Below, in pieces: positions 1 through 64,000 of a stretch of DNA of 64,000 nucleotides (positions are counted from its first letter, which is position 1; each line of letters begins with the position of its first letter). Source of the DNA: Gilliamella bombicola (GTDB lineage: Bacteria; Pseudomonadota; Gammaproteobacteria; Enterobacterales; Orbaceae); contig NZ_FMAQ01000002.1 in NCBI RefSeq assembly GCF_900094945.1, forward strand, positions 123,231 through 187,230, read 5' to 3'. The position numbers and the translations under genes were made by a program. A model generated the notes under the pieces. The model saw nothing but the letters and a program-made list of their open reading frames with translations. It was not told the DNA's origin and searched no databases.

Positions 1-279
1 TGTATATCATTAAAAGTACTTCCATTAACTAACCTTATCGGATTTGTCGAACTTGATGTGTTAGTTGACGGCGTGATGGTTCTACCATCTGGCAACTCAA
101 TAGCTAATAATGTGTCAGTCGTTGTTGCTTTAGTTCGCCCCCCATCAAACGTTAAATACGGCGCACTACCCTGAATCACTCTTGAGGTATAAGCCGTTAA
201 TGCCAAAGAACTTTGCGAATACGGCAATAACAACAACGTAGCAAAAACCAATAAAGACCTTGATAAGAAGGATAAAATT
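1..279 (-). pseudogene. Truncated N-terminal part of a secreted surface (adhesin-like) protein
   Basis: Reading the minus strand leftward from about 279, one open frame runs off the window edge. It encodes a hydrophobic segment (FIGFATLLLLP), a likely signal-peptidase region (SQSSLA) and then a threonine- and serine-rich stretch containing RVIQGSAPYLTFDGG and ELPDGRTITPSTN. From memory this resembles the start of invasin-like surface proteins with DUF823-type adhesion domains, but I could not search. No ATG, GTG or good Shine-Dalgarno precedes the hydrophobic segment before an in-frame TAA at 280-282, so the start appears lost or replaced at a junction near 240-280. The rest of the gene, if present, lies outside the window. 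Confidence 0.35.
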
Positions 280-674
280 TTAGACCTTGATGATAAGCTT
301 GCAAATAAACTCAGCGAGTTTGCAAAGCTTGATGATTTCGATAACTTCGGTGATAAAAATAAGAATGGAGTCTGATTTTGACTACGATGATATTGAAAAA
401 GATTTAGAACATAGGTTTGGCATGCCAGATGCCAGATGCCAGATGCCGATTATGATAGCGCATTTCGATTATCCTGTCAAGTAAATTTTTGTTTTATTTC
501 AATTTTATATAATTAACCGCCCAACTAGCGAGCATTTCCTTGCTTTGAAAGCGGTTAAATTATAACCGGTTGATTAATGATGTGCTAGTTTTTTTGTTAA
601 AATTTTGTGAAGTTTTGTTAATGATAGAGGAGTGAGCTTTTGTTGGTGTGTTTTTGGTTAAAAACGACTTCACC
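244..674. other. Gene-poor junction; unrecognised ORF fragment and 7-bp tandem repeat
   Basis: The plus strand has a short charged open stretch (244-372, rich in Lys, Asp and Leu), overlapped in another frame by a 65-codon ORF (287-484). Neither has a convincing ribosome binding site and I recognise neither. Positions 422-447 hold three and a half copies of ATGCCAG in tandem. From about 490 to 674 I see no gene, only AT-rich sequence with a loose inverted repeat (AATTAACCGC near 511 against GCGGTTAAATT near 568). In enteric relatives valS follows holC at this position; it is not here, so this is a synteny break. Confidence 0.4.
422..447. repeat. 7-bp tandem repeat (ATGCCAG)
   Basis: ATGCCAG occurs three times head to tail from 422 to 442, followed by a partial copy to 447. 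It lies inside the unrecognised ORF fragment at the left edge of the window. A 7-bp unit would shift frame with each copy gained or lost. Confidence 0.7.
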
Positions 675-1130
675 TTAGTCACATGTGACCGATATAGTTT
701 TAAGGTTAAACCCTGCCTCTTTATAACATTTATACCTTACCCGTGCTAGGGACTTTAAGTCTTCTCCAACTGGAACAAAGTCAATAATATCATGGTAAAC
801 ATTGGCAAATTCAGGAAACTGCTCTTGTAAATTAATAAGCAGCGGTCGGCGGCCGCTGCTGCGTTTTTGTGGCCAGCTGATTTCGACTGGTGATCCCCCT
901 TTCATACCTTCACCGGCTAAATTGTGTGGTACAAAGCTGTCGGTACTCAATTGCCATAGGTATTCGTCTATTCGCTCGGCTTGAGCCTGATCTTGACATG
1001 CAACTTGCACACGTAAATTAGCTTGCCATGCTTCGACAATTTTTTGACATGCTAGTTTTTCGTAATAAAGCACGCCTGATTCGTTGGCTTCGGTTTGGTT
1101 TTCGAGTAGATAGAAGATCACTTTTTTCAT
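675..1130 (-). CDS. holC: DNA polymerase III chi subunit
   Basis: HolC (chi) links the clamp-loader complex to single-stranded-DNA-binding protein through SSB's C-terminal tail during replication; partner proteins are psi (HolD) and SSB. The 151-residue product is close to the usual ~147. It starts MKKVIFYLL, has the family-typical segment with Cys and Lys near residues 28-30 (LACQKIVEAW), the DEYLW/SFVPHNL region at residues 55-70 and the ending GFNLKTI. It begins 15 nt after pepA on the same strand, the enteric pepA-holC arrangement, so the two are probably co-transcribed. The usual next gene valS is absent. Confidence 0.93.
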   Translation of the reverse strand: MKKVIFYLLENQTEANESGVLYYEKLACQKIVEAWQANLRVQVACQDQAQAERIDEYLWQLSTDSFVPHNLAGEGMKGGSPVEISWPQKRSSGRRPLLINLQEQFPEFANVYHDIIDFVPVGEDLKSLARVRYKCYKEAGFNLKTISVTCD

Positions 1131-1145
1131 AAATACTGGCTCGAT

Positions 1146-2627
1146 TTATTGGTCAAGTAGATATTGAATCAACATAGCAACAGGGCGTCCCGTTGCACCT
1201 TTTTGGGAGCCAGACTTCCACGCAGTGCCGGCAATATCTAAATGTGCCCATTGGTACTTTTCAGTAAATCGTGATAGAAAACAGGCAGCAGTAATCGTGC
1301 CACCATCACGCCCACCGGCATTAACAATGTCAGCGCATGTGGATTTGATCTGTTCTTGGAATTCATTGTCGATTGGCAAAGCCCAAGCTTTGTCGCCAGC
1401 TTTTTGCGATGCGCTAACCAATTGTGCAACTAATTTGTCGTTGTTGCCCATAACACCTGTATAGTGATGACCAAGTGCAACAATACAAGCGCCTGTTAAG
1501 GTGGCAATGTCGATGACGGTTTTTGGATTGTAGCGTTCAACATATGTTAAAGCATCGCACAATACCAAGCGTCCTTCGGCATCGGTGTTAATCACTTCAA
1601 CCGTGGTGCCTGACATAGTGGTGAGTATGTCACCTGGGCGGTAACTATTGCCATCAGGCATGTTTTCACAGCCGGCCATAACGCCCACAACATTGATCGG
1701 TAATTTAAGTTCAGCAACAGCTTGCATAACGCCATAAACCGTTGCAGCACCACACATGTCGTATTTCATTTCGTCCATGCCTGCAGCAGGTTTGATAGAT
1801 ATACCACCCGAATCAAACGTTAGCCCTTTGCCAACTAACACATAAGGCTGGGCTTTTTTGTCTTTAGCGCCTTGGTATTCAATAATGGTCATGATCGATT
1901 CATTTTGCGATCCGCGCCCAACAGCTAAGTAGGCATTCATATTTAATTTTGCCAGTTCTTTTTCACCAAGGCAGGTGACTTTGAGTGATGGATGTACTTT
2001 GCTAAGTTGTTTGCCTTGCTCAGCTAAATATTTTGCATTGCAAACGTTCGATGGCATGTTGGCAATAGTTTTAGTTGCGGTAATAGCATTAGCAATAATT
2101 TCACCCTGTAATAAGTTGTTAGTTAATTTTGTTAACATACTTTTTTCACTAACCAATAATGTCACTTTTGTTAGACTTGGTGCCGGAGTTTTAGTTGTTT
2201 TGAATTCGTCAAACTGATAGGTTATATCGCTAACAATTTGCGGTAGCTGTTTGGCAATTTGTAGGCTATTTGTGTGATTAACATTCAATAAGTCCCACGC
2301 GATGCTTTTGATTTTTTTGGCAAGCAGTTCTTTAATGACAGCCTGAATGACTTTTTGGGCTTGCATTAAGTCAAATGCTTTAGCGTTGCCGCACCCAACA
2401 AATAAGAGTTTTTGTTTTAGATTGCTGCTAGTTGCATATAATAATGTAGTTTTGCCCAATTCGTGGCTGATATCGCCTGATTTGATAAGCTGGCTCACTA
2501 GACCGTTAGTTGATTTGTCGATTTCTTTAACAAAATCTGACTGACTTTTTCCTGAATCAATTGAAATAACTAAACACTCTGATTTTTGTTTGGTTATAAT
2601 AGTGCTGTTTTTTATTTGAAATTCCAT
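1146..2627 (-). CDS. pepA: Leucyl aminopeptidase (cytosol aminopeptidase A)
   Basis: PepA is a hexameric M17 metallopeptidase that removes N-terminal residues from peptides; in E. coli it also binds DNA for Xer recombination and carAB control. The 493-residue product (E. coli 503) has an N-terminal macro-like domain to about residue 170 and a C-terminal catalytic domain. The family signature NTDAEGRL is at 347-354. Expected metal and catalytic residues are present: Lys267, Asp272, Lys279, Asp290, Asp349, Glu351 and Arg353. It is divergent from lptF across a 137-bp gap, as in enterics, and is followed closely by holC. Confidence 0.97.
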   Translation of the reverse strand: MEFQIKNSTIITKQKSECLVISIDSGKSQSDFVKEIDKSTNGLVSQLIKSGDISHELGKTTLLYATSSNLKQKLLFVGCGNAKAFDLMQAQKVIQAVIKELLAKKIKSIAWDLLNVNHTNSLQIAKQLPQIVSDITYQFDEFKTTKTPAPSLTKVTLLVSEKSMLTKLTNNLLQGEIIANAITATKTIANMPSNVCNAKYLAEQGKQLSKVHPSLKVTCLGEKELAKLNMNAYLAVGRGSQNESIMTIIEYQGAKDKKAQPYVLVGKGLTFDSGGISIKPAAGMDEMKYDMCGAATVYGVMQAVAELKLPINVVGVMAGCENMPDGNSYRPGDILTTMSGTTVEVINTDAEGRLVLCDALTYVERYNPKTVIDIATLTGACIVALGHHYTGVMGNNDKLVAQLVSASQKAGDKAWALPIDNEFQEQIKSTCADIVNAGGRDGGTITAACFLSRFTEKYQWAHLDIAGTAWKSGSQKGATGRPVAMLIQYLLDQ

Positions 2628-2764
2628 GGTGCTTCTCGTTTATGAATTGATGGGGATTGTCAATATTTTATCGGTTCAGTATTGGATAGCAACAAAAAGA
2701 TAACTAAAACTAAGCAAATCAGATTATAATAACCCGATTTTGTACCAACATATATAGGTAAATT

Positions 2765-3868
2765 GTGATAATTCGTCGATATTTAGTTAAAGAGACATTA
2801 AAAACCCAAGGGGCAATTTTATTTATTTTATTGTTGATTTTCTTTTCTCAAAAATTAATTAGAATTTTATCAAGTGCGATTGATGGTTCGATCCCGCATG
2901 AATTAATTATGCCGTTGTTGGTGTTAGGCGTGTCAAATATGGCCGATCTTATTTTACCTTTGAGCCTGTTTCTTGGCGTTTTGGTAACTTTTGGACGGCT
3001 TTATTCTGACAGCGAAATGGTAGCGATGCATGCTTGTGGGGTTAAGAAGAATTTGACTTATCAAGTAGTACTTTTTCTGTGTATTTTGACCTGCATATTA
3101 ACAGCACTCAATTCGCTTTGGTTTGGTCCTTGGTCTAATGCTAAGCAAGATCAGCTTCTTGCTAATGCTAAAATAAACCCTAGTTTAGCAGGATTGTTAG
3201 CCGGGCAATTTCAACAAACACCTGATGGTAATTCGGTGATTTATATTGGTAATGTGGATAATAATAATTTAGAAAATGTGTTTATTGCTCAAATCAATCC
3301 AAAAACCAATCAACGCCCTTCCATTATTATTGCTAATAAGGGAAAGACTGCACATGATGATGAAGGTAATCAAATCATCACTCTTGAAAATGCCAATCGT
3401 TATGAAGGCACAGCGCAATTAAAGGATTTTCGAATTTCAAACTTTCATAATTATTTAGGCATTATTAAACCCAAGGTGTTATCAACCAACGAGGATACAG
3501 ATAAAACTGATGTTCAACAATTGGGATTATTTGAGCTAGCAAGCACCAATACACCAAAAGCTACGGCTGAATTTTATTGGCGAATAACTTTGATTATTTC
3601 AGTGCCATTAATGGCATTTTTAGTGATTCCACTGAGCGTGTCTAACCCTCGCCAAGGGCGACTTGCGCAAGTTTTACCTGCTTTACTGCTGTATTTAGTC
3701 TACTTTTTGTCGGCCAGTTCTATTAAGGCCAATGCAGGTAAAAGCCGTTTAGATCCCGAATTATGGTTTTATATTTTGAATTTAGGATATTTTGTGTTAG
3801 CGCTTATTTTGAATTGTTGGGATAACCTATTTATGCGTAAACTTCGCTTAAAATATACGGCATCTTAA
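2765..3868 (+). CDS. lptF: LPS export ABC transporter permease LptF
   Basis: LptF is one of two inner-membrane permeases of the LptB2FGC complex that extracts lipopolysaccharide from the inner membrane and pushes it along the periplasmic bridge. The 367-residue product has the family opening (IIRRYLVKETLKTQ), three N-terminal membrane segments (about 12-115), a periplasmic beta-jellyroll-like domain (about 130-250) and three C-terminal membrane segments. The start is GTG at 2765; no earlier in-frame ATG fits the family N-terminus. lptG follows after 10 nt, so the two form an operon, transcribed divergently from pepA. Confidence 0.95.
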   Translation: MIIRRYLVKETLKTQGAILFILLLIFFSQKLIRILSSAIDGSIPHELIMPLLVLGVSNMADLILPLSLFLGVLVTFGRLYSDSEMVAMHACGVKKNLTYQVVLFLCILTCILTALNSLWFGPWSNAKQDQLLANAKINPSLAGLLAGQFQQTPDGNSVIYIGNVDNNNLENVFIAQINPKTNQRPSIIIANKGKTAHDDEGNQIITLENANRYEGTAQLKDFRISNFHNYLGIIKPKVLSTNEDTDKTDVQQLGLFELASTNTPKATAEFYWRITLIISVPLMAFLVIPLSVSNPRQGRLAQVLPALLLYLVYFLSASSIKANAGKSRLDPELWFYILNLGYFVLALILNCWDNLFMRKLRLKYTAS

Positions 3869-3878
3869 GGAGAAAAGC

Positions 3879-4943
3879 GTGTTTTCGATTCTAGATCGTT
3901 ATATCGGTAAAACTATTTTAAGCACCATTGGTGTTAGCCTTTTTTTACTTATTAGTTTGTCGGGTATTATTCGTTTTATTGATCAACTGCGAAAAATTAA
4001 AGTTGATTATGATGCGTTTTCTGTAGGTATTTATACCCTATTAATGGTGCCAAAAGATTTGGAAGTGTTCTTTCCTATGGCAGCACTGTTAGGTGCTTTA
4101 ATTGGTTTGGGCTTGCTGGCGTCACGCAGTGAGCTAATTGTAATGGAAACTTCGGGCTTTAGCCGTTTTAAAATTGCGTTTGCAGTGATGAAAACAGCCT
4201 TACCATTAGTGTTAATTACCATGGCGATTGGTGAATGGGTTGCGCCAGTTAGCGAACAAACTGCACGTAATATGCGTTCTGAAAAACTGTATGGAAATTC
4301 GTTGATGGCTGAACAAGGCAGTCTTTGGGCTAAAGATGGTAATGATTATGTGTATATTGGGCATGTAAATAACGATAATTCGATTTCAAATATTTCTATC
4401 TATTCGGTCGATGAAAATAAGCTACTATCCATTACCCACGCCGCCTATGGTGTTTATGAAAACGATAGTTGGACTTTGTCGCAAGTAGAAAAAAGTGAGC
4501 TAACAGATCCAAATAAAGTAGTAGGCGTTAATATGGTATCCACGCCTTGGAAGACGAATATTACTCCCGATAAGCTCAGTATTGTCGCCTTTGATCCTGA
4601 ATCATTGTCGGCTTCGGGGCTTTATCAATATTCGCAATACCTTAAAAGCTCAGGGCAAGATACTAAGTATTACGATTTGCTATTTTGGAAAAAGATTATC
4701 AAGCCAGTTTCGGTGGCGGTGATGATGTTGTTAGCTTTGTCGTTTATTTTTGGTCCGTTACGTAGCGTATCGATGGGGATTCGTGTGCTGATTGGCATTA
4801 GCTTTGGTTTCTTGTTTTACATTGCCGATAATTTGTTTGCTCAAGTCAGTATTGTGATGGGCATTTATCCTGTTATTGGATCACTTATCACTAGTTTTGC
4901 GTTTTTATTAATCAGTTATATTTTATTTAAACGAAAGAATTAA
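3879..4943 (+). CDS. lptG: LPS export ABC transporter permease LptG
   Basis: LptG pairs with LptF in the LPS-extracting transporter; the ATPase LptB is not in this window. The 354-residue product has the family start (MFSILDRYIGKTIL), membrane segments near residues 13-35, 60-85 and 100-120, a periplasmic domain (about 130-265) and three C-terminal membrane segments ending in a short basic tail (LFKRKN). A Shine-Dalgarno AAGGAGA lies just before the ATG. The operon ends with a strong hairpin starting 14 nt past the stop codon. Confidence 0.96.
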   Translation: MFSILDRYIGKTILSTIGVSLFLLISLSGIIRFIDQLRKIKVDYDAFSVGIYTLLMVPKDLEVFFPMAALLGALIGLGLLASRSELIVMETSGFSRFKIAFAVMKTALPLVLITMAIGEWVAPVSEQTARNMRSEKLYGNSLMAEQGSLWAKDGNDYVYIGHVNNDNSISNISIYSVDENKLLSITHAAYGVYENDSWTLSQVEKSELTDPNKVVGVNMVSTPWKTNITPDKLSIVAFDPESLSASGLYQYSQYLKSSGQDTKYYDLLFWKKIIKPVSVAVMMLLALSFIFGPLRSVSMGIRVLIGISFGFLFYIADNLFAQVSIVMGIYPVIGSLITSFAFLLISYILFKRKN

Positions 4944-4953
4944 TCTAACTATG

Positions 4954-5000
4954 TAAAAATCCTATCATCTTTTGCTGAGATGATAGGATTCTTTATTTTA
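4954..5000. terminator. Hairpin terminator after lptFG
   Basis: A perfect 13-bp stem (4958-4970 against 4978-4990, AATCCTATCATCT and its complement) with a 7-nt loop is followed by CTTTATTTTAT on the plus strand. On the minus strand it is followed by TTTTTACAT. It lies between convergent lptG and msrB and could serve both. Confidence 0.85.
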
Positions 5001-5024
5001 TGAGATTGTTTTGTCGCCTTTTAT

Positions 5025-5468
5025 TTATGATTTATCAAACAGCTTTAAATATTGTCCATAACCTTCTTCTTCAAGCTCATCTTTTGGAATGAACCGTAAC
5101 GAAGCCGAGTTGATGCAATAGCGCAGTCCACCTAAATCTTTTGGTCCATCATTAAAAACATGACCAAGATGAGAATCAGCACTAACCGATCGAACTTCAG
5201 TTCGGCGCATACCAAAGCTGGTGTCTTTTTTTTCAACAATGTTGCTCTTCTCTATCGGTTTAGAAAAACTCGGCCAACCACACCCCGAATCAAATTTATC
5301 TAACGAGCTGAATAGCGGTTCGCCCGATACGATATCAACATAAATCCCTTCCCGATAATTGGCGTTAAATTCGTTGTCAAAAGGAGGTTCAGTGCCATTA
5401 CGTTGCGTAATATGGTATTGCATGGGGGTTAATTTTGAGAGTGCTTTTTGCTTCATTGTATTTTCCAT
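5025..5468 (-). CDS. msrB: Peptide methionine (R)-S-oxide reductase, zinc-less form
   Basis: MsrB reduces the R epimer of methionine sulfoxide in proteins, using thioredoxin. The 147-residue product has the family motifs [14 protein letters not shown] (Cys63), [10 protein letters not shown] and [11 protein letters not shown], where Cys118 is the catalytic cysteine. The two CxxC zinc-binding pairs of the E. coli enzyme are replaced ([11 protein letters not shown] where Cys-x-x-Cys is expected, and [11 protein letters not shown] instead of the CGNC form), so this copy should not bind structural zinc; zinc-less MsrB enzymes are known. Two ATGs (residues 1 and 5) are possible starts. It is the last gene of an msrA / cytochrome b561 / msrB run. 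Confidence 0.95.
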
Positions 5469-5511
5469 AAACCACCTTCATTATTTTATGTTATTTTTTA
5501 ATTTATTTAGA

Positions 5512-6039
5512 TTAATTACGGCTTAACATTGACTGTAATACTTTATCCTTAATCCAAAAATAATGAAACAAAGCCCCAGCTATATGTACGATAAGTAAAA
5601 CAGCAAGAAAATATGCACTCACAGTGTGGGTTTGGTGAAATGCCTGATAAGCCTCATTGGGCATATCAATAGCAGGAATAGAGATAATGCCAAAGACATT
5701 GAGTGATCGACTACTCATTAAATAACCTGAAAGCGGCACAATCATTAATAAAAGATAGATAACTCCTTGTATTGATTTTGACAAAATTCGCTGTAGTTTA
5801 TGATGTTTTGGCAACACATCAGGTACCCCTTGCCGCTTAATCACTACCAAACGCCAAAATGTGATGCCCAAAATCAGCACACCAAAGGATTTATGTAATA
5901 AATAAACATTGACCATCCCCCCTAAATAAGGTGACAACGTCACCTTAAACGTAACTAGCAAAAAAACAAATACAATTAATACCAATGTTAACCAATGAAT
6001 CCATTTTTGTTTACTGCTATATTGTGGATAGTTTTGCAT
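5512..6039 (-). CDS. Cytochrome b561 family membrane protein
   Basis: The product is a 175-residue di-haem b-type cytochrome of the CybB/YodB type, which moves electrons from quinol in the inner membrane. Four membrane segments are visible (about 15-33, 45-62, 90-110 and 145-165), with histidines in family positions: His15 (KWIHWL), the LLHKSFG motif near residue 49, a TH pair near 137 and HIAG near 152. It starts 15 nt after msrA and ends 43 nt before msrB on the same strand, so the three are probably one operon. The physiological partner is unknown. Confidence 0.88.
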   Translation of the reverse strand: MQNYPQYSSKQKWIHWLTLVLIVFVFLLVTFKVTLSPYLGGMVNVYLLHKSFGVLILGITFWRLVVIKRQGVPDVLPKHHKLQRILSKSIQGVIYLLLMIVPLSGYLMSSRSLNVFGIISIPAIDMPNEAYQAFHQTHTVSAYFLAVLLIVHIAGALFHYFWIKDKVLQSMLSRN

Positions 6040-6054
6040 GATGGAGTCATCCTA

Positions 6055-6588
6055 TTATTTATTATTTGTCCAATGCTCAGACAAAAAATGGGCTCGCCCT
6101 GATAATTGGTAATATCGATTATAATGTTGTGGCTGTTTAATGTAATAATTTTGATGGTCATCTTCAGCTAAATAAAAAGCAGTTGCAGGTTCAATGGCTA
6201 CCTTAATTGGTTTATCAAAACATCCACTTTCTTGTAAAGCTTGTTTCGATGCCAATGCCAATTGGTGCTGAAATTCGTTATGATAAAAAATAACTGGACG
6301 ATAAGAATTACCCCTATCAGCAAATTGACCTTGCGAGTCGGTCGGATCAATTTGACGCCAAAAGATATCCAGAAGCTTTTTATAAGTGATTATTTTAGGA
6401 TCAAACGTGATTTGTACCGCTTCGGTATGGCCAGTATGACCAGCACAAACTTGCTGATAGGTTGGATTGACGACATTTCCTCCCGTATACCCCGACACCA
6501 CATCAATAACCCCGTCATACTGATCAAACGGTTTAACCATACACCAAAAACAACCACCGGCAAACGTTGCTTGTTCATATTGTTGCAT
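6055..6588 (-). CDS. msrA: Peptide methionine (S)-S-oxide reductase
   Basis: MsrA reduces the S epimer of methionine sulfoxide in proteins and free methionine. The 177-residue product carries the catalytic motif GGCFWC (Cys13 with Cys16), [17 protein letters not shown], the [19 protein letters not shown] block and a tail that ends without the usual pair of resolving cysteines of the long E. coli enzyme. A Shine-Dalgarno (GGAGGTT on the minus strand) sits just upstream of the ATG. It heads the msrA / b561 / msrB run. Extra cysteines near residues 68 and 122 could resolve the disulfide, which is a guess. Confidence 0.95.
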
Positions 6589-6765
6589 AATAACCTCCTG
6601 AATTTATGGTGTTTTATAATGTTCAACAATATATCTATGTATTGCTTAACACCGGCTTTATCATTCACATTAAAATGATCGGCCATTAGCTAGCATATTA
6701 CTTGAAAAAGTATAAAAAAACACCATTTCTTTCATTAGCTATTTCAGTTATAGGGGGAGTTGTTT

Positions 6766-7038
6766 ATGGCAAGTGGATGGGCATCTGACGATGCGGTTAA
6801 TCAACAAATTGAAGGCACCATTGCTGATGCTATTGCAATCGCAAGACGACAACTTAATCACGGTACCACTAGCGCTGATTTTTGTATTGAGTGTGGAGAA
6901 CCTATTGCCGAAGCCAGAAAAGCAGCATTACCCGGAGTGCAATATTGTCTGTCGTGCCAACAAGAAATCGATAAGCAATTAACCAAAGCATCAAGCCTAT
7001 ATAATCGCCGTGGCAGTAAAGATAGCCAACTGCGTTAA
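6766..7038 (+). CDS. ybiI: DksA/TraR-type C4 zinc-finger protein YbiI
   Basis: This is a 90-residue zinc-finger protein of the DksA/TraR family, closely resembling E. coli YbiI (88 aa): it opens MASGWASDDAVNQQI and ends YNRRGSKDSQLR. The four zinc ligands are in FCIECGEP and YCLSCQQE. The DksA coiled coil is short, so an RNA-polymerase secondary-channel role is possible but unproven. I chose ATG at 6766, six nucleotides after a strong GGGGGAG, rather than the TTG two codons earlier. It stands alone, divergent from msrA. Confidence 0.92.
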   Translation: MASGWASDDAVNQQIEGTIADAIAIARRQLNHGTTSADFCIECGEPIAEARKAALPGVQYCLSCQQEIDKQLTKASSLYNRRGSKDSQLR

Positions 7039-7070
7039 TTAGTCAGTGGATATAAAGTAATTGAGTTGAA

Positions 7071-7096
7071 AATGGGTGGACCTCAATCCACCCTAA
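7071..7096. terminator. Hairpin between ybiI and the DUF421 gene
   Basis: GGGTGGA (7074-7080) pairs with TCCACCC (7087-7093) around a 6-nt loop. The uridine-rich tract (TTTTC) follows on the minus strand, so it best terminates the DUF421 gene, with ybiI also ending into it. Confidence 0.6.
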
Positions 7097-7102
7097 AAAT
7101 AA

Positions 7103-7753
7103 TTATTTGTTACCTTCACGAACCGCATCATAAGGATAAATAATCAACTTATTATCAAACCATTCAGCGCAAAAAATATCTTCTATTTTTTCGTAACCTT
7201 GTTTGGTGATCTCACGTTTAACCCAATCTTCATCTTTGTTAAGCTGTTTAAGATTATCCTGACTAATTGCACCATTTTCAATAATGAGCACAGCAATATC
7301 TTTATCACCTTTTTTGATAAGGGTTAAAGAACCATTAAGTTCATACCAAACTTCTTTTAAGTCACCAAATGAAGGAATGCCTTGAATGTTAACTAATGTT
7401 TCAAAATCCCTTACTGGTAAGTTTGCTTTAATAAAATTATCCGTTATTAAATGGCCATTTTTAACTAATTGAATTGGTTTACCATCAATTGTGTCACGTA
7501 AACGTGAGTTTTTAGATTTGATAAATCGAATTAAAACAAGCAAACCCGCCCAAATTGCAACTAATCCAGACGCTTCCCAAGGTGACACTGTTGGGCTAAG
7601 CAACGCGCCCCCAACTAGCGCACCAATGACCATACTACCAACCTGATCGAGCTGCGACATTGGCGCAATTTGACTCTTTCCTGATAATTTGACATAAATA
7701 AGTAAAATAAATATAGCTAATAAAAATTTTGGTGCCATTTCTAATAAATACAT
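7103..7753 (-). CDS. DUF421 family membrane protein (YcaP/YetF-like)
   Basis: The 216-residue product has three hydrophobic segments at the N-terminus (about 6-24, 38-58 and 62-80, the middle one with the family-typical GALVGGALLSP) and a soluble C-terminal domain (about 85-210) with the DGKPIQLVKNG and FCAEWFDNKL features of the DUF421 (YetF/YcaP) family. Function is not established in gammaproteobacteria; the soluble domain is thought to face the cytoplasm. A GGAGG-like sequence precedes the start (GGAAGGAC on the minus strand). It is monocistronic. Confidence 0.88.
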   Translation of the reverse strand: MYLLEMAPKFLLAIFILLIYVKLSGKSQIAPMSQLDQVGSMVIGALVGGALLSPTVSPWEASGLVAIWAGLLVLIRFIKSKNSRLRDTIDGKPIQLVKNGHLITDNFIKANLPVRDFETLVNIQGIPSFGDLKEVWYELNGSLTLIKKGDKDIAVLIIENGAISQDNLKQLNKDEDWVKREITKQGYEKIEDIFCAEWFDNKLIIYPYDAVREGNK

Positions 7754-8139
7754 GTCCTTCCTCCAAGCTAAACATTATATGTTGAACTACAATTCCAAAT
7801 GCAAAATCAATAGAAACTTCTGTATCGAAACGGATAACAATTTATATAAAACTGGTATAGCTTTTATTTAATTGATAATCAATATGTATCTGTTTTATGA
7901 CTAAAATTGGGTATGATTATTAATATAACTTATTGATTGTATTTTACTCTAAAATTTAAACAAGTTATAAGATTATTGCTTTGATTGCGATAATTAATTT
8001 CTATTATGCAATGCGATTCTACATAATGAGATATTAAGCGATTGTAATAGCTAAAATACGATTAATTATTACTTAAAAAATCGCTCGCATTATGCGTGCA
8101 AATTATCGAAAACACTTTAATCCCCCACATTTTTAGCTA
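7754..8139. other. AT-rich spacer upstream of an IS relic; no gene seen
   Basis: No open frame with a plausible ribosome binding site is present on either strand. The sequence is strongly AT-rich with scattered short near-repeats around GCGATT and ATGCAAT (7985-8100). It contains the promoter region of the DUF421 gene near its left end and abuts the IS3-type inverted repeat at about 8140. Confidence 0.6.
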
Positions 8140-8204
8140 TTCCCTAAAATAGCACAGTAAAAAAAGAAAAAATTCTCTATGATAAAAGTAAAGGGGATTT
8201 AATT

Positions 8205-8480
8205 ATGAAAAAAATGACTGAACATCAGATTGCATCTATTTTAAAAGAAGCTGAAGCCAGTATTCCTGTCAAGGAGCTCTGCCGTAAATAGGGCATGAGG
8301 AATTCAACTTTCTATAAATGGCGGGAAAAATACGGCGGAATGGAAACTTCGGACATCAAACGCTTAAAGGAGTTGGAGGCCGAAAACCGCAAGCTTAAGC
8401 AGATGTTTGCCGAACTGAGCTTAAAATCCCAGCTTCAGGAAGAAATTATAAAAAGCTTTAGTGCCCACAAAGGCACGTAA
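8205..8480 (+). pseudogene. IS3-family OrfA (helix-turn-helix subunit), nonsense mutant
   Basis: From ATG 8205 the frame encodes MKKMTEHQIASILKEAEA and KELCRK, then stops at TAG 8289-8291 where a tyrosine codon is usual, and continues as GMRNSTFYKWREKYGG with a leucine-zipper-like tail to TAA at 8480. This is the HTH_Tnp_1 arrangement of IS3 OrfA proteins: helix-turn-helix followed by a coiled coil. The internal stop should abolish full-length OrfA unless translation restarts at 8295. Confidence 0.85.
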
Positions 8481-9286
8481 AACGTAGGCACAGCAACTAC
8501 AACAAAATCATTTAGTTACTATTGCTATGAGTTGTGCCATTGTTGGCTTAAGCCGTTGTGCTTACTATTATTAACCCAAGTTACTGGATGATTCGGTGAT
8601 TATTTCGATGTTGAATGCTATCACAGACCGGCATTTACGCTGGGGCATTTCCTAAATGCTTTAATCGTATCAAAAAGCTTGGCTATAAATGGAATCATAA
8701 ACGTGTGTATCGGGTGTATTGTGAGTTGAAACTTAATCTCAGGGTAAAGCGTAAAAAACGTATCCCCCCAAGAACACCAGAAAAGCTATTGGTTCCTAAT
8801 AAACAAGGTGAATGCTGGTCAATGGATTTTATGAGTGATAGTAGTCGTAATCAGCGTCGCTTTAGGACATTCAATGTCATCGATGACTTTAATCGTGAGG
8901 CGCTAGGCATTGATATTGCAGTAAGCTTACCGGCAGGGAGAGTTATCCGTTATTTAGATAAACTGGCCGAATATCATGGGTATCCATTAAAAATACGAGT
9001 CGATAATGGACCAGAATTTACAGGAAAAACCTTTATAAACTGGGCTAAATCGCATGATATAACCATTGATTATATAGAGCCCGGTAGCCCTTATCAAAAT
9101 GGCTATATTGAACGATTTAATCGTACCTATCGTACTGAAGTACTTGATTTATATCTTTTTAACAACTTAGCACAAGCAAGGAGAATAACCGAAGAATGGT
9201 TAACGATTTATAATACCGAAAGACCACATGAGGCATTAAATAACATGACACCCATTGAGTATAAAACACTAAAACAAGCAGCATAA
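8454..9286 (+). pseudogene. IS3-family OrfB transposase, multiply disrupted
   Basis: The DDE integrase-core protein is recognisable across frames. The N-terminal part (from about 8454) contains two stop codons (TAG near 8487 and TAA near 8575). A frameshift near 8650 then leads into a long open stretch (8615-9286) encoding KCFNRI, WNHKRVYRVY and the catalytic region: Asp in ECWSMDFM, Asp in RVDNGPEF and Glu in NGYIERFNRTYR. The catalytic core is intact, but the N-terminal region is broken, so autonomous transposition is unlikely. Confidence 0.85.
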
Positions 9287-9494
9287 TTTTCTACGTGAAT
9301 CGTGTACTAAGTTTGGGGTATTTACATCAACATCATTCGTGCGGTTTATCCCTATATGCATAGGGAACAGTCTAATTTTTTCCATATTACCGAGCACAGC
9401 AGCGATCCCTATGTGCATAGGGAACAGATGAATAAGAATCAGATTAGCAAGTCTATAAACTTATCACAGATAGAGATTTAAAAATATGATAAAA

Positions 9495-9716
9495 TTAATC
9501 CCACGCGTGAGGGTTGTGTTTTGGTGTTTCTATACTTATTAATGCATCAAATACATTTTTACAGTTTAGACTATCTCCATCAATTTCGCCATTTTGACAT
9601 TTTTTATTATATTCATCTCGTAGTTCTTTGTTATTTTCAAAGTCAGAAACAGTATATGTCTTCTCATTACATCCGAATAAAAACATAGTAGTAATTAATA
9701 TTAGTATCTTTTTCAT
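9495..9716 (-). CDS. EexN-like entry-exclusion lipoprotein
   Basis: This small protein (73 aa) has a lipoprotein signal peptide: MKKILILITTMFLFGC, with a lipobox ending at Cys16. The mature part contains NNKELRDEYNKKCQNGEI and SLNCKNVFDA, matching the pattern of EexN-type plasmid entry-exclusion lipoproteins (two conserved cysteines, one in a K-K-C and one in a N-C segment). EexN prevents a cell from taking up a related conjugative plasmid. A ribosome binding site (AAGGAATTT on the minus strand) precedes ATG. It sits between CRISPR repeats together with the small gene at 9748-9903, with no other conjugation gene nearby. The family call is from memory. Confidence 0.6.
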   Translation of the reverse strand: MKKILILITTMFLFGCNEKTYTVSDFENNKELRDEYNKKCQNGEIDGDSLNCKNVFDALISIETPKHNPHAWD

Positions 9717-9747
9717 ATAAATTCCTTATAATCGTTGGTTAATATTA

Positions 9748-9903
9748 TTAAGTTTTATTGTGCTTTATTAAGAAAGCATTTACAGCCAACCGCAGTAAAT
9801 CAGATATTGTTTTTAAAGGCAACTTTGCACGTTTATTTTTTATTGCAATATCTTCTAATTCTTCATATTGAATTTCATCAATTTCAAACGAAATTTTTCT
9901 CAT
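9748..9903 (-). CDS. Small ribbon-helix-helix-like protein (51 aa)
   Basis: A 51-codon ORF from ATG (9903) to TAA (9748) encodes MRKISFEIDEIQYEELEDI followed by a basic turn and LPLKTISDLLRLAVNAFLI. A short beta strand followed by two amphipathic helices is the layout of ribbon-helix-helix (CopG/MetJ-type) DNA-binding proteins common on plasmids. It lies 31 bp upstream of the EexN-like gene on the same strand, so the two may be a small plasmid-derived operon inserted in the CRISPR relic. No strong ribosome binding site is visible, and the gene could be part of a longer disrupted one. Confidence 0.45.
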   Translation of the reverse strand: MRKISFEIDEIQYEELEDIAIKNKRAKLPLKTISDLLRLAVNAFLIKHNKT

Positions 9904-9982
9904 TACTTTAGATTTAGATTCTATCTTACCGCCACCAGCATAAGGACGATCTGCGGTTTATCCCTATGTGCATAGGGAACAG

Positions 9983-10317
9983 ACCAATTATAACATTTTG
10001 TTTTATAATTAAAATATTTTAGTTTAAATTTCTACCAACTTTTTTAATTATTCTTAAAATAACAATTATTTTATAATACATTGTTTTTATTAAATTAATA
10101 TTAAAAATAAAATAGAGAATATGGCGCTTTTTTTATTCTACCAATTAATCTTTAAATTTCTTATAGTTATAACATAGTTAGCAATAAAACAAGGTATTTC
10201 TTTATTAAAAAAAGCACAATTTTTGTTAAAAATATTCAGGAGTCTATACCGTTTCAACGTGAAATTATTTTAAATTTAATGAGTTAATAAATTTTATTGA
10301 TGAAGAATAATATACTA
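9983..10317. other. AT-rich stretch with a probable CRISPR leader
   Basis: On the minus strand, sequence just before repeat 9954-9982 is AT-rich and carries TTGGTAGA about 55 nt from the repeat, a feature I recall in enteric type I-E leaders. The remainder to 10317 is extremely AT-rich with no convincing ORF; a possible upstream remnant of the transposase relic begins near 10250. Confidence 0.4.
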
Positions 10318-10635
10318 TTTAATGTATTTATTCCGATAATGGACGTGAATGTCAAGGCATAAGTAAACACCTATTTGTTAAAACAGGTAATAAACTATAA
10401 TATCAATCAAAAAGTTACCAAACCAGCCTGCTCACAAACGACTGGCAAAGCGGAAAGAGTGATACGAACTTTGAATTGCGATGTGGCATCATCAGCCAAT
10501 ATTTAGCAATTCAAAAGATAGGCAACAAAACTTAAGCAATCTATTAACTATTATAATACCGTTAAACCGCATAAAGCGATTGCAGGAAAAACGCCTTATG
10601 CGTTTTTAAAGGATTATTTGAATCATGAAGTGTAA
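10318..10635 (+). pseudogene. IS481-type transposase C-terminal relic
   Basis: Across frames the plus strand encodes IYSDNGRECQG (the second catalytic Asp region), KVTKPACSQTTGKAERVIRT (the region before the catalytic Glu) and SINYYNTVKPHKAIAGKTP with an ending YAFLKDYLNHEV. These are hallmarks of IS481-family transposases. Several frameshifts and stops separate the pieces and the N-terminal half is missing. It lies immediately outside the left edge of the tRNA-Gly island. Confidence 0.75.
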
Positions 10636-10812
10636 ACAACTCGGCGTTTTCTTATTGCTAAATTATTACATCCCCAAAAACTTAGAAATTGTTTAGTATG
10701 AATTGTGGGCTAATTTTTTGAGTATCACTGAATTACTCTGTTCTATCTTGGAAAGTAAAATCACATTTAAACATTGATATTATAAATTCTAATGGACTAA
10801 GATCGATTTTAT

Positions 10813-10839
10813 ATTGGAGCGGGAAACGAGACTCGAACT
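10813..10839. repeat. Candidate att site, copy of tRNA-Gly 3' end
   Basis: ATTGGAGCGGGAAACGAG followed after two bases by TCGAACT matches the last part of the tRNA-Gly gene at 19737-19763 in 25 of 27 positions. It is in direct orientation with that gene and marks the far end of the island. Confidence 0.75.
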
Positions 10840-11080
10840 TTATATGTAACCTGCTGTTATTAATGCATATTATTTACACTATATAATTTGGTGTACTAAA
10901 AAGTGTACTAAATTTATAACGCTGTGAAATAATAACAGATACAGAGTAAAAAACAATATCTCAGATAAGTCTATCTTTTTAAGATTTTCGAATTAATACC
11001 ATAAAGTAACTATTGTTATAATTTTTAAAACAGGTAAAATTTAGACAAAATAGCTATTTTAGCTAGAAAGGAGAAATAAA

Positions 11081-11338
11081 ATACCCACTAAAGTTCTAAC
11101 CGCCTATGAGGTGAAAAGCCGATTTGGTGAAGCTGTGCTTAGTGCACAAGCTTCACCTGTGACTGTCACTAAAAACGGTAAGCCCGTGTTAGTGATGATA
11201 TCGATGGATGAATATCAGCTATTTGAAACGATGAAAAAGAACCATGTTGATACACAAATTAAGCTAGGCTTAAAAGATATTGAAGAGGGTAGAGCAATTG
11301 ATGCCGATACCTTCTTTAAGAATCTGTTAAAGGACTAA
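11081..11338 (+). pseudogene. Phd/YefM-type antitoxin, start codon altered
   Basis: The frame from 11081 encodes PTKVLTAYEVKSRFGEAVLS, SPVTVTKNGKPVLVMIS and DEYQLFETM, the Phd/YefM antitoxin fold that binds its own operator and neutralises a partner toxin. A good AAGGAG lies seven bases before 11081, but the codon there is ATA, not ATG. The first standard start is GTG at 11111, which would remove ten conserved N-terminal residues of the DNA-binding domain. Translation may therefore be weak or absent. The downstream toxin gene is frameshifted. Confidence 0.7.
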
Positions 11339-11340
11339 TC

Positions 11341-11623
11341 GTGCTACCCTCAACATGCAGCCAAACAGCTAAAACATATTTATGAGTATTCCATAAAAAA
11401 TTGGAGCCAAGAGAAAGCAAAAGAGTATATTTCCAATTTGCATAAAGCTATCTCTTTGCTTGTTCAGTCGCCAAGTATTGCCATGCAATATGAAAAGGAT
11501 ATTTGCTATTTTCCCAGTCAAAGTCATATTATTTATTTTATTCAAGACAACAAGAAAATGATCGTTTTGACCGTGTTACATAAATCTTGTTTACCTAGTA
11601 ATGATCCGATATTACAAAAATAA
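11341..11623 (+). pseudogene. ParE/RelE-type toxin, frameshifted near the N-terminus
   Basis: Starting two bases after the antitoxin stop, the first codons (GTG CTA CCC TCA) are in one frame; from about 11357 the homologous reading continues in another frame as HAAKQLKHIYEYSIKNWS, KAKEYISNLHKAI and DICYFPSQSHIIYFI, ending with LTVLHKSCLPSNDPILQK. This is the ParE toxin fold (gyrase poison in the studied members). The frameshift removes the normal N-terminus, so toxin activity is probably lost, consistent with decay of the antitoxin start. Confidence 0.7.
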
Positions 11624-11847
11624 TCAATACAGTTAAGCAGCGTCCGCTATTTTAAAATATTTTGTTAAACTCAATTAATCTGTTATCTTTATTACCGTTT
11701 TTTAAAACGCTGAGGTACTTCGATTAAATCAAGTAAAATATGTATACAATCACAATAAGCGCAATAGGTAAGAAAAAATTTTGATAGGTTAATTCGCCTT
11801 TTTTGCAAATAGTAGAATATCTGCGATTATATAAAAAGCCTGTATTA

Positions 11848-12768
11848 TCAACTAATTTTTTTAGTAAAATAATCGATAAATACTTTAAGTTTCATTGAAT
11901 TTTTATATGTTGAAGGATAAAGAAAACAAAACTCCCAAGTATTTCCTTTATTATACTCAGACAAAATTTCAACTAATTCTTTTCTCTTTAACTCTTCTTG
12001 TACAGAGAAACTAAAAAGTTGAACTATACCACCATCGTTTAAGGCTAAAAATTTAGTCGCTTGAATACTATCAAAGATTTGTATTTGGCTATTTTCAATA
12101 TTGTCTTTGCATATATTTTTATTCAAAAATGCCCATTGAAATCGTTTATTATTTTGACTAGAGCTAAAATTGATACATTTATGATTTATTAGCTCATCAG
12201 GACAAACAATCATGCCATTTTTTGTAAGATAATTTGGGCTAGCATATAATCCAGTTGTAGCGACAAACAAATTTTTTTTAATTAGAAATGCTTCTAGTCT
12301 TGTATTTTCTTGTATTAGCCTAACTGAGAGATCATATTCTTCAGCAACGAAGTCAATATTTCTATTAGTTACATGAAAATCAAGTTTTAAATTAGGATAT
12401 TCTTCGGAAAAATTAGCTAGATAAGGAGATATTTTATAGTTAAAAAAGGTCTCTGGTACGCTTATTTTTAATTTACCCTCTATTGTATTTTTTTCAGTTT
12501 TGATAGAGTGTCCAGCATTAATTAGCATATCTAGTATTTCAGAGCATTTTTTATAATAGATACGCCCTTCCTGAGTCAGTTTGACTTGGCGTGTACTACG
12601 TGAAAACAAATCAAATCCGATTCTTTCTTCAAGTCTCTTAATAGAACGACTAACAGCAGCGGGAGTAATATTTAAGTATTCAGCAGTAACTGAAAAATTC
12701 TCATTTTCTGCTGCTACTAAAAATAACTCAAGGCTAGCGATATGCATAGTTTTAAACTGTTTTTTCAT
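11848..12768 (-). CDS. LysR-family transcriptional regulator
   Basis: The 306-residue product has an N-terminal winged helix-turn-helix (about 9-67: LELFLVAAENENFSVTAEYL, then SRSIKRLEERIGFDLFSR) followed by a periplasmic-binding-protein-like effector domain (about 95-300). It is intact on an otherwise decayed island. On the same strand upstream lie a tautomerase relic, an unrecognised small gene and an EamA exporter, which it may regulate. The effector cannot be read from sequence. Confidence 0.88.
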   Translation of the reverse strand: MKKQFKTMHIASLELFLVAAENENFSVTAEYLNITPAAVSRSIKRLEERIGFDLFSRSTRQVKLTQEGRIYYKKCSEILDMLINAGHSIKTEKNTIEGKLKISVPETFFNYKISPYLANFSEEYPNLKLDFHVTNRNIDFVAEEYDLSVRLIQENTRLEAFLIKKNLFVATTGLYASPNYLTKNGMIVCPDELINHKCINFSSSQNNKRFQWAFLNKNICKDNIENSQIQIFDSIQATKFLALNDGGIVQLFSFSVQEELKRKELVEILSEYNKGNTWEFCFLYPSTYKNSMKLKVFIDYFTKKIS

Positions 12769-12892
12769 CGAATTGCCTTGATTTACGAAAAATAGCTACT
12801 ATCGGAATATTTTATAATTTGGATTAATTGATCACAAGAAAAACTTCCTTGTAACCAACATAATGAATTACAAAGAATGTAAATACAATAGC

Positions 12893-13200
12893 TTATGCTA
12901 CAAATTGCATCTTTCCGCCACCAAAAGACCAATTTACAGGCTCATTCTCTATTAAGCAAATAGCGACATCATCTATAGATATATCTAGTTGCTGAGATAT
13001 TTGTTCCGCTATTTTGTAATACAATTGTAATTTACTTTGCTGTGTTCGCCCCTTATTCATTGTAATTTTGATAAAAATAAAGTTATTGCTATAACTAATA
13101 TCCCAAAGTTGCTCGGGAGTGAGCTATATACAGTATCGGCGATGATTTTTCTTTTAGATTCAAAATTGTTATTTGTATAATAAATATCGATTAATGGCAT
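12893..13200 (-). pseudogene. Tautomerase-family protein, frameshifted
   Basis: From ATG at 13200 the product begins MPLIDIYYTNNNFESKRK, with the N-terminal Pro2 that becomes the catalytic Pro1 of 4-oxalocrotonate-tautomerase-like enzymes. The reading must change frame near 13115 (after SSLP) to continue as EQLWDISYSNNFIFIKITMNKGR and finish SIDDVAICLIENEPVNWS and GGGKMQFVA at a TAA (12893-12895). Each segment matches a small tautomerase, so one indel has inactivated the gene. It precedes the LysR gene on the same strand. Confidence 0.7.
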
Positions 13201-13210
13201 ATGTAATTCC

Positions 13211-13501
13211 TTATACTATTTTTTTTAAAATAAAAAATAATTGTTGCTCTTGATAAACTGGGTTATTAATTTGATGCTTTTCTATGAGGTGTATATGATC
13301 TACCAGATGGTGTTTTAAGCTCAAAGCCACCGTAAACATCAATTTATATTGCTCTTTAAGTTGTCTTTCAATATCTTGAAATTGACCTACAATAAATGAA
13401 AACTCATTCATGGCATCTGTGTTTCTAAGCATATAATTCTTGTATAGTACTAAATCAGCTATACATATCTCGTCAGATGTAAATGTTTCATATTTTTGCA
13501 T
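13211..13501 (-). CDS. Hypothetical protein, possibly a SnoaL/NTF2-like fragment
   Basis: A 96-residue protein starting MQKYETFTSDEICIADLVL, with Q-F-Q-D-I-E and K-L-M-F-T-V-A-L-S segments that weakly recall SnoaL-like (NTF2-fold) proteins. It is shorter than that family and lacks clear motifs, so it may be a truncated gene. The next gene downstream on this strand is the tautomerase relic. Codon and base composition are as AT-rich as the rest of the island. Function unknown. Confidence 0.4.
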   Translation of the reverse strand: MQKYETFTSDEICIADLVLYKNYMLRNTDAMNEFSFIVGQFQDIERQLKEQYKLMFTVALSLKHHLVDHIHLIEKHQINNPVYQEQQLFFILKKIV

Positions 13502-13575
13502 CTCTCTAACCCTGTATTACGATCTATCTCAGCAATATGATGAATAGAAGTAACAACAAATAATATATTTTTCAT
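13459..13575 (-). pseudogene. Short N-terminal relic resembling a DJ-1/PfpI protein
   Basis: From an ATG at 13575 the frame reads MKNILFVVTSIHHIAEID and then loses similarity and stops at 13459. The opening strand MKNILFVVTS, ending in a serine before a polar turn, is typical of DJ-1/PfpI class I glutamine-amidotransferase-like proteins, of which more than 80% would be missing. The remnant overlaps the start of the 13211-13501 ORF. A Shine-Dalgarno (AAGGAACA on the minus strand) precedes it. Confidence 0.35.
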
Positions 13576-13631
13576 CGAAGTGTTCCTTGTTTTAAATTTA
13601 ATGAATTTATTAATTTTATTAAGTGGGTTTT

Positions 13632-14561
13632 TTATTTCTTATTTTTAATTGATCTCATGAAAATATTATTAAGAATTAGTGCAATAATAGTGATTATCGC
13701 TCCTATAATTTCGGTATATGAAATGGTATGGCCTTGATAGATGCCAATAATAAAAGAAATGACAGGTACTAAATTTACAAAAAGAATACCATTGATAGCA
13801 CCAAGACCATTGATACCAGCATTCCAAGTAATGATTACTAATGTTGTGGTAACAAGCACAAAAATATCAAATCCACTTGAGGTTAATGCATCCAAACTTG
13901 GAGGACTTGCAAAGCCTAAGAAAGACGCAGTTAAAGTAATTGCGATAATACTTATTACGCCAAGAGAAGAACTTAATGCGGTTACTCTTAATGCACTCCA
14001 CTTGTATTTTGCAATTATCGTATTTGCAAAATAGGTATAAATAACCCAACAAGTTGTAGCGGCTAACAATAATAAATCACCAACAAAATTTGATGAGGCT
14101 ATCAAATTATTGAAATCTCCATTTGTTATAACCAAAACAATTCCTACAAAAGCTAATACCGTGCATAAAATTGTTTTAATATTAGGTATATTGCGAGTAA
14201 GGATGGATGACAGAATAATTGATAACATTGGCATTAATGCTAATATAATTGTTGCATGTTCGGCAGAAGAAAAACCAATGCCGATAAAAGTAAGGAAGTT
14301 TAATCCGGCAAAACCTATCGTACCAAAAAACCATAACTGGAAAGTTTTTCCTTCCGTTTGATAACTTTTTTTGCCTTCTATAAGAAGCAGAACAGTGCTT
14401 ACAAGCAGTGCACCAAGAACGTAGCGAATAAAAGTCAGATAGTAACCATCTATACCAGATGATACAGCATGTTTTGAGGCCGGATACATAATCCCCCAAC
14501 CTAGCACTGTAATTAATAAATATAATGTGTATTTATAATTTTCTATTCTATTCTCTTTCAT
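13632..14561 (-). CDS. EamA/DMT-family transporter
   Basis: The 309-residue product has ten hydrophobic segments in two EamA repeats (about 12-150 and 160-300), typical of drug/metabolite exporters in the inner membrane (YdcZ/RhaT-like class). Features include WGIMYPASKHAVSSG near the start, the ERV-like HATIILALMPMLS region, and the second-repeat WNAGINGLGAINGILFVNLVPV. The substrate cannot be predicted. It heads the minus-strand series with the tautomerase relic and LysR gene. Confidence 0.85.
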   Translation of the reverse strand: MKENRIENYKYTLYLLITVLGWGIMYPASKHAVSSGIDGYYLTFIRYVLGALLVSTVLLLIEGKKSYQTEGKTFQLWFFGTIGFAGLNFLTFIGIGFSSAEHATIILALMPMLSIILSSILTRNIPNIKTILCTVLAFVGIVLVITNGDFNNLIASSNFVGDLLLLAATTCWVIYTYFANTIIAKYKWSALRVTALSSSLGVISIIAITLTASFLGFASPPSLDALTSSGFDIFVLVTTTLVIITWNAGINGLGAINGILFVNLVPVISFIIGIYQGHTISYTEIIGAIITIIALILNNIFMRSIKNKK

Positions 14562-14692
14562 AAAAGCCAGCCTTGTTTTGCTTATTATTGTTCATTAACC
14601 TTTATAATATTTTTTTGAGAAAAGATCATTATTCTGCCTGTAATATCATTTATTACAGCAAGTAATAAATGATATTGCTTTGAACCTAAACT

Positions 14693-14896
14693 TCTGATGC
14701 CGATCTTAATGCCGTGCGTCGCCTATTCGAATTGTTACTTAGATTTACTAAGGAAGATGTTCCTAGTTTTCAACTGATCGTTATAAAATATGCAAATCTA
14801 AGCGAACAATAGTTTCAGAATGCCTTAGTTGAAGAACCGTGGGCTAAACTACCTGTACTTGTTCCAGAAAATTGGTCACAAGAAAGAACCAGCTGA
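14693..14896 (+). pseudogene. C-terminal relic of a DUF3732-type protein
   Basis: One frame (14693 to TGA 14894-14896) encodes SDADLNAVRRLFELLLRFT, EDVPSFQLIVIKYANL and, after an internal TAG, FQNALVEEPWAKLPVLVPEN. I recall this ending from DUF3732 proteins, predicted SMC-like ATPases of three-component conflict systems. The ATPase domain is absent and there is no start codon, so only a scar of such a gene remains. The family call is from memory and should be checked by a profile search. Confidence 0.45.
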
Positions 14897-15350
14897 TATA
14901 CTTACAAAACTGAGCTTGTCTAATCTAATGATTTGCTCAGTGCTTATATTGTGCGGAAACTCATTATAATAATGTAAATTTTATTTGAATTTTGAAATAA
15001 TTATTGTGTACTTGCAGATCGTTAAATAATTTATGCATGGATACAAAAAATATTCAATTCACTGTATGGGTTTGTTTCCAATCTAAAATAAATTAAAATG
15101 CTATATATACATCTAACCAACGTGTTTATCGTTATCCATTTTAATATTTTTGATAAATAATTTAAAAATAGTCATTAGATTCAAAAGTTACATCAGTTTT
15201 TAATGTATTTATATTTTATACGATAAAAAATATACCATCCCCTATAGCCCTCTATACTCAGCAATCAATTGTTTTATAACAGCTATCGGTAAAAATTAAA
15301 AATTGTGGAAAATAAATTGATAATTATCAATATAATCTATAAAAATAAAT
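14897..15350. other. AT-rich stretch between relics; no gene seen
   Basis: No ORF with a start and ribosome binding site is evident on either strand. The composition is very AT-rich. The right end abuts the terminal inverted repeat of the IS3-family copy at 15351. Confidence 0.6.
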
Positions 15351-15367
15351 TGATCCTCGCCAAAATA

Positions 15368-16240
15368 TTAGACAGTGCCCACCTCTATCATTTTTTCATA
15401 TTGGTAATATTGTTGTTCATATTGTTCAGGTGATACCCAGCCATTAGCTGAATGACGGCGTATCCGATTATAATAGATTTCAATATATTCAAATAGTGCT
15501 TTATTAGCCTGCTTCCTCGTTTTGTAGTAACAGTCATGAATAATATGTGTTTTGAGTGTATGAAAAAAACTTTCAACAACCGCATTATCAAAGCAGTTTC
15601 CTCTTCGACTCATGCTTTGCCTTAGTCCATATTGTAACAATAACTGCTTGAAATCAGCACTGCAATATTGGCTTCCTTGGTCACTATGAATGAGTACATT
15701 TTTAGGAAAATGACGCCGAAATAAGGCTTGTTTTAATGTATTACACACTAAATGACGGTCTATGTAGCGACTGGTTTGCCTAGCAATCACTTTTCGTCCA
15801 TATAAATCGATAATCACCGACAAATATAACCAACCTTCACCCGTTTTAATATAAGTAATATCGGTTACCCATGTCGTATTCGGCTTATCAGGGTTAAATT
15901 GCCTATCTAACGTGTTGGGCGCAATATTGCGATGAGCAGTGTCTGTTTTATACTTGAATTTACGTGCTGCTTTACTCCGTAATCCTAATTATTGCAAAAC
16001 ACGGCTAATTGTCCTTTCTGAAACTTGATAGCCCGCTTCCCTAGCATCATGAAGCAGGCTTGGCGCACCCAAACGGGCCTTATGTTGCCAATACTGCTTT
16101 TTAATATACTCGCTGAGTTTGGCTGATTTGTTTGCTCTTTTTAACCAAGCATAATAACCCGATGAACTGACACCAAGTAATGAGCATATCTTAGTAACGG
16201 GATAGCAGGTTAAATGATTTTTCATATAAGCGTACTTCAC
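15368..16240 (-). pseudogene. IS3-family OrfB transposase with one nonsense codon
   Basis: The frame is continuous from 16240 to 15368 except for a TAA near 15989 (after SERTISRVLQ). The catalytic triad is present downstream: Asp in TTWVTDITYI, Asp in LIHSDQGSQY and Glu in NAVVESFFHTLK. N-terminal HTH_21-type residues (MKNHLTCYPVTKICSLLGVS) are also intact. A single nonsense change in an otherwise complete transposase suggests recent inactivation. Confidence 0.85.
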
Positions 16241-16518
16241 CGACTTGGATTGTTGATGAAGTACACATGCGCCTTTTTTAGTATATCATTGGCCATTTTC
16301 AGTTCTTTAATCTCTTTTTCTAACGCCATTATCCGCTGTTGCTCAGTGGTTAACTCTCGACGGCTGGTTTTATTCGGGGAAAGTTGCCTAATCCATTTAT
16401 CTAGGGTTGATTTACCCACACCTAGATGGTTGGCAAGTTCGTTGATAGAAAGGTGTGCATGGGATAACGCATAATCCACTGATTGTTGTTTAAATTAGAT
16501 ACTAAATTTTTTGACCAT
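16237..16518 (-). pseudogene. IS3-family OrfA with early nonsense codon
   Basis: From ATG at 16518 the frame reads MVKKFSI then TAA at codon 8, then continues FKQQSVDYALSHAHLSINEL, GVGKSTLDKWIRQLSP and a coiled-coil segment ending NDILKKAHVYF at 16237. The second frame (orfB) overlaps at 16237-16240, and the AAAAAAG run inside the LKK codons fits frameshift expression of an OrfAB fusion. The early stop should prevent OrfA and OrfAB production. Confidence 0.8.
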
Positions 16519-16627
16519 GATATTTGTCTCCTATGATTTTTGTTTATATCATAGAGGCAACTTTTGTCCATTTTTTTGGCGAGGATCAGTTTATGAGCAT
16601 CAAAAATCAAACTACTACTTAAATTAT

Positions 16628-17896
16628 CTAGCTTCTTATCCATTTTTCTATCTCCCTAAAGTGATTAATTAATATAACTGCCTCTTGTTCTACGGTCTTA
16701 ACAAAACTATTATAAATACGAAGTCTATCTTGAGTCGTCAGACTTTCTATCTGTTGAAAAATACTATTTATGTCATGTTGTATATCTGGTATAAAAGAAT
16801 GTAATAGTTCATCCATATATTTCTGAGAAGAAAAATGGGGTCCGTAATAAACCATAGCACCATGAAGAAGTGGTTCAAATAAACTATGTCCTTTTAAAGA
16901 GGAGTCAAAAGAACCAAATACAATCGATGCGTGTGACATAGAATAAATGCGATTCAAAACTCCATAACTTTTTACAAAAACAATATCTGACAATATATTT
17001 TCAATATCGCTACATTCCGATATAACCTCTACTTGATTATTATATTGCTTTTTAAGTACCTGAATAAAATCATCAAAAAAATTAATATGTCTGGGCACAA
17101 GTATTATTTTATAATCAAGATGAATTAATTTAGATAAAAGAATATTAACAGTATCAAGTTCATTGGGATGAAAATTAGAAATTGCTATTACTTTCCTTTC
17201 GGAAGTGATATTTTCAACACCATTAACGCGAATATTTAAGGGAAGTTTGTAGCTAGGCACAACCGACACATTAATATCTGGCATTATATGTAGCAGTTTT
17301 GTTCTAAGGTCATCTGTTTGTACATAAGCATTTTTAATTGGCGAAAACATTAACTCTCTATAATACCTGTTACTAAGACGTTGTATTGTTTTATCTGAAA
17401 TATGACCATTTAAAAGTATCACCTCTCGCTTTAGCATATTCATTACTGCAAGAAAGTTTGGCCAAAAATCATGCTCAATAATGATTGCTTTTTTGATATG
17501 AAAGTGACTAAGAAACAAAGTTTGATGAATTAATGAATCAAAAGGAAAATATAATATTTTCAAATTCAGTTTATTCTTATGTAGTTTTTTATAAGCCTGA
17601 ATAGATGTTACTGTTAATATAATATTTTCATTTGATTCTGGTTCAAATGAATTAATTAAATTAATTGCTGCATCAACTTCTCCTAAAGATATTGCATGAA
17701 TCATTATACAATTCTTTTTATTCCATCGATGAAACAAAGAAGTAAGAAAATAATGTTGACCAATATGTTGTAAATTATCTCTAATTTTAATATTCTGTTT
17801 ACGAGCCTTAATGAAAGAATAAACAGCAAGCGCAGGCAAAAATATTAACAAAAACTGAGTGACTATCAATAAACAATATCTAAATAATTTATTCAT
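16628..17896 (-). CDS. WaaA/KdtA-like glycosyltransferase (GT30-like)
   Basis: The 422-residue protein has an N-terminal membrane anchor (about 8-28) and the two-domain layout of Kdo transferases, which attach Kdo to lipid A at the inner membrane. Family-like features are HAISLGEVDAAINLI (about 65-80, equivalent of the SxGE motif), IIEHDFWPNFL (about 145), ISNFHPNELD in the second domain, and FGSFDSSLKGHSLFEPLLHG followed by YYGPHF (usual form GGSF..GGHN.LEPA..G...GPH). Several consensus residues differ, so it is probably a diverged paralogue with its own acceptor or sugar. It is an intact cargo gene of the island. Confidence 0.75.
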   Translation of the reverse strand: MNKLFRYCLLIVTQFLLIFLPALAVYSFIKARKQNIKIRDNLQHIGQHYFLTSLFHRWNKKNCIMIHAISLGEVDAAINLINSFEPESNENIILTVTSIQAYKKLHKNKLNLKILYFPFDSLIHQTLFLSHFHIKKAIIIEHDFWPNFLAVMNMLKREVILLNGHISDKTIQRLSNRYYRELMFSPIKNAYVQTDDLRTKLLHIMPDINVSVVPSYKLPLNIRVNGVENITSERKVIAISNFHPNELDTVNILLSKLIHLDYKIILVPRHINFFDDFIQVLKKQYNNQVEVISECSDIENILSDIVFVKSYGVLNRIYSMSHASIVFGSFDSSLKGHSLFEPLLHGAMVYYGPHFSSQKYMDELLHSFIPDIQHDINSIFQQIESLTTQDRLRIYNSFVKTVEQEAVILINHFREIEKWIRS

Positions 17897-17931
17897 TTTT
17901 TTCTCTATCGTTTAAATAAAACTGTAACTAT

Positions 17932-18090
17932 CCCCTAAAATAGTACAGCAAAAAAGTAGAAAATTCTCTATGATAAAAGTAAAAGGGGATTTAATTATGG
18001 AAAAAATGACTGAACATACAGATTGTATCTATTTTAAAAGAAGCTGAAGTCGGTATTCCTGTCAAGGAGCACTGTCGTAAATTCTGGTGA
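17932..18090 (+). mobile_element. Left-end relic of the same IS as at 8140-9320
   Basis: TATCCCCTAAAATAGTACAG followed by TCTCTATGATAAAAGTAAA, GGGGATTTAATTATG and an orfA start (AAAATGACTGAACAT) repeats 8138-8290 with about 90% identity, including a 1-bp insertion that shifts orfA. It ends abruptly after about 155 bp (CGTAAATTC), so the rest was deleted. Confidence 0.8.
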
Positions 18091-18151
18091 TTTTTTTGAG
18101 ATACGAAACCTACTACGTTAAATTTAGTTTTTATTATACAAGGAGAATAAA

Positions 18152-18433
18152 GTGATAATTGCAGCCCTAAAGTTTAAAAAACCGATGCCTGAAATTCTTG
18201 CAAAACTGGACGAACATAATGTGTTTTTAGATAATTATTTCGCTCAAAATAAATTTTTGGCATCTGGACTTTTAGAGAGTAAAACAAGCGGTATAATTTT
18301 AGTAATGAGTGATTCGATTGAAGAAGCAAAAGATATTATGAAAAATGATCCTTTTTATATTTATGACCTCGTAGATTTTGACTACACGTTGTTTAATGCA
18401 ACGAAATTATCGCCGAGTCTATCTTCAAAATAA
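18152..18433 (+). CDS. YCII-domain protein
   Basis: The 93-residue product matches the YCII/YciI-related fold: an opening beta strand (MIIAALKFKKP), HNVFLDNYFAQNKFLASGLL in which the conserved H-x-x-(F/Y) region aligns with the catalytic histidine and Asp pair of studied YCII enzymes, SDSIEEAKDIMKNDPFY and a final YTLFNATKL. Members include dehalogenase-like enzymes, but this substrate is unknown. AAGGAG lies six bases before the GTG start. It sits alone between an IS relic and the broken integrase, within the island. Confidence 0.75.
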   Translation: MIIAALKFKKPMPEILAKLDEHNVFLDNYFAQNKFLASGLLESKTSGIILVMSDSIEEAKDIMKNDPFYIYDLVDFDYTLFNATKLSPSLSSK

Positions 18434-18578
18434 ATCGACTTTCTTAATTTAAAAGTATTCTTTGTTTACTCGAGATTTTTAACATACCTAAAGTCCTAAG
18501 TAAATAAATTGAATAATCGATCAGTTTTATCAATTGAAATAAAAAGGTGCTTTAAAAGCACCTCTGATTGCGGTACTG

Positions 18579-19526
18579 TCAAGTTAACTCATCATTGACG
18601 GCTTGTCTTAATAGCGGAATGACATAATCTGGAATAACGTGCCCGGCGTTGACTAAACGCTTAGATTGTTTAATTTCCCCTGCGGGGATCGTCCATACCT
18701 GATTATCTAAATCAAATTGTTCTGGTTTTGAAAACCTTAACTCACCTGGTCTAACCCCAGTTAATAACAACAACTTGAGTGCCAGTTTAGTTTGTATATC
18801 CCCCGGATAACGAGATAACGCTATTAAAAACCGAGGAATATCCTGCATCTCCAAGTGAGAGTTATTTTTTTGGGCTGGTTTAGGGAGAGCTAAAAAAACA
18901 ATATCCGTGGTTGGATTGGTTTTGATTAACCCATCGAGCATGGCATGTCGGAAAATATCAATTAGCCAACATCGCAGCTTCTCAGCAATCGACAATGCAC
19001 CACGTTCTACTTTACGTAACACTTGCTGAATATCTCTCAGGGTGATTTTCTCAATAGGAATAATGCCCAGTGTCGGTAATATATCTTTTTTTAAATAACG
19101 TTCAATTTAAGTTTTAGTCGAATTACGACGTTTAGGGTCATCAATGCCCAACTTTTTAAATTTTAGGGCTTTTCATCTTGGGATAAACATTCCCAATGTC
19201 AATGAAGTGTTATGATGTGCTTCATATCCTTCTTCGTCCAAGATTTCCATTTTAGCTTGAGCAGCACGACGGTGCCCTGGACGGGGATCTGTTCCTTTGG
19301 CAATATCAGCGCGGTAATCATCACGCTTCAATCTTGCTTCTTTCAGTGACAGTTCTGGATAGGTGCCTAAAGAAATTCTCGGTTGTTTCCCTTGCCAACT
19401 GAATCGAAAGTGCCAATATTTACCGCCACAAGGGACGACACAAAGGCTTAAACCTTCATCATCATTGAGGGTATATCTTTTTTGTTTTGGTTTGGCATTA
19501 CGAACGGCAATTTCAGTTAAAGCCAT
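18579..19526 (-). pseudogene. P4-type tyrosine integrase of the island, disrupted and truncated
   Basis: The N-terminal arm-binding (DUF4102-type) domain is intact from ATG at 19526: MALTEIAVRNAKPKQKRYTL and ISLGTYPELSLKEARLKRDD. A frameshift near 19170 and a TAA near 19110 (in place of Gln in KTQIERYLKKD) break it. The catalytic region resumes as DIQQVLRKVERGAL and GVRPGELRF, which contains the first catalytic Arg, but stops at 18579 before the HxxR box and nucleophilic Tyr. The island cannot use this enzyme for excision. Its position next to tRNA-Gly is standard for this family. Confidence 0.85.
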
Positions 19527-19738
19527 AATAAAACTCTCCTTTAGAAATCAAACTAAAAGGCATATATAAAATAAGAGGTTTGTTTAAAAGATAAAAGTGT
19601 ACTAGCTCGAACTCGAAGTGTACTAAATTTGAGCGCCTGTGGGTATATTTGGGTACATCTCAGTATACGAAAAACAACTAAATATTAATTAAAAATCATT
19701 AAGTTGTATATTTTAGTACGGCTTTATACATCATGAAT

Positions 19739-19814
<76 letters not shown>

Positions 19815-19826
19815 ATAGGTGAGAAG

Positions 19827-19914
19827 TGGTGCCCGGGGCGAGACTTGAACTCGCACGGCCAAAAAGGCCGAGGGATTTTAAATCCCTTGTGTCTACCGAT
19901 TTCACCACCCGGGC
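19827..19914 (-). tRNA. tRNA-Leu (anticodon TAA)
   Basis: An 88-nt class II tRNA with a long variable arm (CTCGGCCTTTTTGGCCG), anticodon loop TTTAAAA with TAA, TTCAAGT T-loop and encoded CCA at 19829-19827. It is upstream of tRNA-Gly on the same strand, probably co-transcribed. Confidence 0.97.
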
Positions 19915-20067
19915 TCAAAGCTGATTACTAAGAAGTAATTCGTTTTGAATGCAGTGCATTTTACCGATCTTATGATTTCAGTCAATAAAAATTTTAAATT
20001 AATCGTTTAATTGTTCAATGTTTGACTGATTATCACTTTAAATGCAGTATTTTGAATTTGAAAGGGG

Positions 20068-20112
20068 ATGAGTAATTTTGTTTATACGAACTTTTTGAAC
20101 AAAACTACTCAT
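20068..20112. repeat. 15-bp inverted repeat between tRNA-Leu and pgsA
   Basis: ATGAGTAATTTTGTT (20068-20082) pairs with AACAAAACTACTCAT (20098-20112) with one G-U-compatible mismatch and a 15-nt loop. It follows pgsA on the minus strand but has no clear uridine tract, so it may be a weak terminator or processing hairpin. Confidence 0.5.
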
Positions 20113-20141
20113 ATAAAAGATATTAAGATGTTAACCAAAAG

Positions 20142-20696
20142 TTATTCTTCTTCTAATAAATCGCTATGTGCTATCCATAAATATTGTAACATTGATAATA
20201 GCGTTAATACTGTTGCAATAAATAATGCTGCAAGACCTGCGTAAATAACAATGTCACAAGGGCGCCAAAGTAGCCAAGTTAGCGCTGTCATTTGTGCTAT
20301 CGTTTTGATTTTACCAATTGACGAAACGGCTACATTGTTGCGTTTGCCGATTTCAGCCATCCATTCGCGTAAGGCCGATACTATAATTTCGCGCGAAACG
20401 ATAATAATTGCTGGAATTGAGATCCACCATGCTTGGTAATATTGGGTAATTAAAACTAGTGCAATTGTTACCATGATTTTGTCGGCGACTGGATCTAAAA
20501 ATGCGCCAAATTTAGTTGTTTGACCTAAGCGACGGGCAAGATAACCATCTAATACATCAGTCACAGCTGCAATTAAAAAGATCAATGCAGAAAAAAAACC
20601 AGACCATTCATGGGGAAACAAATAAAATGCCAACACAAAAAAAGGGATTAAAATAACTCGAAATAGTGTTAAGGCTGTTGGAAAATTAATTTTCAT
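20142..20696 (-). CDS. pgsA: CDP-diacylglycerol-glycerol-3-phosphate 3-phosphatidyltransferase
   Basis: PgsA makes phosphatidylglycerophosphate, the precursor of phosphatidylglycerol and cardiolipin, in the inner membrane. The 184-residue protein (E. coli 182) has about six membrane segments and the CDP-alcohol phosphotransferase motif: Asp47, Asp50-Gly51, Ala54-Arg55, Gly64, Asp68 and Asp72 ([10 protein letters not shown] then [11 protein letters not shown]). It follows uvrC on the same strand, as in most gammaproteobacteria, with tRNA genes beyond it. Confidence 0.96.
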
Positions 20697-20804
20697 GTGA
20701 CATAAACTCTTTTTTTATTTTATTAATCAATGTATTAGAGATTGATAAAAAACAGTCTTTTCTTAATGGTTATGTTGCCTGAAATATGTTATTTTTTCAA
20801 TGTG

Positions 20805-22640
20805 TTATTGTTGTAAATTTAGATAAATTTTTTCAGCTAATGATTTTGATATACCTTGCACTTGAGCTATTTCGTCAATACTGGCACTTTTTAACTCTCT
20901 TAATCCGCCAAAATGTTTGAGTAGTGCTTGACGTCTTTTGGCACCAATGCCTTCGATATGCTCTAATGCACTGTCAGTAAGTTGCTTTGTTCCTTTTTTA
21001 CGTTGACCTACAATAGCATGATCATGTGATGCATTTCTAATTTGTTGAATGAGCAATAGTGCAGGGGAATGGTCATCAAGGTAATATCCCGTGCCATGAG
21101 CTTCAAAAAAGAGGGTTTCTAATCCTTCTTTGCGCTCAGCGCCTTTAGCTACGCCAATTAAAATAGGGTGATTTTTGTTCCAATTAACATCCAATTGTTC
21201 AAATACTTGTAGAGCTTGGTTAAGTTGTCCTTTACCGCCATCAATAAAAATAATATCAGGCACTTTTTCAGTTGGTAGATCTTTTTTATTATAACGGCGA
21301 GTTAATACTTGTTCCATTGCTGCATAATCGTCACCAGGTGTAATACCGGTAATATTGTAGCGTCGAAACTCAGATTTAACCGGTCCCTTATCATCAAACA
21401 CAACACAAGATGCAATGGTATTTTTACCCATAAAATGGCTAATATCAAAACATTCCATTCGATTAATTTTGTCAATCCCTAAAAAGGCTTTCAATGCATC
21501 GTAACGTTGTTTAATTGTTGAGTTTGCTAGTAGTTTATTTTTAACCCCAGTTTGAGCATTCACAGTTGCAATATTGAGTAATTTAAGATTATCACCTTTG
21601 GGTTCATCAACAAGTTTAACTTGATGCTCAGCAATAAGTGACAGTGTCTCTTCCATTGGTTGTTTATCAGACAATGAAAAATTAAGTAAAATCTTTTTAG
21701 GGATATTTCTATTTTGATTGCCTTGCAGATAAAATTGTCCCAAAAAGGTTTCAATAACTTCTTCTAGTTCGGTATTTGATGGCACTTTAGGAAAATAAGA
21801 TCGATGCCCAAAAGTTTGGCCATTTCGAATAAATAAGACATATATACAAGCCAAGCCTGACTCATAATGGAAACCAATGACATCAAGATTATCATTATTA
21901 TTATATATAGCTTGCTTTTCATTAATATGTTTTATTGCTTGTAGTTGATCGCGCAAAACCGCAGCCTTTTCAAAATTGAGCTCGCTACTGGCTTTTTGCA
22001 TATCTTCGGTTATTTCTTGTAGTATTTGATCTGATTGTCCCGATAAAAATAATCTAACATAATTAACTTGTTCTAGGTAGTCTGCATCACTGACTAATCC
22101 AGAAACACAAGGACCCAAGCAACGTTTGATTTGATATTGCAGGCAAGGGCGAGTTCGATTTCGATACGTTGTATTTAAACACTGCCTTATCGGAAATGTT
22201 TTTTGCAACAGAGCTAATATCTGTTTAACTGCATAACCACTAGGGTAGGGACCAAAAAATTCATCTTTTTTACGATTAATTGCTCCACGATAAAGGGATA
22301 GTTGAGGATGCCTCTCTTTGCTTAGTTTTATAAACGGATAGCTTTTATCATCCTTTAAAAGTACATTATATCGTGGCTGATGCTTTTTGATGTATGTCTG
22401 TTCAAGTAGCAGGGCTTCAATTTCAGTATTGGTAATTGTAAATTCAACATGATGGATATGGCTAACAAGCATATCTGTTTTTAGTGTTTTTTTACTGCTA
22501 TTAAAATAGCTTTTTAAGCGATTATTGAGATCTTTGGCCTTGCCCACATAAATAATCGTCTCTTTATCATTAAACATCTGATAAATTCCCGGTTTATGTG
22601 GGACAGTTTTCAAAAAGGATGTTGAATCAAATTGGCTCAT
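20805..22640 (-). CDS. uvrC: UvrABC system protein C (excinuclease)
   Basis: UvrC makes both incisions in nucleotide excision repair. The 611-residue product (E. coli 610) has an N-terminal GIY-YIG domain (GIYQMF near 18 and IIYVGKAKDL near 29-38), a UVR motif (about 203-238, SELNFEKAAVLRDQLQ), the RNase-H-like second nuclease (IDGGKGQL about 468-475) and C-terminal helix-hairpin-helix motifs (HIEGIGAKRRQALL and AQVQGISKSLAEKI). It starts one base after the artM-like gene ends, so it is probably also transcribed from the transporter operon. Confidence 0.97.
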   Translation of the reverse strand: MSQFDSTSFLKTVPHKPGIYQMFNDKETIIYVGKAKDLNNRLKSYFNSSKKTLKTDMLVSHIHHVEFTITNTEIEALLLEQTYIKKHQPRYNVLLKDDKSYPFIKLSKERHPQLSLYRGAINRKKDEFFGPYPSGYAVKQILALLQKTFPIRQCLNTTYRNRTRPCLQYQIKRCLGPCVSGLVSDADYLEQVNYVRLFLSGQSDQILQEITEDMQKASSELNFEKAAVLRDQLQAIKHINEKQAIYNNNDNLDVIGFHYESGLACIYVLFIRNGQTFGHRSYFPKVPSNTELEEVIETFLGQFYLQGNQNRNIPKKILLNFSLSDKQPMEETLSLIAEHQVKLVDEPKGDNLKLLNIATVNAQTGVKNKLLANSTIKQRYDALKAFLGIDKINRMECFDISHFMGKNTIASCVVFDDKGPVKSEFRRYNITGITPGDDYAAMEQVLTRRYNKKDLPTEKVPDIIFIDGGKGQLNQALQVFEQLDVNWNKNHPILIGVAKGAERKEGLETLFFEAHGTGYYLDDHSPALLLIQQIRNASHDHAIVGQRKKGTKQLTDSALEHIEGIGAKRRQALLKHFGGLRELKSASIDEIAQVQGISKSLAEKIYLNLQQ

Positions 22641-22641
22641 A

Positions 22642-23319
22642 TTAGTTTTCGAATGTGAGGGCTTTTTTCTCTATAACTCTCATAATGGTGCTCAGTAAGC
22701 CATTTATCAAGAGGTATATTAGCCCTGCAACCACAAAAATAGAAAAATCATAGTAATCACCATTTAATTGATTGCTATATCCCATTATGTCCATTACTTG
22801 GATCATTGATACTAATGCAGTACCTTTAACTACAAAAACGACTTCATTTGAATAAGTTGAAAGAGCTCGTTTTAATGCATATGGCATGACAACTTTTAAT
22901 GTTTGTTTTTTATTCATACCAAGCGCTTGACAAGCTTGCCATTGTCCTTGAGGTAAAGATTTTAGTGCACCATAAAAAATTTGTGTCGTATAAGCTGCAC
23001 TATTGAGTGTTAAGGCTAAGTATGCACAAAACCAAGATGATGAAATAAGTTCATAAAGGGCTGGCATTTTACTTAACGTATCACTAAATTGCGAAGGCCC
23101 GTAATAAATTAAAAATAGTTGCACAAGCAGTGGTGATCCTGTAAATATAATAATATAAGTACGAATAACTTTAGTTAATACAGTTGAATTTAATGATAAT
23201 AAACATGTTAAAACAACTGCTAGTAAACCTGCCGATAGAATTCCCAAAATACCTAAGCTTAAAGTATTAGGTAGACCTTGTAGTATGATTTTAAGGTAAT
23301 AAATAAAATTATCAGACAT
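22642..23319 (-). CDS. artM: Arginine-type ABC transporter permease ArtM
   Basis: This is an inner-membrane permease (225 aa; E. coli ArtM 222) of a polar amino-acid importer. It has five membrane segments and the EAA loop (QACQALGMNKKQTLKVVMPYALK near residues 130-150) that contacts the ATPase. Its operon partners are artQ (12 nt upstream), a binding protein and an ATPase. Gene order artP-artI/J-artQ-artM matches E. coli. Arginine specificity rests on this order and an ArgR-like operator at the operon promoter. Confidence 0.85.
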   Translation of the reverse strand: MSDNFIYYLKIILQGLPNTLSLGILGILSAGLLAVVLTCLLSLNSTVLTKVIRTYIIIFTGSPLLVQLFLIYYGPSQFSDTLSKMPALYELISSSWFCAYLALTLNSAAYTTQIFYGALKSLPQGQWQACQALGMNKKQTLKVVMPYALKRALSTYSNEVVFVVKGTALVSMIQVMDIMGYSNQLNGDYYDFSIFVVAGLIYLLINGLLSTIMRVIEKKALTFEN

Positions 23320-23331
23320 AATACGACCTTA

Positions 23332-24105
23332 TTAACTTTTTACTGATGTTGGTTGTTCAAAATAAGTTGAACGTTTTTCTATTCGGGATATTATTTTTTG
23401 GCTTATAATTGAAATGATTAGATAAATAATCATTGCAATCACATACCATAAAAAAGGTTGGTTGGTCCGAGCAATAATCGTTTTAGTTTGCATCATTAAG
23501 TCATTAATTGCAATTGTCGAAACTAATGCTGTATCTTTTAACAAAATTAACCACTGATTACTTAATCCAGGTAAAGCATGACGCCACATTTGTGGCATGA
23601 TAATGCGAAACAATGTACGAGATTTACTTAGTCCAAGTACTTGAGCCGCCTGTTTTTGTCCATTTGGAATTGACTTAAATGCACCACGAAGCGTTTGTGA
23701 TGCATAGACTGCATATAATAGTGAAAGTGCAGCAACACCACATAAAAATGGGTTAATATTAAAATCTTGAATATCTAGTTGTATTGTCAATGAGGTAAAG
23801 TAAAGATTAACTGTAAAACCATCATTTAATAATATGAGTAATAAGGGTAATCCGTTATAAATAGCGACGACAATTAATAGTTCAGGTAAAGCACGAATCG
23901 TTAAATTAAATAGAGACATTAACCATGCAACAGGTTTGAATGGAGCCGATTCTAATAGCGTAAAAATAAAGGCAAAAAACATTCCTACAACTAACGATAC
24001 CAAAGCTAATGATAATGTAATTAATGTAGCTTGCATTAGTGGCAAGATATATCCATCCATCAAAGATAGAATCCAGTTTATTCCATTTGTTAGAAAGTCT
24101 GACAT
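23332..24105 (-). CDS. artQ: Arginine-type ABC transporter permease ArtQ
   Basis: ArtQ pairs with ArtM to form the channel. The 257-residue protein is longer than E. coli ArtQ (238). It has an N-terminal LTNGINWILSLMDGYI, membrane segments (first near 18-45), the EAA loop (AAQVLGLSKSRTLFRIIMPQ around 173-192) and a C-terminal cytoplasmic tail (EKRSTYFEQPTSVKS). It lies after an 86-bp gap holding a hairpin that may lower expression relative to the binding protein. Confidence 0.85.
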   Translation of the reverse strand: MSDFLTNGINWILSLMDGYILPLMQATLITLSLALVSLVVGMFFAFIFTLLESAPFKPVAWLMSLFNLTIRALPELLIVVAIYNGLPLLLILLNDGFTVNLYFTSLTIQLDIQDFNINPFLCGVAALSLLYAVYASQTLRGAFKSIPNGQKQAAQVLGLSKSRTLFRIIMPQMWRHALPGLSNQWLILLKDTALVSTIAINDLMMQTKTIIARTNQPFLWYVIAMIIYLIISIISQKIISRIEKRSTYFEQPTSVKS

Positions 24106-24120
24106 AAAAAAACCGTTGTT

Positions 24121-24158
24121 AAATTAAAAAATAAACTCGCCGCAAAATATGCGGCGAG
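24121..24158 (-). terminator. Intra-operon hairpin between binding protein and permease genes
   Basis: CTCGCCGCA (24136-24144) pairs perfectly with TGCGGCGAG (24150-24158) around AAAATAT-type bases. On the minus strand the hairpin is followed by a T-rich tract (TTTATTTTTTAATTT). It looks like a partial terminator that lets the binding protein be made in excess over the permeases and uvrC, or an mRNA-stabilising 3' hairpin. Confidence 0.7.
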
Positions 24159-24191
24159 ATCATAGCGAAGTCGAGTTTTACTGTTTAATAA

Positions 24192-24926
24192 TTATTTATT
24201 AAACCATTTTTTATAAATAACATCTAATTCACCATTTGCTTTGAGTTTATCCAGAGCTTGGTTAAATTGATTTAGTAATTGATCATTGCCTTTACGAACT
24301 GCAATACCTAAACCTTCACCAAAAAATTCATGATCAGTGATTTTATCACTTAATGGTACAATATCAGAATCTTTACCTAGCCACTCACCAGCAACAATTG
24401 AACTTGATACGATTGCATCAATTCGTTTTGCTTTTAAATCTAAAAAAGCAAATTGATAACTATCGTAACTAACTTGTTTAATATCAGGGAATTTTTCATT
24501 TAGATATTTTGGATAAGTTGTTCCTTTTTGAACACCTACAGTTTTACCTTTTAATTGTTCAAGGTCAGTCAATGTATCTTTTAATGTAATGAATTGAATT
24601 GAGCTATCATCATAATAAATTTTGGTAAAATCAACTTGCTTTTGGCGTTCTGGTGTAATATCAATTCCAGCTATAGCTGCATCAATTCGACGAGTTTTTA
24701 AACTAGGAATTAAGCCATCAAATGATTGATTGACAACTTTGCAAGAAGCTTTTATTTCATCACAAATTTTATTAATCACATCAATATCGAAACCAATGAT
24801 TTCATTTTTTTCATCAGTAAATTCAAAAGGCGCATAAGTTGCTTCTGTGCCAATTGTTAAAGTGTCTGTTGCTTGAGCTACAAACGCTGTTCCTGCAAGA
24901 AAAATGGCTAGTAACGTTTTTTTCAT
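24192..24926 (-). CDS. artJ: Periplasmic arginine/amino-acid-binding protein (ArtI/ArtJ-like)
   Basis: The 244-residue solute-binding protein has a Sec signal peptide (MKKTLLAIFLAGTAFVAQA, cleavage about residue 19) and the SBP_bac_3 fold: TIGTEATYAPFEF, IIGFDIDVINKI, DAAIAGIDITPERQ (ligand-binding Arg), GVQKGTTYPKYL and DAIVSSSIVAGEWL. It follows artP by 23 nt and feeds artQM. ArtI and ArtJ cannot be separated by eye, so the symbol is provisional. Confidence 0.85.
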   Translation of the reverse strand: MKKTLLAIFLAGTAFVAQATDTLTIGTEATYAPFEFTDEKNEIIGFDIDVINKICDEIKASCKVVNQSFDGLIPSLKTRRIDAAIAGIDITPERQKQVDFTKIYYDDSSIQFITLKDTLTDLEQLKGKTVGVQKGTTYPKYLNEKFPDIKQVSYDSYQFAFLDLKAKRIDAIVSSSIVAGEWLGKDSDIVPLSDKITDHEFFGEGLGIAVRKGNDQLLNQFNQALDKLKANGELDVIYKKWFNK

Positions 24927-24949
24927 ATATCCACCTAAATTTATTTTAA

Positions 24950-25678
24950 TTAATGTGACAAATAAGCTTTAAACTCTTCAGTTTGAGGATGAGCAAAACA
25001 CTCCAGTTGTCCTTGTTCAATAATTTTACCGTGCTCCATATAAATGACTTGCGAAGCAACTTTATGTGCAAAATCGACTTCATGCGTAACGATAATTTGC
25101 GTAATACCTGTTTCAGAAAGTTCATTAATAATTTCAGCTATTTGTGATGTAATTGCTGGATCTAATGCAGCCGTTGGTTCATCAAATAATAATATTTTAG
25201 GTTCCATCATTAATGCTCTAGCAATAGCGACACGTTGCTGTTGACCGCCTGAAAGATGAAGAGGATAACGCTTTGCCATATCATCAATTTGTAATCTGTT
25301 TAAAATAGCCATTGCTTTATCGCTAGCTTCTTTTTTAGATAACTTTAATATTTGGCAAGGTGCTTCAATCAAGTTTTCTAGCACCGTCAAATGTGGCCAT
25401 AAATTGTAGTTTTGAAACACCATTCCTACATTTTTACGAAGATGACGAATTGTTGATTCACTGATTTTTTCAGAAAAATCAAAATGTGAATTGGCGATAG
25501 TCATCTGTCCAGATGTCGGTATTTCAAGTAAATTAAAAACTTTTAATAAAGAGCTTTTTCCAGCACCACTCTGACCAAGTAATACAATAGTCTCACCAAG
25601 TGGATAGCAGAGAGAAATATCATTTAAGGCCTGATGTTTACCATAAAAACAGTTAATATGGTTTAATTCAATATTCAT
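24950..25678 (-). CDS. artP: Arginine ABC transporter ATPase
   Basis: ArtP hydrolyses ATP to drive amino-acid import. The 242-residue protein shows Walker [10 protein letters not shown] (about 34-42), Q-loop [11 protein letters not shown], signature LSGGQQQR, Walker [14 protein letters not shown] and H-loop VTHEVDF. It is the first gene of the operon artP-artJ-artQ-artM-(uvrC). An ArgR-like palindrome overlaps the probable promoter upstream of it (25730-25745). Confidence 0.93.
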
Positions 25679-25718
25679 TGTTAGTCATACATTTTTTTGA
25701 TGCGATAATTGATTAAAT

Positions 25719-25745
25719 ATTACATTTTTTTGCATAATAATGCAA
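25719..25745 (-). promoter_or_regulatory. art operon promoter with ArgR-like palindrome
   Basis: On the minus strand TTGCAT (25745-25740), a 17-bp spacer and TAATAT (25722-25717 region) form a good sigma-70 promoter about 40 nt upstream of artP. The -35 lies inside TTGCATTATTATGCAA (25730-25745), a perfect 6-4-6 palindrome that differs from the ARG-box core TGAAT-N4-ATTCA at one position per half. Arginine repression through ArgR is a reasonable inference. Confidence 0.55.
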
Positions 25746-25842
25746 TCTAATTTATTAGACTATAAGTTTTTTTGCTCTGTTTTTATGCTTAAACACAACT
25801 TTCTTGAAATTTTTTTTACAAAATTTTTCTTTCTAAGAATGT

Positions 25843-27177
<1,335 letters not shown>

Positions 27178-27181
<4 letters not shown>

Positions 27182-27633
27182 GGCTGATTATCCTCATTTT
27201 TTTGTGATTCAATTGAATTTTGGGGGACTGTTTTATGAAAATATTCTGTTAAAAAAGCGGTAAAAAGTAATACGATAAGAGTACCACCAACACAGCCAAA
27301 TATAATTGGAATCCAATTTTGCAATAAAAGAGAATAATTATCCATAATCCCCATAGCAGCAGGAACAAAAAGTAATGTCATATAGCGCATAAAAAGATTA
27401 CAACTATTTTTAATCCAACAAGTTGGGATTAACTGAAAAGCTAATAAAAAAAATAGGATTAGTAGTCCAATAATACTGCCAGGAATCATTATTGGTAATA
27501 ATTTAGAAATTATATTACCCGCCCATAAACAGAGAGTTAAAACGAGTAAACCTCGACCATAACTAAAAGCAGTATAGTAGAAAGAATAAAGTCGATGTTT
27601 GATTGTGGCGTGCTTAGCTAAAAAATGTTTCAT
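27178..27633 (-). CDS. yohJ: CidA/LrgA family protein YohJ
   Basis: The 151-residue product has four membrane segments and the CidA/LrgA hallmarks: IPGSIIGLLILFFLLAF and a FVPAAMGIMD turn. It forms a pair with YohK, whose start overlaps its stop by 4 bp. E. coli YohJ is 132 aa; this one has a longer basic N-terminus (MKHFLAKHATIKHRLYSF) and a polar tail. The pair sits downstream of sbcB on the same strand. Confidence 0.9.
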
Positions 27634-27729
27634 TATGTAAATGCTAATTATCTTAATCTTTAATTATGATGATTATGCCTACGTTAGAGTAGACTATATT
27701 TGTCTATATGATACGCCCGCTAAGATTAA

Positions 27730-29163
27730 TTATCCAACTAAATAATGGCAATAGTTATAAAGTTCTTTAATTATTGCTAATTTTTTGGGGTTTTGAATAT
27801 AAGTTTCGGCAAGTTGTTCTAATGTTAATAAGTAATCTTGTATTTTTGATGTATTGAGTTTATCACGACAATAATCTAGCCAGATTATTTGTTCTTGTTC
27901 TGTTAGTGTTTGTGGATAATTCCGTGCTTTGTATCTAAAAAATAGGGTTGCTAAGCGAGGGTCATCAAACGTTGGCGATAAAGTATCTAATAAATTAATT
28001 GGTGTTGTTCTAATCTTTTCACAACGTAAATTATCTTGTTTATTTAAAAAGCCAGCATATATTTGAGAATCAACATCAGAATGATGTGAGTAATTATCAT
28101 CTATTATGAATAATTCTCTCATTTTATTTTGTAATATTTTTTTGTGCTGAAATAATTGTTGTTGATTGATCAAACAGTGGTTTACATCAAAATTAAACCT
28201 TTTTGCATTTTCAGGTAGTAGTGTTTTTATCGGGGCAACAATAGGGCATTTATTAATATGAATTAGTTTTAAAGGAATTCGTGATTCATTAAGCTCAAGA
28301 TCTTCTGTTTTGGTATAAAGCTTTTCTTTAATTCTTTCTACAGGCAAATCAATAATTGAATTGATATCACCAGTTAAATCACAAACAATTACGGCGTTAT
28401 TTTGTAATGGATGCCAAGCTATAGGGCAAACTAATGACATATTACCGCGATAGCTACCAAGCATACCCGATACGTGAACAATGGGTGTCATATTAACGGT
28501 ATCAATAAGTTCTGCTACTTTATTTTTATTGCGTAATGTAAAAAAATAATTGAAAAGCTTAGGTTGTTTTTCTTTTACTAATTTGGCCATTGCAATAGTT
28601 GCATAAACATCAGACATCGCATCATGCGCATGTTCGTGCTCGATATTGTTTGCTTTTGATAAATGTTCTAAACGAAAGCTTGGTAGATTTTCATCATTGA
28701 TTGGCCAATTAATTCCTTCTGGTCTTAGTGCATAACAAGCTCGAACTACATCAAGAAGATCCCATCTAGAATTTCCATTTTTCCAACTATAAGCGTAAGG
28801 ATCATAAAAATTACGATATAAAATATTACGTGTTACTTCATCGTCAAAACGAATGTTGTTATACCCTAAAATACAGGTATTGGGCACACTAAATTCTTGA
28901 TGGATTAGGCGAGTAAATTCTGCTTCACAAACACCTTTTTGATTGGCTTCTTGCGGGGTAATTCCTGTAATTAGTGCTGCTTCTGGGTTAGGCAAATAAT
29001 CTTGGGCTTGTGAACAATATATAATTAATGGTTCTTTAATAATATTAAAATCTTTATCAGTTCGGACGCCAGCAAACTGTGCTGGCCTATCTAAAGAAGG
29101 GTTAACGCCAAAAGTCTCATAATCGTGGAAGTAAAAAGTCTGTTGTTCTTGATCGTTTTTCAT
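27730..29163 (-). CDS. sbcB: Exodeoxyribonuclease I
   Basis: Exonuclease I degrades single-stranded DNA 3' to 5' in repair and recombination and interacts with SSB. The 477-residue protein (E. coli 475) has the DEDD nuclease core: Asp14 and Glu16 in FHDYETFG, NNIRFDDEVTRN, and HDAMSDV near residue 180, then the SH3-like and helical C-terminal region (ExoI-specific). It sits 96 bp upstream of yohJ, so it may be separate from that operon. Confidence 0.96.
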   Translation of the reverse strand: MKNDQEQQTFYFHDYETFGVNPSLDRPAQFAGVRTDKDFNIIKEPLIIYCSQAQDYLPNPEAALITGITPQEANQKGVCEAEFTRLIHQEFSVPNTCILGYNNIRFDDEVTRNILYRNFYDPYAYSWKNGNSRWDLLDVVRACYALRPEGINWPINDENLPSFRLEHLSKANNIEHEHAHDAMSDVYATIAMAKLVKEKQPKLFNYFFTLRNKNKVAELIDTVNMTPIVHVSGMLGSYRGNMSLVCPIAWHPLQNNAVIVCDLTGDINSIIDLPVERIKEKLYTKTEDLELNESRIPLKLIHINKCPIVAPIKTLLPENAKRFNFDVNHCLINQQQLFQHKKILQNKMRELFIIDDNYSHHSDVDSQIYAGFLNKQDNLRCEKIRTTPINLLDTLSPTFDDPRLATLFFRYKARNYPQTLTEQEQIIWLDYCRDKLNTSKIQDYLLTLEQLAETYIQNPKKLAIIKELYNYCHYLVG

Positions 29164-29291
29164 TGTGTGATTTCGCTCGTAATTATTTTACTCTATTCCA
29201 GAAGCTGTTATGTTTATTCTTGAACACAGATATGGTACTAAGGAGATTTTACCTGAATATTCGATTTTAGAAGACCTTACTTTATTTTTTA

Positions 29292-29798
29292 CTAGTTGAT
29301 AGGCACACTTTCGATAATATTTGCCAGCTTTTCAAGTGTTAGTCTTAAAAATTTGGGCATGGTTTCTAATTCAATTGAGTCCATAAGGTTTTTTACATAA
29401 AGTCCCAATTCAGTATCTCCTTCAACAATTAAGCGGCGTTGAAAAAATAGGGTATCGGGATCTTGACGTCTAGTTGCTATCATAATTAAATCATTAGCAT
29501 TAGCGATAAAGCTCACATCAGAAATTTCTTCTCGACTAACAACTAGTTTATTTTCGATCAGGCTTACAAACCAGATAAGTCCTAGATCTGTAACTTCAAT
29601 TTTAAGCCAACGATTTTCTAAAAAATCAAGATCACCATCTTCTAGGGAATGTTCAAATTGTAAATGTAATAATTGTTCTATGGCTTGTTTTTTGATACTA
29701 AAAGGAATGCACCGCAAGGTAAGCCCCAAAACATGGGGCGCATTATTGACAAACTGTGAATGAATCTTGCTTAAGATTTGTTTTTTTTCTCCAATCAT
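29292..29798 (-). CDS. ubiT: SCP2-domain ubiquinone biosynthesis accessory factor UbiT
   Basis: The 168-residue protein has an SCP2 lipid-binding domain (about 45-135) like E. coli YhbT (UbiT), needed for oxygen-independent ubiquinone synthesis with UbiU and UbiV. Recognisable segments are LEDGDLDFLENRWLKIEV, DVSFIANANDLIMIATRRQD and RRLIVEGDTELGLYVKNLMD. It begins directly after the Na+/H+ antiporter gene (adjacent bases), so they are co-transcribed. ubiU and ubiV are not in the window. An anaerobic role suits other genes here (fnr, fumarate-reductase-like enzyme). Confidence 0.88.
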   Translation of the reverse strand: MIGEKKQILSKIHSQFVNNAPHVLGLTLRCIPFSIKKQAIEQLLHLQFEHSLEDGDLDFLENRWLKIEVTDLGLIWFVSLIENKLVVSREEISDVSFIANANDLIMIATRRQDPDTLFFQRRLIVEGDTELGLYVKNLMDSIELETMPKFLRLTLEKLANIIESVPIN

Positions 29799-31427
29799 TT
29801 ATGCATCCCCAGAAATCATTTTCTCATAAATATCCAAATCGGTATTTAAATGTTCAAAAACCTCTTCACTAACCTCATTACGAACTTTCATTTGTAAAAG
29901 AGCAGTACGTTCTGCACCTATAGCAACTAAACGCATACGTCTTTCTAAATTTTCTGCTTCAAGAGCTTTTTGCTCTAAATCTTTAAGACCGGTTCTACGC
30001 CTTAGCGAACCGATAACACGTGAGCCGACTTCATGAATAATTTCTTGATCTACTCGGTCTTCAGCTGTTTCTTGCAACAAATTATTTTGCATTTTTTCCA
30101 GGCTTACAATTGCCTCTTCAGCCATATGACCTTTTACAGTTAAAATTTCATTGGTTTGTTCTGAATTATCTAAAATAACACTACCTCTTAATAAGATAGG
30201 CAATATAATTACTGCAACAACCAATGAAATTAAAATAATACCGGTTGCAATAAAAACAAGCTGATAACGACCGCCAATTGTCATTGGAATAGACAATACA
30301 CCAGCTAAAGTGATGGCACCTCGAACTCCAGCAAATGTTGAAATAAGCAGGTCTCGGTTTGAATAGGATCTGAATGCAAGAGGTCGTTTGGTTCCAAATG
30401 GCATTATAGGCATATGCTTCATTGCCCATAACCAAGCAAATCGAGTTCCCATTAATACTGCAAAAACAAATAGAACAATTAAACATAATTGCCATACTTC
30501 AATCGAGGTATCGATCTGATTTTCAGCAAAAGTATTGTGAAGAATACTTGGTAATTGAATACCTAATAACACGAATACAAAACCATTAAAGACAAACGTT
30601 AACATTGACCATGTACTATCTGATTGTAAACGCGCAGTTAAAGGAGCATTTCGCATCATACCAGAATGATTAACCGTCATACCTGCACTTACTGCAGCCA
30701 AAATACCAGAACAATGACATTCCTCAGCAATAATATAAGCGGCAAACGGAAGTAAGAATAATAATACGATTTGGATTGCAGGGTCATTGTGAGTCAGTTG
30801 ATTTATTTTACGCAAAATACGTGCATATAACCAAGTAAATAAAACGCCAATAGCCAAGCCACCAATAGCAACTATAAAAAATTGTACGCTAATATCAAAG
30901 ATGTTAAATACTGCATCACCAACTGCAATAGCAATAGCAAAATTCAAAGACACCAAACCTGAAGCATCATTCATTAATGCTTCACCTTCAATGATTTCCA
31001 TCTTTTCTTTTTCAATACGCCCTTTACCAACAATTCCACTTAATGCAACAGCATCAGTTGGAGATAACACCGCAGCTAAAGCTAAACCTGCAGCTAATTC
31101 AACATTTGGTAATATCCAATGAAGAATATAACCTAATGCTATAATAGAGATAACAACTAAAACTAAAGCCAATCCGACAATTTCTCTACCATTGTATATG
31201 AAATCTTTTACTGATGTTTTGCGTCCATCAGCAAAAAGTAAAGGCGGAATAAATAAAACAAGAAATAGTTTTGGATCAAATTCTACATAAACGTTAAACG
31301 CCGCCAATATGCAACCTAATAATATTTGCATTAATGGTAGTGGAATTTGAATTGGTAACATTTTAACAACGACACCAGAAAGTGATACAATTAACACTAG
31401 AAGTAAAATTATTGAAAAAAGTTCCAT
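29799..31427 (-). CDS. Na+/H+ antiporter, CPA1 family (YjcE/NhaP-like)
   Basis: The 542-residue protein has about 12 membrane segments and the CPA1 motifs: LLFADGRKT, LSPTDAVALSGIVGKGRI, EGEALMNDASGLVSLNFAIA (carrying the Asn-Asp pair of the ion site) and a regulatory cytoplasmic tail (about 415-542) rich in charged helices. It likely exchanges Na+ or K+ for protons in the inner membrane. It ends at the base before ubiT starts. Ion preference cannot be read from sequence. Confidence 0.9.
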   Translation of the reverse strand: MELFSIILLLVLIVSLSGVVVKMLPIQIPLPLMQILLGCILAAFNVYVEFDPKLFLVLFIPPLLFADGRKTSVKDFIYNGREIVGLALVLVVISIIALGYILHWILPNVELAAGLALAAVLSPTDAVALSGIVGKGRIEKEKMEIIEGEALMNDASGLVSLNFAIAIAVGDAVFNIFDISVQFFIVAIGGLAIGVLFTWLYARILRKINQLTHNDPAIQIVLLFLLPFAAYIIAEECHCSGILAAVSAGMTVNHSGMMRNAPLTARLQSDSTWSMLTFVFNGFVFVLLGIQLPSILHNTFAENQIDTSIEVWQLCLIVLFVFAVLMGTRFAWLWAMKHMPIMPFGTKRPLAFRSYSNRDLLISTFAGVRGAITLAGVLSIPMTIGGRYQLVFIATGIILISLVVAVIILPILLRGSVILDNSEQTNEILTVKGHMAEEAIVSLEKMQNNLLQETAEDRVDQEIIHEVGSRVIGSLRRRTGLKDLEQKALEAENLERRMRLVAIGAERTALLQMKVRNEVSEEVFEHLNTDLDIYEKMISGDA

Positions 31428-31582
31428 AGCTTGTCTTTTATTTATCCTATAATCCTATTGTTTGCATTGATTATATCGGATCTTTAGTTAAATTTCAGGT
31501 GAAAATTTCATAGAATTATTTAAATTTTGGTCAAATGCAATTATTAATCAAAAAATAGTGATGTAATTAAAAGGCATTTTGA

Positions 31583-32275
31583 ATGGAAAATTGGCAAAGA
31601 GCATTTATACTACATACCCGATCTTATACAGAAAGCAGTTTATTAGCCGATCTTTTTGTTGAAAATGTCGGAAAGGTAACAGTATTAGCAAAAGGAGCTA
31701 GGAGAAAGAGTTCAGCATTGAAAGGCATGTTACAACCTTTTACTCCACTCATTGTACAATACTCAGGCCAAGGTGAAATAAAAACATTGCGGCAAGTTGA
31801 AGCTATGTCGCTGGCATTGCCGTTGGTATCTGTTTTTTTATATAGCGCATTTTATTTAAATGAATTATTACATCGAGTTTTAGTTGCAGAAACTGAAATA
31901 CCAACTCTTTTTGATGACTATTTAAAAAGTTTACAACAACTAGCTCAACAAGTACCAGCTGAAAATGTATTGCGAACATTTGAATTATCGTTATTAGAAA
32001 ATTTAGGTTATCACATTGATTTTTTCCATTGTTATATTACTGGTGATGATGTTGTCAAATCTATGTATTATCAATATCAATCAGAAAAAGGTTTTATGAG
32101 CAGTTTATTGCAAAATAGTACTAGTTTTACAGGTGAACAAGTTTTGGCTTTAGGAAAACGTCAATTTAATAATGAAAATACGTTAAAAGCAGCTAAGCGT
32201 TTTACTAGAATGGCTTTAAAGCCTTATGTAGGGTCTAAACCTTTTAAAAGTAGAGAGTTATTTCTAAAAATTTAG
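31583..32275 (+). CDS. recO: DNA repair protein RecO
   Basis: RecO loads RecA onto SSB-coated DNA with RecR in the RecF pathway. The 230-residue product (E. coli 242) has an OB-fold N-terminus (QRAFILHTRSYTESSLLADL), GKVTVLAKGARRKSSALKG, PFTPLIVQYSGQGEI, LLENLGYHIDF and ends SRELFLKI. It is monocistronic between the antiporter and yaiI. In E. coli recO follows era; era is not in this window. Confidence 0.95.
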   Translation: MENWQRAFILHTRSYTESSLLADLFVENVGKVTVLAKGARRKSSALKGMLQPFTPLIVQYSGQGEIKTLRQVEAMSLALPLVSVFLYSAFYLNELLHRVLVAETEIPTLFDDYLKSLQQLAQQVPAENVLRTFELSLLENLGYHIDFFHCYITGDDVVKSMYYQYQSEKGFMSSLLQNSTSFTGEQVLALGKRQFNNENTLKAAKRFTRMALKPYVGSKPFKSRELFLKI

Positions 32276-32304
32276 GATCTTAAATTATTAAAAATAACTT
32301 TTAG

Positions 32305-32760
32305 TTAAACTTTATTAGAAACTTGATTAATTAATATATCAAGCTGATTTGCAAATTTTTCTCGGTCTTTATTGGTAAACATAGTTGGGCCTTTAGACTG
32401 TATACCACTGGCACGCATAGTTTCCATAAAATCTCGCATAGTTAATCGTTCTTTAATTGTATCAAGCGTATACTTTTCACCTCTAGGCGTAAGTACGAAA
32501 GCACCTTTATTTAAAACATCGGAAGCAAGCGGAATGTCAGATGTAATAACTAAATCATTTGTTTTGACTAACTCAATAATTTTATTGTCTGCAATATCAA
32601 ATCCTTTTTCAACTTGTAAAGTTTTAATATAAGGTGAGAAAGGGATTGTTAATCGTTGGTTAGCAATCAATGTTGTATAAATTGCTTTGCGATTAGCTAC
32701 ACGATATAAAATTTCTTTAATTGGAGAAGGGCATGCATCAGCATCAATCCAAATATTCAT
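32305..32760 (-). CDS. yaiI: UPF0178/DUF188 family protein YaiI
   Basis: The family is of unknown function, with a NYN/PIN-like fold. From the internal ATG at 32760 the product begins MNIWIDADACPSPIKEILY, as in E. coli YaiI (152 aa); this gives 151 residues and I prefer it over the upstream ATG, which would add 11 atypical residues. Other matches are NDLVITSDIPLA, TPRGEKYT and RLTMRDFMETMRASGIQSKG. It converges with recO. Confidence 0.92.
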   Translation of the reverse strand: MNIWIDADACPSPIKEILYRVANRKAIYTTLIANQRLTIPFSPYIKTLQVEKGFDIADNKIIELVKTNDLVITSDIPLASDVLNKGAFVLTPRGEKYTLDTIKERLTMRDFMETMRASGIQSKGPTMFTNKDREKFANQLDILINQVSNKV

Positions 32761-32961
32761 AGCAGCTATATCTATATTATTAATAGCTAGCAATTATAAC
32801 TATTATTCTAAAAAACAACTATTTATTTTTATCAAATGTTTAAATGAATATGCCTTTTAGTTTATTTTTTGAATTTATTTAGAGTGATATAATAGTTATT
32901 TTTCTATTCAAAATCCTGATGATAAGTGGTAGTATATCGGACCAATTTATTTAGTACGCAA

Positions 32962-32982
32962 GTGCGCTTTCGTGTGGCGCAC
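32962..32982 (+). promoter_or_regulatory. thrS translational operator hairpin (tRNA-Thr anticodon mimic)
   Basis: GTGCGC (32962-32967) pairs with GCGCAC (32977-32982), closed by a T-G pair, leaving the seven-base loop TTCGTGT (32969-32975). Numbered as an anticodon loop this has U at 33 and CGU at 34-36, the anticodon of tRNA-Thr. E. coli threonyl-tRNA synthetase represses its own mRNA through an anticodon-arm-like hairpin with CGU in this position. It ends 20 bp upstream of thrS. Confidence 0.8.
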
Positions 32983-33002
32983 CACTGTTATAAGGATTTA
33001 TT

Positions 33003-34928
33003 ATGCCAATTATTACTCTTCCTGATGGAAGTCAACGCCAATTTGATAAACCCGTTACCGTTTTAGAAGTTGCACAAAGTATTGGTGCAGGGCTGGCAAA
33101 AGCTTGTATAGCTGGGCGTGTAAATGGTGAGCGTAAAGATGCCTGTGATGTTATTGATCAAGACGCAACATTAGCCATCATTACCGCTAAAGATGAAGAT
33201 GGACTTGAAATTATTCGCCATTCTTGTGCTCATTTATTAGGTCATGCTATTAAACAGCTATGGCCTGATACACAAATGGCAATCGGTCCAACAATTGATA
33301 ATGGCTTTTACTATGATGTTGATTTAGAGCGCTCTCTAACGCAGGAGGATCTTGATGCATTAGAAAAACGGATGCATGATTTGGCTAAAAAAGATTATGA
33401 AGTAAAGAAAGAAATAGTTAGTTGGGAACAAGCTCGAGAAGTCTTTTGGGAGCGACGTGAACCATATAAAATTGCTATCTTGGATGAGAATATCGCTAAA
33501 GATTCAAAACCAGCTCTTTATCACCATGAAGAATATATTGATATGTGTCGTGGACCTCATGTACCTAATATGCGTTTTTGCCACCATTTTAAATTGCAAA
33601 AAGTTGCAGGTGCTTATTGGCGTGGTAATAGTGAAAATAAAATGTTACAACGTATTTATGGGACAGCATGGGCAGATAAAAAACAACTTGATAGCTATTT
33701 ACAATTTTTAGAAGAAGCGGCTAAACGTGATCACCGTAAAATAGGTAAACAGCTCGATCTTTATCATATGCAAGAAGAAGCACCGGGTATGGTGTTTTGG
33801 CATAATGATGGATGGATTATTTTCCGTGAACTAGAGGTTTTTGTTCGTACAAAATTGAAAGAGTACGATTATCAGGAAGTAAAAGGTCCATTTATGATGG
33901 ATCGTGTTTTGTGGGAAAAAACAGGACATTGGGGTAATTATAAAGAGTTAATGTTTGTCACTTCATCTGAAAATCGTGAATATTGTATTAAACCAATGAA
34001 CTGCCCAGGACACGTGCAAATTTTTAATCAAGGTTTAAAATCTTATCGTGATTTACCATTACGTATGGCGGAATTTGGTAGTTGTCATCGAAACGAGCCA
34101 TCTGGATCTTTACACGGATTAATGCGTGTTCGAGGTTTTACCCAAGATGATGCACATATTTTCTGTACTGAGGACCAAATTCGCAGTGAAGTAAACAGCT
34201 GTATCAAAATGGTTTATGATACTTATAGTACTTTCGGCTTTAATGATATTACTGTTAAGTTATCTACTCGCCCTGAAAAACGCATTGGTAAAGATGAAAC
34301 ATGGGATCTTGCAGAAAAAGATTTGGCCGAATGTTTAACAGAAAATGGTATTGAGTTTGAATATCTACCTGGTGAAGGTGCCTTTTATGGTCCAAAAATC
34401 GAGTTTACCCTACATGACTGTTTAGGTCGCGCATGGCAATGTGGTACAGTTCAGCTAGACTTTATGCTGCCAGAACGTTTAGATGCAACTTATGTTGGTG
34501 AAGATAACGAACGTCATGTTCCAGTTATGATTCATAGAGCTATTTTAGGTTCAATGGAGCGCTTTATGGGAATCTTAACAGAGAACTGTGCAGGATTTTT
34601 CCCTACATGGCTTGCTCCATTGCAAGTTGCAGTAATTAATATTACCGATAATCAAGCTGAATATGCAAAACAATTAACCGCACAACTACAAAAAGTTGGG
34701 ATTAGAGCAAAAGCGGACTTGAGAAATGAGAAAATAGGGTTTAAAATTCGCGAGCATACTCTTAAACGTGTTCCTTATATGTTTGTTTGTGGAGACAAAG
34801 AAATGGAATCAGGAACAATTTCAGTTCGAACTCGTCAAGGTAAAGATCTTGGTAGCTTTGAAGTGAAACATGTTATAGAATTGTTGCTTAACGAAATTCA
34901 TAGTCGTTCATTAGAACAAATGAATTAA
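33003..34928 (+). CDS. thrS: Threonyl-tRNA synthetase
   Basis: ThrRS charges tRNA-Thr and is a class II synthetase. The 641-residue product (E. coli 642) has a TGS domain (about 1-62), the editing domain with [10 protein letters not shown] (zinc/editing HxxxH about 74-78) and CRGPHVP near residue 180, and the catalytic core: [11 protein letters not shown] (motif with zinc ligand Cys near 335), [20 protein letters not shown] (motif 2), DDAHIFC and a C-terminal anticodon-binding domain. It starts a run thrS-infC-rpmI-rplT, and the leader hairpin points to autogenous repression. Confidence 0.98.
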
Positions 34929-34955
34929 TGATAAATTAATTTGGAGGAATGAGAT

Positions 34956-35495
34956 ATTAAAGTCAGTAAACGAATTCAGTCAACACGAGCACATAAGATC
35001 AACGATGAAATTACCGCTCGTGAGGTGAGATTAACCGGCGTCGATGGTGAGCAGCTCGGTATAGTAAGCTTAGATGAAGCTTTAAAACAAGCTGAAGAAG
35101 CAACTTTAGATTTAGTTGAAATAAGCCCTAATGCGGAGCCACCTGTTTGTCGAATTATGGATTATGGCAAGTTCCTCTATGAAAAGAGTAAAGCAACAAA
35201 AGAACAGAAGAAAAAGCAAAAGGTTGTTCAGGTTAAGGAAATTAAGTTCCGACCTGGTACAGACGAAGGCGACTATCAGGTAAAACTCCGCAGCCTGATT
35301 CGCTTTCTTGAAGATGGCGATAAAGCCAAGGTCACATTACGTTTTCGTGGTCGTGAAATGGCTCACCAACAGTTAGGTTCTGAAATGCTTGATCGCATTA
35401 AAGAAGATTTAGCTGATTTGGCGATTATTGAATCTTATCCAACTAAGATTGAAGGACGCCAAATGATCATGGTACTTGCGCCGAAGAAAAAGTAA
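34956..35495 (+). CDS. infC: Translation initiation factor IF-3 (AUU start)
   Basis: IF-3 prevents premature subunit joining and checks start-codon choice. The match to E. coli IF-3 (180 aa) extends upstream of the first ATG/GTG to ATT at 34956, giving 179 residues ([15 protein letters not shown], then [15 protein letters not shown]). A GGAGG at 34943-34947 sits eight bases before it. E. coli infC also starts with AUU, which lets IF-3 repress its own synthesis by rejecting this codon. [20 protein letters not shown] and the end [10 protein letters not shown] are conserved. Confidence 0.96.
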
Positions 35496-35579
35496 TGGTT
35501 CTACAAGTGAATTTTTAAATTATTGAAAATTACACCATTATTTTATTTTTATTAACAATGCGAAGTGGAAATTAATAAA

Positions 35580-35777
35580 ATGCCTAAAATTAAAACTGTA
35601 AGAGGCGCAGCAAAGCGCTTTAAAAAAACAGCTTCTGGCGGCTTTAAGCATAAACAAGCTAACAAAAGCCATATCTTAACTAAAAAATCAACCAAACGTA
35701 AACGTCATTTACGTGGTTTGACAACTGTGTCAAAAGGCGATTTAGGTTTAGTTACTGCGTGTGTTCCATACGCTTAA
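35580..35777 (+). CDS. rpmI: 50S ribosomal protein L35
   Basis: L35 is a small basic ribosomal protein. From ATG at 35580 the 65-residue product begins [17 protein letters not shown] and ends LVTACVPYA, the standard L35 length; an upstream in-frame start would add an atypical MEINK. In E. coli L20 represses rpmI translation through an upstream structure shared with the infC region; a similar leader could exist between 35496 and 35579. It is followed 31 bp later by rplT. Confidence 0.96.
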
Positions 35778-35805
35778 TTCATGGTTAATTATTTAGAGGA
35801 TATAG

Positions 35806-36162
<357 letters not shown>

Positions 36163-36172
36163 TAAGCTTTAT

Positions 36173-36198
36173 AAGAGCCGAGTTATCTCGGCTTTTAT
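36173..36198 (+). terminator. Terminator after rplT
   Basis: AGCCGAG (36176-36182) pairs with CTCGGCT (36187-36193) around TTAT and is followed by TTTATC. The stem extends by A-T and G-T pairs on the outside. It separates rplT from the pheM-pheST leader. Confidence 0.8.
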
Positions 36199-36240
36199 CA
36201 TTTTAAGTTTTAATTTTTTATTATAAAGAGTAATTTGATC

Positions 36241-37363
<1,123 letters not shown>

Positions 37364-37379
37364 TTCTGGAGATCAAAAC

Positions 37380-39767
37380 ATGAAATTTAGTGAAAGTTGG
37401 CTACGTGAATGGATCAATCCAGAAATTAGTAGCAGTACGCTAGCAGAACAATTAACAATGGCTGGTTTAGAGGTTGATAATATTGAAAAGGTTGCTGGTG
37501 ACTTTTCTGGTGTGGTTGTTGGTAAAATCGTTGAATGTATGCAACACCCTAATGCCGATAAACTACGTATTACAAAAGTCGATATAGGTAAAGCAGAACC
37601 ACTTAATATCGTCTGTGGTGCACCAAATTGCCGTCAAGGATTAACCGTTGCTTGTGCAACTGTGGGAGCTGTTTTGCCTGGCGACTTTAAAATTAAAGCA
37701 GCTAAACTACGAGGTGAACCATCAGAAGGCATGCTTTGTTCTTATTCTGAATTAGGAATTTCAGATGAGCATAATGGAATTATTGAGTTACCTGATGATG
37801 CACCTTTAGGTATGGATATTCGCAACTATTTAAAGCTTAATGACGTTATAATAGATATTAGTGTAACACCAAATCGCGCGGATTGTTTTGGTATTGTTGG
37901 TATTGCTAGAGATATTTCAGCAGTTAACAATGTTGTTATGAAAGAACTAAAAGTCGACAGTGTACCAGCAACGATTACCGATACATTACCAGTTCAGGTT
38001 GATGAACCAAAAGCAGCACCACGCTATTTAGGTAGAATCATTAAAAATATTAATGTTAATGCAACAACACCTCTTTGGATGAAAGAAAAACTTCGACGTG
38101 GTGGAATTCGTTCAATTGACGCAGTGGTTGATATTACTAACTATCTATTATTAGAACTTGGACATCCAATGCATGCATTTGATTTGGCTCAGATAGAAAA
38201 TGGAATTGTTGTTCGTTATGCAAAGGAAAATGAAAAATTAGTTCTACTAAATGGTAATGAAGTTAAACTTAATGATAAAACTTTAGTTATAGCTGATCAC
38301 AAAAAAATCTTAGCGTTAGCAGGGATTATGGGTGGAGAAAAATCAGGCGTGACGAAATCGACTAAAAATGTATTTCTTGAGTCAGCCTTTTTTAATCCAT
38401 TAACCATAACAGGCAGGGCTCGAGAGTATGGTTTGCATACAGATGCTTCACACCGTTATGAACGAGGTGTTGATCCTTTGTTACAATTTACAGCAATGGA
38501 AAGAGCTAGCCAATTATTAATTGATATTTGTGGTGGCGAAGTAGGTCCAATTATAGATATAACGCATCAAAATGAGCTTCCTACACAAGCAACTATTGAG
38601 TTACATCGTAATAAAATTGATCGTCTCATAGGTTATGAAATAGAAACAAAAAAAATCAGTGATATTTTAATTAGACTTGGTTGTGAAGTTGAATATAATA
38701 ATAATGTTTGGATTGTAAAATCACCAAGTTGGCGATTTGATTTACACATTGAGGAAGATTTAGTTGAAGAGGTTGTCCGTATTTATGGATATAACAATAT
38801 TCCAAATGCTAACCTTAAAATTGAATCAGTCATGAAACCTAAACCAGAAAGTCAAATATCGTTACGAAGAATAAAAGACTTATTAGTTGATAAGGGATAT
38901 CAAGAGGCAGTAACATATAGCTTTGTTAATCCGAAAATTCAGCAAATCCTTCATCCTGAGCAAGCTGAAATAAAATTACCTAATCCAATTTCAAGTGAAA
39001 TGTCAGTTATGCGTTTATCACTATGGTCAGGGTTATTAGATGCAGTTTTATATAATCAAAATCGTCAGCAAACACGTATCCGATTATTTGAAACAGGTTT
39101 GCGTTTTATACCTGATGAAAACTGTGAATTTGGTGTACGACAAGAACTAACGTTGTCTGGTGTTGTTTCTGGTTCTTTATATGAAGAACATTGGCAACTT
39201 CCTAAAAAGGATGTGGACTTTTACGATCTTAAAGGTGACCTTGAGACAATTTTTTCTCTTTTAGGCAATACCGAGCAAGTACAGTTTAAAAGAGCAAATC
39301 TTTCAGCCTTACATCCAGGACAAAGCGCAGCGATTTATTTAAATGAGGAGCCAATAGGATATTTTGGCGTCTTACATCCAGAAATTGAAAAAAAATTATC
39401 TTTAAATAGTAAAACGCTTGTTTTTGAAATAAATTTAGCTAAAATTAGTCAAAAAAGAGTACCTGTTGCTCATGACTTATCCAAATATCCGTCTAATAAA
39501 CGAGATATTGCTATTATTGTTTCAAAAACAACACCTGCAGCAGATATTATTTCAGAGTGTATAAAAGCAGGTGGTGAGCAACTTATCAAGGTTAATCTTT
39601 TTGATGTTTATACAGGTGAAAATATCAAAGAAGATCAAAAAAGTCTTGCTATCAGTTTGATTTTGCAAGATAAATCGCGTACACTTGAAGAAGAAGATAT
39701 AACAAACATTGTAAGCAAGTGCATCATTGCTTTACAAAATCGTTTTAAAGCCCTATTAAGAGAATAA
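37380..39767 (+). CDS. pheT: Phenylalanyl-tRNA synthetase beta chain
   Basis: PheT is the editing and structural subunit: 795 residues, as in E. coli. Domains in order are the tRNA-binding OB fold (about 40-150, [19 protein letters not shown]), B3/B4 editing domain (about 210-390, with GHPMHAFDL), B5 domain, catalytic-like domain and C-terminal FDX-ACB domain (about 700-795, FDVYTGENI). The start has GGAGAT 10 bp upstream. ihfA follows after 4 nt, as in enterics. Confidence 0.98.
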
Positions 39768-39771
39768 TAAT

Positions 39772-40065
39772 ATGACATTAACTAAAGCAGATATTGCAGA
39801 TCGACTTGCCGAAAAATTTAACATTGATCGTCAAGAAGCTAAAGTCCTTGTTGAACTCTTTTTTGAAGAGATTCGTGTGGCTTTAGAAAAAGGGGAACCA
39901 GTAAAGCTATCTGGATTTGGTAACTTTGCAGTCCGTGATAAAAACTCACGTCCTGGACGTAATCCAAAAACAGGTGAAAGTGTAGATATTTCAGCTCGTC
40001 GCGTTGTTACATTTAGACCTGGAATCAAATTTAGAGAACGAGTAGAAAAGAACTTAGTTATTTAA
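39772..40065 (+). CDS. ihfA: Integration host factor alpha subunit
   Basis: IHF is a DNA-bending heterodimer used in recombination, replication, transcription and CRISPR spacer acquisition. The 97-residue product (E. coli 99) has [41 protein letters not shown] (the DNA-binding arm with the intercalating Pro) and [15 protein letters not shown]. It begins four bases after pheT, giving the conserved pheS-pheT-ihfA order. Confidence 0.97.
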
Positions 40066-40200
40066 ATTACTAAAGTTATATTTTTCGTTACTCAATGTAA
40101 TTGCCTTTCTTTTATTAGCAATATTAGAAAGGCTAGTTTCTTTTTTTATAAAAATAGTTGTATTAATTTCTTAAATAAAGCATAATATTTCCTCCTCAAT

Positions 40201-40314
40201 GGAGTCTCTATGGGTCCTCTTGCAACATTTTTTTGCTCATCAGGTCAGGTCTGGAAGGAAGCAGCCAAAGTAAAAAATATGTGTGTGGGATGTGGCTGAT
40301 AGGGTCTCCTCCAA
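40201..40314 (+). ncRNA. ffs: Signal recognition particle 4.5S RNA
   Basis: The bacterial SRP RNA apical region is present: GGTCAGGTCTGGAAGGAAGC, then AGCC, with the GGAA tetraloop, and flanking strands forming a long hairpin (5' GGAGTCTC with 3' GGGTCTCCTCC, TGGGTCCTCTTGC with GATGTGGCTGATAGGG). The length is about 114 nt, as in E. coli. It binds Ffh and guides membrane protein targeting. A -10-like CATAAT lies at about 40181. Confidence 0.95.
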
Positions 40315-40514
40315 ACCTCTCTGTTATTATCTAAATATTATTTGGATTGTGTTTAATAAACCAACAAGTCCTATTTAATCTTAAAATATACTTATATTTA
40401 TAGTTGTATCTATGATTTATTTTTGCGATCATATACACTACGTATTTTTAATCAAAATATTAAGATTTCATTTAATTATTCAAAAATTGATATATACCGA
40501 AAGAGAGAAAAATT

Positions 40515-41384
40515 ATGATGCGAGTAGGGTTATTTATTCTAACTAACTTAGCCGTTATGTTTGTATTTGGAATTATCTTAAGCATTTTAGGTGTTGATTC
40601 ACATAGTACGATAGGTTTACTTATTTTTGCAGCAATATTTGGTTTTGGAGGATCGTTTATATCTCTTCTTTTATCTAAGCGAATGGCTTTAAGATCAGTA
40701 GGAGGGCAAATTATTACTCAACCAAGTAATAATCAAGAACAGTGGCTATTTGATGTAGTTCGTCGTTTGTCAGCAGATCTTAATATAAAAATGCCTGATA
40801 TTGCTATTTATGATGCTCAAGATGTTAATGCTTTTGCAACTGGTGCTACTAAAAATAGATCACTTGTTGCAGTGAGTTCTGGTTTGTTAAATGCTATGAC
40901 TCAAGATGAAGCTGAAGCGGTGATTGGGCATGAAATGAGCCATATTGCTAATGGCGATATGGTTACAATGACTTTATTACAAGGTGTGCTTAATACTTTC
41001 GTTATCTTTATTTCTCGAATTTTAGCATCTGTTGTAGCGCAAGCATTGGATGACCGCAATCGTGGTTTATCACAGTTAGCGTATTTCTTGATAGTTATGG
41101 TTTTTGAAACAGTATTTGGTATTTTAGCAAGCCTTATAGCTATGTGGTTTTCTCGTTATCGAGAATTTCACGCAGATGCTGGCTCAGCTAAATTAGTTGG
41201 CAGTACAAAAATGATTGCAGCTTTAGAAAAACTAAAAACTAGTTATGAACCAAATGAAGATGCTTCCATCTTAGCATTTTGTATTAATGGTGCAAAAAAA
41301 GCGAAATTTTCCGAATTGTTTATGTCTCATCCACCGTTAGAAAAACGTATAGAAGCTTTACGAAATAGAACTTACCAAAACTAA
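40515..41384 (+). CDS. htpX: Heat-shock zinc protease HtpX
   Basis: HtpX is an inner-membrane M48 metalloprotease that helps degrade damaged membrane proteins with FtsH. The 289-residue protein has two N-terminal membrane segments (about 5-25 and 35-55), the zinc motif HEMSH (about 139-143) with the downstream glutamate in [10 protein letters not shown], and two further hydrophobic segments (about 155-175 and 190-215). Tandem ATGs at 40515 and 40518 are both possible; the AGAGAGA upstream serves either. A 15-bp palindrome follows before rlhA. Confidence 0.95.
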
Positions 41385-41424
41385 TACACGTTTTAGAATA
41401 AAAAGTATTGTTTTCCTGAAGATT

Positions 41425-41462
41425 TTGACAATTATTATTAAATTAACAATAATAATTGTCAA
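41425..41462. repeat. 15-bp perfect palindrome between htpX and rlhA
   Basis: TTGACAATTATTATT (41425-41439) and its exact complement (41448-41462) flank an 8-nt loop. The run of A (not T) follows on the plus strand, so it is not a classical terminator for htpX; it could be an operator or mRNA hairpin for rlhA. Confidence 0.7.
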
Positions 41463-41506
41463 AAAAAGTTTAATCTATCAACTAGTTATATCCTAAAGAG
41501 TTTATA

Positions 41507-43447
41507 ATGCCACCATATCATTGCTCCAAGAATAAATTAGAATTACTTAGCCCAGCTAAAAATATCGAAATTGCAAAGCAGGCGATATTACATGGTGCAG
41601 ATGCCGTATACATTGGTGGACCAAATTTTGGTGCTAGGCATAATGCTGGCAATTCGATAAATGATATTGCCCAATTAGTTGAATTTGCTCATCGCTATTA
41701 TGCAAAAGTTTTTGTGACTTTAAACACCATACTTCACGATAATGAGCTTGAACCTGCAAGGCAGCTAATTTGGCAATTTTACGATGCAGGTGTTGATGCA
41801 TTAATTGTGCAAGATATGGGGATCTTGAATATGGACATTCCCCCCATAGATTTGCATGCTAGTACTCAAATGGATATTAGAACACCTGAAAAAGCTAAAT
41901 TTTTATCCGATGTTGGTTTTTCACAAATAGTACTGGCTCGTGAGCTTAATTTAGCTGAAATAACCCAAATTAGTGAACAGGTTGATGCAAAAATCGAGTT
42001 TTTTATTCATGGAGCACTTTGTGTTGCTTATTCAGGACAATGTTATATTTCTCATGCACAAACTGGACGTAGTGCTAATCGAGGGGATTGTTCACAAGCT
42101 TGTCGTCTCCCTTTTACTTTAAAAGATGAGCAAGGTCGTGTTGTTGCTTATGAAAAACATCTACTATCAATGAAAGATAATAATCAATCTGACAATCTGC
42201 TTGAATTAATTAAAGCCGGTGTAACATCGTTTAAAATAGAAGGACGTTATAAAGATATAAGTTATGTTAAAAATATCACAGCATTTTATCGCCAAAAATT
42301 AGATAAGATTTTATCTGAATCATCTGAGTTATCCTCAGCATCAAGCGGTAAGACTGAACACTTCTTTACCCCTGATCCTAATCGAACATTCCACCGAGGA
42401 AGTACAGATTATTTTATTAATGGTAGAAAACCAAATATTGGAGCATTTGATTCACCTAAATTTATTGGCTTGCAAATTGGTGAAATAACCAAGGTTACGT
42501 CTCAAACTATTGATATCAAATCTGAAAGTACATTAACTAATGGTGATGGTTTAAATATACTAATAAAAAGAGAAATTGTTGGTTTTAGAGCCGATAAAGT
42601 TGAAAGGCTTTCGATTAATCTATATCGAATTTATCCAAATGAAATCCCTAAATCGCTTTTTTCAGTCAAATTACCTTATTTGGTTAATCGAAATCTCGAT
42701 CATATCTGGCAACAAAATTTACTAAAAGAGTCAAGCAACCGTCGTATTGGTGTGTCATTTCAATTGAATAATATAGGAAATGGCGTTGAGCTAGTAGCGA
42801 AAAGTGAAGAGGGCATTTGCGTCAAAACAGAACTAAATGGCTATTTCGATCTTGCAACACAACCAGATAAATCACTAAAAAACATTAAAGATAATTTATC
42901 AAAGCTAGGACAAACCATATATCACTTAACTGGCTTCACAGCGAATTTATCAGAAATTTATTTTATTCCAAGTAGCCAATTAAACCAACTTAGAAGAGAC
43001 ACTATTGATAAATTAACTATAGCAAGATTAGAAAATTATCATCCTCAAAAACGTAAACCAGAACAAAAACCAGTTCCAATTTACCCTGAAAATCATTTGA
43101 GCTTTTTGGCCAACGTTTATAATCATAAGGCAAGAGAATTTTATACACAACATGGGGTCGAATTAATCGAAAGTGCTTATGAAGCACACGAAGTTAAAGA
43201 TGATGTACCATTAATGACAACCAAACATTGCTTACGATTTGCATTTAATTTATGCCCTAAACAGGCTAAAGGAATTCAAGGTGTTAAAACTAAAGTAACA
43301 CCAATGAAATTAGTTCAAAATAACGAAGAATTATTACTAAAATTCAACTGTAAAGCCTGCGAAATGCAAGTTTGGGGTAAAATTAAAAATCATATTTTAA
43401 AATTACCATTAGCAGGAAGTGATGTTATTTTAATAACCAAAAGTTAA
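41507..43447 (+). CDS. rlhA: 23S rRNA C2501 hydroxylase RlhA (U32 family)
   Basis: RlhA (YdcP) hydroxylates cytidine 2501 of 23S rRNA. The 646-residue protein (E. coli 653) opens LELLSPAKNIEIAKQAILHG and carries the U32 signature: HGADAVYIGGPNFGARHNA, EFFIHGALCVAYSGQCYIS, HAQTGRSANRGDCSQACRLP and SFKIEGRYKDISYVK. Cysteines in this segment and the C-terminal CPKQA and FNCKACEMQ bind the Fe-S cluster in the family. It follows htpX and precedes fnr; no terminator is clear between. Confidence 0.95.
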   Translation: MPPYHCSKNKLELLSPAKNIEIAKQAILHGADAVYIGGPNFGARHNAGNSINDIAQLVEFAHRYYAKVFVTLNTILHDNELEPARQLIWQFYDAGVDALIVQDMGILNMDIPPIDLHASTQMDIRTPEKAKFLSDVGFSQIVLARELNLAEITQISEQVDAKIEFFIHGALCVAYSGQCYISHAQTGRSANRGDCSQACRLPFTLKDEQGRVVAYEKHLLSMKDNNQSDNLLELIKAGVTSFKIEGRYKDISYVKNITAFYRQKLDKILSESSELSSASSGKTEHFFTPDPNRTFHRGSTDYFINGRKPNIGAFDSPKFIGLQIGEITKVTSQTIDIKSESTLTNGDGLNILIKREIVGFRADKVERLSINLYRIYPNEIPKSLFSVKLPYLVNRNLDHIWQQNLLKESSNRRIGVSFQLNNIGNGVELVAKSEEGICVKTELNGYFDLATQPDKSLKNIKDNLSKLGQTIYHLTGFTANLSEIYFIPSSQLNQLRRDTIDKLTIARLENYHPQKRKPEQKPVPIYPENHLSFLANVYNHKAREFYTQHGVELIESAYEAHEVKDDVPLMTTKHCLRFAFNLCPKQAKGIQGVKTKVTPMKLVQNNEELLLKFNCKACEMQVWGKIKNHILKLPLAGSDVILITKS

Positions 43448-43849
43448 AAATATTTAAAAGAATATTATAAAATTTAGATAAATAATTTGGTAGGAAATAG
43501 ACAACAAAGTTCGCAATAATGAAAATAATTTAACATAATATACATTATTTTAACGCATTGATTTTATTGGTTTTATTGTTTATATATTATTAATTTTTAA
43601 ATTAATAATAGGGTTAGTGGGTTTGGTGGCTTAATTTAAATTGACGGCATGATTTATGGCTTACATCCACAGAATTCACGTACGTTTATCGTGGTGCGCA
43701 TAATGTATATTATGTTAAATAATGTATTTAAGTATATTTTGCTTGATCTATACGAACACTTTATTGTTATTTTTCTACTAATTTTTGTTTTATTTATAAA
43801 ATATGATAATCTAATCAATCAACGAACTATGATTATTTTTTCTGTTAAT
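43448..43849. other. 402-bp AT-rich region upstream of fnr
   Basis: No protein gene is credible. The frame of fnr remains open upstream to 43649, but the extra 67 codons encode a hydrophobic stretch unlike FNR and have no Shine-Dalgarno, so I treat them as noncoding. A G-rich segment (43610-43630) may be part of a long 5' leader. Confidence 0.55.
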
Positions 43850-44563
43850 ATGCAAAATATTTTTAAGACATTACGTTCAAAAAGTTATTCCGTCCCATGT
43901 GAATTCTGTAGTATCGGATCTCTTTGTATTCCTATATTACTCAATAATAAGTTAGATAATATATTAGACAGAAAAATGTCTTATGCTAAAGATGAAATTA
44001 TAGTCAAAGCAAATACTCCTTTTACAAAGTTCTATATTATTCATTCTGGAGCATTAAAAACTTTTGTGACAACTCCAGATAATAATCAACAAATTAATGG
44101 CTTTTATTTACCTGGTGATATTGTTGGTTTAGATTCTATTTCAACTAAAATATACAACAATAATATTCAATCACTTACTAACACACTTGTTTGTGAACTT
44201 TATTATGACGAACTTATGTCACTAGTTGATACTCAAAAAAATGTTAGAGATATGGTATTTAATTTACTAAGTTCTAGTATTAATAATTATCAAAAATTAG
44301 TATTATGCTATTCACAGAAAAAAGCAGATGAGAGACTAGCCACTTTTATATATTCGCTTTATCGACACTATGAACAACGAGGTCATTCTTCATTAAATAT
44401 TAAACTTATGATGAGTCGAGCTGATATTGCTAACTATTTAGGTTTAAAAATCGAAACTATCAGTAGAAACTTATCAAAGCTTCAGGAAAAAAACATTTTA
44501 TCAGTTAGAGGAAAATATATATTTATTAAAAACTTAAATGCTTTGATAGATTTAGGCAATTAA
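43850..44563 (+). CDS. fnr: Oxygen-sensing fumarate/nitrate reduction regulator FNR
   Basis: FNR is a [4Fe-4S] transcription factor that activates anaerobic genes at TTGAT-N4-ATCAA sites. From ATG 43850 the product is 237 residues (E. coli 250). Cluster ligands are visible: Cys17, Cys20 and Cys26 (VPCEFCSIGSLC) plus Cys115 (LVCEL). A cyclic-nucleotide-like domain (about 30-150) is followed by a dimerisation helix and an HTH (SRADIANYLGLKIETISRNLS) with the Glu-Ser-Arg-type recognition of the family. The sequence is quite diverged. ATG 43829 is an alternative start; neither has a clear ribosome binding site. Confidence 0.85.
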   Translation: MQNIFKTLRSKSYSVPCEFCSIGSLCIPILLNNKLDNILDRKMSYAKDEIIVKANTPFTKFYIIHSGALKTFVTTPDNNQQINGFYLPGDIVGLDSISTKIYNNNIQSLTNTLVCELYYDELMSLVDTQKNVRDMVFNLLSSSINNYQKLVLCYSQKKADERLATFIYSLYRHYEQRGHSSLNIKLMMSRADIANYLGLKIETISRNLSKLQEKNILSVRGKYIFIKNLNALIDLGN

Positions 44564-44613
44564 ATTTATTTATGTTAAAATAATCACAATAATTTATTGT
44601 AAGGTCTTAATAT

Positions 44614-45657
44614 ATGGCAAGTTTAAAAACGACATTTATTGTAGTAACAATGGCTTTATTCCCTCTTTCCTCATTTGCTGCTCAACAACTAACTGAGGAG
44701 CAAGCTAAAGAATTACAGTCATTTAAAAGTATAACTATTCGTGGAGCATTTTATACTGATAATGATTATGTTTTAGCTATGTCCAAAGCGGCAGATAAAG
44801 AAGGTGCAGTTTCTTTTTTCATAACCACCACCAATATTAGCCCTTCTAATGATACTTTGCGTATTGTTTACGCTAAATTATATAAAGCGGATGCTCCTAA
44901 AGCTGAAGAACAAACTGAAAATTTGCGCAAATTTGAAGGTGTCTATGAATATCCAAAATCTAAAGCAATTCGTTTAGAGCCTTTTAATATTGTGCGTATT
45001 CGTGGCTATTTTCCTAATGAATATGATATGAATCAAGCGATTGCTAAAGAAGCCTCTGCTAAAGGTGCTTACGCCTTTTATATTGATTCACGTTCTGAAT
45101 TAGGTAGTAATATACAAGTTGCAGCCTATTTATTTAAAAAGGATGCACCTGAACGTAAACTACAACCAGAAGATGCTATTCCTTATGATTCTGAAGCAGG
45201 CCAACAAGCTCTAGCTAAAGGTGGTGATGCTGCAATGCAAGTTGAAAAACCAGGATATTATTCTCCATCAGCGTTTAATGAAAAGTTTTATGCAGATAAA
45301 TTTAATAATAAAGTAAAAGTTATTGATCAATCTACTGATAAAATGAAAACTTCTGCTGCAACCAGTATTCATGAATCTGAAGTTACCAAGGTCGCAGCTG
45401 AACCTCAACGCGTTAATCGTTACACTGTCACCCTATCAGACGGACGAAAAATTCAAGAATTAAATGATGCAACTGCGGCTAAAATGGTGGCATTTGATAC
45501 AATTAAATTCAGAGGTTATTATGTCACCGATCAGGAAATTTCTTATCAAGCAGGTAAACGGGCTATTGATGCTGGAGCCAAGTATTATCATATTGCTAGA
45601 GTAGCGCATGATTCAAATGGTCCGAATATAACTGTTTTTGTCGATCTTTATCGATAA
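44614..45657 (+). CDS. ydgH: YdgH-like periplasmic protein (three DUF1471-type repeats)
   Basis: The 347-residue product has a signal peptide (cleavage about residue 22, LSSFAAQQ) and three DUF1471-like modules (about 37-95, 122-180 and 290-346), each with an I-T/R-I-R-G-x-(F/Y) strand, an A-K helix and a final strand, as in YhcN/BhsA relatives. E. coli YdgH has 314 residues. Function is not established; such proteins act in stress and surface properties. It is monocistronic with a strong terminator. Confidence 0.85.
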   Translation: MASLKTTFIVVTMALFPLSSFAAQQLTEEQAKELQSFKSITIRGAFYTDNDYVLAMSKAADKEGAVSFFITTTNISPSNDTLRIVYAKLYKADAPKAEEQTENLRKFEGVYEYPKSKAIRLEPFNIVRIRGYFPNEYDMNQAIAKEASAKGAYAFYIDSRSELGSNIQVAAYLFKKDAPERKLQPEDAIPYDSEAGQQALAKGGDAAMQVEKPGYYSPSAFNEKFYADKFNNKVKVIDQSTDKMKTSAATSIHESEVTKVAAEPQRVNRYTVTLSDGRKIQELNDATAAKMVAFDTIKFRGYYVTDQEISYQAGKRAIDAGAKYYHIARVAHDSNGPNITVFVDLYR

Positions 45658-45667
45658 ACTCTAGATA

Positions 45668-45696
45668 ACTGGGCGCATAAGCGCCCTATTTTTTAT
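45668..45696 (+). terminator. Terminator after ydgH
   Basis: GGGCGC (45671-45676) pairs with GCGCCC (45681-45686) around ATAA and is followed by TATTTTTTAT. It lies between convergent ydgH and hrpA. Confidence 0.9.
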
Positions 45697-45724
45697 CGCA
45701 CAAAGACCTTCATTCAATTAATAG

Positions 45725-48700
45725 TTATAGCTCAGATTTTACTTTGTCGATTTGTTGCTTAATACGTTTTACTGAAATTGGATATGCAGTACCTAACTGC
45801 TGAGCAAATAGATTCACTCTAAGTTCTTCAATCATCCAACGGATATTTGTTACTTTTTCTTGTGATTTTAAGTTTTCTGATAAGCTATTCACCCATTTTT
45901 CATATTGAACTTCAACTTCATCAATTATATTCATCGACTGCCTATCTTTAGTGGTATTCAACATTAGTTTTTCAATTCTTTTTTCAATCGCCAATAAATA
46001 ACGATTGATATCTGGTAGTCTCTTATAGCTTGATTGTGCAACAAAGCCTTTATAAATAAGATGATCCATTTGCTTTTTTATATCAGATAAAGCAAAAGCT
46101 AATGATATATCAATTCGCCCCTTTAACTTTTTACCGATGTTGTAATATAAAGTCAAAATGGACTCAACTGCTTTGGCAATATCAACCACAACATCATTAA
46201 TATGACTTTTGGTATAATCCAATAATGCCTCATAATTATCTTGGTTTTGAATTACCTGACCATTTTTTTCAATCAAATAGTCAACACCACAAGCAATGCA
46301 GTCATCAATTAAACTCAGTACCGTACCAAAAGAATTGAAGTATAAGCCTAATTTAGATTTATTTGGTAATTTTTCATGTAAGTACTTGATTGGTGATGGT
46401 ATATTGAGTATAAGCAAGCGTCTTAGCCCTAGTTTTGTAAGTCTTTGTTGCTCATCTTGATTATCGACTAACTTAATGCTTACAGAATGTTGATTATCAA
46501 TGATTGCTGGATAAGCTTTAATCGTATAATTTTTATGATTTTCTTCATAGATATTAGGCAAAGAGCCGAAATTCCACTCTGTTAAATTATTTTGTTCAAT
46601 TTGAACCGTTTTCTTAATTGTTAAAGATGAAAATGCTTGTTGGAGTTGATTTTTGAGTTTTTCTTTTAGTAAAACTAGGTCTTTACTTACAGCAATTTCT
46701 TTATTATTACTATCAACAATGCTAAAAGTCATCTTCAAATAGTCAGGAATTTGATCCAATTGCCAATCTTCAGGGGCAACTTTTACACCTGTCATTTTGT
46801 GAAATTCGGTTTCTAAACTTTCAAGTAAAGGTTGATTCGTTGAAATACCTTTACTCAAAAATGCATCAGCATAGTTTGGTGCTGGAACAAAATTTCGGCG
46901 CAATGATTTAGGTAATGATTTAATTAATGCAATAATTAAATCTTTTCTAAAACCAGGTACTAGCCAATCAAATCCCCTATTTTTGATTTGGTTTAATAGA
47001 TTAAGAGGTATTTTTATCGTGACGCCGTCACGTTTATGTCCGATATCAAATTGATAACTTAGTGCTAATTTCAAATTATCTTGATTCCAAAAATCAGGAA
47101 AGTCATTTAAATTAACCTGTTGTGCCGATTGTTTGATCAGCATTTCTTTCTCAACATTAAGAAAATCAGGATCTGATTTCTGTTTTTGTTTCCACCAAAC
47201 ATCAAAATGTTTAGATGACACAACCGATTTATCTATTCGCTTTTCATAAAAATTAAAAAGTTCATCATCATCTATTAAAATATCTTGCCGGCGAGATTTA
47301 TGCTCAAGATCTTCAACTTCATTAATCAATTTTTTATTTTTTTTATAAAACTGATGGTTGGTAAACCAATCACCTTCAACCAAAGCGTGACGAATAAATA
47401 GAGAACGACTTAATTCAGGATCTATTTTACTATAATTCACCATTCGACTAGCAACAATAGGTAAACCAAATAATGTCACTTTTTCATTTGCAATAGTTGT
47501 CCCCTGTTTTTTAGACCACTTTGGTTCATTATAACTATATTTCACCAAATGTTTTGCTATGGGCTCAATCCATTCCGCTTCAATTTTAGCTACCGTCCTT
47601 CCCCATAGCCGGCTGGTTTCTATCAGTTCACTTGCGATACACCATTTAGGTTGATTTTTGAAAAGTGCCGAATTAGGAAAAATTGCAAATTTAATATTAC
47701 GTGCACCTATATATTCATGCTTTTCAAGCTCTTTCATTCCAATATGGGATAGTAAACCACTTAGTAACGAAATATGTAATGAATTATAATCTGCCGCTTT
47801 ACTATTAATAGGAAATGCTAATTGTTTAATCGTCTGTCTAATTTGTGTATAAACATCTTGCCATTCCCGAATTCGAAGGTAGTTTAAAAAATCTTTTTGG
47901 CATAATCGTCTAAATTGATTTCCGGATAGTATATTTTGTTGTTCTTTAATATAATTCCATAAATTGATTAAAGAAATAAAATCGGATTCCTTATCAATAA
48001 AACGACGATGTTTTTCATCAGAAGCTTGTTGCTTATCAAACGGTCTTTCTCTTGGATCTTGAATTGATAATGCAGCTGTAATTATCATGATTTCCTTAGT
48101 ACAACCTAATCGTCTAGCTTCAACCAGCATTCTCGCCAATCTTGGATCGATAGGTAATTGTGCTAAAATTCGCCCTATTTCGGTTAAATGATATCGATGA
48201 TGTCTGGTAAAAACAGCTCCAAGTTCTTCTAATAATCGAATGCCATCACGAATATATTTTGCATCAGGTGCTTCAACAAAAGGAAATGCCGCAATGTCAC
48301 CTAACCCTAACGAAGTCATCTGTAATATTACTGATGCTAAATTAGTACGTAAAATTTCAGGATCGGTAAATTCAGGACGAGATAAAAAATCTTTTTCATC
48401 ATATAACCGGATGCAGATACCATCTGAAGTTCGTCCACAACGCCCTTTTCGTTGGTTAGCTGAAGCTTGAGATATTGGTTCAATCGGTAAACGTTGAACT
48501 TTAGTGCGATAACTATAGCGGCTAATCCTAGCTAAACCCGTGTCGATAACATATTTAATTCCAGGCACCGTTAACGATGTTTCTGCCACATTTGTTGCTA
48601 GAACTATTCGCCTTTTAGTATGCGATTGGAAAATTCGATTTTGTTCTGATGCTGATAATCTTGCATATAATGGTAAGATATCAGTATGACGAAGATCCAA

Positions 48701-49600
48701 TTTATTAAGTGTATCGGCAAGATCTCGAATTTCTCTTTCACCAGTTAGAAAAATAAGTATATCACCATCACTTTCAGCTGAAAGTTCATCAATCGCATCT
48801 ACGATGGATTGAAAATCACTATTTTTATCGTTGCAAGTATCATCTCTATCTAATATTGAAGGACGATATCTAACTTCAACTGGATAGGTACGACCAGACA
48901 CTTCAATAATTGGTGCTTGGTTGAAATGTTTAGAAAAACGTTCCACATCAATCGTTGCCGATGTAATTATAACCTTCAAGTCTGGACGTTTAGGTAATAA
49001 TTGCTTAAGGTAGCCTAAAATAAAATCAATGTTTAAGCTACGTTCATGCGCTTCGTCAATAATAATGGTATCGTATTGTAATAAAAGTTTATCTTTTTGA
49101 ATTTCAGCAAGCAATATACCGTCAGTCATTAATTTAATCAGTGTTGTTTCACTAACATGATCAGAAAATCTGACTTTGAAACCAACTAATTGCCCTATTT
49201 CTGTTTTCAACTCATCTGCAATACGATTAGCTACTGAACGTGCGGCTAACCGCCTTGGTTGGGTATGACCTATAAATCCCTTGACGCCTAAACCCAACTC
49301 TAGACAGATTTTAGGAATTTGCGTGGTTTTTCCTGAACCTGTTTCGCCTGCGATTATGACCACTTGATGATGCTTAATTGCGTCATAAATTGTTTGTTTT
49401 TTTTCAACAACAGGTAGATTATCTGGAAAATCAATGTTCTTTGGTAATGATTCTATTCTAGCTTGGTAATGTAACTTAGCATTTTGTATAGCAGAATCTA
49501 TATTAGCTATAGTTTGACTTTTTTGGGCAATTTTTATTATTTTGTGCTTATCTAAGAAAGTCATTGAATCAAGGTATTTTAATCGGTCTTGAGGTAACAT
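45725..49600 (-). CDS. hrpA: ATP-dependent RNA helicase HrpA
   Basis: HrpA is a DEAH-box helicase acting on stalled ribosomes and mRNA. The 1291-residue product (E. coli 1300) has GETGSGKTTQ (Walker A about 87-96), DEAH (about 188), SATI (about 219), the second RecA domain with TNVAETSLTVP and QRKGRCGRTSDG, a winged-helix/ratchet (HA2) region, OB fold and a long C-terminal DUF3418 region. Monocistronic, convergent with ydgH and divergent from hslJ. Confidence 0.96.
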   Translation of the reverse strand: MLPQDRLKYLDSMTFLDKHKIIKIAQKSQTIANIDSAIQNAKLHYQARIESLPKNIDFPDNLPVVEKKQTIYDAIKHHQVVIIAGETGSGKTTQIPKICLELGLGVKGFIGHTQPRRLAARSVANRIADELKTEIGQLVGFKVRFSDHVSETTLIKLMTDGILLAEIQKDKLLLQYDTIIIDEAHERSLNIDFILGYLKQLLPKRPDLKVIITSATIDVERFSKHFNQAPIIEVSGRTYPVEVRYRPSILDRDDTCNDKNSDFQSIVDAIDELSAESDGDILIFLTGEREIRDLADTLNKLDLRHTDILPLYARLSASEQNRIFQSHTKRRIVLATNVAETSLTVPGIKYVIDTGLARISRYSYRTKVQRLPIEPISQASANQRKGRCGRTSDGICIRLYDEKDFLSRPEFTDPEILRTNLASVILQMTSLGLGDIAAFPFVEAPDAKYIRDGIRLLEELGAVFTRHHRYHLTEIGRILAQLPIDPRLARMLVEARRLGCTKEIMIITAALSIQDPRERPFDKQQASDEKHRRFIDKESDFISLINLWNYIKEQQNILSGNQFRRLCQKDFLNYLRIREWQDVYTQIRQTIKQLAFPINSKAADYNSLHISLLSGLLSHIGMKELEKHEYIGARNIKFAIFPNSALFKNQPKWCIASELIETSRLWGRTVAKIEAEWIEPIAKHLVKYSYNEPKWSKKQGTTIANEKVTLFGLPIVASRMVNYSKIDPELSRSLFIRHALVEGDWFTNHQFYKKNKKLINEVEDLEHKSRRQDILIDDDELFNFYEKRIDKSVVSSKHFDVWWKQKQKSDPDFLNVEKEMLIKQSAQQVNLNDFPDFWNQDNLKLALSYQFDIGHKRDGVTIKIPLNLLNQIKNRGFDWLVPGFRKDLIIALIKSLPKSLRRNFVPAPNYADAFLSKGISTNQPLLESLETEFHKMTGVKVAPEDWQLDQIPDYLKMTFSIVDSNNKEIAVSKDLVLLKEKLKNQLQQAFSSLTIKKTVQIEQNNLTEWNFGSLPNIYEENHKNYTIKAYPAIIDNQHSVSIKLVDNQDEQQRLTKLGLRRLLILNIPSPIKYLHEKLPNKSKLGLYFNSFGTVLSLIDDCIACGVDYLIEKNGQVIQNQDNYEALLDYTKSHINDVVVDIAKAVESILTLYYNIGKKLKGRIDISLAFALSDIKKQMDHLIYKGFVAQSSYKRLPDINRYLLAIEKRIEKLMLNTTKDRQSMNIIDEVEVQYEKWVNSLSENLKSQEKVTNIRWMIEELRVNLFAQQLGTAYPISVKRIKQQIDKVKSEL

Positions 49601-49676
49601 AGAGAATCAGATATTTTTAATTAACGTCATAATTAGATTTAATTATAGCAAATTTAACCTATCATTAGGAGTTCAT

Positions 49677-50093
49677 ATGAAAAAAACATTATTGATAATT
49701 TCGCTATTTACTGTTGCTTTGGTTATGTCTGGATGCCATAAATCGAGTAAGATACAAGATACTGATCTTATGCATCATCGTTTTGTATTAATTAGTGCAA
49801 ATGGTCAGCATATTCCATTAGATGAGCAAGCCCAGCTTATATTCAGTGAAAAAATGACTATCACAGGCAAAATGTGTAACCAGTTTTCAGGTCAAGTTAT
49901 TTTAGATAAAAACAACATTAAAGGCACAGTTGCAATGACCAAAATGCTTTGTAATGATGATCAATTAAATCAATTAGATTATATTATTGATCAATTAATT
50001 ACTAGTGGTGCTGAAATCAATTTAAGCAATAATCAATTGACCTTAAAGAACCACGAAAACGAGCTAATCTACCAACTTAAGGATCTAATGTAA
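49677..50093 (+). CDS. hslJ: META-domain lipoprotein HslJ
   Basis: HslJ is an outer-membrane-directed lipoprotein linked to novobiocin resistance and heat shock in E. coli. The 138-residue product has a lipoprotein signal ending VMSGC (Cys20), then the META domain with HRFVLISANGQHI, QAQLIFSEKMTITGKMCNQF (the C-N-x-F turn) and VAMTKMLCNDDQL. GAGTT lies six bases before ATG. It is monocistronic. Confidence 0.88.
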   Translation: MKKTLLIISLFTVALVMSGCHKSSKIQDTDLMHHRFVLISANGQHIPLDEQAQLIFSEKMTITGKMCNQFSGQVILDKNNIKGTVAMTKMLCNDDQLNQLDYIIDQLITSGAEINLSNNQLTLKNHENELIYQLKDLM

Positions 50094-50221
50094 CTCTAAT
50101 GTTTCGTTTTTTTTAATATATTAGACACAAATCGTTTTGTTAAGTTGCTAGAATTCAATTATTTTACAAAACAATAAAATAAATTTAAGATAAAAACCTT
50201 TATTTAAAATACCGTTAAGAA

Positions 50222-50446
50222 TATAATAAGAGCAATTTTTAAAGGATTTAACTTATTGATGAAATTATTATATTCTTCAAATGACTTGTGCAACTTGGGT
50301 AGCGGTTTAAAGCTACAAAAAATTCTTTTACCAATAATATTACCAATGCTTTGTCATTGGTTTTTTTTTTGCGTAATACTGGTTTATCGAATTTTTAGAT
50401 TGATTAAAAACTTTAACATTAAATAAATTACTAAGTAGATACTATT
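50222..50446 (+). promoter_or_regulatory. pykF leader with internal terminator and small ORF
   Basis: TATAAT at 50222-50227 is a possible -10. The leader carries a stem ACCAATG (50342-50348) with CATTGGT (50355-50361) followed by ten T's, ending about 85 bp before pykF. A 55-codon ORF (50259-50426) with AAGGATTT 10 bp upstream runs through this terminator. Transcripts stopping here would make a small RNA of about 130 nt; those passing make pykF mRNA. The ORF's reality is uncertain. Confidence 0.55.
50339..50370 (+). terminator. Rho-independent terminator in the pykF leader
   Basis: The 7-bp stem of ACCAATG/CATTGGT with a 6-nt loop (50342-50361) is followed directly by a run of ten T's. It is a strong intrinsic terminator located between hslJ and pykF; it may instead be the 3' end of an independent small RNA. 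Confidence 0.85.
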
Positions 50447-51859
50447 ATGAAAAAGACAAAAATTGTTTGTACCATCGGGCCAAAATCTGAATCAAAAGAA
50501 ATGTTAGCAAAATTATTAAATGCAGGCATGAATGTGATGCGTTTAAACTTTTCACATGGTGATTATGAAGAGCACGGCAACCGTATAAAAAACTTACGAG
50601 AAGTAATGCAAGAAACAGGTTTAAAAGCAGCTATAATGCTAGATACTAAAGGACCTGAAATCCGTACAATTAAACTAGAAGGCGGTAATGATGTATCACT
50701 TGTAGCCGGCCAAACATTTACCTTTACAACAGATAAAACAGTTGTTGGAAATTCTCAACGAGTAGCCGTCACTTATGAAGGATTTGCCCATGACCTTAAA
50801 CCAGGTAATCGTGTGCTTGTTGATGATGGCTTAATTGCCATGGATGTTAAAGAAATCAAAGGTAACGAAGTTATCTGTACAGTTTTAAATAATGGTGATC
50901 TAGGTGAAAATAAAGGTATTAATCTACCGGGTGTTTCAATTAAGCTACCAGCACTTGCAGAAAAAGACAAAAACGACCTTATTTTTGGTTGTGAACAAGG
51001 CGTTGACTTTATTGCTGCATCATTTATTCGGAAACGTTCTGATGTTGAAGATATTCGTGCTCACTTAAAAGCTCATGGTGGAGAAGACATAAAAATCATC
51101 TCTAAAATTGAAAACCAAGAAGGTTTAGATAATTTTGATGAAATTCTTGAAGCTTCTGATGGTATAATGGTTGCTCGTGGCGATTTAGGTGTTGAAATTG
51201 CAGTTGAAGAGGTTATTTTTGCTCAAAAAATGATGATCAAAAAATGTAATAAAGCTTCTAAACCAGTTATCACTGCAACACAAATGCTCGATTCAATGAT
51301 CAAAAATCCACGTCCTACTCGTGCTGAAGCTGGCGATGTAGCTAATGCAATTATTGATGGAACTGATGCTGTGATGTTATCTGGTGAAAGTGCTAAAGGT
51401 AAATATCCACTTGAAACAGTCAATGTTATGGCAACTATCTGTAAACGCACTGATAAAACAATTCCTGCCTCATTAGAATTAACATCCAAAGAAGAGAAAT
51501 TAAGCATAACAGCCGCTGTATGCTGTGGTGCTGTAGAAATTGCTGAACGTTTAAATGCGCCATTAATTGTTGTTGCAACACGTAGTGGTAAATCAGCTCG
51601 TGAAGTTCGTCATTACTTCCCAAGAGCTCGGATTTTAGCGCTTTCATCAAGTCAAAAAACGGTAAATCAATTAGCAGTTACTAAAGGCGTGGAACCTATT
51701 TTGATTGATTCAATTAACTCAACGGACGATTTTTATCGTTTAGGTAAAGAGATGGCTTTAAAAGTGTGTGGCTTAAAACAGGGCGATATCATTGTGATGG
51801 TTTCTGGTGCGCTAGTACCGAGTGGAACCACTAACACAACATCAGTCCACCGTATCTAA
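50447..51859 (+). CDS. pykF: Pyruvate kinase I
   Basis: PykF makes pyruvate and ATP from phosphoenolpyruvate, usually activated by fructose-1,6-bisphosphate. The 470-residue product equals the E. coli length. It starts [20 protein letters not shown], with [18 protein letters not shown], the lid B domain (about 70-170), the K-loop (KIENQEGL), [11 protein letters not shown] and the T-Q-M-L-D-S-M segment. The C-terminal allosteric domain (about 345-470) ends [11 protein letters not shown]. It is followed by a terminator. Confidence 0.97.
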
Positions 51860-51885
51860 ACATTAAATTTCCAATCTATATAAAA

Positions 51886-51916
51886 TAAAAGCTAGCTATC
51901 TGCTAGCTTTTTTTTT
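51886..51916 (+). terminator. Terminator after pykF
   Basis: AAAGCTAGC (51888-51896) pairs with GCTAGCTTT (51902-51910) around TATCT and continues into a T-run on the plus strand. Confidence 0.9.
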
Positions 51917-51967
51917 CACATAAGTTATTCTGTATAAAATATTGTTAATAAAATTTAAAAGACTAAC

Positions 51968-54022
51968 ATGATTGAAGAAAAAGTCCATTTACCTAAAGAG
52001 CTTAGCTGGTTATCTTTCAATCAGCGAGTTTTACAAGAAGCCGCAGATAAGAGTAATCCTCTTATTGAGAGAATACATTTTTTAGGCATATACTCAAGTA
52101 ACCTTGATGAATTTTATAAAGTACAGTTTGCTAACTTAAAAAAATATGTACTTATAGAACAAGAACAAGCTCATTCTTCTAATGCTAAAAACTTATTGCG
52201 CCAAGTAAATCAAAAAGTTATACAATTAGAATTACAGTTTGACCAACTCTATAATGAATTGTTATTGGAAATGGCTAGAAATCAAATCTTTTTGATTAAC
52301 GAAAGACAGCTCTCATCATATCAAGAAAATTGGATAAAAAATTATTATAAACAAAATCTTAGACAATACATTACCCCTATTTTACTTGATAGTCACACTG
52401 AACTTATTCAATTTTTAAAAGATGATCATGCCTATTTAGCTGTAGAAATTATTTGTGAGGATAGCATCAGTTATGCACTACTTGAACTACCGACAGATAA
52501 TATTCCTCGTTTTGTATTATTACCGTCAGAAGTATCAACTAAAAATAAGTCCATCATCTTTCTTGACAACATACTGCGCTACTGTTTATCCGATATTTTT
52601 AAAGTGTTTTTTGATGCTAAAGAATTAAATGCTTATTCAATTAACATCAATAGAGATGCTGAATACGAATTAAATACAGAGTTAGACAGTTTACTTGAAC
52701 TGATGTCCCAAGGCCTAAAACAACGCTTAACCGCACAGCCAGTACGTTTTACTTATCAAAAAGACATGCCCAAAGCGTTGTTTGAATTATTGATCAATAA
52801 ATTACGATTAACTGAACAAGATGCAATGCCTGGAGGGCGTTATCCTAATTTTAAAGATCTTGTTAAATTCCCTGATTTTGGACAAAAGAGCCTATTAAAT
52901 AAAAAAATTCCAAACTTAAGTTATAATCGATTTAAACAATTTCGTAATGCATTTGATGCGATTAAAGATCGAGATGTATTACTCTATTACCCTTACTACT
53001 CTTTTGGCCATGTTCTAGAAATCATGCGACAAGCCTCGTTTGATCCTTCAGTTACACATATTCGAATGAACATTTATCGAGTAGCCAAAGACTCACGCTT
53101 TATTCACGCTGCAATTAATGCGGCCAATAATGGTAAAAAAGTTACCGTAGTTGTCGAATTACAAGCACGGTTTGACGAAGAAGCCAATATAAAATGGGCA
53201 AAACGACTAATTAGTAGTGGTATTAAAGTTATTTATTCACAACCAAAACTCAAGATTCACGCGAAATTATTTTTGATCGATCGTAAAGAAAACGATGAAA
53301 TTGTTCGCTATGCTCATATCGGTTCAGGTAACTTTAATGAAAGAACTGCACGAATTTATACAGACTTTTCACTGTTAACGGCAGATCCTGCTATTACCGA
53401 AGAAGTCAAAAAAGTCTTTAATTTTATTGAAAATCCATTTAAACCAGTCGCTTTCAATCATTTACTTGTCTCACCACAAAATACGCGATTACGATTCAAT
53501 GAATTTATAGAACGCGAAATAAGCAATGCCAAAGCAGGTAAAAAGTCAGGAATTTATCTAAAACTTAACGCAATTACTGATAAAGAAATGATCGACGAAC
53601 TTTACCGTGCATCTTGTGCTGGTGTGAAAATTAGAATAATTGTGCGCGGTACTTGTGTATTAGTGCCACAAATACCTAATTTAAGTGAAAATATTTATGT
53701 GACCAGTATTGTGGATCAATTTTTAGAACATGCTCGTGTGTATATTTTTGAAAATGAAGGAAAAAAAGACACTTACATATCCTCTGCAGATTGGATGCCT
53801 CGTAATATCGATAATCGTATTGAAGTGGGCGTAAAAATCTTTGACTCAATAATAAAATCAACTATCCATAGTATTTTTGACATACAGTGCAATGATAATG
53901 TCAAAGCACGCATCATTGATAAAGATGCAACAAATAATTATGTGCAAAGAGGGAATAAGAAAAAAATTAGAGCCCAATATGCCATTTATGATTATTTGAA
54001 GCAGTTAGAATCATTTGCATAA
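51968..54022 (+). CDS. ppk: Polyphosphate kinase 1
   Basis: Ppk1 reversibly makes polyphosphate from ATP and uses a phosphorylated histidine. The 684-residue product (E. coli 688) has an N domain (about 1-105), head domain, and two catalytic C domains. The phospho-histidine region is [13 protein letters not shown] (about 430-442) and the second conserved histidine region is [13 protein letters not shown]. The gene overlaps no neighbour; ppx starts 11 bases after it, forming the ppk-ppx operon. AAGACTAAC precedes the start. Confidence 0.97.
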
Positions 54023-54032
54023 GGACTTTAAA

Positions 54033-55556
54033 ATGAATAAATTCAATGAATATGCGGTAGTCGATCTTGGTTCAAATAGCTTCCATATGGTAATTGCCCG
54101 GATCATTAATGGTGCAATACAGATTATTTATAAAAATAAAAAAAATATCCACTTAGCAACGGGGCTTAATGCTAATAACAAACTGAGTGAATCAAGCATA
54201 ATGCGAGGTGTGGAATGTCTTTCATTATTTGCTGAGCGATTAAATGGATTCCCTCCTGAACATGTTCGGGTCGTTGCAACTCATACATTAAGAGTAGCGA
54301 AAAATAGAAATGAATTTTTAACAGCTGCAGCTAAGGTATTCCCTTTTCCTATTGAAATTATTTCAGGTCAAGAAGAAGCTCGTCTTGTTTATTTAGGTAC
54401 AATGACAGCTGAATCAACATCGTCAACTGATACAAAATTTGTCATCGATATTGGCGGTGGTTCGACTGAAATTGCAATAGGAAAAGGAAATGATTTAAAC
54501 CCCGTGATCGTCGCTAGCCGTCCCATGGGATGTGTCACTTATACAAAGCGTTTTTTTCATGAACAAAAAATTAACGCCGCTTCTTTTCAACAGGCAAAAC
54601 TTGCTGCAGAACAACAAATTGAAGGTATGATTAATGCAATAAAAAAATTGAATATTACTACCGCATTTGGCACATCAGGAACCATAAAATCAATTTATCA
54701 GATATTGTTGGATCTTGGTGTTAGCGATGGCATTATTACACCGAAAAGGTTAGATGATTTAATTAGTTATGTTTTAGAATTCGATTATTTTTATGATATT
54801 GACTATCCTTCACTTTCCAAAGAAAGAAAAAACGTATTTGTTAGCGGACTGGCTATATTTAGTGGTGTTTTTAATGCACTTGGATTAGAGACTTTACAAT
54901 TTAGCCCATGTGCATTACGAGAAGGCGTATTTTACGAATTGATCGACGGCCCTAATTACCAAGATATTAGGCAAAATACCGCACAATCGCTTTCTGAGCA
55001 TTACAACATAGATAAACGTCATGCTAAGCAAGTGGTTAAAACTGCAAAATATTTATTTTCACAATGGCAACAACAAGCATCAATGACTATTCCCCCTAAT
55101 CTTGAATCTATTTTATATTGGGCTGCTCAGTTGCATGAAGTTGGATTAAAAATCAACTTTTCTTCGATCCATAAGCATTCAAGTTATATCCTACAAAACA
55201 GTAATTTACCTGGATTTAATGAAGAACAGCAGTTACTGTTATCTACTCTTGTCCGTTACCATAGAAAGTCGATAAATATTGATGCAATACCTTATTTTAG
55301 TTTATTTGAATACAAGCATATCATATCGTTAATGCAGATTTTAAGATTGTCTATACTAATCAATAATCAAAGAAATCCTGAAATTGATTTACAGGCATTT
55401 CAATTAAAATTATTAAAAAATAAACTCACTAATGTGACTTTAGAAATTAATCAAGATTTTGTTGAAAATAACAAATTAATATTGCTTGATTTGGAGCAAG
55501 AACAAAAATATTGGAAAACCGTCAATGATTGGAAACTATCGATTGTAATTAGTTAA
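54033..55556 (+). CDS. ppx: Exopolyphosphatase
   Basis: Ppx removes phosphate from polyphosphate ends and also acts on pppGpp. From ATG at 54033 (AAGGAC seven bases upstream) the 507-residue product has the ASKHA opening VVDLGSNSFHMVI (about 9-21), ISGQEEARLVYLG, VIDIGGGSTEIAIG, LREGVFYEL and a C-terminal HD-type domain (about 310-507). E. coli Ppx has 513 residues. An upstream TTG in the ppk end is less likely. A hairpin follows. Confidence 0.96.
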   Translation: MNKFNEYAVVDLGSNSFHMVIARIINGAIQIIYKNKKNIHLATGLNANNKLSESSIMRGVECLSLFAERLNGFPPEHVRVVATHTLRVAKNRNEFLTAAAKVFPFPIEIISGQEEARLVYLGTMTAESTSSTDTKFVIDIGGGSTEIAIGKGNDLNPVIVASRPMGCVTYTKRFFHEQKINAASFQQAKLAAEQQIEGMINAIKKLNITTAFGTSGTIKSIYQILLDLGVSDGIITPKRLDDLISYVLEFDYFYDIDYPSLSKERKNVFVSGLAIFSGVFNALGLETLQFSPCALREGVFYELIDGPNYQDIRQNTAQSLSEHYNIDKRHAKQVVKTAKYLFSQWQQQASMTIPPNLESILYWAAQLHEVGLKINFSSIHKHSSYILQNSNLPGFNEEQQLLLSTLVRYHRKSINIDAIPYFSLFEYKHIISLMQILRLSILINNQRNPEIDLQAFQLKLLKNKLTNVTLEINQDFVENNKLILLDLEQEQKYWKTVNDWKLSIVIS

Positions 55557-55570
55557 CAATAGAAACACAT

Positions 55571-55603
55571 AAAAATACCGCCAACTAGGGTGGCGGTATT
55601 ACA
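55571..55603. terminator. Hairpin between ppx and the DASS transporter
   Basis: AATACCGCCA (55574-55583) pairs perfectly with TGGCGGTATT (55591-55600) around a 7-nt loop. On the minus strand it is followed by TTTTATG, so it fits the transporter gene best; ppx converges on it. Confidence 0.75.
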
Positions 55604-55632
55604 ATATTAAGAATAAAATTATCTACTTGTTA

Positions 55633-57093
55633 TTAACCAAGACCAATGATCTTCCACCACAAAATACCGACAGTAAAGACAATTACTAGATTCACAACAC
55701 TACAAATGAACCCCACTTTCCACCATGTTTTTACTGGCACAAAGCCTTCTGCAAATAATAATGGATTTCTCGCATTTGCAAATTGAGTAATTGAACCAAA
55801 GTAATTAGTACAAATAACTAATGCAAAAATGGCGATGAGTTGTGGTACACCTAGGGCAATGGAAACAGATAAAAATACGGGAAATAGTGCGGCAATATGA
55901 GCATTCCCACTCGCAAAAAAGTAGTGTAAATAAACATAAGCAACACATAAAATAATTAAGACCAACACCCAACTACTTTCGCCTAGATGACCTTTTACAG
56001 CACTACCTATTGTGTCACCAAGCCATTTAGTTACACCCAATTTATTTACTTGGGCTGCCATCATAAGTAATGCCGCAAACCAAATTAATGTGTCCCAAGC
56101 CGCTTTTTCACCTTTTATATCATCCCAACTTAATACGCCAGTTAAGATTAAAATGGCCAAACCAATAAAGGCTGTAGTTGTTGAATCAATACCAATATTT
56201 TTGCCAAAAATCCAAAGTACTAATAATAAAAAAACAGTGCTCCCCATAATGATTTCTTTAACTGTAATTGACCCCATTTTTTTTAATTCTTCAGCAGCTA
56301 ATTTTGGTGCTTCTGGAGTTCTTTTTAGTTCTGGGTTAGTTAGAAAATAAATTACCAAAGGAATCACAACAAATGAAACTAAACATGGCACAATAGCTGC
56401 TACAAACCATTGCCCCCACCCTAGTGTAATACCTAGCGATGTGGTGACTAATTTAGCGGCTAATAAGTTGCCAGTAAATGCCGTTAAGAACATTGCTGAG
56501 GTGATGTCATTCATATGACTAATTGTTAGCATTAAAAAGGTACCAATACGATTTCTTGATTCATCTTTAGGATTTGAATTAAAGTTAATGGCTAAAGCCT
56601 CTGCTATTGGATATATTACACCACCTGCACGCGCCGTGGTACTTGGAATAGCTGGTGCCAATGCAATATCAGTGACAGATAAACCATAAGCAAGCCCCAA
56701 TGTATTTTTACCCAACATTTTAACAAGATAATATGCAATGCGTTTACTCAAACCAGTTTTGATAAAACCACGAGCGATCATGAAAGCAATCACAATCAGC
56801 CAAATAAGACTACTATTTAATTCGCTTAACGAGATTTTTATCGATTCAGTTGCGGAGATTGCACCAGATGGTCTTAATACGGCAAAAACGGTAATTGCTA
56901 ATAAACCAATTGCTCCAATTGGCATTATTTCAGCCACAATGCAAGCTATGGTAGCAACAAAAATAATACTCGTTTGCCAACCTTCTTGGCTAATACCTTC
57001 TGGTGGTGAGACATATAACCAAAGTAACGCGGAAATTGCCGCAATAATGATGAGCGCAGGCCATTTCACTGGAGGTTTCTTTACTAAATTCAT
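55633..57093 (-). CDS. DASS-family anion permease (dicarboxylate-type)
   Basis: The 486-residue protein has 11-13 membrane segments and belongs to the DASS/SLC13 family of CitT, TtdT and YbhI. It shows the family repeats: LNSSLIWLIVIAFMIARGF, AIPSTTARAGGVIYPI (substrate/Na+ loop) and its counterpart SITQFANARNPLLF near the C-terminus. These carriers take up or exchange di- and tricarboxylates such as fumarate, malate, tartrate or citrate. It is downstream of apbE and the flavoprotein on the same strand, separated by 237 bp that contains two related repeats. Confidence 0.85.
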   Translation of the reverse strand: MNLVKKPPVKWPALIIIAAISALLWLYVSPPEGISQEGWQTSIIFVATIACIVAEIMPIGAIGLLAITVFAVLRPSGAISATESIKISLSELNSSLIWLIVIAFMIARGFIKTGLSKRIAYYLVKMLGKNTLGLAYGLSVTDIALAPAIPSTTARAGGVIYPIAEALAINFNSNPKDESRNRIGTFLMLTISHMNDITSAMFLTAFTGNLLAAKLVTTSLGITLGWGQWFVAAIVPCLVSFVVIPLVIYFLTNPELKRTPEAPKLAAEELKKMGSITVKEIIMGSTVFLLLVLWIFGKNIGIDSTTTAFIGLAILILTGVLSWDDIKGEKAAWDTLIWFAALLMMAAQVNKLGVTKWLGDTIGSAVKGHLGESSWVLVLIILCVAYVYLHYFFASGNAHIAALFPVFLSVSIALGVPQLIAIFALVICTNYFGSITQFANARNPLLFAEGFVPVKTWWKVGFICSVVNLVIVFTVGILWWKIIGLG

Positions 57094-57211
57094 AGTATTT
57101 TCCTTTTAAATTTAAATATTTTAATAAGTTAAGATTTAATTCTGTTACAATTATGCTACTCTTCATACTATTATTGGCCAAATTTATCGCACTAACATCA
57201 GTATAAAAACT

Positions 57212-57322
57212 TCAATAAAATCAATACCTTTTCTGACGGATTTTTATTAAACTGCATTAAACAAATCCAAGGAAAAAATATCAATAAAATCAGTATTTTT
57301 TCTGAAACATTTTTAATCAAAA
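57212..57322. repeat. Pair of 41-bp imperfect direct repeats upstream of the DASS gene
   Basis: 57212-57252 (TTCAATAAAATCAATACC, then TTTTCTGACGGATTTTTATT) and 57281-57321 (ATCAATAAAATCAGTATT, then TTTTCTGAAACATTTTTAAT) match at about 32 of 41 positions, spaced 69 bp apart. They lie between apbE and the DASS transporter start. They may be operator sites or duplicated leader elements. Confidence 0.7.
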
Positions 57323-57330
57323 ATTTAATT

Positions 57331-58311
57331 TTAATCAGTTTTTATTTGATATTGAGTATCAATTTGTTGAAAAATAAAGTTATCGGGGTTTACTAATATG
57401 GCTGTTTTATTTTTTAACAAAAAGATAGCCGACAAGTTTTGATGCTTTTGCAAGTATTGTCTGCTTTTATCAACTCCCCATCCATAAAAGATGGTTGAGT
57501 AAATATCACCCTCTAATGAAGAATCTGAAATGATAGTTACGCTTTCTAATTCATTATTTAATGGATAACCTGTTTGAGGGTTTAATAGGTGATGATAAAG
57601 ACGATAATTTTGTATAAAAAAACGCTCATAAATGCCCGATGTGACAACTGATTTATCTTTAACTTTTATAATTCCAGATAGTTTTCCATTAGTGGAAAAT
57701 GGTTTTCTTAATCCTATGTGCCAATAGCCGTTACCATCTGTTAAAGATGAGCCTAATGTTAATACATTACCACCTAAGTTAATGATACCTTTGTACACTT
57801 GATGTTGGTGTAAAATTGATTTGACAACATCAGCAATATATCCTTTAGCAATTGCACCTAAATCAATTTCCATTCCCGGTTTTCTTAAAAAAACAGAATA
57901 TGTATTTGCATCAAGTTCAATATTTTTAGGATCAATTAACAACAGTTTTTCTCTAATTAACTTAGCAGATGGAACTTGATAACCATTGAAACCAATTTTC
58001 CAAAGTTTAACTAAGGGACCAATAGCAAAATTAAAGCAACTATTAAAATATAGACTTATTTTTTGCGCTTGTTCAATCAAAGAAAAAACAGAACGGCTCA
58101 CTATAACGGGGTGGTGTCCCGCAGCTAAATTAATAGACATAACTTCTGATGATGACCTGTTAACGGTCAGTTTATCCTCAAGCATTTTTATGGTTTGAAA
58201 AACAGCTTGCACTGCGGTTTCATTAGGCTCAAAAAGCATTAATGAAACCGTTGTTCCTATCAAATGTTGAGTGTATTCATAGTTTAAATTTACCATGCTA
58301 AACAAGCTCAA
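57331..58311 (-). CDS. apbE: FAD:protein FMN transferase ApbE, apparently cytoplasmic
   Basis: ApbE attaches FMN through a phosphoester bond to Thr or Ser in FMN_bind domains. The 326-residue protein has the family motifs MLEDKLTVNRSSSEVMSIN, MEIDLGAIAKGYIAD (with active-site Asp/Lys region), NLGGNVLTLG and VTSGIYERFF with HLLNPQTGYPL. Unlike typical ApbE lipoproteins there is no signal peptide or lipobox, so it should act in the cytoplasm. It lies 15 bp after the flavoprotein gene, whose FMN_bind domain is its likely target. Confidence 0.92.
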   Translation of the reverse strand: MSLFSMVNLNYEYTQHLIGTTVSLMLFEPNETAVQAVFQTIKMLEDKLTVNRSSSEVMSINLAAGHHPVIVSRSVFSLIEQAQKISLYFNSCFNFAIGPLVKLWKIGFNGYQVPSAKLIREKLLLIDPKNIELDANTYSVFLRKPGMEIDLGAIAKGYIADVVKSILHQHQVYKGIINLGGNVLTLGSSLTDGNGYWHIGLRKPFSTNGKLSGIIKVKDKSVVTSGIYERFFIQNYRLYHHLLNPQTGYPLNNELESVTIISDSSLEGDIYSTIFYGWGVDKSRQYLQKHQNLSAIFLLKNKTAILVNPDNFIFQQIDTQYQIKTD

Positions 58312-58326
58312 AATAGTTGTAAAAAA

Positions 58327-61122
58327 TTAGTTTTTAATATAATCAGCCGCTTTTTTACCTGCTTGCATACCAAATATAATAATATCGGCGACAGCATTGC
58401 CACCAATACGATTAGCCCCATGAACACCACCTACAACTTCGCCGGCAGCAAATACACCTTGAATCACATGTTTATCAGTATTCAACACTTGTGTTTGGGT
58501 ATTAATAGTGACCCCTCCCATCGTGTGGTGCACACCTGGTGCGATTTTTATTGCATAAAAAGGCCCTTTTTTGATCGGATGGCGCATGCCTGTTATTCTG
58601 CCAAAGTCTTGGTCATGCTTAGTTGACGTAAACTGATTGTAACGTTCAACCGTTTTAACTAATGCGTCGCCATCAATCGATAGCTTTTGTGCTAATTCTT
58701 CAAGAGTATTTGCTTGAATAACAAGCTCGTTTGCAACATACTCTTCAACGGCTCTGTTTTCATCACGAACCTGCTGATCAAACAAAATATAAGCATAATG
58801 TTCAGGTAATTTAATAATTTCAGCTGATACTTTATCCCTTGTATCAAGTTCATTAACAAATCGTTGACCTTTTTTCGATACCAGAATCGCTCCACCACCA
58901 CGGATGGATTCAGAAATTAAATAAGACGTTGTCTGTTCAACCGTTGGATGGATTTGAATTTCACTCATATCAACGGTTCCTGCACCCAATGTTTCTAATA
59001 TCACAATTCCAGAACCCGTTGCACCCTTATGATTAGTGGTCACAAATCCTTTAAGGTCAGGACGATATTTTTCAACCATTGCGGTATTGGCACTAAACCC
59101 ACCAGTTGCAATAATAACTGCCTTAGCTTTTATTAAATGGATCGAACCGTCTTCTTCTGAAACTTTAACCCCTGTCACTTTATGATGCTCGGTGACAATT
59201 TTAGTCACAGCAGTATCAAGTATAACTTCAATACCTCGTTTATTAATATTTTTAACTAGACCACTAATTAAGAAACCACCAACAGCAGCACCACTTTCTG
59301 GTCGATGAGTCCGATCAATGCTCATTCCCCCCGTTGTAGTAATCCCACTAAGTTCAATGTCATTATCATCTAACCAATTAATCGCATCTGGTGCATTTTC
59401 AACAAAATAACGAAGTAAATCAGGATTATTTTTGTTTTTACCTCCGGTCATGGTTTCTTGATAAAATAGATCTTTACTATCAACAATCCCTTTTCGTTTT
59501 TGGAATTTGGTTTCAGCCGCATTCATACCCGCTGAGGCTTTATTAGTATTACCACCTATTACAGACATTTGTTCAACAATAACGACACTTGCACCAAGAT
59601 CATGAGCTTGAATCGCAGCAGTAAGCCCTGCTCCACCACTACCAACGACCACAACATCAAAAGCTCGATCATTAGGATCACCACCTTCGGCAATAATCGC
59701 TTCTTTATTAGATCTTGCCATCGCTTTGGTTACGGCTTTTTTAAACGCTTCACATTGTGTTGTTGCGCCAGAAATTGCATCAACATGTGAGCTATTTGAG
59801 TCAATAATCCTATGTTTAATTTCAGCAAAATTATCCAAAACTTCATTATCAAAATTTTGGGCATTAATTAATTGCATATCTTTTATAAAATCTTTACCTA
59901 GCTCAACATTAATTAAAAACTCATAAGCCTCATCATTAACTTTTTCTTGATAATGACCAGGTTTGAATTTTTTTACATTAAGATTCACATCACGAATCAA
60001 ACTCTCGACAAGAGAAAAGCGCCATAAAGGTTCTGGAATATTAAGTGTTTCACGCTTATCACTATTAATAAATAATTCTAATTTCTCCCCCTTTTCAATA
60101 CGGTCAACCCAATCAGGATAAGCAATACAAGCACGTCCTACAGCAACTAAATCATAACCATGCTCAATCGCATCATCCACATCACTTTGATTAACTACAT
60201 TACCAACACCTACAACGGGAATTTTTGCTAATGTTGCAGAACGCATTGTCACATATTTTTTAATTAATGGAGTCGGATCTTGTGTATCAACAATTGATGG
60301 TCTAAGCGTATCGCCCATTGAAAAATGAATATAATCAAGTCCTTTTGCAGCCAATTTTTCAAGCAAATACATTGTGTCATCAAAACGAATTCCTGGAACT
60401 TCTAATTCTTCAGGAGAAAAACGGTATCCAACAATAAATTTAGATATTGCATATTGCTTAACCATATTGTGGGTAATATCTAAAACAGCAAGCGCGAATC
60501 GCGTACGATTATCACGGTTCCCTCCCCATTTATCATTTCTTTGATTTGAATTAGGTGAATAAAATTGCTGAATTAAATAAGTATTAGCGCCATGAATCTC
60601 TACACCATCAAAGCCAGCTTGAATCGCTCGACGTACAGCTTGACCAAACTTATCAATCATGTCGTCTACTTCTGCCGCTGTTAATTCAATTGGAGTGGGG
60701 GCATTTGGACGTGGGGCCGCAATAGCGCTAGGTCCAACTGGCGATTGGCCTCCGATAAGTTTAGGCTCCACCATTCTTCCACCATGATAAACTTGAATAA
60801 CCGCTTTCGAACCCTTTTCTTTGATGGCTTGCGCTATTTTTGCTAACCCTTCAATCTTATCATCACTATTTAAACCAATAGCACCAGGAAATGCTAACCC
60901 TTTATTATCAACAAATCCACATTCGACAATAATGGTGCCAATTGATCCTGATCTTGCTCGATAATATTCAATCAAGTCATGCGTAACAGAACCATCATAA
61001 AAACCAGAACAAGTTGTCATTGGTGCCATCATTATGCGATTTTTAAGTTCAACACCATTAGGCAAAGTTAATGGCTTAAAAATATTTTCATTTCTCATTT
61101 TTTCATACCTAACCATTATCAT
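58327..61122 (-). CDS. Three-domain NADH:fumarate-reductase-like flavoprotein (OYE - FMN_bind - FAD_binding_2)
   Basis: The 931-residue protein joins an N-terminal OYE-type NAD(P)H:flavin oxidoreductase domain (about 10-375: MAPMTTCSGFYDG, EIHGANTYLIQQF, VGVGNVVNQSD, AVGRACIAYPDW), an FMN_bind domain (about 380-475) with VDAISGATT, where Thr454 is the probable covalent FMN site, and a flavocytochrome-c-type fumarate reductase domain (about 485-930: VVVGSGGAGLTAAIQAHDLG, HHTMGGVTIN, GVHGANRIGGNAVAD). There is no signal peptide. The layout matches the cytoplasmic NADH:fumarate reductase described from Klebsiella and the related Vibrio acrylate reductase. Two starts are possible (61122 or 61098). 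Confidence 0.88.
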   Translation of the reverse strand: MIMVRYEKMRNENIFKPLTLPNGVELKNRIMMAPMTTCSGFYDGSVTHDLIEYYRARSGSIGTIIVECGFVDNKGLAFPGAIGLNSDDKIEGLAKIAQAIKEKGSKAVIQVYHGGRMVEPKLIGGQSPVGPSAIAAPRPNAPTPIELTAAEVDDMIDKFGQAVRRAIQAGFDGVEIHGANTYLIQQFYSPNSNQRNDKWGGNRDNRTRFALAVLDITHNMVKQYAISKFIVGYRFSPEELEVPGIRFDDTMYLLEKLAAKGLDYIHFSMGDTLRPSIVDTQDPTPLIKKYVTMRSATLAKIPVVGVGNVVNQSDVDDAIEHGYDLVAVGRACIAYPDWVDRIEKGEKLELFINSDKRETLNIPEPLWRFSLVESLIRDVNLNVKKFKPGHYQEKVNDEAYEFLINVELGKDFIKDMQLINAQNFDNEVLDNFAEIKHRIIDSNSSHVDAISGATTQCEAFKKAVTKAMARSNKEAIIAEGGDPNDRAFDVVVVGSGGAGLTAAIQAHDLGASVVIVEQMSVIGGNTNKASAGMNAAETKFQKRKGIVDSKDLFYQETMTGGKNKNNPDLLRYFVENAPDAINWLDDNDIELSGITTTGGMSIDRTHRPESGAAVGGFLISGLVKNINKRGIEVILDTAVTKIVTEHHKVTGVKVSEEDGSIHLIKAKAVIIATGGFSANTAMVEKYRPDLKGFVTTNHKGATGSGIVILETLGAGTVDMSEIQIHPTVEQTTSYLISESIRGGGAILVSKKGQRFVNELDTRDKVSAEIIKLPEHYAYILFDQQVRDENRAVEEYVANELVIQANTLEELAQKLSIDGDALVKTVERYNQFTSTKHDQDFGRITGMRHPIKKGPFYAIKIAPGVHHTMGGVTINTQTQVLNTDKHVIQGVFAAGEVVGGVHGANRIGGNAVADIIIFGMQAGKKAADYIKN

Positions 61123-61200
61123 TTAATCTTTATAGTTATCAACGATGATAACATTACCAATAGTCATTCTCCACTTAGATTAGTTTCATTAGTATTGAGT

Positions 61201-61216
61201 AATGATAAGTATCATT
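61201..61216 (-). promoter_or_regulatory. Candidate FNR-like site upstream of the flavoprotein gene
   Basis: AATGATAAGTATCATT is a perfect 7-2-7 inverted repeat and contains ATGAT-N4-ATCAT, one base per half away from the FNR consensus TTGAT-N4-ATCAA. It lies 80-100 bp upstream of the flavoprotein start. I did not find a strong -10 at the ideal distance, so activation is only suggested. Confidence 0.4.
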
Positions 61217-61395
61217 TTTTCGACATAAATTTTTTAGTTTTATTAATCAATTAGAAAATTATTGATATTAATAAAATAAGATTTTACCGATTTTTGATAT
61301 TTTATCGTTTTTAAAGTATCGGATATATCATTAAAAATCTAAAAAAAAACACTGTAACTTTTTCATTTAGTTATATTTTTTTTGTAATTTTTATG

Positions 61396-61423
61396 TTGAA
61401 CTTTAAATTTATTGAGATAGAAT
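61396..61423 (+). promoter_or_regulatory. Sigma-70 promoter of the leader ORF and dihydroorotate-dehydrogenase-like gene
   Basis: TTGAAC (61396-61401), a 16-bp spacer and TAGAAT (61418-61423) predict transcription from about 61430, giving a leader of about 200 nt before the ATG at 61632. Confidence 0.55.
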
Positions 61424-61455
61424 ACCTCGAAATATAAGGCAAAGAGAACATCGTA

Positions 61456-61623
61456 ATGTTTGTAATACTAGCTAACAGATTAAGATCAACTTTCGATTTT
61501 CTATTTATCCTATTTTTAATCCTCCTTCATGGAGGATTTTTTTTTGGTTTAAAAAAACTTTTTTATTTCTATTTTCATTGCAAGGTTAATAATCAATTCT
61601 ACGTTGAGAACACGTACAGTTAG
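61456..61623 (+). CDS. Leader ORF upstream of the dihydroorotate-dehydrogenase-like gene
   Basis: A 55-codon ORF starts MFVILANRLRSTFDFLFILF, is rich in Phe, Leu and Ile, passes through the whole attenuator hairpin and ends with TAG at 61621-61623, inside the GGAGG Shine-Dalgarno of the next gene. AAGAGAA lies about nine bases before its ATG. An uninterrupted ORF across a hairpin and T-run is the plan of the pyrBI leader of E. coli. I infer a leader peptide whose translation controls termination and may also couple to the next gene. It has no detectable protein family. Confidence 0.6.
   Translation: MFVILANRLRSTFDFLFILFLILLHGGFFFGLKKLFYFYFHCKVNNQFYVENTYS
61515..61546 (+). terminator. Attenuator in the dihydroorotate-dehydrogenase-like gene leader
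   Basis: AATCCTCC (61518-61525) pairs perfectly with GGAGGATT (61531-61538) around TTCAT and runs into nine T's. A pyrimidine-rich, T-rich tract (TTTTCTATTTATCC and TATTTTT) precedes it, resembling the UTP-sensitive pause region of pyrBI. It lies inside the leader ORF and about 90 bp before the gene. Confidence 0.85.
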
Positions 61624-61631
61624 GAGGCAAT

Positions 61632-62681
61632 ATGAAATCTTTAACACCTTTTTATGATCCAAGTATAAGCTACGAAGAAAATTATGCTCAAGGACCATTT
61701 GGACTTTTTAGGCAATTAGATAAAGCACAACAAGTATCAATAAAACCTTCAAAATTTTTAAATGTTGAGGTTAATTTACCATTTGGTCAACCTGCAGGCC
61801 CACTATTAAATGCAAACTATATCAAAGCTGCTTTTGCTTATGGATTCGACTTATGTGTATATAAAACAGTAAGAACTAAACTACATAAATGCCATCCATT
61901 ACCTAATGTTTTATCAGTTCACCCTAACGGTAAATTATCGTGTAACTTAGATACGGTATTAGCTGATACCAATTACAGCCAACCATTATCAATAACTAAC
62001 TCTTTTGGCGTTCCTTCTTTTGCTCCAGATGTCTGGCAACCTGATATGGCTGATGCCGTCAAATCAGCAGGGCATGGTCAATGTGTTATTGGTAGTTTTC
62101 AAGGTACACAAGGTAACGGTGAAATTGAAAAAGATTATGCTTTAGCAGCAAAATTAGTTCGGGAAACCAATGCACCTATTCTTGAGGCAAATTTAAGCTG
62201 CCCGAATGAAGGGGCTAGTAAATTACTTTGCTTTGATATTGATAAAGTTGAACGAATTGTTAATGAAATTAAAATGGCTGTTCCCGATCGTCCACTTATT
62301 TTAAAACTAGCTTATTTTGCTGATGATGAAAAAATTATATCATTACTCAATCGAGTAGGATCCATTATTGATGGTTTAAGTACTATTAACACGTTATCTG
62401 CAAAACCAGTTGATGCTCATGGTCATCCTGCATTAGGCGAAAATAGAAAAGAAGGTGGAGTTTGTGGTGATGCAATCCGTTGGGCTGGTTTAGATATGGT
62501 GAGCCGTTTAGCTAAATATCGTCAGGAAATGGATCTAAAATTTGCTATTGTAGGCGTTGGTGGTGTTAGTTCTAGTGAACATTATCATCAATTTATAAAA
62601 AGTGGTGCTGATGCGGTTATGAGTGCAACTGGTGCTATGTGGAATCCGCTCCTTGCGATAGAAATCAAAAAGAATCTTTAA
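61632..62681 (+). CDS. Class 1 dihydroorotate dehydrogenase-like protein
   Basis: The 349-residue protein is an FMN TIM-barrel of the dihydroorotate dehydrogenase/oxidase group. It shows GQPAGPLLNANYI and TVRTK near the N-terminus, ITNSFGVPS, EANLSCPNEG (Cys of the class 1 catalytic loop; class 2 has Ser), LKLAYF and VGVGGVSSSEHYHQFIKSGADAV with a phosphate-binding loop. No N-terminal membrane helix as in class 2 PyrD. TAGGAGG lies five bases before the start. The leader ORF and attenuator suggest pyrimidine-dependent control. It could use a substrate other than dihydroorotate. Confidence 0.82.
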   Translation: MKSLTPFYDPSISYEENYAQGPFGLFRQLDKAQQVSIKPSKFLNVEVNLPFGQPAGPLLNANYIKAAFAYGFDLCVYKTVRTKLHKCHPLPNVLSVHPNGKLSCNLDTVLADTNYSQPLSITNSFGVPSFAPDVWQPDMADAVKSAGHGQCVIGSFQGTQGNGEIEKDYALAAKLVRETNAPILEANLSCPNEGASKLLCFDIDKVERIVNEIKMAVPDRPLILKLAYFADDEKIISLLNRVGSIIDGLSTINTLSAKPVDAHGHPALGENRKEGGVCGDAIRWAGLDMVSRLAKYRQEMDLKFAIVGVGGVSSSEHYHQFIKSGADAVMSATGAMWNPLLAIEIKKNL

Positions 62682-62700
62682 TTTGATAAATATTTCTAGT

Positions 62701-62724
62701 ATAGGGCACTATGCCCTGTTTTTT
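62701..62724 (+). terminator. Terminator after the dihydroorotate-dehydrogenase-like gene
   Basis: AGGGCA (62703-62708) pairs with TGCCCT (62712-62717) around a 3-nt loop and is followed by GTTTTTTATTT. Confidence 0.85.
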
Positions 62725-62926
62725 ATTTAAAATAATCAGGAATAGTTTAACAATAAAATTATAACCAATACTCATATTTGCTTAGTAGCACAGAAATAAA
62801 GAACGCTCAAGATTCTTACTAGCATAGGAAATGAATTATCAGAAAACACCACAAACAGATAAAAAAAGTATTGCAATAAAAAAACACTTCCATGAGGTGA
62901 TTTAATCTATTGATATTCTTAAAGAA
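62725..62926. other. Spacer before a tRNA fragment; no gene seen
   Basis: AT-rich sequence with no credible ORF on either strand. It ends at the tRNA-Asp 3' fragment that marks the change from core genes to polysaccharide-type genes. Confidence 0.6.
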
Positions 62927-62976
62927 TTGGCAGAACGGACGGGGCTCGAACCCGCGACCCCCTGCGTGACAGGCAG
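62927..62976 (-). pseudogene. 3' half of a tRNA-Asp(GTC), likely island att site
   Basis: On the minus strand the sequence from the anticodon stem to CCA is intact (CCTGCCTGTCACGCAGG, then GGTTCGAGCCCCG and TGCCA), but the 5' half is missing; beyond 62976 the sequence is unrelated. A tRNA 3' fragment is the usual scar at the distal end of a tRNA-integrated island. The intact tRNA-Asp would be outside the window, at the other end of an element that extends to the right. Confidence 0.85.
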
Positions 62977-63217
62977 GACGCTAAAAAGTAATTTTATTTA
63001 AAAACAAAGCGTTGCACCTCTTGCGATATTTAATTGTGACGCAATATAAAGTAATTTAAATTCATATAAAGCATGGTGTTGACACAAATATGCCACAGCG
63101 TCAAAACTGTAGCATTGTCGATTTTGTGATGCTACATGATGCTGTTGAATATTGTAAGTTTAAGATTGATAGTGTGTTTGTTAATATTCCAATCATCTAA
63201 TTGAATCGAGTGGCGCT
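62977..63217. other. Spacer upstream of the acyltransferase gene; no gene seen
   Basis: AT-rich with GTAGCATTGTCG and ATGCTACATGATGCTG segments near 63110-63145, but no credible ORF. It is the start of the sequence beyond the tRNA-Asp scar and presumably contains the promoter for the following cluster. Confidence 0.5.
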
Positions 63218-63769
63218 ATGAAATATATACATATAATTAAATTTTTAATGACTCATGATTTGACTTTTCTTAAAGAGTGTTGGCGCGTTGAATTTTTAAA
63301 AAAATCAAAATTTAGCTGGAAACATTTATTAAAAAAATTAATAGAAAAAGAAAACACATATATTGCGTGGTGGCGATTAGCTAGTGAAATGGCAAAATAT
63401 GGAAATAAAAAGCAAAAAATAAATAAATATTTAATAGTGCGATACGCTGTAGAAATAGGATTAGAAAAGACTTTTATTGATGTAGGATTCTCTATTACGC
63501 ATTATTCATCAATAGTTTTTTATGACAACATAAGAGCAGGTAAAAACCTAAGCATACGACAAAATACAACTATAGGCAGTAAAGATGAGGGGGCGTGCTT
63601 TATTTTGGGGGATAATGTTACTATTGGCGCTAATGTCTGTATATTAGGTGGAAAAATAAAAATAGGAAATAATGTCGTGATTGGTGCAATGTCATTTGTA
63701 AATAAAGATATTCCAGATAATTGCACTGTTTATACGCAAAAAACAAATGCAATTATCCAGAATAGTTAA
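63218..63769 (+). CDS. Hexapeptide-repeat acetyltransferase (serine O-acetyltransferase-like)
   Basis: The 183-residue protein has an N-terminal helical part (about 1-90) and a left-handed beta helix of hexapeptide repeats (about 100-170: IGSKDEGACFILGDNVTIGANV, then GKIKIGNNVVIGAMSFV), ending with the typical P-x-N cap. It resembles CysE-like acyltransferases found in O-antigen and capsule clusters more than housekeeping CysE, which is longer. The catalytic His is replaced or shifted in the ITHYSS segment. Very AT-rich codon use and its place after the tRNA scar point to a horizontally acquired polysaccharide locus. Confidence 0.7.
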   Translation: MKYIHIIKFLMTHDLTFLKECWRVEFLKKSKFSWKHLLKKLIEKENTYIAWWRLASEMAKYGNKKQKINKYLIVRYAVEIGLEKTFIDVGFSITHYSSIVFYDNIRAGKNLSIRQNTTIGSKDEGACFILGDNVTIGANVCILGGKIKIGNNVVIGAMSFVNKDIPDNCTVYTQKTNAIIQNS

Positions 63770-63826
63770 TTGCCTGTTAACTCAATCACTTAAGAAGTAT
63801 TAATAAAATAGCAAAGAGAAAATAAA

Positions 63827-64000
63827 ATGGGATTTAGATGTTGGCTGTACAATAAAACAGGGATAAATTTGTACAAATCAAAAAACAAAGATAAAAAATT
63901 TAACCAATTTAAACGCCAATTATTTTTAATTAAATTGATTTTTGATTGGAATATAAGAAAAAAAATAAAATTAAATAAAGTAAAAAAAATACTTTTACTA
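63827..64000 (+). CDS. Partial gene, unrecognised
   Basis: An open frame starts at ATG 63827 (AAAGAGAA upstream) and runs off the window with 58 codons: MGFRCWLYNKTGINLYK followed by a very lysine- and asparagine-rich stretch and WNIRKKIKLNK. No motif is recognisable. It follows the acyltransferase by 57 bp on the same strand, so it is probably the next gene of the same polysaccharide-type cluster. Confidence 0.5.
   Translation, partial: MGFRCWLYNKTGINLYKSKNKDKKFNQFKRQLFLIKLIFDWNIRKKIKLNKVKKILLL

What the first reader, a model, noticed from the sequence alone, without database searches (positions are those of the whole stretch)
61396..61640. pyrBI-like attenuation leader in front of a class 1 dihydroorotate-dehydrogenase-like gene
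Sequence shows a promoter, a 55-codon ORF that runs uninterrupted through a perfect 8-bp hairpin with nine T's, a pyrimidine-rich tract just before the hairpin, and a stop codon overlapping the Shine-Dalgarno of the next gene. In E. coli pyrBI, UTP shortage makes polymerase pause at such tracts so the leader ribosome disrupts the hairpin. I know of that mechanism at pyrBI and pyrE, not at this gene family, so this may be an independent use of the design on a DHOD-like enzyme.
Basis: partly seen in the sequence, partly recalled or inferred. Interest (0 to 1): 0.78.

Follow-up and report, generated by a model that had tools for sequence, protein, structure and literature searches.

The report
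UTP-sensing leader on unusual pyrimidine genes
A bee-gut bacterium carries, in front of an unusual dihydroorotate-dehydrogenase-like gene, a built-in transcription stop inside a tiny reading frame, laid out like the switch E. coli uses to sense its UTP supply; the same switch sits on a partner gene, and the genomes examined that have that partner lack a recognisable first enzyme of pyrimidine synthesis.

Summary
The window lies in Gilliamella. Among 32 distinct Gilliamella upstream regions the leader frame has 0 stops in 880 codons through the hairpin; the other frames have 94/878 and 48/848. Start-to-hairpin distance changes by multiples of three in 31 of 32. The window is the exception, with a -1/+1 pair of indels. 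The peptide before the hairpin is weakly constrained (pN/pS 0.79) and no antiterminator is conserved. That fits pyrBI, not an amino-acid attenuator. UTP response is untested.

The same genome has a homologous leader before an uncharacterised amidohydrolase gene (NF005365). In Orbus, Frischella, Zophobihabitans and three MAGs one such leader precedes an amidohydrolase-DHOD-like pair, with pyrE- and pyrF-like genes following in two of the MAGs. Of 26 genomes examined, the 11 with the amidohydrolase all lack aspartate transcarbamoylase over cut-off; 14 of the 15 without it have it. So this is a new member of a known attenuator kind, marking a gene pair that appears to stand in for pyrB, pyrC and canonical pyrD in most of these genomes; its chemistry is unknown.

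The parts
61351..61376 (+). conserved element upstream of the promoter (ACTGTAACTTTTTCATTTAGTTATAT), shared with the amidohydrolase leader of the same genome
   Evidence: single match in the window, 0.01 expected; core TTTCATTTANTTA in 28 of 34 dehydrogenase-gene and 29 of 40 amidohydrolase-gene upstream regions; alignment of the two leaders
61396..61423 (+). sigma-70-like promoter TTGAAC-N16-TAGAAT
   Evidence: chance-level by itself; strict motif at this place in 25 of 32 dehydrogenase-gene leaders, 0.3 expected
61442..61448 (+). Shine-Dalgarno-like AAGAGAA of the leader ORF
   Evidence: sequence; similar purine stretches before the start in the relatives listed, not counted
61456..61623 (+). 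leader ORF, 55 codons plus TAG, runs through the hairpin
   Evidence: frame open in 32 of 32 distinct Gilliamella leaders, 0 stops in 880 codons
61490..61519 (+). T-rich tract before the hairpin, proposed UTP-dependent pause region
   Evidence: T fraction 0.56, 0.67 and 0.52 in the three 10-nt blocks before CCTCC over 32 leaders, 0.17, 0.26 and 0.18 in the three blocks before those
61518..61545 (+). intrinsic terminator: 8-bp stem, 5-nt loop, T9
   Evidence: hairpin plus T-run in 72 of 74 upstream regions, mean -10.6 kcal/mol
61622..61627 (+). Shine-Dalgarno AGGAGG of the dehydrogenase-like gene, overlapping the leader stop codon
   Evidence: sequence
61632..62681 (+). dihydroorotate-dehydrogenase-like gene, 349 aa
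   Evidence: Pfam PF01180 71.4 bits; the only PF01180 match over cut-off in its genome; AlphaFold model pLDDT 90.6, DHODH/DPD fold
62701..62719 (+). terminator-like hairpin after the gene

Best explanation
It is a ribosome-coupled, UTP-sensing transcription attenuator of the pyrBI type, in front of a divergent dihydroorotate-dehydrogenase-like gene. Transcription starts just after 61423 and a ribosome starts the leader ORF at 61456. When UTP is scarce, RNA polymerase pauses in the U-rich tract (61490-61519). The leader ribosome catches up and enters the hairpin region, the terminator (61518-61545) cannot fold, and polymerase reads into the gene. When UTP is plentiful, polymerase outruns the ribosome, the hairpin folds and transcription stops at about 61546. 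Shown by comparison: the parts, the open frame, no conserved competing hairpin, and the link to pyrimidine genes. Inferred: the start site, translation, the pause, the termination and the UTP response.
For: 32 distinct Gilliamella leaders: frame with 0 stops in 880 codons against 94/878 and 48/848 in the other frames; start-to-CCTCC distance 66, 69, 72 or 75 in 31, and 65 in the window. The window's -1 comes with T9 instead of T8 after the hairpin. 70 of 72 leaders with hairpin have an ATG frame reaching to within 12 nt of it, 13.9 expected; the two misses, L056 and L070, have GTG frames. A frame passes the whole hairpin in 32 of 32 dehydrogenase-gene and 29 of 40 amidohydrolase-gene leaders. 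T-tract next to the hairpin. Weak peptide constraint, pN/pS 0.79 over 31 leaders, part before the hairpin. Hairpin in the predicted fold of 32 of 32 and 39 of 40 leaders; 5' arm paired upstream in only 1 and 2. Same layout in E. coli pyrL and in a pyrB leader of a same-order genome, L123. Elsewhere the order is [leader]-amidohydrolase-DHOD-like-pyrE-like-pyrF. Published pyrBI logic: terminator inside the leader gene, tight coupling prevents it (passages of PMC4824070 and PMC5021804).
Against: No expression or termination data. The T-tract is compositional evidence in an AT-rich genome; in the leader of L111 it is weak (sequence). In 11 of 40 amidohydrolase-gene leaders the frame ends just before the hairpin instead of passing it. 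Two of 34 dehydrogenase-gene upstream regions (G011, G004) have no hairpin; both genomes have a second DHO_dh-family gene, but so does G035, whose operon has the leader. The single-strand fold of the window leader is not unusually stable (z -1.09). In this window 3 of 11 other terminator-like hairpins also have an ATG frame reaching them. The gene's enzymatic role is unproven and its genome has no aspartate transcarbamoylase over cut-off. Leaders are related, so counts are not independent. Starts were picked among candidates open past the hairpin, which favours openness; applies one rule to real and shuffled sequence.
Confidence: 0.82

Rival explanations
1. The leader senses ribosome-polymerase coupling in general (translation rate, growth rate), not UTP in particular; the T-tract is only a by-product of an AT-rich genome.
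For: The design needs only a pause and a ribosome; no UTP measurement exists.
Against: T is concentrated just before the hairpin while the 30 nt before that are A-rich; both genes that carry the leader lie in clusters with pyrE- and pyrF-like genes in L072.
Confidence: 0.1
2. Amino-acid attenuation or an arrest peptide: the ribosome stalls at particular leader codons or by nascent-peptide sequence.
For: Leaders contain much Phe and Leu, and many Gilliamella dehydrogenase-gene leaders read N/D-P-P-L-W over the hairpin (listing, not counted).
Against: No conserved antiterminator. The terminator lies inside the ORF, whereas amino-acid attenuators keep it more than 20 bp beyond (passage of PMC4824070). 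Peptide weakly constrained. The window and L050 read the hairpin differently, and amidohydrolase leaders use other frames.
Confidence: 0.03
3. An RNA-binding protein or a metabolite-binding RNA controls the terminator, and the ORF is incidental.
For: A conserved element upstream of the promoter suggests an additional regulator, though outside the RNA.
Against: None of the 5 Rfam matches in 60500-64000 reaches its gathering score; the consensus fold of the leaders contains only the terminator stem; the open frame is kept far beyond chance.
Confidence: 0.03
4. A plain terminator or fixed-level attenuator with a fortuitous frame.
For: In this window 3 of 11 other terminator-like hairpins also have an ATG frame reaching them.
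Against: 70 of 72 against 13.9 expected; 0 stops in 880 codons and indels in threes.
Confidence: 0.02

Closest known systems
pyrBI (pyrL) attenuator of E. coli and relatives
   Same: Leader ORF (44 codons in E. coli), pyrimidine-rich tract, GC stem plus T8 inside the ORF, leader stop next to the start of the first gene; the E. coli pyrL pause is reported not to rely on an RNA hairpin (passages of PMC9291695).
   Different: Regulated genes are a DHOD-like gene and an NF005365 amidohydrolase gene, in genomes without recognisable pyrB. Shorter ATG-to-hairpin distance. Two homologous leaders in one genome. Stop position varies from 69 nt before to 26 nt into the gene over 32 leaders. Sequence homology with pyrL was not tested.
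rph-pyrE attenuator of E. coli (recalled)
   Same: In 11 of 40 amidohydrolase-gene leaders the frame ends just before the hairpin (for example L226 and L066, sequences), which recalls pyrE.
   Different: Here a dedicated short leader, not a full gene. Gilliamella pyrE itself follows its upstream gene (rph by recall of the sequence) with 13 nt between and no hairpin there.
Dihydroorotate dehydrogenase (PyrD classes 1A, 1B, 2)
   Same: Pfam DHO_dh; DHODH/DPD fold; N-S-C-P-N and I-N-T stretches aligned with L. lactis PyrDB.
   Different: Below the NCBIfam PyrD cut-offs; 17-20% identity in the listed structural matches to DHODH chains; class cannot be assigned.

Membership tests
pyrBI-type attenuator | Intrinsic terminator between promoter and first structural gene | tested here: met
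   72 of 74 upstream regions
pyrBI-type attenuator | Leader ORF that reaches or passes the terminator | tested here: met
   frame conservation only, translation itself not shown
pyrBI-type attenuator | Pyrimidine/U-rich tract just before the hairpin | tested here: met
   composition only, 32 leaders; weak in L111
pyrBI-type attenuator | No competing antiterminator | tested here: met
pyrBI-type attenuator | Controls a gene of pyrimidine nucleotide synthesis | tested here: inconclusive
   DHOD-like gene; clustered with pyrE- and pyrF-like genes in L072, L110 and, by reading, L111; enzyme activity unknown
pyrBI-type attenuator | Read-through rises when UTP falls; pausing at the tract | not testable with these tools
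   needs expression or in vitro transcription data
Amino-acid biosynthetic attenuator | Conserved antiterminator hairpin | tested here: not met
Amino-acid biosynthetic attenuator | Terminator beyond the leader ORF | tested here: not met
   criterion from a passage of PMC4824070
PyrD (dihydroorotate dehydrogenase) | Over a curated PyrD model cut-off | tested here: not met
   best 79 bits against 269; Pfam superfamily cut-off passed
PyrD (dihydroorotate dehydrogenase) | FMN/orotate-site residues and catalytic Cys/Ser | tested here: met
   K78, N123-S129, N187, S189-C190-P191-N192, K225, N253-T254 invariant in 35 sequences; their roles are recalled, alignment to 1ep1
PyrD (dihydroorotate dehydrogenase) | Dihydroorotate oxidation | not testable with these tools
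   -
Dihydroorotase (for the partner amidohydrolase) | Match to dihydroorotase models | tested here: not met
   NF005365 473 bits (cut-off 340, 'hypothetical protein'), next are cytosine deaminase and amidohydrolase models; no dihydroorotase model at E <= 1e-5

The most novel reading that the evidence does not exclude
The two attenuators mark a non-orthologous entry into UMP synthesis. An NF005365 amidohydrolase and a divergent DHOD-like enzyme make orotate in bacteria that have lost aspartate transcarbamoylase and dihydroorotase, either from a host- or diet-derived intermediate (carbamoyl-aspartate, dihydroorotate or another ureide) or by a reaction not yet described. Its UTP-sensing leader was copied when the operon was split, so that both halves stayed under the same control.
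Probability: 0.5. Interest if true: 0.8.

Novelty: new member of a known kind. Interest (0 to 1): 0.62.

Why it matters
The attenuator is a rare clue that ties two orphan enzymes, one of them named only 'hypothetical protein' in NCBIfam, to pyrimidine supply in bacteria that lack the textbook first steps. A 2026 review says that H. influenzae lacks three early pyrimidine enzymes and that it is unclear how it obtains pyrimidines in cerebrospinal fluid (passages of PMC13328217). [quoted passage not shown] If the pair is shown to feed orotate synthesis, a missing step becomes testable with two small genes. It also suggests a pyrBI-type leader duplicated to follow a split operon, with the reading frame but hardly the peptide kept.

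Tried and rejected
Amino-acid attenuation, arrest peptide, riboswitch or protein-bound terminator and chance frame were each considered and set aside. 'The gene is simply PyrD' was rejected as a filing because no curated PyrD cut-off is reached. An ATCase hidden as the ornithine-type carbamoyltransferase was rejected for this genome: 440 bits on the OTC model (cut-off 281), 122 on the ATCase model (cut-off 237). An attenuator between pyrE and its upstream gene in this genome: none seen in the 300 nt printed. My automatic terminator finder as a positive control on pyrB loci was insensitive: it found a hairpin before pyrB in 3 of 19 loci, with a frame reaching it in 2 of those 3; of those two only L123 was then read in full. 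As a negative control, 3 of 11 other window terminators had such a frame. The amidohydrolase model is mediocre (pLDDT 72.4) and was not used. Ten literature searches showed no title or abstract start about this leader or gene pair among the rows listed (up to 25 each, more papers matched in most); the library holds only open-licence papers. Not tested: pyrF in Gilliamella; dimeric pyrC in Schmidhempelia, Orbus, Frischella, Zophobihabitans (G035) and the MAGs; further genes under the leader beyond the exact-stem pattern; transporters.

Full report
WHAT IS THERE. The window comes from Gilliamella (the nearest named hits are Gilliamella strains). The promoter score alone is at chance level. A strict form of the motif is at this place in 25 of 32 relatives with 0.3 expected from shuffles; a loose form is in 32 of 32, with 15.0 expected. 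The exact hairpin plus T-run occurs once in the window and in none of 100 shuffles.

IS IT CONSERVED. Searching 60 related genomes with the 349-aa protein gave 49 with some match, 35 of them (34 in the genus, 1 in the family) at 69% identity or more. A scan of GTDB contigs gave 97 relatives, of which the best 80 were kept. Fifty-four Gilliamella loci with more than 80% protein identity reduce to 32 distinct upstream regions. In all 32 a leader ORF from an ATG (one GTG, L056) passes through the hairpin. From the start codon to the end of the hairpin the leader frame has 0 stops in 880 codons; the other two frames have 94 in 878 and 48 in 848, and are fully open in 0 and 4 of 32 sequences. The start was chosen among candidates open past the hairpin, which favours openness, so one rule was applied alike to real and shuffled sequence on a wider set: 70 of 72 leaders with hairpin have an ATG frame reaching to within 12 nt of it, against 13.9 expected. 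The distance from start to CCTCC is 72 (22), 66 (7), 69 (1), 75 (1) and 65 (1, the window): multiples of three in 31 of 32. The window itself has five T where close relatives such as L035 and L037 have six before the hairpin, and nine where they have eight after it. Its frame therefore slips by one within the hairpin and is restored behind it (translations). The part of the leader peptide before the hairpin is only weakly constrained (pN/pS 0.79 over 465 pairs of 31 leaders, window left out). T is 0.56, 0.67 and 0.52 in the three 10-nt blocks before CCTCC and 0.17, 0.26 and 0.18 in the three blocks before those, which are A-rich. Leaders are related by descent, so these counts are not independent trials.

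A SECOND COPY OF THE LEADER. An exact search for the stem in 40 genomes hit 22, all in the genus, with 31 matches. Ten of the 31 are not at the dehydrogenase gene, and all ten lie in front of a gene for a 337-339-aa amidohydrolase. That protein matches NCBIfam NF005365 ('hypothetical protein', 473 bits, cut-off 340); the next best models are cytosine deaminases and an amidohydrolase. A protein search finds it in 35 of 60 relatives at 59% identity or more, plus 4 weak matches. In the window's own genome it lies on another contig (G000:C26), with its own hairpin and leader frame. The two leaders of this genome align along promoter and upstream sequence as well as hairpin: score 53 against a dinucleotide-shuffle maximum of 23, and without the hairpin half 31 against 19, in 500 shuffles each (with plain shuffles). 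Taking both genes, 74 distinct upstream regions were examined (34 of the dehydrogenase gene, 40 of the amidohydrolase gene); 72 have hairpin and T-run. The two without are the dehydrogenase genes of G011 and G004. Both genomes have a second DHO_dh-family gene over cut-off (that of G011 reaches the PyrD cut-offs), but so does G035, whose operon has the leader, so the second gene does not explain the loss by itself. A frame passes the whole hairpin in 32 of 32 dehydrogenase-gene leaders and 29 of 40 amidohydrolase-gene leaders; in the other 11 it ends just before the hairpin.

THE LIKELY ANCESTRAL ARRANGEMENT. In Orbus hercynius (L063), Frischella (L066) and Zophobihabitans (L067) the amidohydrolase gene lies directly before the DHOD-like gene, with one leader in front of the pair. 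A Methylobacteriaceae MAG (L070/L302) has the same pair and a hairpin with a GTG frame. In two betaproteobacterial MAGs (L072, L111) the order is leader, amidohydrolase, DHOD-like, pyrE-like, pyrF. In L072 the pyrF model is over cut-off and pyrE just below (100.7 against 106.8 bits); in L111 both are read from sequence only. L110 has a pyrC-like gene (273 against 279 bits), DHOD-like, an aspartase/fumarase-like gene, a pyrE-like gene (133 against 150 bits) and pyrF. Of 56 non-Gilliamella loci with the DHOD-like gene, 3 have a terminator-like hairpin in the 260 nt before it, and only Schmidhempelia's is of this type; Schmidhempelia also has one before its separate amidohydrolase gene. The simplest history is a single leader before the operon, then a split in Gilliamella and Schmidhempelia with the leader copied to the second half. 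That order of events is inference.

WHICH PATHWAY. In the 60 relatives none of the 35 genomes with the close amidohydrolase has aspartate transcarbamoylase over its cut-off, while 19 of the other 25 do. In a set of 26 genomes that I chose from the loci in hand, the amidohydrolase is over cut-off in 11; none of the 11 has pyrB over cut-off, and 14 of the 15 others do, the exception being the MAG of L060. Seven of the 11 are Orbaceae (family placement of the named ones recalled), so this is about five lineages, and three of the 11 are MAGs that may be incomplete. Dimeric pyrC gives no match in the 24 Gilliamella-genus genomes tested nor in G043; among the 11 it was not tested in G035 and the six genomes reached through named loci. 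Multi-domain pyrC is over cut-off in 1 of the 11, G069; some Gilliamella and Orbus have a match just below cut-off (about 250-261 bits, frames of about 460-520 aa) that I did not identify and that could be a dihydroorotase or a relative such as a hydantoinase; G000 has none. The DHOD-like gene is the only DHO_dh-family match (E <= 1e-6) in 32 of 35 Gilliamella-genus genomes; G004 and G011 have two and the incomplete G015 none. pyrE is present in G000. carA is present, and the one carbamoyltransferase found in G000 is an ornithine enzyme. pyrF was not tested in Gilliamella. So the pair seems to replace pyrB/pyrC and the canonical pyrD here, but how dihydroorotate or orotate arises without ATCase is open. 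The amidohydrolase carries Gln where the cytosine deaminase match has Glu in an H-x-D-E stretch (alignment, conserved in the 12 sequences; that this Glu is catalytic is recalled), which argues against simple deamination. Published context: the majority of honey bee gut members lack the genetic capacity for purine or pyrimidine synthesis, and an ion annotated as orotate is among the discriminatory substrates distinguishing colonised from microbiota-depleted bees (passages and section 9 of PMC5726620).

THE ENZYME. The 349-aa protein passes Pfam DHO_dh (71.4 bits) but no NCBIfam PyrD cut-off. Thirty-five sequences, my choice from the loci in hand, keep K78, N123-S129, N187, S189-C190-P191-N192, K225 and N253-T254 invariant. 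The model (pLDDT 90.6) matches human and trypanosomatid DHODH and dihydropyrimidine dehydrogenase about equally among the 50 rows listed. A redox class cannot be assigned.

HOW IT WORKS. Best reading: a pyrBI-type attenuator. The terminator sits inside the ORF, the frame is kept but the peptide hardly, a U-rich tract precedes the hairpin, and no antiterminator is seen (5' arm paired upstream in 1 of 32 and 2 of 40 predicted folds). E. coli pyrL has the same layout, as does a pyrB leader of a same-order genome, L123. In E. coli tight coupling across the leader prevents the terminator (passages of PMC5021804); the pyrBI terminator lies within its 135-bp leader gene while amino-acid attenuators keep the terminator more than 20 bp away (passages of PMC4824070); and the pyrL pause is reported not to rely on an RNA hairpin (passages of PMC9291695). 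What is shown here is anatomy and its conservation. Transcription start, translation, pausing, termination and UTP response are inferred.

NOVELTY. No Rfam family reaches its threshold in 60500-64000. The paper searches told in Tried and rejected listed nothing on this leader or on the gene pair (PRK06886: 0 papers), within an open-licence library. I rate the leader a new member of a known kind. The gene pair it marks may be more novel than the leader.

Noticed in passing
58327-61122 (-): Divergent 931-aa protein with Oxidored_FMN, FMN_bind and FAD_binding_2 domains, like soluble NADH:fumarate-type reductases (recalled). A similar-looking protein (833 aa as far as the locus reaches) lies divergent to the DHOD-like gene in Schmidhempelia L059; possibly a redox partner of a fumarate-linked dehydrogenase.
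   Followed up: partly
61351-61376: Conserved element upstream of the promoter, shared by both leaders of the genome; may be an UP element or a regulator site.
   Followed up: partly
L110 1953-6833: pyrC-like, DHOD-like, aspartase/fumarase-like, pyrE-like, pyrF in one cluster of an unnamed bacterial MAG: a possibly fumarate-handling enzyme inside a pyrimidine cluster.
   Followed up: no
L060-L062, L064, L065, L068, L069: The DHOD-like protein is 64-71% identical between Gilliamella and unrelated bacteria of bee or insect guts (Commensalibacter, Snodgrassella, Neisseriaceae MAGs), which suggests transfer within the gut community (habitat recalled).
   Followed up: no
G004 (L298, L304-L308): Two full and several broken copies of the amidohydrolase gene in one genome.
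   Followed up: no
L293 (G043): The highest-scoring NF005365 amidohydrolase (614 bits) sits beside a metH-like gene (by reading) without the leader, in a genome with one DHO_dh-family gene, an OTC beside a carbamate-kinase-like gene (by reading), no pyrB over cut-off and no dimeric pyrC match; its lineage is not named.
   Followed up: partly
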